This document shows, in pieces, positions 1-59,109 of a DNA stretch of 59,109 bases. The position numbers were made by a program, and so were the translations under genes. The DNA is from Nitrosomonadaceae bacterium (GTDB lineage: Bacteria; Pseudomonadota; Gammaproteobacteria; Burkholderiales; Nitrosomonadaceae). Numbering within the stretch: the stretch's first letter is position 1; each line of letters opens with the position of its first letter. The notes beneath the pieces were generated by a model that searched no databases, was not told where the DNA came from, and saw nothing but the letters and a program-made list of their open reading frames with translations. The stretch is from positions 1 through 59,109 of the forward strand of contig JAAZZR010000004.1 in NCBI GenBank assembly GCA_014237605.1, read 5' to 3'.

Positions 1-82
1 ATAGTTCAAGATTGCGTCCCGGTACAAAGTTTTCTAATGTAGGTAAGCAAGGGGGAGAAATATCCAGGAGTAGCTGCTTCAT

Positions 83-1147
83 CTAAGGATTATAGAGATT
101 GCTTTCCAAGTACTGCTTGCGAACATGTCGTAACCAGACTAGTAGTACAGCACTTGCTGGTAACGCCAGCAACAGGCCAACAAACCCAAACAGCTGGCCA
201 AACGCAAGTAGCGCAAAGATGACTATTACCGGATGGAGTCCTATACGGTTTCCAACCAACCAAGGTGTTATTACCATACTTTCTAGTAGCTGTGCGATAC
301 CAAAAATAAGCCAAACTTGTAGAAGAGCACCCCAGTCTTGAAATTGTATAAGTGCTGCTAAGGTTGCTAAAACAAGACCAATGCCTAGACCAAGGTAAGG
401 AACAAACACTAATACCCCAGCTATTATGCCAATTGGCAGTGCAAACTCAAGCCCCACCATCCATAATCCTGTCACATAACAGAAACTCATTATTAACATT
501 ACAGAAAGCTGTCCTCGCAAAAACTCAGCCAATACCTTATCTGATGCATTTGCTAGCTCGTTTACTTGTTCGTGCCAGTGACGCGGAATTGTTTCGTCAA
601 TAAGTTTAATCAAATGCGCCCAGTCTCGTAATAAATAAAATAACACTACTGGCATAAGTAACATATTCAGGACAAATTCCATTGTAGCTACGCCACTACT
701 TTGGATTGAAGGTATTAGCTTGGCAAGAACTCCACCGGTGTCTTGCCAGTGCTGTTGTAATACTAGTTTAAGTTGGGCGGCATCTAGTTGTAAATTGATG
801 CCTAGCTGTGTTTCTAGCCAAGGAACCAGACCGCTTCTAATGGTTTCAAGATAAACTGGCATTTTCTCAATTAACAGGGAAATTTTTCTTTCGAATAAGG
901 GAGTAATGATAATAATCAATGCTGTAAATATGCATAGTAAAAATACCATGATTAATATCGTACCCAGAGAGCGGTCAATTTTCCATAGCTCTATTTTTGT
1001 TACCAACGGATTAAAGATATAGGCAATGATTCCCGCCAAAAGAAATGGTGTGAGTATCGGGCTTAGAAGATAAATTAATAAACCTGCTATGGTAGCTAAG
1101 GCCAGCCACCATAGATAATGTAAATTGGCAGAGTGTTTATTGTCCAT
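83..1147 (-). CDS. AI-2E family transporter / PerM-like permease
   Basis: 354-aa polytopic protein with C-terminal GxRxGLHPVIVIFALLAFGQLFGFVGLLLALPASA motif typical of the AI-2E/PerM family; divergent from purM. Confidence 0.85.
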   Translation of the reverse strand: MDNKHSANLHYLWWLALATIAGLLIYLLSPILTPFLLAGIIAYIFNPLVTKIELWKIDRSLGTILIMVFLLCIFTALIIIITPLFERKISLLIEKMPVYLETIRSGLVPWLETQLGINLQLDAAQLKLVLQQHWQDTGGVLAKLIPSIQSSGVATMEFVLNMLLMPVVLFYLLRDWAHLIKLIDETIPRHWHEQVNELANASDKVLAEFLRGQLSVMLIMSFCYVTGLWMVGLEFALPIGIIAGVLVFVPYLGLGIGLVLATLAALIQFQDWGALLQVWLIFGIAQLLESMVITPWLVGNRIGLHPVIVIFALLAFGQLFGFVGLLLALPASAVLLVWLRHVRKQYLESNLYNP

Positions 1148-1247
1148 TTACGGTAAAATTGTTGTCCCTATAAACTATACTCTAACTGCTACAACGTGAG
1201 AACTCAACTTGACTTCATCTAATCGGGGAAATTCGGACACAAAAAAA

Positions 1248-2267
1248 ATGTCTTACTATGATGCAGGCGTTGATATTGATGCAGGCTATCGTTTAGTAGA
1301 AAACATTAAGCCATATGTTAAGCGCACTATACGCCCGGAAGTTCTTAGCGGGATTGGTGGTTTTGGTGCGATGTTTGAGATCTCAAAAAATTACAAAAAC
1401 CCGGTGTTGGTATCCGGCACGGATGGTGTTGGCACGAAGCTGAAGCTTGCATTTAAACTTGAGAAGCATGACTGTATTGGCATAGATCTAGTAGCAATGA
1501 GTGTTAACGATATTCTGGTACAGGGGGCAGAGCCACTATTCTTTCTTGATTATTTTGCCTGTGGCAAATTGGATGTTGATATCGCTACTCGAGTAGTTAA
1601 AGGTATTGCTTCAGGGTGCGAGCAAGCGGGATGCGCTTTAATTGGTGGCGAAACAGCTGAAATGCCAGGGATGTATCCAGATCATGAATATGATCTCGCA
1701 GGCTTCGCTGTAGGGGTTGTTGAGAAGGATCGAATCATAGATGGCCAGTCTATTACGGAAGGTGATGCTGTCCTTGGCCTTGCTTCTAGTGGTCCGCATT
1801 CAAACGGGTACTCTTTAATTCGTAAGATTTTGGAAGAAAGTCATACCGATATAGCTGCCAGCCTAAATGGTAAGTTATTAATGGATGCGATCATGGAACC
1901 GACTCGTATTTATGTAAAACCGTTACTTAATTTATTGAAACATTTTCCAGTAAAAGGCATGGCACATATCACAGGAGGCGGGCTAGTGGAAAATATTCCA
2001 CGCATTTTACCCGAAGGCCTTGCTGCTGTATTGGAAAGATCAGCCTGGGATATGCCGGAGTTATTCAACTGGTTACAGCAGAAAGGAAAAATCACGGATT
2101 GTGAAATGCATCGTGTATTTAATTGCGGTATAGGGATGGCAATAATTATTTCTAATGAACATGTTGAAGCTGCAATGAAGGAATTACGTAATGCAGGAGA
2201 AGTTGTATGGCATATTGGCACAATACAAAGACGTGGTGAAGGAGCAGAGCAAATTCTCGTTGAATGA
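1248..2267 (+). CDS. purM: phosphoribosylformylglycinamidine cyclo-ligase
   Basis: [27 protein letters not shown]..., [27 protein letters not shown] at 1248 preferred over the TTG-extended ORF start at 1209. Confidence 0.95.
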
Positions 2268-2303
2268 TTAGCGTTTAATTTCATCCATATTACAATTAAT
2301 CTA

Positions 2304-2912
2304 ATGAAATCGATTGTTATTCTTATTTCTGGTCGTGGTAGTAATATGCAGGCCTTAATTGAGGCGGCACTGCCAGTCAGAATAGCTGCTGTTATTAGTA
2401 ACAATCCTGATGCGGCCGGGCTGGAGATAGCAAAAAAACATAATATTGAAACATGTGTAGTAGATCATAGGAAATATTCGGATCGTGCAGAATTTGATCT
2501 GTTGCTCGCAGATAAGATTGATCTTTATCGGCCATCTCTTATCGTATTAGCTGGTTTTATGCGAGTGTTAGGAGGTGATTTTGTTAACAAATATAAAGAT
2601 AAATTAATAAATATTCATCCTTCATTATTGCCTGCTTTTCCTGGGCTAGGAACTCACAAAAAAGCATTAAAAGAAGGTGTAAAAATACATGGTTGTACAG
2701 TACATTTTGTTACATCAGAGGTGGATCATGGGCCAATTATTATTCAGGCAACAGTTCCGGTGCTGCCTGACGATACTAATGAAACGCTAGCTGCACGGGT
2801 CCTGTTACAGGAGCACCGTATATTTCCAGAGGCTGTACATTTATTTGTGGAAGGCCGGTTAAAAATTTCAGGAAGTGGCGTTAAAGTATGTAATGAAATT
2901 TCTGATAATTAA
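2304..2912 (+). CDS. purN: phosphoribosylglycinamide formyltransferase
   Basis: VILISGRGSNMQALIEA, NIHPSLLPAFPGLGTHKKAL, HGCTVHFVTSEVDHGPII. Confidence 0.95.
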   Translation: MKSIVILISGRGSNMQALIEAALPVRIAAVISNNPDAAGLEIAKKHNIETCVVDHRKYSDRAEFDLLLADKIDLYRPSLIVLAGFMRVLGGDFVNKYKDKLINIHPSLLPAFPGLGTHKKALKEGVKIHGCTVHFVTSEVDHGPIIIQATVPVLPDDTNETLAARVLLQEHRIFPEAVHLFVEGRLKISGSGVKVCNEISDN

Positions 2913-2979
2913 GTTTTATATTCATCAGAATCACATGAATGATTTATTTATTTATTTTTATCGCAAGGGTTTATAAAAG

Positions 2980-4242
2980 ATGCGCCTTGCTCTGTATCAG
3001 TTGGACATGGCTATTGCAGCACTACGTGCAGTACAGCAATTAAAAGGCCCTGCTGATGGGGTGCTGAGAAACTTTTTTCGTGAAAATAATAAGCTTGGTG
3101 TAAATGACCGTACATTTATAGCGGACACTGTGTTCGGTGTTCTTCGGCATTTTTTTTCTCTTAAATATATAACTGGCACAACTATTCCCCGCCCATTGAT
3201 TCTTGCATACCTTGCAAAATTCCGAGGTATAAATTTGCGAGAATTAAAGCCATTTATCACTGAGACTGAAATAAAGCAGCTCATAAAAACAAAAGAGATG
3301 GAGCTGGATTCGTTGCCACTAACTATTCGGACAGAGTTTCCTGAGTGGCTGATTGAAAAGGTTCAAGCGAAGATGTCAGATATGAATATTCTTGCTTTGG
3401 GCCTCTCATTTCAGGAACAGGCGTCGCTTGATTTGAGAGTAAATACGTTAATAGCGAATCGTAATGATGTACTTGCGAGATTAAGCAAGGATGGCATTGA
3501 TGCAAGCGCAACGAGCTATTCGCCTATCGGTATTCGTCTTGTTAGGAAATTAACGATTCAGAGTCATGAGATGTTTATTACTGGCAATATTGAAATACAG
3601 GATGAGGGAAGCCAGCTTCTGGGGTATTTGTTACAACCAAAGCGAGGTGAAATAGTAGTAGATTTTTGTGCTGGAGCGGGCGGTAAAGCGCTAATGATGG
3701 GCGCATTGATGGGCTCAAAAGGGCGTATATATGCATTTGATGTTTCTGAAAGAAGATTAAATAGATTGAAACCACGTCTCAAGCGATCAGGCCTTTCCAA
3801 TCTATTTCCGAGATGGATAAGCAATGAAAATGATGTCAAGGTAAAGCGATTGGCCGGGAAAGTTGACCGAGTTATTGTAGATGCACCATGTAGCGGACTA
3901 GGAACATTGCGCCGAAACCCAGATATAAAGTTACGTCAAACACCAGAAAGTATTGAAGAAGCAAAGCGAGGTCAAGAAGCAATTCTTGTATCAGCGGCAA
4001 AATTACTAAAACCAGGAGGTAGACTGGTATATGCCACTTGTAGTTTTTTGCCAGAGGAGAACCAAGAAATAATTGAGAATTTTCTTGCTGCTCATACTAA
4101 ATTCACATTACTAAATTGTGCAGAATTGTTTATGCAGCAGAAGATCCCACTTGATACCGGTATGTTTTTGCAGTTATATCCAGGGGAGCATAATACAGAT
4201 AGTTTTTTTGCGGCTGCGTTAATGCTTGCCAGAAATGATTAG
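2980..4242 (+). CDS. RsmB/NOP-family class I SAM-dependent RNA (cytosine-5) methyltransferase
   Basis: DFCAGAGGKALMMGALM, VDAPCSGLGTLRRNPDIK, YATCSFLPEEN motifs; distinct from the rsmB at 45168-46445. Confidence 0.85.
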   Translation: MRLALYQLDMAIAALRAVQQLKGPADGVLRNFFRENNKLGVNDRTFIADTVFGVLRHFFSLKYITGTTIPRPLILAYLAKFRGINLRELKPFITETEIKQLIKTKEMELDSLPLTIRTEFPEWLIEKVQAKMSDMNILALGLSFQEQASLDLRVNTLIANRNDVLARLSKDGIDASATSYSPIGIRLVRKLTIQSHEMFITGNIEIQDEGSQLLGYLLQPKRGEIVVDFCAGAGGKALMMGALMGSKGRIYAFDVSERRLNRLKPRLKRSGLSNLFPRWISNENDVKVKRLAGKVDRVIVDAPCSGLGTLRRNPDIKLRQTPESIEEAKRGQEAILVSAAKLLKPGGRLVYATCSFLPEENQEIIENFLAAHTKFTLLNCAELFMQQKIPLDTGMFLQLYPGEHNTDSFFAAALMLARND

Positions 4243-4284
4243 TAATTTATCTATAAAATAATTTAATTATTTTTAATTGGGCTA

Positions 4285-4677
4285 TTACCTAGATACTTTT
4301 TTCTGGATAAACTCAATTTTATAGCCGTCAGGATCCTCCACGAAAGCAATTACTGTGAGGCCATGTTTCATAGGCCCTGCTTCACGTGTAACCCTTCCCC
4401 CGCGTTTTTTAACCATTTCACACGCTATATATGCATCATCTACTTCAATTGCGATGTGGCCGAAGCCGGCCCCTAAATCGTATTCTTTTGTATCCCAGTT
4501 GTGGGTTAATTCAATTGCTGTGGCATCGCTCTCATTTTGATAACCAACAAATGCCAAAGTAAATCTTCCTTCAGGATAGTCCTTGCGGCGAAGTACTCTC
4601 ATTCCAAGAACTTGAGAATAAAACTCGATTGAGTTCTCCAGGTTTCCAACTCGTAGCATGGCATGCAGAATTCTCAT
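4285..4677 (-). CDS. gloA: lactoylglutathione lyase (glyoxalase I)
   Basis: MRILHAMLRVGNLENSIEFYSQVLGMRVLRRKDYPEGRFTLAFVGY; glyoxalase I signature. Confidence 0.93.
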   Translation of the reverse strand: MRILHAMLRVGNLENSIEFYSQVLGMRVLRRKDYPEGRFTLAFVGYQNESDATAIELTHNWDTKEYDLGAGFGHIAIEVDDAYIACEMVKKRGGRVTREAGPMKHGLTVIAFVEDPDGYKIEFIQKKVSR

Positions 4678-4866
4678 CTAAATTTCAATCATCTCAAAGT
4701 CTTCTTTACGAGCCTCACACTCAGGACAGACCCAGTTTATCGGCACATCATCCCAACGTGTGCCAGGAGGGATGCCCTCTTCTGGAGATCCTTCGCTTTC
4801 GTCATATACGTAACCGCAAATAAGGCACATGTAACTGCGGAATGCAGGAGTTTCAGTAGTAGGCAT
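4678..4866 (-). CDS. rubredoxin
   Basis: 62 aa with CLICGYVYDESEG...CPECEARKEDFE (two CxxC). Confidence 0.93.
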   Translation of the reverse strand: MPTTETPAFRSYMCLICGYVYDESEGSPEEGIPPGTRWDDVPINWVCPECEARKEDFEMIEI

Positions 4867-4911
4867 AATATTTGTATTTTAGGTTAAAATGTCATTTTAC
4901 GGTATTAACGT

Positions 4912-5766
4912 ATGCTTCAGCCACCCCCAATAGTGCTTTCTTTTTCTGCCAATGATTCTAGCGGTGGTGCTGGGATTCAGGCAGACACTCTCACCCTTGC
5001 AAGTATGGGCTGCCATCCTTTGTCAGTAATTACTGCAATTACGGTACAAGATACTGTTGGAGTGGATGATGTTATGGCACTAGACCCAGGATGGGTAGCA
5101 GACCAAGCGCGTGCAGTGCTTGAAGATATGCCAGTACATGTATTCAAAATTGGAATGTTGGGTAGTGTTGAAAATATAGCCACTATTGCTGAAATAGTGT
5201 CGGATTATCCGGATATTCCAGTAGTTCTGGATCCCATTCTTAGTTCAGGCCGTGGTGACGAATTTGCGAATGAGGATATGATCTTAGCAATGCGTGAATT
5301 ATTGTTTCCTCAGACTACTATCATTACTCCAAATAGCATAGAGGCTCGCCGACTGGTGCAGGATGAGATGGAAGACTCAGATGAGTTGGAACTGGAGCAA
5401 TGTGGTGAACGGATTCTACATATGGGCTGTGAGTACGTGTTAATAACAGGAGCCCATGAAAATACTCGTCAGGTGACGAATACCCTGTATAGAGGTTCAG
5501 GTGTTGTGAGGTCAGATGTATGGCAGCGACTAACTGGCTCATATCATGGATCAGGGTGTACCTTAGCTTCTGCTATTGCGGCAACGATTGCCAATGGCCT
5601 ACCTGTTTCTGACGGAGTGTATGAGGCTCAAGAATATACTTGGCAGGCTCTAAAATCTGGTTTTCATCCGGGGATGGGGCAATATTTACCGGATCGTTTA
5701 TTTTGGGCACGTAATGAGCATGACTCTAAAGAAGAGGATGAGCTGGATGTCGAGCCCAAGGATTAG
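4912..5766 (+). CDS. thiD: hydroxymethylpyrimidine kinase/phosphomethylpyrimidine kinase
   Basis: SFSANDSSGGAGIQADTLTLASMGCHPLSVITAITVQDT; TGSYHGSGCTLASAIAA. Confidence 0.93.
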   Translation: MLQPPPIVLSFSANDSSGGAGIQADTLTLASMGCHPLSVITAITVQDTVGVDDVMALDPGWVADQARAVLEDMPVHVFKIGMLGSVENIATIAEIVSDYPDIPVVLDPILSSGRGDEFANEDMILAMRELLFPQTTIITPNSIEARRLVQDEMEDSDELELEQCGERILHMGCEYVLITGAHENTRQVTNTLYRGSGVVRSDVWQRLTGSYHGSGCTLASAIAATIANGLPVSDGVYEAQEYTWQALKSGFHPGMGQYLPDRLFWARNEHDSKEEDELDVEPKD

Positions 5767-6421
5767 CGGTATATATGCAATAACTCCAGACCTAATTGAT
5801 ACTACTAATTTGGTTATGTTAACGCAGCAAGTACTTATTAGTGGCGTGCAGCTAATTCAATATCGTAACAAGATAGCTGACAATGCTCTAAAGTTGGAAC
5901 AGGCAGCTTTGCTTTCTACTCTTTGCCATGAATTTAATACGCCGTTGATTATTAATGATGACCTGGATCTTGCAATTAAAGTTGGTGCAGATGGTGTGCA
6001 CCTTGGAATAGAGGATATAACGGTAGTTGAAGCTCGGCGTAGATTGGGGCCAGGAAAAATCATTGGGGCTTCTTGTTACAATAAACTCAGATACGCTATT
6101 GAAGCAGAAAATCATGGTGCAGATTATGTGGCATTCGGGGCTTTTTATATTTCCAGTACAAAATCTGGTGCAGTCTCCGCGCCTATAAGTTTATTGTGCA
6201 AGGCAAAGCAGTGCCTACAAATCCCAGTTGTTGCAATCGGAGGAATTGATTCAGAAAATATTGTAGAGCTAATATATAAGGGAGCTGATGCAGTAGCAGT
6301 TAGTAGTTCTATTTTTAATTCCATAAATATTCAGCTTGAAACCAAAAAACTATCCTGTATATTCAAACAAACTAAATATTCCATTAATAATTTAAATGAG
6401 CTATCAAATGACTTCACTTAA
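5738..6421 (+). CDS. thiE: thiamine-phosphate synthase
   Basis: [41 protein letters not shown]; overlaps thiD; exact start uncertain (5714, 5738 or 5747). Confidence 0.9.
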
Positions 6422-7691
6422 TCAGAAACTATTTCAACGCTCTCAAGAATTTATCCCAGGTGGAGTTAATTCACCGGTACGTGCTTTTAAATCAGTTGGT
6501 GGTACGCCTGTATTTTTTAAGCAAGGAAAGGGGGCATATGTATGGGATGCAGATAATAAGAGCTATATAGATTATGTGGGCTCTTGGGGGCCACTGATTC
6601 TGGGTCACGCTCATCCAGAAGTAATTAAAGCCGTACAAAATAAAATACAAGATGGGTTAACATTCGGCGCTCCAACTGAGGCTGAGTTGGAAATAGCCGA
6701 GCTATTATGCAAGCTGGTTCCATCTATTGAGCAAGTGAGGCTTGTTAGCTCAGGTACTGAAGCCACCATGACTGCGATTCGTCTCGCACGGGGTTATACT
6801 GGCAGAAATCGCATCATCAAATTTGAGGGTTGTTATCATGGCCATGATGATGCATTACTAGTAAAAGCTGGCTCTGGAGCACTTACTCTTGGTTGTCCAA
6901 GTTCTGCAGGGGTCCCTGCAGAAGTTACAAATAGTACTACTGTATTAAACTACAATGATCTTGAAGAGCTAGAACAAATATTCAGTAAGACCGGTAGAGA
7001 AGTCGCTGCAGTTATTGTAGAGCCGGTTGCGGGTAACATGAATTTTGTAACACCAAACCCTAAGTTCTTACCAGCACTACGTGAGTTATGTACGAAGTAT
7101 GGTAGTGTATTAATTTTTGATGAGGTGATGACTGGCTTTCGTGTTGGACTGGGGTGTGCCCAAGGGGTTTATAATATTAAGCCAGATCTTACTACATTAG
7201 GTAAAGTGATTGGTGGTGGGATGCCAATGGCGGCCTTTGGTGGCAAACGAGAAATCATGCAATGTCTTGCTCCCGTGGGTTCAGTATATCAGGCAGGAAC
7301 ACTATCTGGTAACCCGATAGCTGTTAGTGCAGGGCTTGCTACTTTACAGATGGTACAAACTCCTGGATTCTACGAAAAACTTACTAGTAGTACTCAGCAA
7401 CTTATTAATGGTCTTACTGACATAGCAAAGAAAAATGGGGTTCCATTCTGCGCACAATCATTAGGTGGGATGTTTGGTCTCTATTTTCGAGGAGATATAC
7501 CGTCAAGTTATGCTGAAGTAATGGAGTGCGACGTAGAATCTTTTAATCGATTTTTCCATGCCATGCTAGAAGAAGGCATTTATTTTGCACCGTCATCCTT
7601 TGAAGCTGGATTTGTTTCTTCTGCCCATAGTGATATGGTAATCAGGAAAACATTACAAGCAGCTGAGAGAATATTCAGCACTTGGGAATAA
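6396..7691 (+). CDS. hemL: glutamate-1-semialdehyde 2,1-aminomutase
   Basis: [58 protein letters not shown]. Confidence 0.96.
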
Positions 7692-7731
7692 ATATTATCC
7701 AGTTAGAGTATGACTTTAATTTATTATGAGC

Positions 7732-8472
7732 TTAGTTTAAGCCTCTGATAAATTCAGCTACTGCTTCCATTTCCTTTTCACTCATACGGGAAACAATTTC
7801 TCTCATTACGTTGTTTGTATCATTAGCCCGCTGTTCAGTTCGAAAGGCACGAAGTTGTGTTGCTGTATATACAGCATGTTGTCCAGCAAGGCGTGGATAA
7901 TGAGGCGGGATACCACTTCCATTTGGAGAGTGGCATCCGGAGCATGCCGGCAGGCCAGATTCTATATTTCCGCCACGATAAATTTTTTCGCCTTGCTCAG
8001 CAAGTTCTTTGTCTTTTGCTGCACCAGGAGTAGGTTCTTGTTGGGCGTAATAAGCGCCAATATTCTTCATATCTTCAGCTGAGAGAGGAGCAACCATTGC
8101 AGCCATGACCGGATTTTTTCTTTCAGCAGGCTTATTGTCTTGCGATTTAAAGTTTAGCAATTGCTTAGTGATATACTCTGGATGTTGTCCAGCTAGAATT
8201 GGGTTCGATGGGATAATGCTATTGCCATCAGCATTATGACAACCGGCACAAACTTTGCTTGCAATTTTTTTCCCTTTATTAGGATCACCATTGACTATGC
8301 TATTGTCCAGAGAAATCTTAGAATCAGCTGATGGAGATTCTGCCATCAATTCAAAATCAGTTGGCAGAATTGTATTTTTAGTTGGCGTATCAGTTTCTGC
8401 TGAATCTTCTGCAAAAATCTGATTAGACAATAGTAGTGCGATGAACATTACTAAGTTTGATACTACTTTCAT
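7732..8472 (-). CDS. di-heme cytochrome c4-type protein
   Basis: Two CxxCH motifs (CAGCHN, CSGCHS), signal peptide MKVVSNLVMFIALLLSNQIFA; ORF extends to 8535 but internal ATG at 8472 fits the signal peptide. Confidence 0.88.
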   Translation of the reverse strand: MKVVSNLVMFIALLLSNQIFAEDSAETDTPTKNTILPTDFELMAESPSADSKISLDNSIVNGDPNKGKKIASKVCAGCHNADGNSIIPSNPILAGQHPEYITKQLLNFKSQDNKPAERKNPVMAAMVAPLSAEDMKNIGAYYAQQEPTPGAAKDKELAEQGEKIYRGGNIESGLPACSGCHSPNGSGIPPHYPRLAGQHAVYTATQLRAFRTEQRANDTNNVMREIVSRMSEKEMEAVAEFIRGLN

Positions 8473-8587
8473 ACCTTGCATTTCTGGAGCCTCGAGAAAA
8501 ATAGCATAAGTTAGATTAGCGGAGCATTTTAACAAGGCCGGAGCCTGTTAACAACAATAAACGACCAACAATGAAAGTATATCCATA

Positions 8588-8803
8588 ATGAAAGTACTAT
8601 TCTTTCTACTATTAGTAGCCAATTTAGTTTTTTTATTTCATATCCGATTTGACACTAATTCTGATAGGGAAGTTCAATTACGACCAGAGCTTAAGCCGGA
8701 AAAAATTAAGCTACTGTCAACACCGACGGCTCGCCTTGAAAGGGGTGGCCAATTTTATTTTGACTTGCAGTTTGCAAAATTAAACATTAGTAGGTGTAGC
8801 TGA
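8588..8803 (+). CDS. short membrane-anchored protein resembling the N-terminus of betaproteobacterial SPOR-domain proteins
   Basis: 71 aa; N-terminal TM MKVLFFLLLVANLVFLFHIRF then LRPELKPEKIKLL; no SPOR domain follows. Confidence 0.4.
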   Translation: MKVLFFLLLVANLVFLFHIRFDTNSDREVQLRPELKPEKIKLLSTPTARLERGGQFYFDLQFAKLNISRCS

Positions 8804-8879
8804 AGTAGTTAGAAAATTATTTTACAAACTCGCATTACTATTTTTGCTATAAATAATACTTATTTAATTAAGGAATATT

Positions 8880-9680
8880 ATGACGGTACATCTTAATTCC
8901 CCACAAGAGATTGAAAAAATGCGGGTTGCTGGGAGACTTGGATCAGAGGTTCTCGATTTCATTACACCTTTTGTCAAGCCTGGAATAACAACCAGTGAAC
9001 TTGATAAGCTATGTCATGATTATATGTTAAATGAGCAGAATACGATTCCGGCACCACTTAATTATGCACCACCAGGACATAAGCCTTATCCAAAGTCAAT
9101 TTGTACTTCCGTTAATCATCAAGTATGCCATGGCGTGCCAGGCGAGAAAAAATTGAAAGTAGGTGATATTGTTAATATTGATGTAACGGTAATTAAAGGT
9201 GGTTATCACGGCGATACAAGTCGTATGTATTATGTGGGCGAGGCACCGATTCAAGCTAAACGTTTATGTGAAATTACCTATGAATCTATGTGGCGTGGAA
9301 TAGAAGAAATTAAACCAAATAAGCATTTAGGTGATATAGGTTATGCTATTCAAAGCTTTGCTGAGAATTTGGGTTGTAGTGTAGTAAAAGAGTTTTGTGG
9401 TCATGGCATAGGTACAAAATTTCATGACGACCCGCAGGTCCTCCATTATGGTAGTGCTGGAACTGGCCTGCAATTGAAGGCAGGTATGATTTTTACAGTA
9501 GAGCCTATGATCAATGCAGGTAAGGCATCAATTCGTCAATTGGCAGATGGCTGGACTATAGTTACTAAAGATCATAGTCTATCGGCTCAGTGGGAACATA
9601 CAGTATTAGTTACTGATACAGGGTATGAAGTTTTGACACTGTCTGAAGGTGCCCCACCAAAACCCGCATTTCGTGTCTGA
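8880..9680 (+). CDS. map: type I methionine aminopeptidase
   Basis: SVNHQVCHGVPGEKKLKVGDIVNIDVT, GHGIGTKFHDDPQVLHYG, FTVEPMINAGK. Confidence 0.96.
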   Translation: MTVHLNSPQEIEKMRVAGRLGSEVLDFITPFVKPGITTSELDKLCHDYMLNEQNTIPAPLNYAPPGHKPYPKSICTSVNHQVCHGVPGEKKLKVGDIVNIDVTVIKGGYHGDTSRMYYVGEAPIQAKRLCEITYESMWRGIEEIKPNKHLGDIGYAIQSFAENLGCSVVKEFCGHGIGTKFHDDPQVLHYGSAGTGLQLKAGMIFTVEPMINAGKASIRQLADGWTIVTKDHSLSAQWEHTVLVTDTGYEVLTLSEGAPPKPAFRV

Positions 9681-9689
9681 TTCAAATTA

Positions 9690-11354
9690 ATGGATATTGA
9701 GGTAAGGTCTTTACCAAGCCCATTAAATTCCATACATGGGAAAAAATCACTAATACAAGGCCGTAAGGTATTACGTGAACAATTTAGTAAGAATGCAAAC
9801 AGCACGGCATTACTTCGCGGTCATTGTAGGCTAATTGATATTGTATTGCGCCAGGCATGGAAAGAAATGGCGCTCCCAGTTTCAATTGCCTTATTGGCTG
9901 TAGGCGGATATGGTCGTGGATATCTTTTCCCTAATTCAGATATAGATTTAGTAGTTTTGCTTCCTGCTAAGGGAAATAAGCAGGAAGCTATGGATGCTGT
10001 TACAAAATTGAAGCTAGAGAGCTGGGTGCATTTGTTGTGGGATATGGGACTAGAGGTGGGTCATAGTGTTCGTACGCTAACTGAATGTACAGAAGAGGCA
10101 AAAGATATTACGGTACAGACAAGCCTGCTTGAGGCGCGCCGGCTTGCAGGAAGCACTAAATTATTCAGAATTTTCTCACAAGTAATAACATCTGGGTTAA
10201 ATCCACGAGAGTTCTTCAATGCTAAACTGCTTGAACAACAGCAGCGTCATGGCCGTTATCATGAAGTAACCTATAATCTTGAGCCTAATTTAAAGGAAAG
10301 TCCCGGCGGTTTGCGAGATTTGCAAAATATTTTATGGGTTAGTCGTGCTACAGGACATGGGAGATCCTGGTCTGATCTTGTCAGGGGAAGATTTATCACA
10401 AAAGAGGAAGCCCGACTTACAAAGCGGAATGAAAAAATCTTACAGGGCCTTCGTATTCGACTACATTATCTCGCAGGACGTCGTGAAGACAGATTGTTGT
10501 TTGATTTTCAGACTTTACTTGCTAAAGATTACAAAATTACCGATAAATCGTCACGTTTAGCGGGCGAATTATTAATGCAGCGTTACTACCGTGCTGCAAA
10601 GTTAGTAGCCCAAATTAATACTATTCTTTTGCTTACTTTACGAACAGAAATCTTCCCGTATGCAAACGTAACACCTATAAAATTAAATAAATATTTTCAG
10701 AAGCGTGGTGAATTACTGGAAGTAAGAGATGAATGTGTCTTCAGGAAAGAGCCGAGCGTTATTCTAGAAAGCATTCTAATGCTACAGCAACACCCTGAAT
10801 TAAAAACTCTTAGTGTTACTACACTGAGAGCACTCTGGCATGCAACACCTCTTATTAACTCGGATTTTCGGTTAAACGTACGCAATCGCAACCTATTTAT
10901 GGAAATTCTACGTCAGCCACGTGGACTTACCAGAGAGTTACGTTTCATGAGTCGCTACGGAATATTGGGGCGTTATATTCCGGCATTCGGACGAATTATT
11001 GGTCAGATGCAGCATGACTTGTTCCATGTCTATACAGTAGACGAGCATATTTTAATGGTGGTAAGAAATCTACGTCGTTTTATGTCTTCTGAGTTTGCCC
11101 ATGAGTATCCACTATGTAGTCAGCTCATAAGTGAATTTGATCGTCCCGAAATTCTTTATCTTGCAGGTTTATTCCACGATATTGCTAAAGGGCGTAATGG
11201 AGACCACTCTTTACTTGGACAGAAAGAGGCTAAACGGTTTTGTATGCAGCATAGACTATCTGCAGAGGACGTGGAATTAGTATCATGGCTGGTAGAGAAT
11301 CATTTGATAATGTCAGCCACAGCACAGAAAAAGACTTATCAGACCCAAAAATAA
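9690..11354 (+). CDS. glnD: [protein-PII] uridylyltransferase, N-terminal portion (frameshifted)
   Basis: GGYGRGYLFPNSDIDLVVLLP nucleotidyltransferase motif, HD domain LAGLFHDIAKGRNGDHS; frame lost at the A5 run 11328-11332. Confidence 0.9.
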   Translation: MDIEVRSLPSPLNSIHGKKSLIQGRKVLREQFSKNANSTALLRGHCRLIDIVLRQAWKEMALPVSIALLAVGGYGRGYLFPNSDIDLVVLLPAKGNKQEAMDAVTKLKLESWVHLLWDMGLEVGHSVRTLTECTEEAKDITVQTSLLEARRLAGSTKLFRIFSQVITSGLNPREFFNAKLLEQQQRHGRYHEVTYNLEPNLKESPGGLRDLQNILWVSRATGHGRSWSDLVRGRFITKEEARLTKRNEKILQGLRIRLHYLAGRREDRLLFDFQTLLAKDYKITDKSSRLAGELLMQRYYRAAKLVAQINTILLLTLRTEIFPYANVTPIKLNKYFQKRGELLEVRDECVFRKEPSVILESILMLQQHPELKTLSVTTLRALWHATPLINSDFRLNVRNRNLFMEILRQPRGLTRELRFMSRYGILGRYIPAFGRIIGQMQHDLFHVYTVDEHILMVVRNLRRFMSSEFAHEYPLCSQLISEFDRPEILYLAGLFHDIAKGRNGDHSLLGQKEAKRFCMQHRLSAEDVELVSWLVENHLIMSATAQKKTYQTQK

Positions 11355-12316
11355 TATCTTGTTTTGCTTCACATGTAAGGAATGAGCGTCGGCTCATCGC
11401 AATTTATTTACTTACAGTTGCAGATGTGCGTGGCACCGGCCCTAAGATATGGAACGCCTGGAAAGGTAAACTATTAGAAGATTTATTTTGGAAAACGTGG
11501 CGTTATTTATGTGGCGAACCATATGCTGGCGGTATTCTAGAAACTCATAAAATTAGGGCATTAGAATTATTGCAAGATGACCCTATTCCTACAGGTGCAC
11601 ATAAACAGTTCTGGTCAGAGCTAGATACAACATATTTTCTACAGAATGATCCACAAGAAATCGCGTGGCATGCACGACAGCTTTATTACAGGATTAATAC
11701 TCTCGTGCCGGTTGTTAAAGCTCGGGCTGTTCCTGCTGGAGATGGTGTCCATGTCATGGTATATACTTCGGACCAGAAAGACTTATTTTTGCGTATTTGT
11801 AAATTCTTTGAACATATTGATTACAGTATTGTTGAAGCTAAGATTCATACTACAAAGAGTGGTTACGCACTTGATAGTTTTTTAGTACTAAATCCATTCA
11901 AATCAGCAGGGCAATATCGTGATGTGACTCGTATTGTGGAGCATGGATTAAAACAGGAATTGGAACAACAGCTACCTCTTAAATCTCCCTCACAAGTGCG
12001 AGTAAGCCGCCACCTTAAGCATTTTCCAATTACACCTGAGGTTGGCATTGAGCCAGATGAAAGAGGAGCCTATCATGTCCTATCAATTGTTGCTGGAGAC
12101 CAGCCAGAGTTACTGTCACGTGTTGCTCAAGTTTTGGTGGGTTCTGATGTCAGAGTACATGGCGCCAAGGTAAATACGATGGGCGAACGTGCAGAAGATA
12201 TTTTTCTTATTACGGGAAAAATATTAAATGAAACAAAGACATTAATTAAACTAGAAGAAGAGATTCTCAGTATATTGCAGATACCAAATAAATTAACTAA
12301 GATAAAATCAGGATAG
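11285..12316 (+). CDS. glnD: [protein-PII] uridylyltransferase, C-terminal portion incl. ACT domains (frameshifted)
   Basis: Homologous sequence resumes at DLSDPKIISCFASHVRNERRLIAIYLLTVADVRGTGPKIWNAWKGKLLEDL in the -1 frame; C-terminal ACT-like YHVLSIVAGDQPELLSRVAQVL. Confidence 0.88.
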   Translation: MAGRESFDNVSHSTEKDLSDPKIISCFASHVRNERRLIAIYLLTVADVRGTGPKIWNAWKGKLLEDLFWKTWRYLCGEPYAGGILETHKIRALELLQDDPIPTGAHKQFWSELDTTYFLQNDPQEIAWHARQLYYRINTLVPVVKARAVPAGDGVHVMVYTSDQKDLFLRICKFFEHIDYSIVEAKIHTTKSGYALDSFLVLNPFKSAGQYRDVTRIVEHGLKQELEQQLPLKSPSQVRVSRHLKHFPITPEVGIEPDERGAYHVLSIVAGDQPELLSRVAQVLVGSDVRVHGAKVNTMGERAEDIFLITGKILNETKTLIKLEEEILSILQIPNKLTKIKSG

Positions 12317-12367
12317 AATTCATACCATATAGAGATACTTATAGTTTGTAACTCGTATCCTGATTCT

Positions 12368-13207
12368 TTAATGTATTGTTATCGCTTCTTTACATTCAAT
12401 ATTGAGGTCCGCACAGTAATTTTCATAGATTCCATCAAGGAATTTCCAAAGAGCATTACATGCTTCAGTAGTAGCAGCCAGAACCTCAGCTTTTTTCTCT
12501 GGTGTATCAGCGAACCTTTCAATTAAGGCCCATTCTGCCTTTGAATGGTGGATGTCAGCTTCTTGGTGTACTGTAAAGAATTCATAGCTATCAGGGTTAT
12601 TCATCCCATAGAATTTTGCCAAGCCATCAATCTTTACTGCGGCAATTTCTGGTACTTGTGACTCAAATGCATGCATAGCTGCTAGGCCTGCATAGAATGG
12701 TTGATTTAGGCAAATATCCCGAAAAGTTGTAACAAGATTTTCTGTGCCAGGTAAGGCAGCTGCATTAGCTAATTCTTTTTCGCTTGAGCCTAAAGCTAAT
12801 GCAAAGTTTTTCCAAAGGCCAGGATGATTTTTCTCACCATATTCTTCACTAATTAGGTTCTCTAATACTTCTTGCCGAACACTGATATCGCCACTATTAG
12901 TTTCAGTATGGAAATGAGGGGTATTGAAATGTACTGCACTTAAATAAGTTGGTTCAGCTAAAACATTATGAAAGTATTGTTCAGCATATTTACGTAGCTG
13001 ATGCTTTGAAAGTTTTCCTTCGGTCCAAGCGACATAGAATGGGTGTTTCAGGAGACTTTTAGATCCAATAATTGAGTCGACATCTTGCTTGAAAGTTAAT
13101 TTTTCTTTCATAATTTTCCTCTTATTTTTAACAGGATATGGATTATCAACAAGCATATCACTACCTAATAATATCGCCAAGTAAAATTTTGGCGGGCGAA
13201 AGATCAC
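12368..13207 (-). CDS. CADD-family (TenA/PqqC-like) diiron protein, probable noncanonical p-aminobenzoate synthase
   Basis: HPFYVAWTEGKLSKHQLRKYAEQYFHNV, ISEEYGEKNH, AFESQVPEIA, HQEADIHHSKAEWALIERF; functional start likely the internal MKEKLTFKQD. Confidence 0.8.
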   Translation of the reverse strand: MIFRPPKFYLAILLGSDMLVDNPYPVKNKRKIMKEKLTFKQDVDSIIGSKSLLKHPFYVAWTEGKLSKHQLRKYAEQYFHNVLAEPTYLSAVHFNTPHFHTETNSGDISVRQEVLENLISEEYGEKNHPGLWKNFALALGSSEKELANAAALPGTENLVTTFRDICLNQPFYAGLAAMHAFESQVPEIAAVKIDGLAKFYGMNNPDSYEFFTVHQEADIHHSKAEWALIERFADTPEKKAEVLAATTEACNALWKFLDGIYENYCADLNIECKEAITIH

Positions 13208-13361
13208 ATTTCAGGTAGAGTTAGGGACGAAAGTTATAGTAAATTTAAATAACGGAAATTTATAGTGAAAATTAAATTAAGGCGAAAATATTTTGCTAGT
13301 ACATTTTATTATGGGCTAATTTAACGCTAAACTGTGGCGTGCTTAAATTTGGATATATTTA

Positions 13362-13783
13362 TGGATGAACAATCAAGCCTATTAGCCTTATTTGCCAGTA
13401 GTTTCTTTGCTGCCACATTGCTTCCAGGTGGGTCAGAAGCAGTATTGTTTGGAGTATTAAAAGCTTATCCCCAGCTGTATTGGCCTGCTTTGGGGGTTGC
13501 CTCACTTGGTAATACCTTGGGCGGCATAAGCTCTTATTTAATTGGGAGGCTCTTGCCAGATGAAAAGGCACTTCTCAAGAAACACAACGGCAGCAGGCGA
13601 GGACTTGAGTGGGTACGTAGTTACGGAAGCCCTGTGATATTGCTGTCCTGGGTTCCTCTGATAGGTGATGTGTTGTGTGTTGCGGCAGGCTGGCTTCGGG
13701 TCAACTGGCTATGGGTTCTATTGTTCATGGCAGTTGGTAAATTTGCACGTTACTGGGTAATTGCAGAGTTTTTAAGCAATTAG
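13362..13783 (+). CDS. YqaA/SNARE-associated (VTT/DedA-like) membrane protein
   Basis: FFAATLLPGGSEAVLFGVLKAYP...ASLGNTLGGISSYLIGRLLP...SWVPLIGDVLCVAAGWLRV; ORF extends to 13334. Confidence 0.8.
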
Positions 13784-13838
13784 AAGAACGATAGAATCTA
13801 TTTTGTTCTTAAAATTAGTTTTAACTAGATGATGGAGT

Positions 13839-14147
13839 CTATTTTTTAATTAATTTTTGTAATTCTCCGTTCTCGTACATTTCTGCTACGATATCTGAGC
13901 CGCCGACAAAATTACCATCGATATAGAGTTGTGGAATAGTTGGCCAATTTGAGTATTCTTTAATGCCCTGTCTAATCTCCGGGTTAGGGAGTACGTCAAC
14001 AGTAAAGATATTACTTGCCCCACAAGCATCAAGTATTTTTACAGCATGCGCTGAGAAACCACATTGTGGATTTTCCGGCGTACCTTTCATATAGAGAACC
14101 ACAGAATTAGTGGTTACTGGTTCACTGATAATCTCTTGTGTATTCAT
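13839..14147 (-). CDS. grxD: monothiol glutaredoxin, Grx4 family
   Basis: VLYMKGTPENPQCGFSAHAVKILDACG; NWPTIPQLYIDGNFVGGSDIV; CGFS active site. Confidence 0.94.
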   Translation of the reverse strand: MNTQEIISEPVTTNSVVLYMKGTPENPQCGFSAHAVKILDACGASNIFTVDVLPNPEIRQGIKEYSNWPTIPQLYIDGNFVGGSDIVAEMYENGELQKLIKK

Positions 14148-14264
14148 ACCGAGCCTCTCATCATATTAGTTACTATTATTCATATTCTATGAAAAACAGT
14201 GCCAGTCTAAAAAAGTTCTCTTCAACTTGATTAGAGCAGCCAATTTTAATAGTTTAACAGCTTT

Positions 14265-15116
14265 TTAAAGGGGAGGGTCATATCTTCCACCGCTGACCCT
14301 TGGTATTCCTGCTAAATCTGAGCGAGAGAAAACACTGATGAAGCCAGCTTCTTTTAGTAACTGTTTGGTTATTTTGGCTTGATTGTAACCATGTTCTAAT
14401 AGTAGCCATCCGCCTGCATTTAGGTATGAAGCAGCGGAAGAAATGATCGTTTGGATACAAAACATCCCATCTTGCTCAGCAACTAGAGCTAATTTTGGTT
14501 CAAAACGTAGGTCCTGCTGATTTAGATGGGGATCATTCAGGGCAATATAGGGCGGGTTAGAAATGATAAGGTCAAATTTTCTTTTGGTTAACGCTTGAAA
14601 CCAGTCGCTTTTGATAAAATTGACGTTGTTTACACTGAGACGTTCTGCATTTGTTTTGGCGATAGCTATGGCATCTGCAGAATTATCAGCTGCGGTAACA
14701 TTGGATAGAGTCCGGTGTTTTGCAATAGTTATTGCGATTACTCCGCTACCAGTACCAAGGTCTAGTATTTTGCATGGCATGCTTGAGGAAACTTTCTCTA
14801 ATGCTAAGTCTACGAGTAGTTCGGTTTCTTGCCTAGGAATTAGTACAGAAGGTGTAACTTTAAATTTTATACTATAAAACTCACACTCGCCAAGAATATA
14901 AGAGACTGGCTCGCCACTGGCACGTTGCTTAACCAGTAATTGAAACGTATGTATTTGAATCGGAGTTAGGCTTTGTTCGGGGTGGGTAATTATGTAGGCA
15001 TGATTTATTTTAAGAACATGTTGTAATAATATTCGTGCGTCATTATAGGAAATAAGAATATGTGCCTGACTCAGAACATCTTCTATTGTAATGTATTGCT
15101 GTTTTTCAAAATTCAT
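14265..15116 (-). CDS. prmC: peptide chain release factor N5-glutamine methyltransferase
   Basis: ILDLGTGSGVIAITIAK, LIISNPPYIALNDPHL; adjacent to prfA. Confidence 0.94.
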   Translation of the reverse strand: MNFEKQQYITIEDVLSQAHILISYNDARILLQHVLKINHAYIITHPEQSLTPIQIHTFQLLVKQRASGEPVSYILGECEFYSIKFKVTPSVLIPRQETELLVDLALEKVSSSMPCKILDLGTGSGVIAITIAKHRTLSNVTAADNSADAIAIAKTNAERLSVNNVNFIKSDWFQALTKRKFDLIISNPPYIALNDPHLNQQDLRFEPKLALVAEQDGMFCIQTIISSAASYLNAGGWLLLEHGYNQAKITKQLLKEAGFISVFSRSDLAGIPRVSGGRYDPPL

Positions 15117-15187
15117 TTTATGGTGCCAGATCGGAGATAGAAGACTCCGGATTCGAGATTAGGAGTGTTTCGGAGTGGAGTGGCCTT

Positions 15188-16264
15188 TTACTCTCCCATT
15201 GCCGCAAGTTGTTCCGCTTGATGTTCTGACGCTAGCGTAGAGCATAATTCGTTTAAATCACCATCCATAATTTGGTCTATTTTATAGAGTGTAAGGTTTA
15301 TGCGATGATCAGATATGCGGCCTTGTGGGAAATTATAGGTACGGATTCTTTCTGAACGATCGCCACTACCAATGAGTAATTTACGGGTAGCAGCCTGTTT
15401 AGCTTGTTGTTCACTCATCTGTTTATCACGAATTCTGGCAATCAAAACACTCATCGCTTGTGCTTTATTCTTATGTTGTGAGCGTCCATCCTGGCACTCA
15501 ACAACAATACCTGTAGGATTATGAGTAATTCGTACAGCCGAATCAGTTTTATTTATATGCTGACCCCCTGCGCCAGATGCCCGGTAGGTGTCAATTCTCA
15601 GCTCAGAAGGGTTTAATACTACATCTGATATCTCATCTATTTCCGGCATTATTGCAACCGTACAGGCAGAAGTATGGATGCGGCCTTGAGTCTCTGTAGT
15701 GGGGACGCGCTGCACCCTGTGACCACCTGATTCAAATTTAAGTTTAGAATAGGCGCCGTCACCTGATATCTGGGCAATAATTTCTTTATATCCACCAACC
15801 TCAGATAAACTTTGCGAAATGATTTCTACTTGCCAGTGTTCTCGTTCGGCAAAACGTGTATACATACGAAATAGATCTCCGGCAAATAGTGCTGATTCAT
15901 CTCCCCCTGTACCGGCTCGAATCTCTAGGAAAAGGTTGTGTTCATCATTTGGATCCTTGGGGAGTAATAATTTCTGCAATTCTAGCTCAATTTGTATAAG
16001 CTTTTCTTTTTCACTTCGGATCTCATCTTCAGCAAATTCACGCATTTCAGCATCAGCAATCATCTCCTGGGCAGCCTGAATATTGCGTTCACCAAGTTGA
16101 TATGCGCGATAAAGCTCGACTACTGGAACTATCTCTGCATGCTCGCGTGTAAGCTTACGGTAATTATTCAGGTCAGAGGTTACATCTTCACTACTTAGTA
16201 GACCGTCCAGTTCTTCCAGGCGTGAGCTCAACTGCATGAGTTTGGTAGTGATACCCTCGTTCAT
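15188..16264 (-). CDS. prfA: peptide chain release factor 1
   Basis: [40 protein letters not shown] (GGQ motif). Confidence 0.97.
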
Positions 16265-17514
16265 TCTAAACGATCAAGTTGGTAGAGCCGATTTATCATG
16301 TCGACAAGCTCATCTCTTTCATCTGATGAGGCATGGTTTAGTACATCGGAAGGAGAGTGTAAAAGTTTGTTGGTCAGGCTATTACTTAATGACTCCATAA
16401 TTTTTTTTGAGTCCCCACCTCTTGCCAAAAGTTTAAGTGCGCGGTCAAGTTCATGCCGACGATAGTGCTCCGCTTGGCTACGCAATGCACGGATGGTTGG
16501 GACTAATTCACGAGATTCTAGCCAGTGCATAAAATTAATAACATTTGAATTAATGATGGCTTCTGCCTGAACTACCGCACCTTGTCGTGAATCCAACCCT
16601 TCCTGGACAATGTCTGAGAGATCATCCACAGTATAGAGAAACACATCGTCAAGCTCTAATACTTCCTGTTCAACATCCCGTGGCACGGCTAGATCAACCA
16701 TAAAAATTGGACGATGCTTACGTTTTTTAATTGCTCGTTCCATCATGCCTTTTCCAAGTATCGGAAGGGGGCTTGCGGTACAGGTTACGACAATGTCATG
16801 AAGAGCTAGCTGTTCTGGGAGTTCATTTAGTGTTATCGATTTTGCGTTGAAACGATTCACCAGGGCCTGAGCGTGTTCTGCAGTACGGTTGGCGACAGTA
16901 ATACTCTTTGGGTGGCGTGCTGAGAAACTACCAGCACATAATTCAATCATTTCCCCTGCCCCAATAAGGAGTATACGTTGCGCACTAATATCTCCAAAGA
17001 TTCTTTCTGCTAGCTGTGTGGCAGCAGCAGCCATGGAAACAGAGTTAGCGCCAATTTCAGTGGATGTGCGAACTTCTTTTGCAACAAAAAAAGTGCGCTG
17101 AAAAAGTTTATGCAATAACAAACCTAGTGTACCGGCAAGTTCTGCAGATTTTACTGCATTCTTTAGCTGACCCAGTATCTGTGGCTCACCCAATACCATT
17201 GAATCTAAGCCGCTTGCAACTCTGAAGGCATGTTTTACTGCATGCTCGCGAGGTAGACTGTAGAGATATGGTTCTAATTCACGCGCTTGCAGCTGATGAA
17301 AGCTAGCCAACCAATTTTTTGCTTCCTCTGGTTTATCCGTGCTGCAATAGATCTCCGTACGATTACAGGTAGAGACGATCGCGGCCTCTTTTACAGCATG
17401 ATGACCAACTAGATCATGTAATGCATCCTCCATTGAGTCATCCGAGAATACGACTTGTTCTCGCACATCAATAGGTGCAGTCTGATAATTAATCCCGAAG
17501 GCCAATAATTCCAT
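16261..17514 (-). CDS. hemA: glutamyl-tRNA reductase
   Basis: [48 protein letters not shown]; overlaps prfA start. Confidence 0.96.
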
Positions 17515-17802
17515 AGTTTGTTATGTAAGTAACTGGTAAAGAATATGGAAAACCCCTGATTATAGTATTTCAAGAGCTTGAATACTATCAAAGAAAAAAA
17601 AATTACAACTTTAGATAAAGTAAGACAAGTATAGGAGTGCATTAATTCAATATTTAATTCCCCGTCCTAGGTGTTAGAAATCGGTATTTTTTGTGCTATA
17701 TAGGTTGGTAACTACTAATTAGGGGTTTAATTAGAATTGTTTGGGTTTACTTCAAAAAATAGTAAAGAGTAGGAATATGCTATGTTGTAATTATTTATTT
17801 TA

Positions 17803-17878
<76 letters not shown>

Positions 17879-18060
17879 ATTTGCTAAGAATCGGCACTAT
17901 TTCTTGTGGATAACACAACTGCTTGTGTGCTTATATTTGCTAGCTAATCGGAGGAGGTATTCGCCTACCAGAATGTATAATTTTAGCACAGTGCAAAATT
18001 CATTGGAATACTATGTCGGATGCTGAAATTAGTTGCCTTTTACACATATGTATATAATTT

Positions 18061-18582
18061 TCATTTTTTTTGGTCTGGCCTAGGTTTTTTTGTTGGGTTG
18101 ATCTGATTATTTAGCATCGATGTGACAGCGGTCTTTAATGGCGATAGAGGTAAATTATTAGCAAGTATATTAAGGCTCTCTGTGCCAGCCTGGCTTATTT
18201 CTGGTTTCTTATGGGGCAAGTTAACTGCATGGCAAATATAGTAATTTGCTTGCACAGTGATTTGAATAGAAGTAACCTCAACATAGCCTAATGTGTGAAA
18301 TTTTGAGAGTAGTGATGGGAGAATCTGTTTGAGTTTTGCTGCAATTGTTCCATTACCTACTATGATAGTTAACTTCCCATCTGTGAATTTACCTAGAGCG
18401 CAGAACTGTACTAATTTGGGCGGAATAACCTCCATAAATGCTGCCTGCATTTCGGATATTCGATCGACCTGGGTAAATAATTCTTGATGCGCAGGCGCGT
18501 CTTTGAGTGTGTTAAGGAAGAAATTAATTTTATGTATTGTCATAATAGGTAGTAATGTGATTCTTGATATATATAACAACAC
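18061..18582 (-). CDS. DUF721 (DciA-like) domain protein
   Basis: DUF721-like core LVQFCALGKFTDGKLTIIVGNGTIAAKLKQILPSLLSKF; divergent to M23 peptidase and secA. Confidence 0.65.
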   Translation of the reverse strand: MLLYISRITLLPIMTIHKINFFLNTLKDAPAHQELFTQVDRISEMQAAFMEVIPPKLVQFCALGKFTDGKLTIIVGNGTIAAKLKQILPSLLSKFHTLGYVEVTSIQITVQANYYICHAVNLPHKKPEISQAGTESLNILANNLPLSPLKTAVTSMLNNQINPTKKPRPDQKK

Positions 18583-18594
18583 TTAACAATAAAA

Positions 18595-19566
18595 TTGTTC
18601 TATGTAGAAAAAAATATACATGTATTGTACGAGAATTCGGAGGTATATATGAATATAATTCTGGTTTCTAGTCATCTTGCGAAGGCAAAGACATTAACTT
18701 TTAAGAAAAGACACTTTATGGCGTTGTTAGCGGCACTATTTTTAATTGTTGTGCTGATGGTTTTAGGTTTAAATTATTTATCTTTGCGATATGTAGATAA
18801 AATTGATAGTCCTTCTTTTCGCTCATTTGTAATGAGCATTCAGCAAGAAGAGTATGAAAAAAGCCAGCAATATCTGAGCGTAAATTTAAATGCCATGGCA
18901 ATTAAATTGGGTCAGATGCAAGCTCAATTATTAAGAATAGATTCAGTAGGTAAAAGACTTGCAGAGTTATCTGGTATTGAGCCAGAGGAATTTATGTTTG
19001 ACCAGATACCTAGCCAAGGCGGGGCGGTATCTACTTCGCCGTCAAAGGATATTTCTTTTAGTGAGTTTGGTAATCAAGTCGAAGATTTATCGCGCATACT
19101 AGATGACCGGTTGGGAAAATTGGAAACATTGGATCTTATCCTTAGGAAGGACAGGCTCAAAAAAGAAATGCGCCCTACTAATATGCCTGTAGACGCGAAA
19201 TGGTTATCATCCGGTTTTGGTTATCGCACCGATCCTTTTACCGGTAAAAAAGCCTATCATAAGGGCATTGATTTTGTAGCAGAAACAGGGGCATCTATTA
19301 AAGCGGCAGCTAGTGGCGTGGTGGTTTACTCTGATCGCCACCCTGAATATGGTAATATGGTTTCTGTTGATCATGGAAATGATCTTGTAAGCCGCTATGC
19401 TCATGCTTCTAAAAGATTGGTTAAAGTTGGGCAGGTGGTTAAGCAGGGGGAAAAGATAGCAGAAGTTGGCAACACTGGCCGGTCAACTGGTCCGCATTTG
19501 CATTTTGAAATTAGGCATAAAGGCAGAGCGATGAACCCATCTCGGTTTCTAAAGAAAATTAATTGA
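18595..19566 (+). CDS. M23-family metallopeptidase (LysM-less murein endopeptidase type)
   Basis: SGFGYRTDPFTGKKAYHKGIDFVAETGASIKAAASGVVVYSD...GNTGRSTGPHLHFEIRHKG; likely real start at MNIILVSSHLAKAKTL (about 18649). Confidence 0.92.
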   Translation: MFYVEKNIHVLYENSEVYMNIILVSSHLAKAKTLTFKKRHFMALLAALFLIVVLMVLGLNYLSLRYVDKIDSPSFRSFVMSIQQEEYEKSQQYLSVNLNAMAIKLGQMQAQLLRIDSVGKRLAELSGIEPEEFMFDQIPSQGGAVSTSPSKDISFSEFGNQVEDLSRILDDRLGKLETLDLILRKDRLKKEMRPTNMPVDAKWLSSGFGYRTDPFTGKKAYHKGIDFVAETGASIKAAASGVVVYSDRHPEYGNMVSVDHGNDLVSRYAHASKRLVKVGQVVKQGEKIAEVGNTGRSTGPHLHFEIRHKGRAMNPSRFLKKIN

Positions 19567-19590
19567 GCATGGGCCATGAATTAGTATTGG

Positions 19591-19622
19591 CGGGGTGGGG
19601 CCGAAAGCCTCACCCTTTATTT
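19591..19622 (+). terminator. rho-independent terminator after the M23 peptidase
   Basis: GGTGGGGCCGAAAGCCTCACC hairpin with GAAA loop followed by a T-rich tract. Confidence 0.65.
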
Positions 19623-19658
19623 TTGATGATGGCATTTATGTAGAAGAATTTATATCTC

Positions 19659-22403
19659 ATGTTTAACAATGTTTTTAAAAAAGTATTTGGTAGCCGTAAC
19701 GATAGGTTGATCAAGCAATATTTTCAGACGGTTGGTGTAATTAACAATCTGGAAATTAAAATTGCGGAACTTACAGACGCAGAATTACGTGCAAAAACAG
19801 ACGAATTTAGACAACGTATTAAGGATGGAGAGACACTTGATATGTTATTGCCCGAAGCCTTTGCAGTAGTGCGCGAAGCCAGTAAACGGGTTTTAGGCAT
19901 GCGACATTTTGGGGTGCAATTGATCGGTGGCATGGTGTTGCATAACGGAAAAATTGCCGAAATGCGTACGGGTGAAGGGAAAACTTTAATGGCAACCTTG
20001 CCTTCATATCTTAATGCTTTAGATGGTAAAGGCTTCCATTTAGTTACTGTAAATGATTACTTGGCTAAACGTGATTCTGAGTGGATGGGAAAGATACATC
20101 AGTTCCTTGGTCTTAGCGTAGGAGTTGTTGTGTCTGATATGGAGCATGAACAGAGGCAAGCGGCTTATTCTGCTGACATTACATATGGTACAAACAACGA
20201 ATTTGGTTTTGATTACCTGCGAGACAATATGGTTAATGATCCTGCTGAGAGGGTGCAGCGACCGCTTAACTACGCAATTATTGATGAAGTAGATTCTATT
20301 CTTATTGACGAAGCTCGTACTCCACTGATTATTTCTGGTCAGGCAGAAGGTAATACCGATGTCTACATACGTATGAATAAGCTGATTCCTAAGCTTGTAC
20401 GTCAGGAGAAAGAAGATGCGCCGGGAGATTTTAATGTAGATGAAAAAACTCAGCAAGTACTACTGAGTGAGGTGGGATTTGAGAATGCAGAAAAAATTCT
20501 TGCTCAGGACGGCTTGTTAGATGCGGGAGCTAGTTTGTATGATCCTGCTAACATTAATCTTATACATCATCTTTATGCGGGACTTCGTGCGCATGCGCTG
20601 TTCCATCTAGACCAGCATTACGTAGTGCAGAATGGGGAAATAGTGATAGTGGATGAATTTACTGGACGACTCATGTCTGGTAGACGTTGGTCGGAAGGGC
20701 TACATCAAGCTGTAGAAGCTAAAGAAAATGTTCCGATTCAGAAGGAGAATCAGACGCTTGCCGGGATTACTTTTCAGAATTATTTTCGTATGTATAACAA
20801 ACTGGGTGGTATGACAGGTACAGCAGATACTGAGGCTTTTGAGTTTCAGCAAATTTATGGATTGGAGACCGTAGTTATTCCAACTGATCGGCCGATGGTT
20901 CGTGACGACACTATGGATCAAGTTTATCGCACTCTTGAAGAAAAAAATAACGCTATTGTTGAGGCGATTAAAGATTGCTACCAGAAGGGGCAGCCTGTCT
21001 TGGTCGGAACAACTTCAATTGAAAATAATGAACTCTTGTCTCGGCTATTAGAAGAGAACAAATTGCCTCATCAATTATTAAATGCTAAACAGCATGCAAA
21101 TGAGGCAGATATTATTACTCAGGCTGGTCGCCCGAAGATGATCACTATAGCAACTAATATGGCAGGGCGTGGCACTGATATTGTGTTAGGGGGAAACCCT
21201 GAACCAGAGATTGAGAAGATCAGTTCGGATGAAAAGATCAGTGAGGCTATCAGGACAGAGCGTATTACAAAAATACGTGAAGAGTGGCAAGTTGTCCATG
21301 ATGAGGTTCTGAAGCTCGGCGGGTTGCATATTATCGGAACAGAGAGACATGAGTCTCGCCGGGTAGATAATCAATTGCGTGGGAGGTCAGGGCGTCAAGG
21401 TGACCCTGGCTCCAGTCGTTTTTATCTTTCACTTGAAGACTCACTTTTGCGTATTTTTGCATCTGATCGTGTGGCTAGCATTATGGATCGCCTCAAAATG
21501 CCAGAGGGAGAGGCTATTGAGCACCCATGGGTGACCCGAGCAATTGAAAATGCGCAACGTAAAGTTGAGGCTCGTAATTTTGATATGCGAAAGCAATTAC
21601 TTGAGTATGACGATGTATCTAATGATCAACGAAAAGTGCTTTATCAGCTTCGTAATGATTTGCTAGAAACAGATAATTGTTATGAATTTATTGAGGAGAT
21701 ACGTAGTGAGGTACTAGACGGTCTTGTCAGTTTTTATATGCCACCAGGTAGTGCTGAGGAACAATGGGATGTCCCAGGATTGGAAAAGACTCTAGCCTCT
21801 GAATATCAATTACAGTTACCCATCCATGAATGGCTGGATAAAGAGCCTGAGTTGAATGAAGAGACTCTTGGCGAACGAGTCTCGGAGGCTGCTAGTCAAC
21901 AATATCAGAATAAAGTAGATTTAGTTGGCGAAGATGTTATGCGTCAGTACGAGCGAGCTGTGATGCTGCAAACGCTAGACTCACATTGGCGTGAACATTT
22001 AGCAGCTTTGGATCATTTGCGTCAGGGAATTCACCTGAGGGGTTATGCACAAAAAAATCCAAAGCAGGAATATAAGCGTGAAGCCTATGATCTTTTTCAA
22101 GCCATGATGGGAGAAATCAAATCTGAGGTTACTCAGATACTTATGATGGTGCAAATTAGAGATGAAAAGCAAATGGAAGCAGCTTCTGAGATGCCACAGT
22201 CACATGTAAACATGCAATATCAGCATGCTTCTTATGAAGGTCTAGGTGAAGGTGAAGGCGACGAGGGTGAAGAGGCAAATAACAATAGCAAAGAAGAGAC
22301 GCATCAGCCGTTTGTGCGTCAAGGTGGGAAGGTCGGCCGTAATGACCCATGCCCATGCGGATCTGGTAAGAAATATAAGCAGTGTTGCGGGAAGCTAAGT
22401 TAA
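19659..22403 (+). CDS. secA: preprotein translocase ATPase SecA
   Basis: [41 protein letters not shown], zinc-binding tail [19 protein letters not shown]. Confidence 0.98.
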
Positions 22404-22456
22404 TACTTTGAGTATTAGTTATGGTTTCTTGTGTAATTTTAATTAATATATTCTAA

Positions 22457-22482
22457 AACTCCCCCGCCAGAGGCAGGGTTTA
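22457..22482 (+). terminator. probable hairpin terminator after secA
   Basis: AAACTCCCCCGCCAGAGGCAGGGTTT imperfect inverted repeat. Confidence 0.45.
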
Positions 22483-22516
22483 AGTCTTTTGTTATTTAGG
22501 ACAATCCCTGATTAAT

Positions 22517-23671
22517 TTATTGTACGCCAGCAATTTCAATCTCAACGCGGCGGTCAGGCTGCAGGCAGTCTTTTAGTTTTTGCCCTTTCCCTTTACATAA
22601 ACCATGCCATGTTCCCACTCCGGTTACGGGATTGGCCTCCCCTTTGCCATCAACAAAAATATCGCTGGGATCAATGTTATGAGCCGATACTAGATAATTT
22701 TTAACTGCCTCTGCACGCTTCAAAGAAAGCTTTTTGTTGTAATCTTTACTACCAATATGGTCTGTATAACCAAGAGCTATGATCACATCATATTTTACTT
22801 TACCCAGTTCCGTCATCAAATTGTCTAAAGATTCTTTACCATCTTGTTTTAGTATAGATCCGTCAAAGTCGAACAATGCATCAGCTGAAAAAGTAATTTT
22901 ATCAGGAGAAGTATCAGGAGAAGTCTTAGAGACTTGAGATTCTGGCTTTGATTCTATAGGTCCGAGAAGCGTCATAATCACAAAACTTGCCATAGAATCT
23001 GGTGAACTAATATGCTTATGGTTGGTTAAGAAGCCACAGCCTCCAATCTCGGCAAGTTCATGCATAAATTCTTTCCCACCCGGTTCATTACCAATTTGTA
23101 TTGGGTAAATGCATACCCGGTCGCCTAGTTGGTCTTTGATTTTCTTTGCAGCTGAAATGGCAGCATTTCTTTCGCCAGAGCCGCCGGAATTACTTACGTC
23201 TGATATACCATCGCTGACAATAAACATTGCTATTTTTCCAAGGCCTAGCCCATTCAGGAACTTGTTGTTAGTGGTTTTGAGACCTGCATCCATAGGAGAT
23301 GGCCCATTTGCACTTGTAAGTTTCGCAATCGCATCACCAAGGCCGCTACGGCTATGCCCTGCTAGTCCAAAGTGTACTTTAGCTCCGCTGCCATAACTAG
23401 TAAGACCTGAGTTAAAGTCTAACTGAGGAATTGTTTGGTTCATGTTTGACAGGATTTCATTGGAGATATCAATTTTAGCGCGCCCCATGTGTTTGTTCGC
23501 CATTGATGATGAAGCATCATGAATAATCACAAAGGTATCAATTTTTTTGGCATAGTTAGCAGTGCTCAATTGTTTTGCGTTAAAGCTGTCGCCGGATGGC
23601 TGGGTTGCTGCACAACCAACCAAAGACATGGCTGCTACGGCTAAAACAATTGCCCGGATATCATTTTTCAT
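22517..23671 (-). CDS. lipoprotein with von Willebrand factor A domain and C-terminal OmpA peptidoglycan-binding domain
   Basis: Lipobox LVGC; VWA MIDAS-like DASSS motif (FVIIHDASSSMANKH); OmpA motif ALGYTDHIGSKDYNKKLSLKRAEAVKNYLVSAHNI...PDRRVEIEI. Confidence 0.88.
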   Translation of the reverse strand: MKNDIRAIVLAVAAMSLVGCAATQPSGDSFNAKQLSTANYAKKIDTFVIIHDASSSMANKHMGRAKIDISNEILSNMNQTIPQLDFNSGLTSYGSGAKVHFGLAGHSRSGLGDAIAKLTSANGPSPMDAGLKTTNNKFLNGLGLGKIAMFIVSDGISDVSNSGGSGERNAAISAAKKIKDQLGDRVCIYPIQIGNEPGGKEFMHELAEIGGCGFLTNHKHISSPDSMASFVIMTLLGPIESKPESQVSKTSPDTSPDKITFSADALFDFDGSILKQDGKESLDNLMTELGKVKYDVIIALGYTDHIGSKDYNKKLSLKRAEAVKNYLVSAHNIDPSDIFVDGKGEANPVTGVGTWHGLCKGKGQKLKDCLQPDRRVEIEIAGVQ

Positions 23672-23901
23672 TATGGTTCCTTTATTTAAAATATTTTTCT
23701 TCTGTGTTTTGCAGCAGAATGCTAAGTAACCATTTCATTTAAATTAAAAAATAACCACCTTGAAGTCAATAATTCTCATAAAAATTATAGTACTAGATAT
23801 TATTATGCTTATCAAGCGACAAATCAAAAGGCTAGCCAAGAACGTAAAAGTTTCTGAAGGCTTTATGCGGAGTACATGTGACGGGAGTAAAGTTAGGATT
23901 G

Positions 23902-24996
23902 TTAAAGTTTTATACGGGTACCTACAAGTTTTGCAGAGATAATTTTGTATGAAAATTCTACTGGTGACAGGCTATCTTGTTCTTGTCCGCTAATTTCCGC
24001 ATGGGGGTACATAAAAAACGGCAATCTACCTGAGACACTGTTGTTTGCTAATGTGATGTCATCTCCATGATTAAATGTCACCCAGTTCATCTCCAATGCA
24101 CCGAATAATTTGTCTCTTAGCGCTATTACTTTAGGGTGATCATGCGTTAGCCCCTCATCAAGTATTAGCTGGTGCACATCAGCTGGATCTACTGGTACCC
24201 AGCCTAAGCCAGCAAGATAAAATTCTGCACGGCAGTGTTGTGCATTACTTAGGTCCCCAAATTTACCTAGACATTTGTGTGTTATTGACTCATCTATGCG
24301 AATCCCGTATTGATTCCTTGCTGGTATGCCTGAAGCTCGTGCCAGACCTACAAATAGCGTATTAAGATCAGCAGATTTGCCACCTAAATTATTTCTTTCC
24401 AGCATGTATTTGATATCTCCTCGCCCACAACCACGTGCCGTCTGGTCACGGTGTGCATTATCAACTACCCAGTTGTAGATAGCGTAAGATTTTTCTAGAG
24501 GAGTATTTGCATTGGCAGCTTTGGCAATAGACGAGGCAGTCATGCGCACAATGCCGTTTAACGGCGCATGTCTGGTAGGCAATAGAAAACGTTTTATATT
24601 AGAAGGAATTATACGATTCTTTTTTTCAAAAAAATTTTGTAAATTTACAGATCGGTTGCGAGTTTTAACGATGCTGCTTACCGTTACCTTTCGTGTTCCA
24701 TTGCCTCGCCATTCAGCATGAAAAACCGGGAAATTTGTTTTGGGAATAGTGTGAAACTTGGCCTTTTTAGCACTTCCGTTCCACACGCTTCCTTGAGTAA
24801 ACTGGTAATGCGTATCAGTTGTATCGGGGAGTGGTAGCCATAGTAAGGCTCTTTTGCCTTTTGTTGGAAGGTTAATTTGGTAGGTCAGCCGATAACTATT
24901 CCATCTTGAATGGTTAATTTGCTCGCCAAAGACTGATGGCGCAATTGGAATTAAGGCAGCACCTCCAGCTAGTTTGATAAAATCTCTTCGCTGCAT
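23902..24996 (-). CDS. Tat-exported transglutaminase-like protein with Ser at the predicted nucleophile position
   Basis: Tat signal MQRRDFIKLAGGAALIPIAPSVFG; core LGGKSADLNTLFVGLARASGIPAR...HCRAEFYLAGLGWVPVDPADV. Confidence 0.85.
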   Translation of the reverse strand: MQRRDFIKLAGGAALIPIAPSVFGEQINHSRWNSYRLTYQINLPTKGKRALLWLPLPDTTDTHYQFTQGSVWNGSAKKAKFHTIPKTNFPVFHAEWRGNGTRKVTVSSIVKTRNRSVNLQNFFEKKNRIIPSNIKRFLLPTRHAPLNGIVRMTASSIAKAANANTPLEKSYAIYNWVVDNAHRDQTARGCGRGDIKYMLERNNLGGKSADLNTLFVGLARASGIPARNQYGIRIDESITHKCLGKFGDLSNAQHCRAEFYLAGLGWVPVDPADVHQLILDEGLTHDHPKVIALRDKLFGALEMNWVTFNHGDDITLANNSVSGRLPFFMYPHAEISGQEQDSLSPVEFSYKIISAKLVGTRIKL

Positions 24997-25195
24997 AATC
25001 TTCTCCTGTCAGAGCAACTTAATTCAAAGTGCAGAAGTACGGGTCCATATTCTGATAACTATGGATCTAACTCTTTCTGTAGATTAAGTTAATTTTTTTC
25101 TTACTATCATGCAATGGCAGAAGCTGCCAACTAACCTTTATTTCAAAGATCAATAATACTAAAAGCTGAACATAAATACTGGCCAGCAATACTCT

Positions 25196-26350
25196 CTATT
25201 CCATTACCGGTGGCAATTTTTTAGTTAAAGGCACTTTTTCATTTATTGCTGTGCCTAGTAGCGCATAGCCGAGTAAATTATTTTCTGCATCATTGAATAG
25301 TGCTTTTACACTATCAGGTGTTTCCTCAATTTGCCACTCTCCTTTTGTGCCAGGATTGGGGGGTGAAACTACGGTTGGACACGCAGGAGTCTTTACTAGA
25401 ACTGGCATAGCAGGGTATCGCACTACAGTTGGTTTTTTGGCTAGAGTTGCTGCTAAGGCGCGTGCCGCATGCATGATCGGCATAACGAATGGAAGTACTC
25501 TGCCGTCAACTTCAGCACAGTCACCTAAGGCATAAATATCGCTGTAATTGGTTTGTAGTGAGCGCGTCACGACAATGCCACGATTTATCCTGATGCCTGC
25601 TCTTTCTGCAAGAGAGGTATTTGGAATGAGCCCAACTGCTGTTAATAGAATATCTGTTTGCAAAATTTTCCCATTTGCAAATGTTAGTTGTAATTTTTTT
25701 CCTATTTTCTCAACACGCTTAGTGATGGTGCCGAAATGGAAAACCACACCAATAGCTTCTAATTTTCTTTGCATGAAAGCACCACCGGCAGGCGGTAATA
25801 ATTTACCTAGAGGTTGTGTACTAATATCAATTACGTGCACTTTATAACCTGCCATAGCAAGATCGTTAGCAAATTCACAGCCAATTAGTCCCCCACCGAG
25901 AATTGATATCTCTTTCTTCGTCGTTAGCGTATCCCGAAAGCTACGGTAATCGTCTAAATTATTTACGGAAAGGATTTCTTCAGCTCCGTCCCCCTCAAGA
26001 GGAAGGCGGATCTGATTTGCTCCTAAGGCGAGAACAAGCTGATCATAATTGATTTTTTCTCCATTCTGCAGAACTATATTTTTATTAGTTGGATTTATGG
26101 TGCTCACCCTACTATAAGGTCTTATGACTGCTTTCATCTGTTCAGCCACCTGCTCTGCGTTACTATTCAGGAGAGTGTCGGGGGTTTTACCTTTAGTCAA
26201 AGCATTCGAGAGCATCGGTTTGGAATAAAATCCTCCGTGGTCAGCAGAAATTATAATTACGGGAATTTCATTCTCAAGCTTACGAAACTCACGGATTACG
26301 GTATATCCCGCAAGTCCGCTGCCAATAATAACTATGGGATTTTGACTCAT
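25196..26350 (-). CDS. NAD(P)/FAD-dependent oxidoreductase, rubredoxin reductase-like
   Basis: IVIIGSGLAGYTVIREFRKL, SILGGGLIGCEFANDLAMAGYKVHVID, YALGDCAEVDG. Confidence 0.85.
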   Translation of the reverse strand: MSQNPIVIIGSGLAGYTVIREFRKLENEIPVIIISADHGGFYSKPMLSNALTKGKTPDTLLNSNAEQVAEQMKAVIRPYSRVSTINPTNKNIVLQNGEKINYDQLVLALGANQIRLPLEGDGAEEILSVNNLDDYRSFRDTLTTKKEISILGGGLIGCEFANDLAMAGYKVHVIDISTQPLGKLLPPAGGAFMQRKLEAIGVVFHFGTITKRVEKIGKKLQLTFANGKILQTDILLTAVGLIPNTSLAERAGIRINRGIVVTRSLQTNYSDIYALGDCAEVDGRVLPFVMPIMHAARALAATLAKKPTVVRYPAMPVLVKTPACPTVVSPPNPGTKGEWQIEETPDSVKALFNDAENNLLGYALLGTAINEKVPLTKKLPPVME

Positions 26351-26571
26351 ATCTGATTTTAGATTAATTTGAAACTGGATTTATTATGTATATTGTAACT
26401 AAGGCAAGCTCTTGCTAATTTTATTAAATGATCTGTCTCAGTATTATTATAAGGTAGTTTTGGTTTTCGGATGTAGTCGCAAACTCCTAGGATAGCTCTC
26501 GTTTAGGGATATCACTCTTGTAGCATTAGGTAAAACTTCAAGAATCATAGCTTGTTATAAACTCTCTATGA

Positions 26572-28032
26572 TTATTTCCTCCAGAATGCAGGAATAAAGA
26601 CAATAAGTAATGTAAAAAGCTCCAATCGACCTAATAGCATAGTAAAGCTACATACCCACGTCTGAAAATCAGTGAGCCCTTCGAAAGTAGCGGCAGGACC
26701 GACTTGATTAAGTCCTGGACCTAAATTGTTAATACATGCAACCACTGTGGAAAAAGCCGTTATAAAGTCTAATCCGCTAGAAGCAAGAATTAGTGTTAAT
26801 GAGATTATGCTAGCTAAATATATGGACAGAAAAGCCAATATTGCGTAAACAATTTGGTTAGATACCACGCTATTGCCTAGCTTAACCGGTGTAACTGCCT
26901 GAGGATGCATGATTACAATCATTTCACGAAAAACTTGTTTGAATAGAAGCTTGGCCCTGATCATCTTAATACCGCCACCGGTAGAACCGGATGATGAGCA
27001 GAAACAGCAAAGCGCCAGCATCCATAATGGAGCAAATATAGGCCACAAATTATAATCAGTATTACTATACCCAGTGGTGGTGGCAACCGATACGGTATTA
27101 AAACTAGCATAGCGTAAAGAAGTAAGTAGGTCTGGATAAACTCCCATGTCCCACAAGTAAATAGTAAGCATAAAGCAGCTTATTAAAATTGTAGTAATGA
27201 ACAGACCGGCTTCTGGGTCATATCGATAAGGTAATAGGGATTTCTCTCGCCAAACTAAAAAATGTGAAGCAAAATTTATACCGGCTATCAACATAAACAG
27301 AATAGCAACTCCCTCAATTTGTGGTGAATCCCAGTGTGAAAAGCTTGCGTCATGTGAGGAGAATCCACCAAGGCCAATCGTGGTAAAGGAATGCATTACT
27401 GCATCTAGCCAAGTCATACCAGCTAATTTGTAGGCTATGGCACAAGCAACCGTTATCCCGGCATAAACTAGCCACAAGCCTTTAGCAGTTTCAGCAATAC
27501 GTGGCGTTAGTTTGGTATCCTTCATCGGGCCCGGAGTCTCCGCTTTGAACATCTGCCTTCCACCAACTCCTAGTAACGGTAAAATAGCCACTGCCAGAAC
27601 AATCAAGCCCATTCCTCCCATCCAGACCATCTCAGTACGCCAAAAATTTATAGATGGCGGGAGCAAATCAAGCCCAGAAAGAACAGTGCCACCACTGGCA
27701 GTAAGCCCTGATGTGGCTTCAAAATAGGCATTGGTAAAACTCAAATAAGGAAGATGAAATAATAGGGGTAATGTTGCAAAAGCTGGCAATACAGACCAAA
27801 CCAGAACGACCAATAAGAATCCATCTCGTATTTTTAGTTCGCGTTTATAGTTACGTGTTACTGCCCACATCAATAAACCTGAAGCAATAGTAATTGTGGC
27901 TGATTTATAGTAAACAAACTGAGCAACATTGTTCAGCCAAATAGAAAGCGCAAGAGGTACTAGCATGGTAAATCCGAATATTAGGATTACTATGCCAAGT
28001 ACATTGATGACTGGGAAAAGTCGATTCATCAA
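26572..28032 (-). CDS. trkH: Trk potassium uptake system membrane protein
   Basis: SGLTASGGTVLSGLD, HSFTTIGLGGFSSHDASF, SVATTTGYSNTDYNLWP, CSSSGSTGGGIKMIR selectivity-filter repeats. Confidence 0.95.
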   Translation of the reverse strand: MMNRLFPVINVLGIVILIFGFTMLVPLALSIWLNNVAQFVYYKSATITIASGLLMWAVTRNYKRELKIRDGFLLVVLVWSVLPAFATLPLLFHLPYLSFTNAYFEATSGLTASGGTVLSGLDLLPPSINFWRTEMVWMGGMGLIVLAVAILPLLGVGGRQMFKAETPGPMKDTKLTPRIAETAKGLWLVYAGITVACAIAYKLAGMTWLDAVMHSFTTIGLGGFSSHDASFSHWDSPQIEGVAILFMLIAGINFASHFLVWREKSLLPYRYDPEAGLFITTILISCFMLTIYLWDMGVYPDLLTSLRYASFNTVSVATTTGYSNTDYNLWPIFAPLWMLALCCFCSSSGSTGGGIKMIRAKLLFKQVFREMIVIMHPQAVTPVKLGNSVVSNQIVYAILAFLSIYLASIISLTLILASSGLDFITAFSTVVACINNLGPGLNQVGPAATFEGLTDFQTWVCSFTMLLGRLELFTLLIVFIPAFWRK

Positions 28033-28041
28033 TAGGTCCTG

Positions 28042-29490
28042 TTACAGGAAGCCGACTCCAACCTGAAATATTTTTTCAACCTGACGGATAAGTTTTTTAT
28101 TGATTACAAATACAATAATATGATCTTCTGCTTCAATGGTTGTGTCATGATGAGCAATTAGTACTTGCGCATTATCATCATGCGGTTCTTTTCCCTTTTC
28201 ATTATTCCATCCTCGGCTTTCTGTTGCTGAGAGTCCTCGTACAATAGCACCAATAGTTGCACCCCTAGGTAATTTAATATCAGAAACTTTACGCCCAACA
28301 ACTTTTGATGATTTAGCATCACCGTGGGCAACTAGCTCCAGTGCTTCTGCCGCACCTCTTCGGAGGCTATGTACAGCCACAACATCCCCACGTCGGACAT
28401 GTGCAAGCAGCGACCCGATTGTAACTTGTGCGGGAGATATGGCGATATCAATATTACCACTGTGTACTAAATCCACATATGCACTACGATTAATGAGAGC
28501 GAGTACTTTACGAGCTCCCATGCTTTTAGCAAGTAGAGCAGACATTATGTTATTTTCATCATCGTTAGTGAGGGCACAAAACATATCCATCTCAGCAATA
28601 TTCTCATTTTCAAGCAAACCTTCATCTGTGGCATCACCATGTAAAACTAAGGTATGCTGAAGCTCCGCTGCTAAGCTCTGGCTTACTCGTTTATCGTATT
28701 CAATAAGTTTAACCTGATAATTTTTTTCTTTCGCTTTGTCTAGTGCATTAGCTAGCCGCCTTCCAATCTTGCCGCCTCCTGCAATCATTATGCGCTCGAC
28801 CGGCTTATCCATTCGCCGTAATTCACTAATCACACTTCTGATATCATTTGCTGCAGCAAGAAAAAACACTTCATCCTCTGCTTCAACTATGGTATCTCCC
28901 TCTGGAATAATAGGGCTGTCCTTACGAAATATTGCTGCAACACGTGTATCAACATTAGGTACGTGTTGACGTAATTCACGCAGCTCACGGCCAACAAGAG
29001 GCCCGCCATGGAAGGCTCGTACGGCTACCAAACTAACTTTTCCTTTTGCAAAATCAAGAACTTGTAGAGCATTTGGAAACTCTATCAGTTTTTCTGTGTA
29101 ATCAGTGATGATCTGTTCCGGACAGATCGCGTAATCAACTCCAAAATTATCGGATGAAAAAATCTCTGGATAGGCAAGGAAGTTAGCCGAATGAATACGA
29201 GCAATTTTGGTCGGTATATTAAACATCGTGGCTGCAAGTTTGCACGCGACTAGGTTTGTTTCGTCACTTTTAGTTACAGCAAGAATTAGATCAGCATCAT
29301 TAGCGCCAGCCTTAATCAATACTGATGGGTGAGAAGCATTTCCAGCCACAGTACGTAAATCCAGGTGGTCCTGCAGCGAAAGGAGCCTGTCAGGGGCCAT
29401 ATCAACAAGAGTTATGTCGTTAGCCTCACTTACGAGACTTTCTGCTACAGAAGTACCAACTCTGCCCGCGCCTAGAATGATGATTTTCAA
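28042..29490 (-). CDS. trkA: Trk system K+ transport regulatory NAD-binding protein
   Basis: MKIIILGAGRVGTSVAESLVSEANDITLVD; two RCK_N/RCK_C repeats. Confidence 0.95.
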   Translation of the reverse strand: MKIIILGAGRVGTSVAESLVSEANDITLVDMAPDRLLSLQDHLDLRTVAGNASHPSVLIKAGANDADLILAVTKSDETNLVACKLAATMFNIPTKIARIHSANFLAYPEIFSSDNFGVDYAICPEQIITDYTEKLIEFPNALQVLDFAKGKVSLVAVRAFHGGPLVGRELRELRQHVPNVDTRVAAIFRKDSPIIPEGDTIVEAEDEVFFLAAANDIRSVISELRRMDKPVERIMIAGGGKIGRRLANALDKAKEKNYQVKLIEYDKRVSQSLAAELQHTLVLHGDATDEGLLENENIAEMDMFCALTNDDENNIMSALLAKSMGARKVLALINRSAYVDLVHSGNIDIAISPAQVTIGSLLAHVRRGDVVAVHSLRRGAAEALELVAHGDAKSSKVVGRKVSDIKLPRGATIGAIVRGLSATESRGWNNEKGKEPHDDNAQVLIAHHDTTIEAEDHIIVFVINKKLIRQVEKIFQVGVGFL

Positions 29491-29556
29491 TTGAGTAATC
29501 TACCTTGTAATATTATTATTTTATACCTATCTATATAGGAGTGCCTACAGTTATTC

Positions 29557-30360
29557 TTATTGATTTATACGTATCCAGTTACGCCATTGTAAAAACAAGT
29601 TTGGGTCTAGTGCCGCGATTACCGATCGTTCCCATAGAGGTTGTTCCCAGAAATCATCTAAATCAAGGCCACACATACGACCACCTGCTTCTTCTAAAAT
29701 TAGAGAACCAGCAGCATAATCCCATAGGTTCTGTCCACCGTGTAAAGAAAGATCAAAACGTCCAGTGGCAGTAAAACACCAATCTAATGCACTGGCCCCA
29801 AAATTTCTTTGTGAAGAGCATGGTGGAGTGGTAGAAATTATTGCTGCTAGTTTTTTATTGAGGCGCTTCAAATCTACACTTGCTATAGCACCTTCAAATG
29901 CAGTAGGGGTATATTCTTTGACTGGTAGCTTTGCTTTATTTAGGAAGGCCCCTTTTCCTTTCTCAGCAGAAAACATTTCATCTGCTATTGGGTCGTAAAC
30001 TACACCTAGAACACTTCTGCCACGATTCATTAGGGCCACTGAAACTGCAAAATAGGGGATGCCATTTACAAAGTTGGTAGTACCATCTATTGGGTCAATG
30101 CACCATAATCCTCCATCACCAGAATTCCATTGATGATTATTTTGCGCTGCTGATATTTCTTCACTAACTATTTTTCCAGGGTATATTTTTTGTAGCTTCC
30201 CCACCAAGGCCTCTTGTGCGGCAACATCAGCTTCAGTGCAAAGGCTGCCATCAGACTTGTAATGACCCTGTACTTTTAGGTAGCGAGGGATAATTTCCTG
30301 TTTCGCAACTTCCTTTACTGCATCAATAACTGCATTTAGCATACCTATTCTTCTCGCCAT
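29557..30360 (-). CDS. suhB: inositol monophosphatase family protein
   Basis: WCIDPIDGTTNFVNGIPYFAVSVAL; WDYAAGSLILEEAGG. Confidence 0.92.
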   Translation of the reverse strand: MARRIGMLNAVIDAVKEVAKQEIIPRYLKVQGHYKSDGSLCTEADVAAQEALVGKLQKIYPGKIVSEEISAAQNNHQWNSGDGGLWCIDPIDGTTNFVNGIPYFAVSVALMNRGRSVLGVVYDPIADEMFSAEKGKGAFLNKAKLPVKEYTPTAFEGAIASVDLKRLNKKLAAIISTTPPCSSQRNFGASALDWCFTATGRFDLSLHGGQNLWDYAAGSLILEEAGGRMCGLDLDDFWEQPLWERSVIAALDPNLFLQWRNWIRINQ

Positions 30361-30902
30361 TTAATTGAGCAACCAATACTAGGAATCTGGCTATCCGGTC
30401 CTTTAGCAGTTTTTGAAATCATCAGCATGGCTTCATAAAGGTCACGACGTGCATCAGTAGGCGCTGATTCCTTTCGTGAAGCATCAAGACGGCCTCGGTA
30501 TTGTAATTCCAGCTTGTTGTTAAAGCCGAAGAAGTCTGGGGTACATACTGCACCATAGTTTTTAGCTGTTTGTTGGGATTCATCCAGTACGTATGGAAAG
30601 GAGAAATTAAATTTTTTTGCAATTAAAATCATATTGTCAAATGAATCTTCTGGGTAGGCTGAAGGATCATTTGACATAATAGCTATTGTATTTATGCCAT
30701 GCTGAGATAGTTCTGTTGTATCACGGACTATGCGTTCTAAAATAGCCTTAACGTAAGGGCAATGGTTGCAAATAAACATAATCAATAAACCATTTTGACC
30801 TCTTGCTGCTTCCAGATCATAATGCTTCCCATCAACTCCTAATAAATTAAAATTTTCTGCTCCCCAGCCAAAATTACAAATGGGTGTTTCTAAGCTTGCC
30901 AT
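30345..30902 (-). CDS. thioredoxin-like (AhpC/TSA/redoxin) family protein
   Basis: LLIMFICNHCPYVKAILERIV; YGAVCTPDFFGF. Confidence 0.85.
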   Translation of the reverse strand: MASLETPICNFGWGAENFNLLGVDGKHYDLEAARGQNGLLIMFICNHCPYVKAILERIVRDTTELSQHGINTIAIMSNDPSAYPEDSFDNMILIAKKFNFSFPYVLDESQQTAKNYGAVCTPDFFGFNNKLELQYRGRLDASRKESAPTDARRDLYEAMLMISKTAKGPDSQIPSIGCSIKWREE

Positions 30903-30980
30903 ATTTTTCTCCTATAACTCTGTAATTATTTGCAGTTATATTATCATGGGTAATATTCTTAATATCTTGCTTAGGAAACC

Positions 30981-31748
30981 ATGAAATCTCCTCGTTTTTA
31001 TTATCCTGATCAAATTAATGTGGGAGAGTCAATCGAGCTATCTTACGGAGCTACGCATCATGCAGCAAATGTACTGCGACTTGGGAAAGGCGACAGAGTT
31101 ACTTTGTTCAATGGTAAAGGTGGTGAATTTTTAGCATTTATCAGGCGTATAAATAAAGTAGCTATTCTTGTATCAATAGAAAAATTTATTAATGTTGAGC
31201 ATGAATCGCCATTACAGATTACATTAGCCCAAAGCATATGCACTAATATAAAAATGGATTTAATTATACGTAAGGCAGTTGAGCTCGGTGTTAATAATAT
31301 TCAGCCCATTCTGGCAAAAAGATGCCTGGTCAAGCTCTCTGGAAAACGTGAGCTAAAGCGCGTGCAACACTGGGAGCAAATAATTATTTCTGCTTGTGAG
31401 CAGTGTGGTAGGAATCGTGTACCAGGGGTGTCATCACCAGTTACTTTGTCGAGCTGGCTTAGTAGGCAAGGGGCTATGCAAAAAGAATTAAATAATGAGC
31501 CCACAAAAAAACTATATTTTATGCTTTCTCCGACATCAAAAATGGGATTGCATGATTTTTCAAAAAGTTTATCAGTTGCTGAATTGGCTTTGTTGGTAGG
31601 ACCAGAGGGTGGATTTACATCAGATGAAGATGCAGCTGCATTGATGGCAGGGTTCTCTTCGCTACGTTTAGGGAGCCGTACTCTAAGGACGGAAAGCGCT
31701 GCCCTTGCAGCAATTGCTGCACTACAGACTATTTGGGGTGATTACTAA
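30981..31748 (+). CDS. rsmE: 16S rRNA (uracil1498-N3)-methyltransferase
   Basis: PRFYYPDQINVGESIELS..HHAANVLRLGKGD; LLVGPEGGFTSDE; LRTESAALAAIAALQ. Confidence 0.93.
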   Translation: MKSPRFYYPDQINVGESIELSYGATHHAANVLRLGKGDRVTLFNGKGGEFLAFIRRINKVAILVSIEKFINVEHESPLQITLAQSICTNIKMDLIIRKAVELGVNNIQPILAKRCLVKLSGKRELKRVQHWEQIIISACEQCGRNRVPGVSSPVTLSSWLSRQGAMQKELNNEPTKKLYFMLSPTSKMGLHDFSKSLSVAELALLVGPEGGFTSDEDAAALMAGFSSLRLGSRTLRTESAALAAIAALQTIWGDY

Positions 31749-31885
31749 ATTAGTATTTAAAGCAAATTTTGAGTATGTGCTTATGAACTGTAAACTATAG
31801 AAGTAATTGTTATGATTTATCGAACCTTAGACTAGTTTAAACAAGAGTATATCCAAATGAAATTTGTAATCTACCGAGGCATATA

Positions 31886-33223
31886 GTGAAGCCAAACAAT
31901 GATTTCGTAGCTTGGTTTCGCTCAATTGTGCCCTACGTTAATGAGTTCCGCGGAAAAACATTTGTTGTGGTTTTTGACGGAGAGATTGCGGCGGGTGAAA
32001 GATCTGCAGAAATTTTTCGTGATTTCAATTTATTGGTAAATTTAGGCGTTAAACTTGTTATCGTCCACGGTGTATATCCAGAGATCCAGTCAAAGATAAA
32101 AGACGCTAATTTACGCTCAAAATATATAAAAGGACTGCGTGTTACTGATGCTGCGACATTAAATTTAATTAAAGAAACAATAGGGAAAATTCGTATTGAG
32201 ATAGAGGCATTATTATCAATGGGCCTATCAAAGCCACCTATGGCTAATTCTACTATTAGAATTACTAATGGAAATTATATAACTGCTCGTCCAATAGGAA
32301 TAGTAGATGGCATTGACCTAATGTTCACCGGCGAAGTACGTAAAATTGATACGGCAGCTATCCGCCTTCATCTGGATCAAGGTGAGATGGTACTACTTTC
32401 ACCGCTTGGCTATTCTCAAACTGGCGAAGTTTTTTCTCTGACCCCAGAGAATGTTGCGATAGAAGTGGCAACCGCATTAAAAGCAGATAAATTAATTTTT
32501 CTAATGGATGCACCTGGTATAGATAGAAAATCCAATGGTGATTTGAATGGGGAGTTAAGTGAGCTGACTTTGCCTGAGGCAAGGGTATTACTTTCAAAAC
32601 TAGAGAGTAGCAGTGTCAAATCCTCAAAGGATATCCAGAAATACTTGCCAAGTGCAGTACAAGCGTGTGCAGGTGGGGTGGACCGCATTCACCTTATTAG
32701 CCGTCGTATAGATGGGGCTATGTTACAGGAATTATTTACGCATAAAGGTGTTGGTTGTATGATCTCCCGCGGCCCTTTACAAACCTTTCGTTCTGCAGAG
32801 ATTGATGACGTGGGTGGGATTCTGGAATTAATTGAGCCATTAGAAAGTGAAGGGGTATTAGCAAGGCGTGACCGCAAGCTAATAGAAATAGAGATAGATC
32901 GTTTTTTAGTTTTAGAATATGACAATATGATTATTGGTTGCGCTGCGCTCAATCATTTTCCCGGAACACATGTAGGTGAGCTTACTTGTTTGGCAATACA
33001 TTCTGATTATCGCAATAAAGGATATGGAGACTCTCTGCTCAAACGTATTAAGACTAGGGCTAAGAATAATGGAATTAATGAATTAATTGTACTTACTACA
33101 AAGGCCTTTCACTGGTTCACAGAACGTGGGTTCAATGAAACTAGCATAGAGAAATTACCTAAAATGAAGCAGGGGGGATACAATTATAAGCGCCGCTCAA
33201 AAATTTTTATAAGGAGTATCTAA
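31886..33223 (+). CDS. argA: amino-acid N-acetyltransferase (N-acetylglutamate synthase)
   Basis: Kinase-like N-terminus WFRSIVPYVNEFRGKTFVVVFDGE plus C-terminal GNAT domain GELTCLAIHSDYRNKGYGDSLLKRI. Confidence 0.92.
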   Translation: MKPNNDFVAWFRSIVPYVNEFRGKTFVVVFDGEIAAGERSAEIFRDFNLLVNLGVKLVIVHGVYPEIQSKIKDANLRSKYIKGLRVTDAATLNLIKETIGKIRIEIEALLSMGLSKPPMANSTIRITNGNYITARPIGIVDGIDLMFTGEVRKIDTAAIRLHLDQGEMVLLSPLGYSQTGEVFSLTPENVAIEVATALKADKLIFLMDAPGIDRKSNGDLNGELSELTLPEARVLLSKLESSSVKSSKDIQKYLPSAVQACAGGVDRIHLISRRIDGAMLQELFTHKGVGCMISRGPLQTFRSAEIDDVGGILELIEPLESEGVLARRDRKLIEIEIDRFLVLEYDNMIIGCAALNHFPGTHVGELTCLAIHSDYRNKGYGDSLLKRIKTRAKNNGINELIVLTTKAFHWFTERGFNETSIEKLPKMKQGGYNYKRRSKIFIRSI

Positions 33224-33262
33224 GCATTAATTGTATTTAGAATTTAATCAATAGATTCATAG

Positions 33263-33308
33263 TATTGGGAGAATATAAGATATTAGAAATCCCAATATTA
33301 TTTTTTCT
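33263..33308 (+). terminator. rho-independent terminator downstream of argA
   Basis: TATTGGGA ... TCCCAATA perfect 8-bp inverted repeat followed by TTATTTTTTCT. Confidence 0.65.
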
Positions 33309-33390
33309 GAGACTTGTATCGTATGATTAATTTGATAGTATAGTTTTACTTTAGTAGCCTAAAATAAATTATTAAGATCGGAGAAGTTTA

Positions 33391-33663
33391 ATGGTAAGAA
33401 TGGTTCAATGCGTCAAACTTCGACGCGAAGCAGAAGGCCTAGACTTTCCTCCTTATCCGGGAGGATTAGGAAAACGGATTTTTGAGAAAGTATCTAGAGA
33501 GGCGTGGGCCGATTGGATTAAACACCAGACCATGCTAGTCAATGAGAATCGCCTAAATTTGTCAGATATTAAAGCACGTAAATATTTGGCAGAACAAATG
33601 GAAGCACATTTTTTCGGCGCAGGTGCTGAAGACCCTATTGGTTTTGTGCCACCATCAGAGTGA
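33391..33663 (+). CDS. yggX: oxidative damage protection / Fe(2+)-trafficking protein YggX
   Basis: [48 protein letters not shown]. Confidence 0.95.
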
Positions 33664-33777
33664 TAAATTCAGATGTTTCATTATAAATTTTTGAATAAAT
33701 CTATAGATTGTAAAATATGAAATTCTTATAGCTAGCCTTATTGTTTAGCTGCTATGGAACACGGTATGCTTAAAATA

Positions 33778-33811
33778 AATGCCGCTGATTTAAATAAGCT
33801 TCAGCGGCATT
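33778..33811. terminator. bidirectional hairpin between convergent yggX and fba
   Basis: AATGCCGCTGA-(12 nt)-TCAGCGGCATT perfect 11-bp inverted repeat between convergent genes. Confidence 0.75.
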
Positions 33812-33839
33812 CATCACACATATTTCTAGCTCAACAAAA

Positions 33840-34904
33840 TTACTTGATAACAGCTTTTAATTCACCTTTAGTATATTTATTTGCCATGATATCTAGCTTG
33901 ATCGGTTTAATTTTACCCGCTTGTCCGGCACAACCGAATGCTTCAAAGCGTGCTTTACAGACATCTTTTGCCGCAGCAGTAGCAACTTGCAGGAATTTTC
34001 TTGGATCAAAATTACTTTTATTTTCAGATAAATGACGTCGGACTGCACCAGTCATAGCGAGGCGAATATCAGTATCGATGTTTACTTTACGAACCCCATG
34101 CTTGATTCCTTCCTGAATTTCTTCTACAGGAACGCCATAGGTTTCTTTCATTTCTCCACCAAATTCACGGATAATGCTAAGCCATTCTTGTGGAACAGAA
34201 CTAGATCCATGCATAACCAAATGTGTATTGGGGATTCGCTTATGAATTTCCTTAATACGATCAATAGCGAGAATATCACCTGTAGGTTTACGAGTAAATT
34301 TATAAGCGCCATGGGAGGTGCCGATAGCAATTGCTAATGCATCTACGCCAGATTTTTTAACAAAATCGGCAGCTTCTTCTGGATCCGTCAGCAATTGATC
34401 AGGCGTTAGTATTCCTTCTGCACCTTGTCCATCTTCTTTCTCGCCTGTACCTGTTTCTAGTGATCCCAGGCAACCCAATTCACCTTCAACCGAAACACCA
34501 ACTGAGTGGGCCATGTCTACAACCTTAGTAGTAACTTCAACGTTGTATTCGTAGGATGAAGGTGTTTTAGCATCAGCCTCTAATGAGCCATCCATCATGA
34601 CACTAGAAAATCCACTACGAATAGCGTTTGCACAAACTCCCGGAGTAGCACCATGATCTTGGTGCATAACGACTGGTATATGTGGATATGCTTCGACTGC
34701 AGCCTCAATTAGATGACGTAGGAAAGCTTCGCCAGCATATTTGCGGGCACCTGCAGAGCCTTGCATGATTACCGGGCTATTACATTCATCAGCCGCCTGC
34801 ATTATGGCTTGGATTTGTTCCAGGTTATTTACGTTAAAAGCAGGAAGGCCATAGCCATTCTCTGCTGCGTGATCCAAGAGTTGTCTCATTGATACGAGTG
34901 CCAT
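33840..34904 (-). CDS. fba: class II fructose-bisphosphate aldolase
   Basis: [65 protein letters not shown]. Confidence 0.95.
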
Positions 34905-35041
34905 TTAAGTGTCCTCCAAAAAAATCTGTAACTAAGAGTTGTAGATTAATAGAATAATATAGTTTAAAGCTAGTGAAATCCAATTAAATCTAAAAAATCT
35001 AAAAAAGCCAAAAGAATAGATATAAAAATATATTTTGTTAT

Positions 35042-36490
35042 TTAATTTTTAATTTTAGTATTAATGTGGTCCCCAACTTTAACAATTTTCATGGTGTTTG
35101 TCCCACCTGCTTTTCCTACTGGTTCACCGATAGTCATGAGGATTAGATCGCCAGTTTTTACTACCCCGCGCTTAAGTAATTCGTTTTCTGCACGGTTTAA
35201 TATTATTTCCGGGTCTTGAAATTTACCGTTAAAATTTATCGGATAAACTCCACGAAACAAAGTTACTTTTCTGCGGGTATCTAACTGTGGGCTTAGCGCA
35301 AAAATTGGAACATTAGAACTTTTTCGCGACATTAGCATCGCTGTAAACCCACTTTGTGTAAGAGCGGCAATAGCAGCTATTTTTAAACTGCCCGCAGTGA
35401 ACATGGTAGCTCGAGAAATTGCTTCCTCAATTGTGTCTGGCATGCCACCTTGAATTCGCCGAAGTTCAAGGTTGCCATGATATTCCTTTTCTGACTCAAT
35501 ACATACTCTGGCCATAGCCTCAACAGTTTCAACTGGATACTGACCTGTAGCAGACTCTGAAGATAGCATTACCGCATCAGTTCCATCTAATACTGCATTA
35601 GCGACATCAGATACTTCTGCCCGAGTAGGTATCTGACTAGCATTCATTGACTCCATCATTTGAGTAGCAGTTATTACTATTTTATTATTTGTACGAGCGG
35701 CACGGATCATGCGTTTCTGTAATGCAGGAACTGCTGCATCACCCACCTCTACAGAAAGATCGCCTCGTGCAACCATGATTGCATCGGAGGCTTTTAGAAT
35801 ATCGTCTAGCGCTACAATTGCCTCTTTCCGCTCAATTTTTGCCATCAACAGACTTTTACCGCCGGCCTGATTCATTAAATCACGAGCTATAGCCATATCC
35901 TGGCCAGAGCGTGGAAAGGATATGGCGAGATAATCTGCTTTAAACTCAGCAGCAGTCTTAATATCCTCCATATCTTTAGTTGTTAATGCGGGAGCACTGA
36001 GTCCGCCTCCTTTGCGATTAATTCCCTTGTTGTTGGACAGTATCCCGCCTTGTTCAACTGTACAATATATTTGGTTGCCCTTAACTTTGGAAACATTTAA
36101 TACAATGCGGCCATCGTCTAACATAAGAATTACACCAGGTTCTACGTCATTTGGTAGTTCTTTATAGTCTAGGCCTACTCGCTCTTGATTCCCAAGATCG
36201 CAGTCTGCATCAAGGATAAAAGGATCGCCTGTTTCCAGAGATACATTTCCATTCTCAAATCTTCCTATACGGATCTTTGGGCCCTGTAAATCTGCTAGTA
36301 CGCCTATTGTATGTCCTGAGGATCGCGCTAAGGAACGGGTCAGTTCAATTATTTCGAGATGTTCTTCCTTGGTACCGTGGGCAAAATTGATGCGAATAAC
36401 ATCTACTCCAGCCTGAATCATGCGTTCGAGGACTTTCGGATCACTAGACGCTGGGCCAAGGGTTGCTACAATTTTTGTTCTTCGTAGCAT
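35042..36490 (-). CDS. pyk: pyruvate kinase
   Basis: RRTKIVATLGPASSDPKVLERMIQAGVDVIRINFAHG; MVARGDLSVEVG; ITATQMMESM. Confidence 0.96.
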   Translation of the reverse strand: MLRRTKIVATLGPASSDPKVLERMIQAGVDVIRINFAHGTKEEHLEIIELTRSLARSSGHTIGVLADLQGPKIRIGRFENGNVSLETGDPFILDADCDLGNQERVGLDYKELPNDVEPGVILMLDDGRIVLNVSKVKGNQIYCTVEQGGILSNNKGINRKGGGLSAPALTTKDMEDIKTAAEFKADYLAISFPRSGQDMAIARDLMNQAGGKSLLMAKIERKEAIVALDDILKASDAIMVARGDLSVEVGDAAVPALQKRMIRAARTNNKIVITATQMMESMNASQIPTRAEVSDVANAVLDGTDAVMLSSESATGQYPVETVEAMARVCIESEKEYHGNLELRRIQGGMPDTIEEAISRATMFTAGSLKIAAIAALTQSGFTAMLMSRKSSNVPIFALSPQLDTRRKVTLFRGVYPINFNGKFQDPEIILNRAENELLKRGVVKTGDLILMTIGEPVGKAGGTNTMKIVKVGDHINTKIKN

Positions 36491-36538
36491 TTTTTTCTTC
36501 GAATCATATATAGTAAAAAGGCAAGTGTTTAAAGTGTA

Positions 36539-37717
36539 TCAGTTTGCGCGCTCTTCTAGTATTTCCACCGCAGGTAATTTTTTCCCTTCTAGGAATTCTA
36601 GGAAGGCACCACCAGCGGTTGAAATATAAGAAATTTTTTCATAAATATCATATTTCTGGATGGCTGCAATAGTGTCACCACCGCCTGCAAGAGTGAAAGC
36701 TTTAGTGTTTGCTATAGCTGTAGCAATTGTTTTAGTACCAGATCCAAATTGGTCAAATTCAAATACTCCAACTGGGCCATTCCATACAACTGTTCCGGCA
36801 TTCATGATTATAATAGCTAACTCCTGAGCACTCTTTGGTCCAATATCAAATATCATTTCTTCATCTGAGACTGTATCAGAATTCTTCAGTATGGCTGCTT
36901 CATTCGGATCGAATTTCCCCCCGACTACAACATCTACAGCTATAGGAATCGAAGCATTACGCATTTCCATTTTACCCATTAAGTCTTTAGCAGTAGAAAC
37001 TAGGCTATCTTCACATAAAGATTTTCCAATATTCTTGCCCGTAGCTTTTAGAAAAGTATTTGCAATACCCCCACCTACAACTAATTGGTCAACTTTTTCT
37101 GATAAAGATTCAAGAACAGTTAGTTTTGTTGAAACCTTGGAACCCCCTACAATAGCAACCATTGGTCGCGCAGGATTTAATAAGGCTTTAGTTAGTGCTT
37201 CTAATTCCTCAGTTAACAAGATTCCGGCACAGGCTACAGGCGCATACTTTGCAATGCCATGAGTCGAGGCTTGTGCACGATGTGCCGTACCAAAGGCATC
37301 CATTACAAAAACATCGCAGAGCTTTGCATATTTTTGTGCGGTTTCTTCCGTATTCTTTTTTTCACCTTTATTAAAACGGCAATTCTCTAATACTGCAAGA
37401 TCACCACTTTTAATTTCAAATCCACCCTCAACCCAATCCTTAATTAAATGTACCGGTTTATTTAAACGTGCTGATATATTATCAGCAACAGGCTTGAGAG
37501 AGTTTTCTTCAGACCATACCCCTTCTTCAGGACGCCCTAAGTGTGAAGTTACCATTACTTTGGCACCTTGTTCTAGGCAGTAATTAATCGTAGACATAGA
37601 AGCAGTAATACGCGCATCAGATGTCACTACTCCATTTTCGATTGGCACATTAAGGTCAGAGCGAATGAATATTCGCTTATTTTTTAGATTAAGTTCAGTA
37701 ATTTTTATAACTGGCAT
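36539..37717 (-). CDS. pgk: phosphoglycerate kinase
   Basis: [53 protein letters not shown]. Confidence 0.97.
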
Positions 37718-37810
37718 GGCTGATCCAAATATATTTGGGCAAGAAAAAAATAACTTGAAATATTTACTACAAATACAATCTAAATTTAATTTGTAGTAAA
37801 TGGTAAGAAA

Positions 37811-37831
37811 GCAGGGGAATAAAACCCCCGC
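37811..37831 (-). terminator. possible hairpin terminator downstream of gap
   Basis: GCAGGGGAATAAAACCCCCGC near-perfect inverted repeat. Confidence 0.4.
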
Positions 37832-37852
37832 CTAATAATATTCACGAGATAA

Positions 37853-38884
<1,032 letters not shown>

Positions 38885-38923
38885 TTACAGTTGAACACAA
38901 ATCCTTATGTCACTTAAAAACAA

Positions 38924-40939
38924 TCAGATTACATTTTTTACCGTCTTAACAACATTATCTACCGTGAAACCAAAGTGGTTGAACAGGTCGCCCGCGGGCG
39001 CAGATTCACCAAAAGTAGTCATTCCTACCACTGCTCCTTCAAGCCCTACATACTTGCACCAGAAATCTGCGGTGCCTGCTTCCACTGCAACACGTTTTAC
39101 GCCATTCAGAAGCACGCTGTCCTTATAGGCTTGATCCTGTCGGTCAAATAAACTGGTGCATGGCATTGAAACAACCCTGACACTGATACCTGATTCAGCC
39201 AATGCTTGCTGTGCACTCATGGCTAGCCCAATTTCTGAACCAGTTGCAATAATTATGGCTTGTGGTTTCCCATCTGATGCTTCTGATAAAACATAACCGC
39301 CTCTATCAATCAACTTAATTGTTGCAGCATTACGTTTCTGGAATGGAAGATTTTGACGGCTAAAAATAAGAGTTGATGGGCCGTCCTTACGTTCAATTGA
39401 ACGTGCCCATGATACTGTTGACTCGACCGAATCGCATGGGCGCCATACATCCATGTTAGGGATGTATCGAAGAGTTGCAGTTTGCTCTACTGCTTGGTGT
39501 GTAGGGCCATCTTCGCCAAGACCAATTGAATCGTGCGTAAATACAAACAAATTACGAATTTTCATCAGAGCTGCCATTCGCAATGCATTGCGGGCGTATT
39601 CTGAGAACATAAGAAATGTGGCGCCGTAAGGTATTATGCCACCATGCAATGATAGCCCGTTCATTATCGCACTCATGCCAAATTCACGAACACCGTAATA
39701 AATATAGTTGCCACCAGTCTCATTACTAATACCTTTTGAACCAGACCATAGGGTAAGATTTGATCCCGCAAGATCAGCTGAGCCGCCGACTAGTTCTGGT
39801 AAAGCAGGAGCTAAGTCTTCAATAGCATTTTGTGAGGCTTTGCGGCTTGCAATGGTCTCTGCTTTTTCATTAACTTGAGTAATAGCCATCTCTGCATGTT
39901 CATGCCAATTGGCTGGAAGATCTCCCGCTATGCGACGCTTAAATTCAGCAGACTCACTTGGGTATTTTTTTGTATATTCATTAAATTTTTGATTCCATTC
40001 AGCTTCTATTTTTTTGCCTTTGGTACGACCATCCCATGCGTCATAAACCTCTTTCGGTATTTCGAATGGTGGGTAGTTCCATCCTATGCTTGCGCGAGAA
40101 GCAGCTATTTCTTCTTCACCTAGCGCTGCTCCGTGAACGGCATGGGTTCCCGCTTTGTTAGGTGATCCCATTCCTATTACTGTCTTGCAGCAAATAATTG
40201 AAGGTTTTCCGGTCGCTTGTTTAGCTTCCGCAATAGCAGCTTCAATTGCCACAGGGTCGTGACCATTTACATCTGAAACCACGTGCCAGCCATAAGCTTC
40301 AAAGCGTTTAGGAGTGTCGTCACTAAACCAGCCTTCTACGTGGCCATCTATAGAAATACCATTGTCATCGTAAAAACAAATTAGTTTTCCAAGTCCTAGG
40401 GTTCCTGCTAAAGAGCAGGATTCATGGGAAATTCCTTCCATAAGGCAGCCGTCGCCAAGGAATGTATAACTGTAATGATTAACAATATCAAAACCTGGGC
40501 GATTAAATTCGGAGGCAAGAATTTTTTCTGCTAATGCCATACCTACTGCATTTGTAATGCCCTGACCTAAAGGTCCAGTCGTTGTTTCTACACCAGGCGT
40601 ATAACCATATTCTGGGTGACCTGGAGTTTTGGAATGAAGCTGACGGAATTGCTTAATATCTTCTATTGATAAATCATATCCGGTAAGGTGCAACAGAGCA
40701 TAAATTAGCATAGAGCCATGCCCATTAGATAGAATGAACCGATCCCGGTCTGCCCAATTTGGATTAGCAGGGTTATGACGCAAATGGTGAATCCATAGTA
40801 CTTCTGCAATTTCAGCCATGCCCATGGGTGCGCCAGGGTGGCCAGAATTAGCCTTTTGAACGGCGTCCATTGCTAATGCACGAACAGCACTGGTTAGGTC
40901 TTTGAACACTGGCGGTTCAGAATTTTTAGATGTTCCCAT
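38924..40939 (-). CDS. tkt: transketolase
   Basis: [56 protein letters not shown]. Confidence 0.96.
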
Positions 40940-41101
40940 GGATACAAACTCCCTAGCTCAACAAAAAATAAAGAAAAAAATACCCAGCCACACATTTGTG
41001 AAAATAGTGTGACGATATTTAATAGGCAAAGGCGGCATTATCCCTTAAGAAGCGGAGACAGACAACCAGATGAGCTAACTTTATGAGACTTTTGTTTGAT
41101 A

Positions 41102-42352
41102 TCAATGACTTCGAAGTTTAATATCTAACGCTTTAAGTTTGCGATAAAGGTGCGTTCGTTCTAGGCCGGCCCGTTCTGCTACTCGAGTCATGTTGCCCTC
41201 TTCATGATCTATGAGTTGCTCAAAATACGATTTCTCAAAAATATCGCGGGCCTCTCGTAAAGTCATGTTAATAGGGGCGTTCTGAACTGCTTGTCCCGGC
41301 ATTGGTGCTCCAAGAATTCTTTTCACGTCATCTGCTGAAATTTCTTTTCCGGTGCAGGTTAGACCCAAAGAGCGTACCGTTCCGGTAAGTTGCACAAGAT
41401 TGCCAGGCCAATCATAGTTGCGTAAAGCATTAAGTGCCGCAGTGTTAAATTGTCGAATAGATGCGTCACCTGATTCAATACAATGCGAGAGAATTTGGTT
41501 CGCAAGTTCAGGAATATCTTCTTTGTGTTCTTTTAGCGCAGGGACATTTATACAAAGACCGCTTAAAATTTCATACAATTTCGGCTCAAATTTACCTTGA
41601 GCTGTTAGCTGTGTTAGTGGCAGGGAGCTTGCACATACAAGTCGAACATTGTATGTATCTAGTTTACTTAGTAGTTTTAGTAAACCATTTTGTTCTAACC
41701 TATTTAAGTTGCCAATTTCTTTTAGGAATAATAGTCCATCTCTTGCTTTTTCAAGTAAATCAGACGGAGAGTCTGACAGTAATATGCACGTATCAGGTTC
41801 TATCCATGGCGTGTTATGGCAATGGAGGAAATGAGCACATAACTCTGTTCCTGCTCCCTGTTCTCCGGTAAGTAGTAATGGAGTTTTTAGATTAGAAATC
41901 TGTTCTAGTCTTTTTCTTAGATCTGTTATTAATGGTCCTTTTCCAAGACTGGCAAGTGAGAGGGTTGAGGAGAACTTGCTCTGACCTGCGCGTAATGCCT
42001 GCGCTACTGTATTTAATAGCATTTGCAATGGCACCGGTTTTTCTAGGTAACCAAAAGCTCCTATACGGGTTGCCTCAACTGCAGTTGCGATAGTGCCATG
42101 TCCTGACATTACTATTACAGGCATTGTCAGTAGCCCATTACTTGCCCATTCTTTTAGTAGGGTGACGCCGTCTGTGTCTGGCATCCAAATATCAAGTAGC
42201 ACCAGATCAGGGCGTGATTTGTTTCGCCAGATACGCGCTTGCTCAGCACTTTCTGCTAATGTTACATGGTAACCCTCATCACGCAATATTTCTGATAGTA
42301 GTTCACGTATGCCAATTTCATCATCGACAACTAGTATTGTATTATTTGTCAT
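41102..42352 (-). CDS. NtrX-like response regulator with degenerate sigma54-activator AAA+ domain and Fis-type HTH
   Basis: Receiver ILVVDDEIGIRELLSEIL..LVLLDIWMPDTDG..VIVMSGHG; C-terminal NMTRVAERAGLERTHLYRKLKAL; AAA+ motifs eroded (GEQGAGTE, DGLLFLKEIG). Confidence 0.88.
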   Translation of the reverse strand: MTNNTILVVDDEIGIRELLSEILRDEGYHVTLAESAEQARIWRNKSRPDLVLLDIWMPDTDGVTLLKEWASNGLLTMPVIVMSGHGTIATAVEATRIGAFGYLEKPVPLQMLLNTVAQALRAGQSKFSSTLSLASLGKGPLITDLRKRLEQISNLKTPLLLTGEQGAGTELCAHFLHCHNTPWIEPDTCILLSDSPSDLLEKARDGLLFLKEIGNLNRLEQNGLLKLLSKLDTYNVRLVCASSLPLTQLTAQGKFEPKLYEILSGLCINVPALKEHKEDIPELANQILSHCIESGDASIRQFNTAALNALRNYDWPGNLVQLTGTVRSLGLTCTGKEISADDVKRILGAPMPGQAVQNAPINMTLREARDIFEKSYFEQLIDHEEGNMTRVAERAGLERTHLYRKLKALDIKLRSH

Positions 42353-42401
42353 AATTATAAATTTTATTTTTTACATTGTATGTAATGAGATATTTAATTG
42401 A

Positions 42402-44576
42402 TTAAGTTATCTCACGGGTAATAGTTGAATCATTTTCAGAAATAGCTGGTAGGGTAATAGCAATATAGGCGCCATGTGGCTGAATATTTTCAATTTTAAT
42501 TGTTCCATTGTGCTCTTCTACAATCTTTTTTACTATTGGTAAGCCTAATCCCGTGCCTTTAATTTTAGTAGTAACGTATGGTTCAAATGCACGCATTATG
42601 ACGTGATCAGGGAAGCCCTTGCCATTGTCACTTAGACTAAGGCATATTCCGTCTTGCACTACTTTTGTGCTTACAGTAATGATTGGCTCTGGAATATCAA
42701 TCAGAGTATCTTGGGAGTTTTGCAGAAGATTATGAATAACTTGACGCAATCTTGTTGAGTCTCCTTTAATAGGCGGTAAATTAGGGGTTAAAGCTAAGCG
42801 TATATAAGAGTGTAACGTACCTTCAGTAGTGCTTGTTGTTTCATATAGCTCCAATACTTCCTGTATTAGTTTATTGAGGTCTAGCAAGTTTAGTTTTAGT
42901 TTTGGTTCACGTGCATATTGGCTAAATTCGTTTACCATCGTCTTCAATGCTGCCACTTGATTTACGATTGTTTCAGTTGATTTTCTCAGAATTTCTGAAT
43001 CCTGCGGGTTCAGTTTTTTGGATAATTTATGTTGTACTCGTTCAGCACTAAGTTGTATTGGTGTAAGGGGATTCTTGATTTCATGAGCCAGACGCCTCGC
43101 GACCTCTCCCCATGCAGCAGTACGTTGTGCTTGAAGCAAATTAGTAATATCGTCAAAAACAACGACACCACCACCACCTGAAACATGTGGAAGGCGTGTT
43201 CCGCGCAAGAGAAGAACTTGGCTTATGCCATCGATGTTGCGCTCTATTTGGCATTGCCATTCTCCGGTTTTGCCTGACTGAAATCCTTCACGGATTCCGT
43301 TCTCAAGAGCACGAAGTGGGGGCTTTTGGCTCGCACATTCCTCCATAGTGAATCCTTCGAGATCGGCCAAAGGAATTTTTAAGATATATTCAGCGCTTAG
43401 ATTTGTAGTACGCATACGTAAACTCTCATCAAATACAAGGACGCCTGATGAGAGATTGGCTAGAATATTCTCTAAATAAGCCCTAGCACTTTCAACCTCA
43501 TGCTGATTACGCTGTGATTCTGTACGCGCTTCTTCTAGTTGATGGGTCATGAGATTGAATGATTCAGTTAGTACACCTAATTCATCATTACTTTGTATCG
43601 GATGCCTTCTGCTAAAGTCCCCCTGAGCTACCGCGCGGGTGCCTTCTGCTAGCATGCCTAACGGTGCACTGAGTCGCTCACTAATAAAGAAAGCAGCAGC
43701 TAGTGCAGAAAAAAGCGAGAGTAACAGTACCAGAGTTAATGTTACTCCATAGAGCCTTTTCAGGCCGTGGCGTGATAATGACAGTTCTTCATAATCACGA
43801 TATATTGTTTGAACTATTTCCGCATCTTCTGCTAGTTGCTTTGGCACTGGTTGCAACAACTGCAAAATTCGAATACCACTTTCATGTTTAAGAACATTTA
43901 CCGGGACTGGTTCAACTACACGTAAATATAAGCCTTTCCCTGGTATGAACTCAACAGCACTATAGGCCTCTTGTATTCTAACTTGTCGCATCACTTCAGT
44001 ACTTGGCATTTCTGGAACTTCTGTGCCAGCGGTATCAGAGAATGCAATTACTCTGCCATCCTGATTAAATAGTGTTGCCTCTTGTACTTTTGACTGCTCT
44101 AAGAGTTGTTTTAGTTCTGGTAATGGTAGAGCGGATTGTCCAGATAGAGTAACGGCAGTGACCTGGGCATTCTTTCGTAGCTCTTCTAATAAATTATCTA
44201 ATGCGATTCGCCCAAGGTTTAATCCTCCTTCTAGTGCCTGATCAACTTTAACATCAAACCATGACTCGATACTTTTGCCAAGGAACTGTACTGATGCGCT
44301 GTATACTAATACACCTGGCAGAACAGCCATTAGAGAGAAAATGAGCAATAAACGTAATGCAAGCCTAGAGCCTAATACCTTTTTTTTAAGCCTGCGCCTG
44401 AGTCTCCAAATGAGATATCCAACTACTGTCATGAGAAGTAGTACGAAACCAACATTGAGCTGAATTAGAAGCTGATATTTTCGCTCAAAGAAGTCAGTAT
44501 CATCACCTGCAATTGCAAGCAAAAATAGCATTACCGCACTAATTAAAATAGCGCCAATAGTTATTATGTATTTCAC
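42402..44576 (-). CDS. NtrY-like membrane sensor histidine kinase
   Basis: HAMP + PAS + HisKA AHEIKNPLTPIQLSAERVQHKL, HATPase LSDNGKGFPDH..GTGLGLPIVKKIVEEHNG; GTG start. Confidence 0.9.
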   Translation of the reverse strand: MKYIITIGAILISAVMLFLLAIAGDDTDFFERKYQLLIQLNVGFVLLLMTVVGYLIWRLRRRLKKKVLGSRLALRLLLIFSLMAVLPGVLVYSASVQFLGKSIESWFDVKVDQALEGGLNLGRIALDNLLEELRKNAQVTAVTLSGQSALPLPELKQLLEQSKVQEATLFNQDGRVIAFSDTAGTEVPEMPSTEVMRQVRIQEAYSAVEFIPGKGLYLRVVEPVPVNVLKHESGIRILQLLQPVPKQLAEDAEIVQTIYRDYEELSLSRHGLKRLYGVTLTLVLLLSLFSALAAAFFISERLSAPLGMLAEGTRAVAQGDFSRRHPIQSNDELGVLTESFNLMTHQLEEARTESQRNQHEVESARAYLENILANLSSGVLVFDESLRMRTTNLSAEYILKIPLADLEGFTMEECASQKPPLRALENGIREGFQSGKTGEWQCQIERNIDGISQVLLLRGTRLPHVSGGGGVVVFDDITNLLQAQRTAAWGEVARRLAHEIKNPLTPIQLSAERVQHKLSKKLNPQDSEILRKSTETIVNQVAALKTMVNEFSQYAREPKLKLNLLDLNKLIQEVLELYETTSTTEGTLHSYIRLALTPNLPPIKGDSTRLRQVIHNLLQNSQDTLIDIPEPIITVSTKVVQDGICLSLSDNGKGFPDHVIMRAFEPYVTTKIKGTGLGLPIVKKIVEEHNGTIKIENIQPHGAYIAITLPAISENDSTITREIT

Positions 44577-45151
44577 GGTTTATCCTGAAGAATAAGCCTT
44601 TGCAAAGGGAATTTAAGTTTCCATTGTTGCCAGCCTGAACTTAAATTCCATTCTTTTGAACCGAGTGCTTCCACCTGAAACGGTTTTGGCAGTCGCTACA
44701 AATCTAATCTCATACGCAATTTTGCTATATGCTCCTTATCTCGTATCAATTTTGAATTTGCTACGATAGGGCGGTCTCGTACGCGACTTAAGACACGTAA
44801 TGCCTCTTTTAGAGTACTAAAACTCTGATTTTGTAATCCACCGCTTAGACGGTATTGGCGTGTGAGCGCGTAGTAACTTAATGAATCTCGCTGTTTGCTC
44901 CGAGCGATTCTTTTATCAAACCAGTACCAGCGTGGACTTACTAATCTAAAGTCAGTTACAAAATAAAGTGCAATGCCTTTTTTGAGTGCCCTTTTTAAAG
45001 TAGGGTTTAACATTATCTCAATATCGGCATTGAATTGATAACCATCGTCAACGGCGTCTATTTCAACAAATTCTAATTTTATACTTTCTGCTTTGGCTGT
45101 GAAGGAAATTAATAGGAATAAAATCAGCAACATTGCTGTGGCCATACGCAT
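44573..45151 (-). pseudogene. DUF4390 domain protein interrupted by in-frame TAG at 44696-44698
   Basis: Signal peptide MRMATAMLLILFLLISFTAKA; PRWYWFDKRIARSKQRDSLSYYALTRQYRLSGGLQNQSF; after TAG the same frame reads RLPKPFQVEALGSKEWNLSSGWQQWKLKFPLQRLILQDKP* with TGA overlapping the NtrY GTG start. Confidence 0.75.
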
Positions 45152-45167
45152 TGCCTGCGCAATAGAG

Positions 45168-46445
45168 TTAGATTTTTTGTAGCAAGGTATAAAAGAAACC
45201 ATCATGCTGGGAACTCGGTAACAGTTGTCCGTCAAGAGCTTCAACCATAGGTAAGGGCACAATTCTAGCATCTGAATGATGAAGCAAAAATTCTTCAACC
45301 TGTAATTTATTTTCTTCAGAAAATATAGAACAGGTAACGTAGAGCAATTTACCATCTCTTGCTAGGGTCTGCCACAGGGCATTGAGTATTTTTTGTTGAA
45401 TAGAGCTAAATTGGACAATATCGCTCGGGCGGCGTAGCCATTTTATATCAGGATGACGGCGAACTACTCCCGATGCAGAGCAGGGCACATCAGCTAAAAT
45501 CCGATCAAATAATTTACCATCCCACCATTCTGTGGGGGCGGATGCATCACCGCAGACAATACGATATTTTTTGAAAGAAAGGCGTGTAAAATTTTGCTTA
45601 ACTAGGGCAAGTCGTGCGGGACTATTATCTAATGTAGTTAGGTCTATATCTGCCAATTCTAATAAATGCCCACTTTTTCCGCCAGGGGCGGCACAAGCAT
45701 CTAAAATACGCATCCCGTCATGTACATCTAAGAATTCTGCTGCTAATTGCGCACCTGCATCCTGAACTGAGACCATCCCTGCAGTGAATCCCGGCAGTTT
45801 TTCTACTGTTATTGAGTGTTCAAGAATGAGAGCATTGTTCGATGTTACCTGCGCACTAAAATTATGATCATTTAGTTGGCCCAGATACTCTAAAACGCCT
45901 ATTTTCTTTTGATTAACTCGAAGTGTCATGGGTGGTCGCTGATTACTTGCTTTTAGTACTGCGCTATAGTCTCTAGGGTATTGGTTGCGAAGTTTGTCTA
46001 TCCACCACTGCGGATGGGAATATTTTCCGACCTCTTTTGTATTCGCCGTTATTAGAAGAGTCTCTCGTTGCCGTATAAATTCACGTAGTACTGCATTAAT
46101 TAACCCTTTTGCACCTTTGCCATAGCTGAGGCTCAGGGATGCAGAGACGGCGTAGTTAACCACCGCATATGAAGCAGCCTTACTGTATTGCAGTTGATAT
46201 AGCCCTACCAGTAATAAGCATCGAACATCCTCTTTCTTTATGGGTTTCTTAAGTAACAAACTAAGTAACGTATCTAGCTGCCCATAGAATCGTAAAACAC
46301 CATAACTTATATCTTGAATAGCTCCGCGTTGTTGGTCTGATAGGGTATGGTGAGTACGCCATAATTCTTTCAAGACAACAGTCAGGCTGGCTCCAGCTAG
46401 AACTTTGCTCACTGCATCAGTAGCTATGATTTGAGTTTTAATCAT
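45168..46445 (-). CDS. rsmB: 16S rRNA (cytosine967-C5)-methyltransferase
   Basis: N-terminal NusB-like domain, DACAAPGGKSGHLLELADIDLTTLD, ADVPCSASGVVRRHPDIKWLRR; fmt-def neighbourhood. Confidence 0.94.
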   Translation of the reverse strand: MIKTQIIATDAVSKVLAGASLTVVLKELWRTHHTLSDQQRGAIQDISYGVLRFYGQLDTLLSLLLKKPIKKEDVRCLLLVGLYQLQYSKAASYAVVNYAVSASLSLSYGKGAKGLINAVLREFIRQRETLLITANTKEVGKYSHPQWWIDKLRNQYPRDYSAVLKASNQRPPMTLRVNQKKIGVLEYLGQLNDHNFSAQVTSNNALILEHSITVEKLPGFTAGMVSVQDAGAQLAAEFLDVHDGMRILDACAAPGGKSGHLLELADIDLTTLDNSPARLALVKQNFTRLSFKKYRIVCGDASAPTEWWDGKLFDRILADVPCSASGVVRRHPDIKWLRRPSDIVQFSSIQQKILNALWQTLARDGKLLYVTCSIFSEENKLQVEEFLLHHSDARIVPLPMVEALDGQLLPSSQHDGFFYTLLQKI

Positions 46446-47377
46446 CCTGCTGCTGTAAAATAATTACCGGGTTTTAATGAATATCCGGCAAGGAACTCAG
46501 CAGCGCTTAGTTTTTTGCCACCTGGTTTCTGTACTATTTCTAGCAATAGAGCATCTTTGCCACATGCAACGACTATGCCCTCCTGCTTGACCGATAGAAT
46601 CTCACCCGGCCTGCCTATAGCGTTGCTAATAGCCCTTGCTTGAAAAATTTTCAGAGGGAAGCCATCTATGACAGAATGTGCTACAGGATAGGGATTAAAT
46701 GCTCGTACGGCATAACTGATTTCCTCAGCATTCATTTGCCAATTAATTTTTGCTTCTATTTTTTCTAGTTTTGAGGCATAGCTTACATTTTCTTTAGTTT
46801 GTGGTACCGCTGTAATTTTTTCATTTTTTAAGAGGTGTAGAGTCGTAACAATACAGTTTGCACCGAGTATGGATAGTTTGTCGTATAGAGTATTAGCATT
46901 GTCATTATTTAGTATAGAAGTACTTCGTTGCAGTAATATGCCTCCAGTATCGAGACCGTGATCCATTTGCATGATGGTAATACCGGTTTCTTGTTCTCCC
47001 GCTAGAATTGCTCTTTGAATTGGCGCGGCTCCTCGCCAGCGTGGCAACAAAGAGGCATGGATATTTATACATCCAAGACGCGGAGTACTTAAAATGATTG
47101 AGGGTAAAATTAACCCGTAAGCCGCGACTACCATCACATCTGCACAGATCTTACTTAATTGCTCATATACTTCGGGTTGTTTAAGTGAATGTGGTTGTAA
47201 TAGGGCGATCTTGTGTTTTTGTGCTAGTAATTTAACAGCACTAGCATTTAATTTCATTCCTCTTCCAGCGGGACGATCAGGCTGAGTCAATACAAGCGCA
47301 ATCTCGTGTCCCTCGATTATTAGGGCTTCAAGTGCATGTGCAGCAAATTGTGGCGTACCTGCAAAAATAATCTTCAT
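46442..47377 (-). CDS. fmt: methionyl-tRNA formyltransferase
   Basis: MKIIFAGTPQFAAHALEALI; NIHASLLPRWRGAAPIQRAILAGE. Confidence 0.96.
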   Translation of the reverse strand: MKIIFAGTPQFAAHALEALIIEGHEIALVLTQPDRPAGRGMKLNASAVKLLAQKHKIALLQPHSLKQPEVYEQLSKICADVMVVAAYGLILPSIILSTPRLGCINIHASLLPRWRGAAPIQRAILAGEQETGITIMQMDHGLDTGGILLQRSTSILNNDNANTLYDKLSILGANCIVTTLHLLKNEKITAVPQTKENVSYASKLEKIEAKINWQMNAEEISYAVRAFNPYPVAHSVIDGFPLKIFQARAISNAIGRPGEILSVKQEGIVVACGKDALLLEIVQKPGGKKLSAAEFLAGYSLKPGNYFTAAG

Positions 47378-47491
47378 GATTACCTGCTTTAGATGCCATT
47401 AAGTATTTTATTTGTGTCAGAGAATTTCATAAGACATATATTTTTTTAAAGTGGCTTAATTGTTCATAGGAAATAAAAGATAAATAATCGG

Positions 47492-47995
47492 TTACATTAT
47501 ATTTCGTTGTTGTTTTTTTATTTTTCCAAGAATCCTCGTCTGTTTTAACTGTGACAAATACTCAACGAACACTTTACCTATGAGATGATCCATTTCATGT
47601 TGAATGCAGACAGCCAGCAATCCATTTGCCTCAAGCACATACTGATCTCCATGGATATTCAATGCTTTAACCAAGACATAATCAGCTCGCCGTACTTTTG
47701 CAAATACTTCCGGGACTGACAGGCAGCCTTCCTCAGTATCAGATACTCCAGAAGAAGATGTGATTTCCGGATTGATTAATACCTGCAACTGATCGTGGGT
47801 ATCAGATACATCAATTACAATCACGCGCTGGTGGACATCTACCTGTGTTGCTGCTAAACCAATGCCAGGGGCGGCATACATGGTTTCTGCCATGTTGTGA
47901 ACCAAAGTTCTGGTCTCATCAGTTACTTCTGGTACTTTAGCTGCAACCCTATGCAGTCGTTCATCTGGGTATCGCAATATTTTTAGAAGAGCCAT
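47492..47995 (-). CDS. def: peptide deformylase
   Basis: [39 protein letters not shown]. Confidence 0.97.
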
Positions 47996-48574
47996 AAAAG
48001 AATATTAATTTAGAATCTTAAGCTTAATGGATTAAATACAAGGCTCAAGAAAAATTGTCCTATTTTTTTATATAAATTAGCCGATAGCCAACTCTAATAA
48101 GTCAGTTAGAATTATTATTTCCGAAAGATCTATCACTTTCAGTAATTGAGGAGGCTCGTGCATAATTCTATTATATCTGTGATTTTGTTTGTGAGTTTAC
48201 TTTATAGCTAGAAGTAAATTCAACTTATACAATTAACGTTGAGTCGCATAGAAAGCGTTTCATCATTTCGTTGCTGCCCTTAAAATTAGAGTCTTTAGTT
48301 TGCTCCTAACAATGGCTACTTTAGCGCTTTAGGTAGAATGTGATTATATTGCGACAATAACTGTGGCACCCAGAGTGGTCTTGAGTTGTTTTTTGCAGTT
48401 GCTTGACTGAAGTAACGGTATCCGCCATGCTTATTATGTTCAAATTAAATTTATCATAGTCAAGAATTAGTATACTAAATCAGTTTTCCTACTGATGTAA
48501 TCAATTGAAATACGTAAGTTTAATTTGAAGATAATCCAGCTCATTTTATATTTAACTGAATATTTAAGATATTT

Positions 48575-48598
48575 ATTATGGTAGTCTCCCACCATAAT
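48575..48598. repeat. perfect 8-bp inverted repeat upstream of topB
   Basis: ATTATGGT-AGTCTCCC-ACCATAAT. Confidence 0.6.
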
Positions 48599-48646
48599 TC
48601 TGAAATCATTTTTTGATTATATAAAACTAATTTACAAGAGAGTCCT

Positions 48647-51211
48647 ATGGGTAAAGTTTTAATCATAGCTGAGAAACCATCTGTCGCTAGAGATATTGCG
48701 CGAGTTTTAGGTGGGTTTGTTAAACATACTGATTATTATGAGAGCGAAGAGTATGTATTATCATCAGCTGTGGGCCATTTACTGGAACTAGTGGTGCCAG
48801 AAAAATACGAGGTTAAGCGTGGTAAATGGAGCTTTGCAAATCTACCGGTAATCCCGCCTTACTTTGATCTCAACCCCATTGAGAAAACTAAGCCAAGATT
48901 AAAACTTCTAAAAAAACTCATTAAGCGGAAAGATGTTGATAAGCTAATTAACGCCTGTGATGCAGGGCGTGAGGGAGAGCTAATATTTCAATATATCGCA
49001 CGTTATGTAGCAACAAAAAAGCCGATTATGCGTCTATGGCTACAATCAATGACGCCGAGTTCGATAAAAGATGGGTTTGCAAAATTACTTGAGAACGAAG
49101 CTATGTACCCCTTAGCTCAGGCTGCTGTGAGCCGGTCTGAAGCTGACTGGTTAGTTGGCATTAATGGTACGCGGGTTATGACGGCATTTAATTCCCAAGA
49201 AGGTGGATTTCACAAAACCACAGTGGGTCGAGTACAAACACCTACTTTAACAATTCTAGTTGAACGGGAAGAGGTAATTAAAAAATTTATTTCTCGGGAC
49301 TACTGGGAGATTCATGGCACTTTCCTTGCAACAGATGGTAGCTATAATGGGCGTTGGTTTGATGAAAAATTTATTAAAAACAAAGAAAATGTAGAACAAA
49401 AAGCTGAGCGTGTGTGGGAGCATGAGACTGCTGAGTCCATTCGTATCAAATGCCATGGGAAGACTGGAATAGTTAGTGAGGTTAGTAAGCCCGCCAAAGA
49501 AACTTGTCCTCGACTATATGACCTTACTAGTTTGCAGCGGGATGCCAATGGACGATTTGGCTTCTCCGCTAAGATGACGCTCAGTCTGGCTCAAGCTTTA
49601 TATGAAAGACATAAAGTGTTGACGTATCCTCGAACTGATTCACGCGCATTACCCGAAGATTATATTTCAACTGTAAAAGATACCTTGGGAGAGATGAAAG
49701 ACTCTCAATATGGGATATTTGCCTCAAAAATTTTAGAATCTGAGTGGGTCAAACCAAGCAAGAGAATTTTTAATAACTCTAAAATCTCAGATCATTTTGC
49801 TATTATCCCAACCTCACTTAAGCCTAAGAAATTAAATGAGGCCGAGCAGAAACTTTATGATTTGGTAACTAAGCGTTTTCTGGCAATCTTCTATCCTGCT
49901 GCAGAATTTCTTGTAACTACCCGAGTCACCCGAGTTGAGAACGAGCCATTTAGAACCGAGGGGAAGGTAATGGTTAACCCTGGGTGGCAGTATGTTTACG
50001 GTAAAGAAGTTCGTGCAAATGGGACTGATAAAGACTCGGTTTTAGTAGCTGTGAAGCAAAATGAATCTGTGCATGCAGAGGAAATAGAAATAGTTGCAAA
50101 CCAGACCCGACCGCCAGCTAGATTTAATGAGGCAACATTATTATCAGCTATGGAGAGTGCAGGAAAATTAGTGGAAGATGGAGAGCTGCGCGAAGCAATG
50201 AGTGCAAAAGGACTGGGTACTCCTGCTACGAGGGCTTCAACTATTGAGGGACTAGTATATGAAAATTATTTGCAACGAATGGGTCGAGAATTACACCCTA
50301 CCGCTAAGGCTTTTTCTCTGATTATTCTTCTTCGCGGCTTGAAGGTCCCAGAACTGACATCACCTGAACTGACTGGAAATTGGGAATTTAAGCTGCGGCA
50401 AATTGAGCAAAATAAGCTGGAACGAGATTCATTCATGAAAGAAATTGCGAATATGACGAACCATATGGTTGAGCAGGCAAAAAACCATCGCGGTGAATCT
50501 ATAAGCGGGGATTTTTCTACTCTTACCTCGCCTTGCCCTAAATGTGGCGGAATAGTACAAGAAACTTACAAGAAATTTCAATGTGGGAAATGTGATTTTG
50601 CATTGTGGAAAATTTTGGCAGGTAGGCAATTTGAAGTGACTGAAATGGAAGAGCTGATTACGAAACGTGAAGTTGGTACGCTACAAGGCTTCCGGAGCAA
50701 AATGGGTAGGTTATTTAATGCAAATATAAGGCTTACAGATGAGTATGAAATGAAATTTGATTTTGGTGAAACTAATGATGAAAGCACAGAGGAGGTAGAC
50801 TTCTCAGGTCAGGACTCGTTGGGGAAATGCCTCAAGTGTGATGGCCGAGTATTTGAGCATGGGATTAGTTACATTTGTGAAAAATCTGTCGGAGCCGCCC
50901 GAACATGTAATTTTAAAACAGGAAAAATAATTCTTAATCGCCCAATGGAGCGGGAGCAAGTTACAAAGCTATTACTCACTGGCAAGACGGACTTACTTAC
51001 TAAATTTATTTCCAAAAAAGGAAGGCCTTTTTCAGCTTATTTGGCAGCAGATGATAGCGGTAAAACAAGATTTGAGTTTGAAGACAAACGAGCAAAGGTC
51101 GGCTCTAAAGTTAAAACAATCAATCCTAAAATAAAGAAGCCAGCTACTAAGAAGTCAGTCGCCAAGAAGTCAGTCGCCAAGAAGTCAGTCGCCAAGAAGT
51201 CAGTCGCCTAG
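48647..51211 (+). CDS. topB: DNA topoisomerase III
   Basis: IIAEKPSVARDIARVLGG, NACDAGREGELIFQYIA, YPRTDSRALPEDY, C-terminal zinc-finger-like CPKCGG..CGKCDF. Confidence 0.93.
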   Translation: MGKVLIIAEKPSVARDIARVLGGFVKHTDYYESEEYVLSSAVGHLLELVVPEKYEVKRGKWSFANLPVIPPYFDLNPIEKTKPRLKLLKKLIKRKDVDKLINACDAGREGELIFQYIARYVATKKPIMRLWLQSMTPSSIKDGFAKLLENEAMYPLAQAAVSRSEADWLVGINGTRVMTAFNSQEGGFHKTTVGRVQTPTLTILVEREEVIKKFISRDYWEIHGTFLATDGSYNGRWFDEKFIKNKENVEQKAERVWEHETAESIRIKCHGKTGIVSEVSKPAKETCPRLYDLTSLQRDANGRFGFSAKMTLSLAQALYERHKVLTYPRTDSRALPEDYISTVKDTLGEMKDSQYGIFASKILESEWVKPSKRIFNNSKISDHFAIIPTSLKPKKLNEAEQKLYDLVTKRFLAIFYPAAEFLVTTRVTRVENEPFRTEGKVMVNPGWQYVYGKEVRANGTDKDSVLVAVKQNESVHAEEIEIVANQTRPPARFNEATLLSAMESAGKLVEDGELREAMSAKGLGTPATRASTIEGLVYENYLQRMGRELHPTAKAFSLIILLRGLKVPELTSPELTGNWEFKLRQIEQNKLERDSFMKEIANMTNHMVEQAKNHRGESISGDFSTLTSPCPKCGGIVQETYKKFQCGKCDFALWKILAGRQFEVTEMEELITKREVGTLQGFRSKMGRLFNANIRLTDEYEMKFDFGETNDESTEEVDFSGQDSLGKCLKCDGRVFEHGISYICEKSVGAARTCNFKTGKIILNRPMEREQVTKLLLTGKTDLLTKFISKKGRPFSAYLAADDSGKTRFEFEDKRAKVGSKVKTINPKIKKPATKKSVAKKSVAKKSVAKKSVA
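51149..51208 (+). repeat. 4 perfect tandem copies of AAGAAGTCAGTCGCC encoding KKSVA
   Basis: Read directly: 15-nt unit x4 at the 3' end of topB, followed immediately by TAG. Confidence 0.97.
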
Positions 51212-51348
51212 AATTAGATTAACTATCTTATTCTAGAAGATAACTGCTTCCTAGACGAAAAACTAATAGGGGCCATTTTCTTGAGTTCTTAGGCTAAGGT
51301 TTGTACCTATGCTTAGACGCCATATTATTTCTCAGCAAGTGGAATAGA

Positions 51349-51609
51349 TTACAGTTGTACGCCAAATATCTGAGGAAAGAAATATTTCAAAATAAACCCT
51401 ACGACCATGATCATCAGTATCAGGCTAGTAATAACAGCCAACCCTTCTCCGATGGTCGATAGTAGTGTTGAGCCAAGGCTTCCAAATTCAACATCTCCAG
51501 ATTCATTGCGTCGACTTTCCTTACGTCTCCTAACCCAAATATGAAGCCCTATGGCGACCGGGATAAGGAAAAGTGCCATTAATAGATTTAATCCAGCATC
51601 ATCAGTCAT
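51349..51609 (-). CDS. small two-TM membrane protein of unknown function
   Basis: 86-aa ORF, MTDDAGLNLLMALFLIPVAIGLHIWVRRRKESRRN...VITSLILMIMVVGFILKYFFPQIFG; coding status not certain. Confidence 0.55.
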   Translation of the reverse strand: MTDDAGLNLLMALFLIPVAIGLHIWVRRRKESRRNESGDVEFGSLGSTLLSTIGEGLAVITSLILMIMVVGFILKYFFPQIFGVQL

Positions 51610-51782
51610 AACTAATCTACCTTATAAATAAAATATTGTTATAAAACCTTAAATTAACTGTGTAATACAGTTATGAGAAAATATTTAAGGGTTTAGTTTA
51701 AGAGTTAAAAAATATTAGTAATAATATATATTCTTCTTCTTTTAGTATGTCACGTATATCAAAAAGTAGTAATTCTTACTTT

Positions 51783-52072
51783 CTATTTTCTCTTTTCTAA
51801 ATTAATTGCTTTTTATCGCTTTAGATATCACGAATGCTATAATTATAGAATCAAATATTGTATGTATAAATGTACCATAAGATATCTATATAGCAGTAAC
51901 GCCCCCTGGTTTTTATTTTAATGTGAAGGTAGGTTTCTTGAAGTCCGCTCCGAATTAATTATTCTAATGAGGAAACGATCTTCCCAAACATGGCTCCAAT
52001 GAGCACATCAACAGCTATGTCAACAGCTTCTACTTTTATTGAAGATTCTTTGAATTCAGTCATCATGCTCAT
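51783..52072 (-). pseudogene. mscL: decayed large-conductance mechanosensitive channel gene
   Basis: Minus strand: [37 protein letters not shown] (52072-51959), then in another frame GADFKKPTFTLK*KPGGVTAI*ISYGTFIHTIFDSIIIAFVISKAIKSN*FRKEK (51951-51783); collinear with MscL, missing the DVIMPP-type middle segment. Confidence 0.88.
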
Positions 52073-52251
52073 AATTATCTCTTGTTGTTAAGATAATATG
52101 CGGAAATACAAAATTTCTAACCCCATTAATATGGAAACAGTGTTCTGTGATTATAGCTAATAATATTTATTAGCGCATAATTGAGCCCTATATGTAGAGA
52201 TTAATGACTAGTAATCCAAAGATTTAATAATTTTATATTTACTCTCATGTC

Positions 52252-53409
52252 ATGAATGAAAAATCTAATTTGCCAATATCTACAGCAGTTGCTGTTTATC
52301 CGGTTACTAACCGTCAAGAATTAAGAAAATTTATTGACGTCCCCTGGATCGTTTACGCAAATGACCCTGTGTGGGTACCACCGTTACGTCTTGAGAGACG
52401 TTGGCATTTTTCTAAATCAAATCCTTTTTTTGGGCACGGAGAATGGCAGGCTTGGATTGCATACCGTGATAATAAACCAGTTGGAAGAATTAGCGCGCAA
52501 ATTGATCAGCTCCATCGTCAACGGTACGGAGCAGATACTGGCCATTTTGGATTATTAGAAAGCGTGAATGATAAGGAGGTGTTTTCAGAGCTTATGCAGA
52601 CTGCAGAGAAATGGCTTGTGGAAAGAGGGACTAAAAATGTAAGTGGGCCATATAATTTTTCTATTAATCAGGAATGCGGGGTGCTTGTGAGTGGTTTTGA
52701 TACGCCGCCAATGGTTATGATGCCGCACTCACCCAAGTGGTATGGGCAACTTCTTGAAGAGCAAGGCTATTATCCATTAAAGGATCTGCTTGCCTATTTA
52801 TTTAAGGCAGACATGGAAGTCCCAAAAATTATGCGTATTTTGGTAGATAAATTTTCTACCCGAGTTCATAAAAGGATGATACGTCGCAATCAATTTAAAG
52901 CAGAAATAGAGGTGCTAAGAAGTATTTTTAATGACGCATGGTCGGATAACTGGGGTTTTATTCCTTTTACTGAAGCAGAATTCTCTGAACTTGGGAGTAC
53001 ATTTCGTTTTCTCCTAAAGGATGAGTATATTCAAATTGTTGAGGTTGATGGAGTCCCGGCGGCATTTATGGTGGTATTACCAAATTTGAATGAGGTTTTT
53101 GCTAAACTTAATGGGAACCTATTACCATTGGGCTGGTTTCAGCTGATTAAAAAGTTAAAATTTGATCAAATTAGTACAGGCCGAATACCTTTAATGGGCG
53201 TACGCAAGAAATTCCAGAATACTCCGTTAGGGGCTGCATTAGCCTGTATGATGATTGAAGCACCAAGAGAAATTGGTCTTTCCAGAGGGATTCGCGAAAT
53301 TGAGGTGTCTTGGATACTTGAAGATAATAAATCTATGCGGGGGATGATTGAGAAACTGGCGGGCGTCCCAGAATATAAGCGCTATCGAATTTTTGGAAAA
53401 ACTTTATGA
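52252..53409 (+). CDS. GNAT-fold acyltransferase-like protein, candidate bacterial ceramide synthase (bCerS)-like
   Basis: FIDVPWIVYANDPVWVPPLRLERRWHFSKSNPFFGHGEWQAWIAYRDNKPVGRISAQID; C-terminal acyltransferase-like half; genomic context of lipid genes. Confidence 0.6.
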   Translation: MNEKSNLPISTAVAVYPVTNRQELRKFIDVPWIVYANDPVWVPPLRLERRWHFSKSNPFFGHGEWQAWIAYRDNKPVGRISAQIDQLHRQRYGADTGHFGLLESVNDKEVFSELMQTAEKWLVERGTKNVSGPYNFSINQECGVLVSGFDTPPMVMMPHSPKWYGQLLEEQGYYPLKDLLAYLFKADMEVPKIMRILVDKFSTRVHKRMIRRNQFKAEIEVLRSIFNDAWSDNWGFIPFTEAEFSELGSTFRFLLKDEYIQIVEVDGVPAAFMVVLPNLNEVFAKLNGNLLPLGWFQLIKKLKFDQISTGRIPLMGVRKKFQNTPLGAALACMMIEAPREIGLSRGIREIEVSWILEDNKSMRGMIEKLAGVPEYKRYRIFGKTL

Positions 53410-53433
53410 TTACTTATTTTAGTAAAAATTATA

Positions 53434-54282
53434 GTGCTGGAGGCTAAAATCCCAAGTAAGAAAATAGAGAAATTTGTTGCAATTGTGCTGGCTGCAGATC
53501 GTACCGCTAATGATCCGGTTGCTAACAAATCAGGTATGGCCTGCAAGGCATTTACACCGATTTGTGGGGTGCCAATGATAATTCGTGTATTAGATGCTCT
53601 TGAAGAGAGCGGCGTGATTGAGAGAATTGTTTTATGTGGCCCACCAGAATCCTCGCTGGCTGCTTGTCCGGAGTTGGAACAGCGGATAGGAAGTGGGTAC
53701 GTCACTTGGGTGCCAAACCTAGATTCTCCGAGTCGGAGTGCTAATAGAGGATTTGAGTATATAGATAAAGAAGCTCCAGTGTTCTTGACAACAGCTGATC
53801 ATGCGTTATTAACTCCAGAGATCGTAAGATATTTTCTTTGCGAGTCCAGTAAAGCTGACAGTGATGTTACTGTGGGATTGGTTGAACATAAAAATGTAAT
53901 GGCTTCTTTTCCGGGAACTAAACGAACTGTAATAAGGCTTCGTGACGGAAATTTCTGTGGCTGTAATCTTTATGCTTTTCTTAACCCTTGTGGTCGTAAT
54001 TTAGTTCCATTCTGGAGAAAGGCTGAAGATTTGCGAAAGAAACCATGGAAACTAGTTGGAGAAATACTGGGCCCAATAGCTATTTTGTTATATTTATTAA
54101 GAATATCAAAACTTAATCAAGCATTAAATGCTGTGTCTGCTAAGGTGGGCGTTAGATCACAAGCAGTAATCATTCCTTATGCTAATGCCGGGGTAGATGT
54201 AGATAAGGCAGAAGATATAACGCTTGTAGAATCCGTCCTAGAGAAAGAGGCGTTGGTCTCACGTGAGAATAACAGTACATAA
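53434..54282 (+). CDS. MobA/NTP_transferase-like nucleotidyltransferase
   Basis: FVAIVLAADRTANDPVANKSGMACKAFTPICGVPMIIRVLDALEESGVIERIVLCGP...VFLTTADHALLTPEIVRYFL; GTG start. Confidence 0.75.
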   Translation: MLEAKIPSKKIEKFVAIVLAADRTANDPVANKSGMACKAFTPICGVPMIIRVLDALEESGVIERIVLCGPPESSLAACPELEQRIGSGYVTWVPNLDSPSRSANRGFEYIDKEAPVFLTTADHALLTPEIVRYFLCESSKADSDVTVGLVEHKNVMASFPGTKRTVIRLRDGNFCGCNLYAFLNPCGRNLVPFWRKAEDLRKKPWKLVGEILGPIAILLYLLRISKLNQALNAVSAKVGVRSQAVIIPYANAGVDVDKAEDITLVESVLEKEALVSRENNST

Positions 54283-54338
54283 CGTTACTTTGGTATGTAG
54301 TAACCTGGCTTCACTACAAAATTTGCAAGAGAGCGTTC

Positions 54339-55415
54339 ATGAAGATAATAGATAAATATATTACACGTGAGTTATTGATTCCTTTCACAGTGTTAATTGT
54401 AATTCTGAGTGGATTATTTTCTAGTTTTAGCAGTGCTCGTTTTCTTGCAGAGGCAGTAACCGAGTCACTTGGCATCTTTGCTATGCTGGAGTTGGTAGGC
54501 CTTAAGACTTTAATTGCTTTAGAGGTGCTGGTGCCGATTGCCCTTTACATTGCTGTAATAATTGGGCTTGGCAGAATGAATAGGGATCAGGAAATTAATG
54601 TATTACGTTCTGCAGGAATTAGTGAGCACCGTATAATTTATGCTGTGCTTATAATTGCGATTCCAGTTGGAATTATAAGCGGTGTACTTTCTATGTTTGC
54701 TCGTCCTTGGGCATACGAAGAGAGTTATATTCTAAATGCTCAGGCAGAGGCAGAATTAAATACTGATCGATTTCAGGCCGGGCGCTTTTATGGAAGTGAG
54801 AAAAGTGGCAGAGTAGTTTACATTGATTCTAAGGATGAATCCGGCAAAGAAATGAGAAATATCTTTCACTTTGTAAGTAAGGAAGGTGGAAGTGAAATTC
54901 TCTTCGCTAAAGAGGGGATCCAGAAGCGTCCAGCTCGTGGGGAGCGGCCCCAATTACATCTATTCGATGGTAATTTATATAAACTTAAACATGCTTCTAC
55001 AAAAGATACAGTATCCCATTTTGAGAAACTAGTATATTTCGACGATGATAGTAATGAGCTGGATTATAAGCGCAAATCAACAGCGACTAGAACTCTGATG
55101 GACTCGGACCGTCCACCTGACATCGCCGAGCTTCAATGGCGGTTATCTCGGCCAATTTCAACTATTTTGTTGGCCTTAATTGCTATACCATTTAGCCGCA
55201 CTTCTCCTCGACGTACGGAGGGGGAGAGGATTTATTTTTACGCAGCTCTGGTTTTTGCAATTTATTATATCTTAAGTGGTTTAGCCCAGACTTGGGTAGA
55301 ACAGGGAATAATAGGAAGTGTACCCGGAGTGTGGTGGCTGTACGTATTAATGGCTGTTGTTTCACTTAGCTTGCTTTTTCCTAATGGTTGGAAACAATTG
55401 TTTCGGTCCAAATGA
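54339..55415 (+). CDS. LptF-like permease (YjgP/YjgQ family)
   Basis: MKIIDKYITRELLIPFTVLIVILSGLFSSF...RMNRDQEINVLRSAGISEHRI...SRPISTILLALIAIPFSRTSPRRTEGERIYF. Confidence 0.88.
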   Translation: MKIIDKYITRELLIPFTVLIVILSGLFSSFSSARFLAEAVTESLGIFAMLELVGLKTLIALEVLVPIALYIAVIIGLGRMNRDQEINVLRSAGISEHRIIYAVLIIAIPVGIISGVLSMFARPWAYEESYILNAQAEAELNTDRFQAGRFYGSEKSGRVVYIDSKDESGKEMRNIFHFVSKEGGSEILFAKEGIQKRPARGERPQLHLFDGNLYKLKHASTKDTVSHFEKLVYFDDDSNELDYKRKSTATRTLMDSDRPPDIAELQWRLSRPISTILLALIAIPFSRTSPRRTEGERIYFYAALVFAIYYILSGLAQTWVEQGIIGSVPGVWWLYVLMAVVSLSLLFPNGWKQLFRSK

Positions 55416-56485
55416 TACTAATAATTGATCGTTATCTTGCATTCCGAGTTTTTGTTGGTCTGTGTATTGCAACTGCAGTACTTTTACCCTTATTTAGCTT
55501 TCTAGATTTGTTAGAGCAGCTTGATGATGTAGGTAAGGGAACATATCAGGTTAAAGATGCCTTTGTTCACACTGCGTTAATGTTGCCGCGAAGATTTAGT
55601 CAGTTAGCACCATTTATTGCATTATTAGGTACTGTAATTGCATTAGGGGGGCTGGCGAAAAATTTAGAATTAACTGCAATGCAAGTGGCTGCTATTTCTC
55701 CTGTTCGTTTAAGTAAGGCGCCACTTTGTATCGGGATTATTCTCTTAATTTTTATTGCCTTAGTGGAGCAATTTGTAGCCCCCGAACTTCAGCAAAAAGC
55801 GATTTCACATAAGGCCGTAGCACTTGATAAGAGCGTGCAGCTTGGTAAGAATCTTGGAATCTGGACTCGAAATGAGAGAAATATATTACGTATTGGTGAA
55901 ATGATAACCACCAAAAAAGCTATAAATGTAGAAATATTAAATTTTGATAAAAATGGTTTTCTGTTGACCTATACGCATGCTAAATATGCTGATATTAATG
56001 ATAAAAATTTATGGGAATTACGTGAAGTCATTAGTAAGACATTCAGTGAGACAGAGGAAGAGATAGAATCTATAAGCTTAGACTCAATGCAGTGGAAATC
56101 ATTTGTGAACCCAACTGACATTTCGATTTTAAATAAGTCGCCAGAAAGTTTGTCACCTGTTGATTTATTTCAACATGTGCGTTTCTTAAAAGATACTGGC
56201 CAGGAAGCCGACGCATATGAATTGGCATTATGGCGAAAAGCAGGGGGGGCATTTACAACAATCGCAATGTTATTACTATCTATTCCTTTTGTTTTTGGGT
56301 CATCTAGGACTGGTTTTGCTAATAAATTGGTGTTTGCAGTAATGGCCGGTATTAGCGTTTATCTTCTTGACCAAATTATTGCAAATGCAGGTTTGTTGTT
56401 ACATTTTTCCCCAGCTTTTACGGCATTATCTCCAGGATTGGCACTGATTCTAGTTGCTAATATTTGGTTGCGGAGGATCCGTTAG
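55412..56485 (+). CDS. LptG-like permease (YjgP/YjgQ family)
   Basis: MILIIDRYLAFRVFVGLCIATAVLLPLFSFLDLLEQLDDVGKGTYQVKDAFVHTALMLPRRFSQLAPFIALLGTVIALGGLAKNLELTAMQVAAISPVRL; ATGA overlap with the upstream gene. Confidence 0.9.
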   Translation: MILIIDRYLAFRVFVGLCIATAVLLPLFSFLDLLEQLDDVGKGTYQVKDAFVHTALMLPRRFSQLAPFIALLGTVIALGGLAKNLELTAMQVAAISPVRLSKAPLCIGIILLIFIALVEQFVAPELQQKAISHKAVALDKSVQLGKNLGIWTRNERNILRIGEMITTKKAINVEILNFDKNGFLLTYTHAKYADINDKNLWELREVISKTFSETEEEIESISLDSMQWKSFVNPTDISILNKSPESLSPVDLFQHVRFLKDTGQEADAYELALWRKAGGAFTTIAMLLLSIPFVFGSSRTGFANKLVFAVMAGISVYLLDQIIANAGLLLHFSPAFTALSPGLALILVANIWLRRIR

Positions 56486-56656
56486 CTGATAAAATCAGTT
56501 GTCTTTATACGACCATATGATAGCTATACATTAGTTCCTATTGTGACAGTAATGTTGCATAGAGAATTATGCGTGCTGTTTTTTATTTAATTGAATAATA
56601 TTTAATTTGGATAGGGTCATGGTGTATGACTTTAGGAAAATAATTTAGAGCTATAG

Positions 56657-57880
56657 ATGACTACTTTTGTTTATATCGTTGGTGATAGTGAAGTTAACGT
56701 CTGGGGTTTAAGTGGGCGAGAACGATTGCATCGGATGCTAAAAGCTCACCATGAACGAATTACTTTGGTTGATGATCTTGGGAATATTCCTGATGGAGGA
56801 TCGGTATTATTTCTATGTGCCGATCATTTGTTTGATGCGAGGGTTCTATCAACACTAGTTCAGACAAAATCTAATCTAATTTTAGATAGTAATAGTGATC
56901 AAATAGCTGCCATTCATATTACTGATGGAAATGCGTCTAATGTCCTGGCAGATTTCCTGGGAGCAGGGGATGGGAATGCTATTTCTGTTTTCCCTCATTA
57001 TTCGCTAGATGAACTAAATTTGAATCTTCAACAAAAAAATCTGAAGAAGAAAGATGCTCCCTATTTATTTTTTATTAATAGGGCTAATTACAAAGTTCTT
57101 GAATCAGAGTTATTTTCAGGGTCATACAAGGGTGTTACTGATTTGGTAACCAAATGGGTTTGGCCGGCACCTGCTTCCTGGATCACTCACCTTTGTGTTC
57201 GTATAGGTTTGTCGCCGAATCATGTCACGTTAATGAGCTACGTATTTGCTATATTGGCAGGAGTTTCCTTTTGGTTTGGTAGCTACGGGATAGGGCTGCT
57301 GATGGGGTGGATCATGACATTCCTAGATACTGTAGATGGGAAATTGGCAAGGGTAACCGTTACTTCCAGTCGCTTAGGTGACGTTCTTGATCATGGTCTA
57401 GACATTATTCATCCGCCACTTTGGTATATGGCATGGGGGATTGGATTAAGCGCAGTTTCGCTATCAGTGTCTGGCTTGGAAGTATTGATATGGCTAATGT
57501 TCATTGGTTATATAGGGGGAAGAATATGTGAAGGGGTTTTTCAGTTCTTTGTGGGATCATTTGATATATTTATATGGCAAAAGTTTGATTCATTCAATCG
57601 ATTGATTACTGCTCGGCGCAATCCTAATCTAATATTGTTGACGGGTGGTTGGATTATTGATCAGCCTGATTTCGGGTTTTTTGCAGTGGTTATATGGCAT
57701 TTAATCTCTACAGCTATTCTTGTCATACGAGTAGTTTATGGCTGGCGTGCAAAATATCATAATGGTCCATTGAAGTCGTGGTTTGAAGAAATTGCACCTA
57801 ATCAAGAAGATGGAGGACTGGCAGTACGGATTTTTACCCGCACACCAGTTAGTATTAATGACAGAAGAGTTACGAATTAA
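56657..57880 (+). CDS. CDP-alcohol phosphatidyltransferase with N-terminal nucleotidyltransferase-like domain
   Basis: CDP-OH-P signature DTVDGKLARVTVTSSRLGDVLDHGLD; N-terminal VLFLCADHLFDARVLSTLV segment. Confidence 0.82.
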   Translation: MTTFVYIVGDSEVNVWGLSGRERLHRMLKAHHERITLVDDLGNIPDGGSVLFLCADHLFDARVLSTLVQTKSNLILDSNSDQIAAIHITDGNASNVLADFLGAGDGNAISVFPHYSLDELNLNLQQKNLKKKDAPYLFFINRANYKVLESELFSGSYKGVTDLVTKWVWPAPASWITHLCVRIGLSPNHVTLMSYVFAILAGVSFWFGSYGIGLLMGWIMTFLDTVDGKLARVTVTSSRLGDVLDHGLDIIHPPLWYMAWGIGLSAVSLSVSGLEVLIWLMFIGYIGGRICEGVFQFFVGSFDIFIWQKFDSFNRLITARRNPNLILLTGGWIIDQPDFGFFAVVIWHLISTAILVIRVVYGWRAKYHNGPLKSWFEEIAPNQEDGGLAVRIFTRTPVSINDRRVTN

Positions 57881-57890
57881 GAAAATACAA

Positions 57891-58859
57891 ATGGGAAATG
57901 CTAAGGTTGGGTTGGTATTCAACCCCCTTAGCGGACGAATCCGAAAACATGAAAGCACAATAAAGGGCGTATTAGGAAAGATTCCGGGTGTAATTCTGCG
58001 AGAAGCAAAGACAGGACTTGAGTTCAAAGAAACTGTTGATGAGTTCTTAGATACTAAAGTTGATCTGCTAGTAATTGCTGCTGGAGATGGAACAGTACAA
58101 GGAATATTGAGTCATTTATTTACAGAGTATGATCATATAGATTGGCCAATTCTTGCAATAATACCTGGCGGAACAACAAATATGACAGCACTAGATCTGG
58201 TTAAATATGATGACCCTGAGGATTCAGCAAGAAGGTTAAGTCAATATATTTCGACAAAGCCTTTACCTATTTTATTAAAAAAGAATGTGTTGTGCATTGA
58301 GCAAGCTGGAGTTAACAAAGTATATGGTATGTTTTTTGCAGTTGGAATTATAGCCCGCGCCGTAATATTCTCACGTAGTGGAATCAAGAAGGTTGGGATT
58401 ACAGGAGAGATTTATTCTGGCCTGATTATGGCAGTTTATTTTGCTGGATTACTTCTTAGGCGGTGTACTGGAGCATGGGCACCAGCAAATTTGACAGCCG
58501 TGAAATTGGCTGGAAAAACTTTCAATGGCCCTTATCAATTTTTGTTTGTTAGCGCGTTAAACCGTTTGTTATTTAATACGCGCCCTTACTGGGGGCAAGA
58601 GCAGGAACCGCTTCATGTTACATTTGTAGAGAAGCGTAAAAAGGCTCTAAGAAAATATATAAGCTCAATTTGGGCACTGATTTCAGGGAGATATGCAGCT
58701 CTCAAAGAACTTGACGGTTATCATAGCTATAATAGTAGCGGGATAGAGTTAGCAGTAGATGATGACTATATCGTCGATGGTGAGTTCTATCATGCTGTCA
58801 GTCAGGATGGGCCATTAAAAATTTCGGCAGCTGGCCCGGTCACTTTTTTGACTTGGTAG
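57891..58859 (+). CDS. DAGK-catalytic-domain lipid kinase (diacylglycerol/sphingoid/ceramide kinase-like)
   Basis: VGLVFNPLSGRIRKHESTIKGVLGK, LLVIAAGDGTVQGILSHLF, LAIIPGGTTNMTALDL; ATG at 57891 fits the domain start better than 57783. Confidence 0.85.
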   Translation: MGNAKVGLVFNPLSGRIRKHESTIKGVLGKIPGVILREAKTGLEFKETVDEFLDTKVDLLVIAAGDGTVQGILSHLFTEYDHIDWPILAIIPGGTTNMTALDLVKYDDPEDSARRLSQYISTKPLPILLKKNVLCIEQAGVNKVYGMFFAVGIIARAVIFSRSGIKKVGITGEIYSGLIMAVYFAGLLLRRCTGAWAPANLTAVKLAGKTFNGPYQFLFVSALNRLLFNTRPYWGQEQEPLHVTFVEKRKKALRKYISSIWALISGRYAALKELDGYHSYNSSGIELAVDDDYIVDGEFYHAVSQDGPLKISAAGPVTFLTW

Positions 58860-58890
58860 CCTATTAATAGATATTACAGACTGGTATCAA

Positions 58891-59109
58891 TGACAGATCA
58901 CGAATTAACATTGGATGAAGAAATTCCGGATAGTTTAGTCTCTGCAGTTTCCTCTATGGCGGCAAGACCAGTATCAGCAGACTTCTCAATTTTTGTTGAA
59001 GAATTAAGTGAAATAGATCAAATTGATAGACCTGTTATTTTTTCAGCACACGGAGTTCCAAAATCAGTGCCTATGGAAGCTGAAAAATTAAATTTACTTT
59101 ATTATGATG
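58891..59109 (+). CDS. IspH/LytB-like protein, 5' part only (runs off window), atypical N-terminus
   Basis: [42 protein letters not shown] matches the Isp[14 protein letters not shown] segment, but no upstream GFCAGV-type Cys motif. Confidence 0.55.

Follow-up and report, generated by a model that had tools for sequence, protein, structure and literature searches.

A sole LptF/LptG pair of sphingolipid-cluster type in the Nitrosomonadaceae, a family lacking LpxC and LpxB, as a probable exporter of a ceramide phospholipid

Background

In 2024 it was described as unknown how bacteria deliver sphingolipids to their outer membrane (PMC11324152). Among the closest described systems is that of Caulobacter crescentus, in which the permeases LptF2/LptG2 (CC_1156/CC_1155) are encoded within the phosphosphingolipid cluster CC_1168-CC_1152 and have been proposed, as a hypothesis, to transport phosphosphingolipids; at least 13 of the 17 cluster genes have orthologs in Nitrosomonas eutropha, and no N. 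eutropha ortholog of CC_1168 (LptC2) was reported (PMC11324152). Caulobacter also keeps LPS and a canonical LptF/LptG pair. So does E. coli BL21(DE3), whose second lptF/lptG (ECD_RS14855/ECD_RS14850) adjoins aasR-cerR-acp-spt and yghO. In such LPS-making hosts both cargoes would occur in the same cell, which makes them difficult to tell apart. Canonical LptF/LptG genes, as in E. coli K-12, are likewise paired; pepA, their usual but not universal neighbor, flanks them in K-12 and in three of the four regions compared from outside the Nitrosomonadaceae, in other families (Burkholderiales-type) of the order studied here.

The loss of lipid A genes in Nitrosomonas has also been published: Opiyo et al. 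(2010) found only lpxK in N. europaea and, for Nitrosospira multiformis, cited lpxA alone (PMC3087551). Within the literature that we searched, which took in a minority of subscription papers and not the holdings of bioRxiv itself, we found nothing that joins this loss to the LptF2/LptG2 hypothesis and its N. eutropha orthologs (PMC11324152), or that notes that the family's sole LptF/LptG pair is of the cluster type.

We analyzed a stretch of 59,109 nucleotides (JAAZZR010000004.1, contig C73 of its genome; hereafter the window) from a 1.27 Mb, 93% complete Nitrosomonadaceae genome. The family was represented by 37 genomes, including Nitrosomonas, Nitrosospira, Nitrosovibrio and uncultured members, among them the uncultured metagenome-assembled genome G005, the closest of the relatives examined.

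Results and discussion

The permease genes and their neighbors

The cluster at the end of the window comprises seven genes, all on the same strand:

52252..53409, + strand: GNAT-type N-acyltransferase, predicted ceramide synthase (CerS/aca, CC_1154 type); Pfam Acetyltransf_1, 26.7 bits; 45% identity to BL21 YghO
53434..54282, + strand: MobA-like nucleotidyltransferase (NTase), CC_1153 type; Pfam NTP_transf_3, 50.3 bits
54339..55415, + strand: LptF, sphingolipid-cluster type; TIGR04407, 327.9 bits (cut-off 230); in a clade with BL21 LptF2 and G169a, support 100/99
55412..56485, + strand: LptG, sphingolipid-cluster type; TIGR04408, 310.2 bits (cut-off 240); in a clade with BL21 LptG2 and G169a, support 100/98
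56657..57880, + strand: CDP-alcohol phosphotransferase, CC_1159 type; Pfam CDP-OH_P_transf, 35.4 bits
57891..58859, + strand: DAGK-fold lipid kinase, ceramide kinase CC_1160 type; Pfam DAGK_cat, 50.2 bits, and gene position in alphaproteobacterial clusters
58881..59009, + strand: truncated Tam41-like nucleotidyltransferase (N-terminal portion, cut short near the contig end), CC_1161 type; 86% across 43 residues in tblastn against the complete G005 gene

Both permease genes (54339-55415 and 55412-56485) are open frames, and they overlap at ATGA (55412-55415), where the TGA of LptF is overlapped by the ATG of LptG. Their products pass the NCBIfam equivalog models for LptF and LptG far beyond chance, and match the solved LptF and LptG chains. 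A preliminary description of this DNA had noted the translational coupling and placed the pair between a nucleotidyltransferase and a CDP-alcohol phosphotransferase, with no pepA neighbor. These observations hold: the overlap is read directly in the sequence, a MobA-like NTP transferase lies upstream and a CDP-alcohol phosphatidyltransferase downstream, and pepA is found at none of the 16 Nitrosomonadaceae regions compared.

The neighbors resemble genes of known sphingolipid clusters. YghO, CC_1154 and Neut_1100 have been grouped as the N-acyltransferase of ceramide synthesis (PMC9386255), and clusters of gammaproteobacteria and alphaproteobacteria likewise have the NTase beside the GNAT gene. 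The CDP-alcohol protein has full-length relatives (34-40% identity) in alphaproteobacterial sphingolipid clusters, where a DAGK-fold kinase gene adjoins the CDP-alcohol and Tam41-like genes. For the window's kinase, start codon context makes ATG at 57891 a more likely start than TTG at 57783. Gene by gene, the cluster appears to correspond to CC_1154, CC_1153, CC_1156/1155, CC_1159, CC_1160 and CC_1161 of Caulobacter, a mapping drawn through alphaproteobacterial loci of that gene order rather than from Caulobacter proteins. The window pair would thus be surrounded, like LptF2/LptG2, by CerS, NTase, CDP-alcohol enzyme, ceramide kinase and Tam41-like gene types.

The Tam41-like frame (58881..59009) has a weak, below cut-off match to the Tam41_Mmp37 profile. 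It stops after about 43 codons and continues in frame into a LytB/IspH-like fragment (59010-59109; 45% over 29 residues); the gene is full-length in the near-identical G005, and the last 100 nucleotides of the window are probably a chimeric contig end. Elsewhere in the window, the minus-strand ORF at 12368-13207 encodes a protein resembling the CADD/PqqC-like family, which makes p-aminobenzoate in Nitrosomonas. A search of a plasmid collection with the first 20 kb of the window gave nothing useful.

A single permease pair in genomes without LpxC and LpxB

The preliminary description had suggested that these genes could be a second Lpt permease pair. This part of the proposal fails: in a PF03739 search of the window's genome, the two proteins described here were the sole matches. 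Exactly two matches were found in nearly every one of 60 relatives; the exceptions in the family are G001 and G023, with none, and G033, with three. The extra G033 gene is a lone LptF, 58% identical to that of the window, which lies with a CDP-alcohol gene (L043, 8192-9274 and 12383-13666) at a second locus, apart from the main cluster and without LptG.

For the case of a sole pair, the same description had tied LPS export to this locus. That the pair is a canonical LPS exporter merely relocated beside lipid genes is suggested by its being the only pair in the genome, by its passing both equivalog cut-offs and by the presence of LptA, LptB, LptC and LptD, but the lipid A genes contradict it. 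LpxC was found in none of the 37 Nitrosomonadaceae but, as a single copy, in all 24 genomes tested from the rest of the order; LpxB, likewise, was found in 0/37 versus 24/24, with a sub-threshold match in one family genome. LpxC and LpxB are the genes on which lipid A loss was scored in this survey, and their absence agrees with the earlier report of Opiyo et al. (PMC3087551). Completeness and contamination limits rate 27 of the 37 genomes as good, and several are closed. An assembly gap was considered as a source of the LpxC result and is ruled out, as closed and 99-100% complete genomes also lack the gene. Together with the missing pepA linkage and the trees described below, these absences make a relocated LPS exporter very unlikely.

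The permeases do not branch with those of their order

In a tree of 83 proteins, the Nitrosomonadaceae LptF group with LptF2 of BL21(DE3) and with one LptF, termed G169a, of the two that gammaproteobacterium G169 encodes (support 100/99); LptG forms the same group with BL21(DE3) LptG2 and the G169a LptG (100/98). The G169 pair that joins this group adjoins CerS, NTase and aasR-cerR-acp-spt, whereas the other G169 pair has pepA. Constraining the Nitrosomonadaceae proteins to group with the order's canonical pair was rejected by the AU test (p=0.0007 for LptF and p=0.0097 for LptG). The phylogeny that the preliminary description had called for thus sets both permeases apart from the canonical pair. 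That description had also named two findings that would jointly refute a specialized permease: the first, a sole pair, is what we observe; the second, a position nested among the canonical proteins that close relatives encode, is rejected for both LptF and LptG.

Compared with the window, the BL21(DE3) pair shows 33% identity, and its cluster has no relatives of the CDP-alcohol and kinase genes. It lies beside spt (L235, 19921-22067) and is annotated as an LPS export permease; from its clade and neighbors, it may instead export a sphingolipid.

Alphaproteobacterial cluster pairs form a group of their own, joined by the pairs of LpxC-less alphaproteobacteria. The window permeases are of a beta/gamma lineage, unlike the Caulobacter case. 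Forcing the alphaproteobacterial and beta/gamma cluster LptF into one clade was borderline rejected (p=0.047, AU test; LptF only, with long branches), and we claim neither one origin nor two for the cluster pairs.

The remaining Lpt proteins are retained

LptD is kept in all 37 Nitrosomonadaceae and LptC in 34. The window's genome encodes LptC-LptA-LptB in the usual order, each above its NCBIfam equivalog cut-off, and its LptD is split across contig ends. In the window's genus, some 6 kb separate lptD and the spt operon (L066, 1-247 and 6287-7471; G005:C5, 26164-35705), as they do in G002; the distance is about 10 kb in G006, and no such closeness was seen in the Nitrosospira genomes G015 and G033.

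LptB of the window's genome shares 67-74% identity with its counterparts elsewhere in the order, outside the family, and 59% with E. coli LptB. Corresponding values are 41-51% versus 31% for LptA and 36-41% versus 25% for LptD (G005 sequence). The window LptF and LptG, however, show only 23-29% identity to their counterparts both in other families of the order and in E. coli. Since LptB, LptA and LptD are nearest to those of the order and the permeases are not, the bridge parts look to have been inherited with the order, which the permeases do not.

Canonical and window permeases share a fold family, paired genes and the residues that couple to LptB (E84 and R292 of E. coli LptF; E88 and R301 of LptG), which are conserved in 17/17 LptF and 16/16 LptG of the family; the canonical proteins differ in their pepA linkage and in being found with LpxC. 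Conserved coupling residues and full-length frames across the family, and the retention of LptC and LptD even in a 1.3 Mb, 99% complete genome, argue against the view that the Lpt proteins are left over, without a task, from an LPS pathway that has been lost. The small genomes would suit that view, but we regard it as extremely improbable.

The preliminary description had further suggested comparing residues at the lipid gate and in the regions that contact LptC. At LPS-contact sites taken from PMC6744409 and PMC5548808, the residues that contact LPS phosphates did not separate sphingolipid-type from canonical permeases: the position of E. coli LptG K34 is D in Nitrosomonadaceae, as it is in the majority of the order's canonical proteins, and that of R136 is mostly R or K in both. 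LptG Y257, reported with Y271 to be functional in E. coli (PMC6744409), corresponds to His in 16/16 Nitrosomonadaceae and to Tyr in 12/12 canonical beta/gamma proteins. A post hoc screen also returned LptF columns common to Nitrosomonadaceae, BL21 and G169a that are not canonical (window K57, A61, R123, Y127 and others); with two outside sequences only, these serve as a lead and not as evidence.

Sphingolipid genes and conservation of the cluster

The genes spt, acpR, cerR and aasR lie in a single run on contig C11 of the window's genome. Its serine palmitoyltransferase (SPT) scores 602.7 bits against NF047599 (cut-off 500), and SPT of at least 73% identity is present in 35 of the 37 family genomes; it is missing in G007 (79% complete) and G023 (89% complete). 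The best SPT matches in other families of the order reach 30-36%, the level of BioF/KBL-type enzymes.

Cluster order is conserved across four Nitrosomonadaceae genera, closed genomes included, and LptF/LptG adjoin CerS and the NTase in every cluster examined, including those of unrelated gammaproteobacteria and alphaproteobacteria. Some relatives keep LptF/LptG without the CDP-alcohol gene, or without the CDP-alcohol, kinase and Tam41-like genes, at the locus. The latter arrangement is seen in G006 (L036; 1.3 Mb, 99% complete), which keeps GNAT-NTase-LptF-LptG. With head-group gene content differing in this way between relatives, the precise cargo may differ as well. A second nucleotidyltransferase encoded at an alphaproteobacterial cluster, taken as the CpgD candidate by location alone, has a homolog (36%) in the window's genome and in most Nitrosomonas and Nitrosospira; none was found in the six g2 genomes searched, G006 or G018. 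The CDP-alcohol enzyme is missing at the locus in the three g2 clusters read and in that of G006. Joint loss of the two fits one pathway step and suggests a simpler lipid product in the g2 and G006 lineages.

Together with the retained Lpt proteins, the pair might instead export another surface lipid or lipid-linked polymer, such as a capsule or Kdo-bearing lipid, with the sphingolipid neighbors incidental. Such a cargo would accommodate the variable head-group genes and the Kdo-type sugar genes that some relatives retain close to the cluster or next to lptC. The constant association with CerS and NTase in unrelated lineages and the co-occurrence of SPT, however, argue against it, and we consider it unlikely. 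The sugar genes seen are a KdsB-like cytidylyltransferase (recognized by eye; L035, 1211-1960) near the cluster and a KdsC-like phosphatase adjoining lptC (L214, 6596-7081); persisting despite the loss of lipid A genes, they may serve a capsule or other glycan.

Copy number and LpxC outside the family

Among 398 Pseudomonadota sampled, nine outside the Nitrosomonadaceae carry the CDP-alcohol protein (E<1e-70). All four with 4-5 LptF/LptG matches (two pairs) have LpxC, and all five with two matches (one pair) lack it. Among independent genomes so clean a split would have a chance of 1/126; these genomes are not independent, as three of the five belong to one family. In alphaproteobacteria, where the permeases are of another lineage, the result is similar: a single cluster-type pair and no lipid A. 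The alphaproteobacterial genomes G271, G226 and G423, like the Nitrosomonadaceae, have no LpxC, one LptF/LptG pair and the cluster genes, but these genes lie apart from the pair and the permeases are of the alphaproteobacterial type; by pattern alone, they are likened to the LPS-less, sphingolipid-making alphaproteobacteria of the Sphingomonas type.

A proposed sphingolipid exporter

Because the lipid A genes are gone and the sole LptF/LptG pair sits inside a sphingolipid cluster, the pump most likely carries a sphingolipid, instead of LPS, to the cell surface. We think it probable that the Nitrosomonadaceae LptF and LptG serve as the membrane subunit pair in an LptB2FGC-type ABC transporter. 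Its cargo would be an anionic ceramide phospholipid resembling ceramide phosphoglycerate (CPG/CPG2), which it would extract from the inner membrane and hand over to the LptC-LptA-LptD bridge that leads to the outer membrane. The family would have lost lipid A synthesis and the canonical, pepA-linked pair while retaining the LptB, LptC, LptA and LptD of its order, which would now partner with the permeases encoded between the ceramide synthase and head-group genes. Three parts of this model are inferred: the synthesis of such a lipid, its role as the cargo, and the partnership of LptB/C/A/D with these permeases. Export of the neighbors' lipid by a specialized permease, as first proposed, is thus well supported by comparative genomics, without the notion of a second pair. 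In Caulobacter the canonical pair and LPS persist; in the Nitrosomonadaceae the cluster pair stands alone. We lean slightly toward the broader reading that, in the whole family, the exchange of no more than the two permease subunits made an LPS exporter into one dedicated to sphingolipids, with LptB/C/A/D accepting a pair from another lineage and a different cargo.

Lpt genes, or the annotation "LPS export permease", are accordingly no proof of LPS production. The Nitrosomonadaceae are a natural knockout, with Lpt proteins but without lipid A, in which the transport question is directly testable in cultivable environmental bacteria. Such an exporter would also suggest that the choice of cargo lies in LptF/LptG and not in the bridge.
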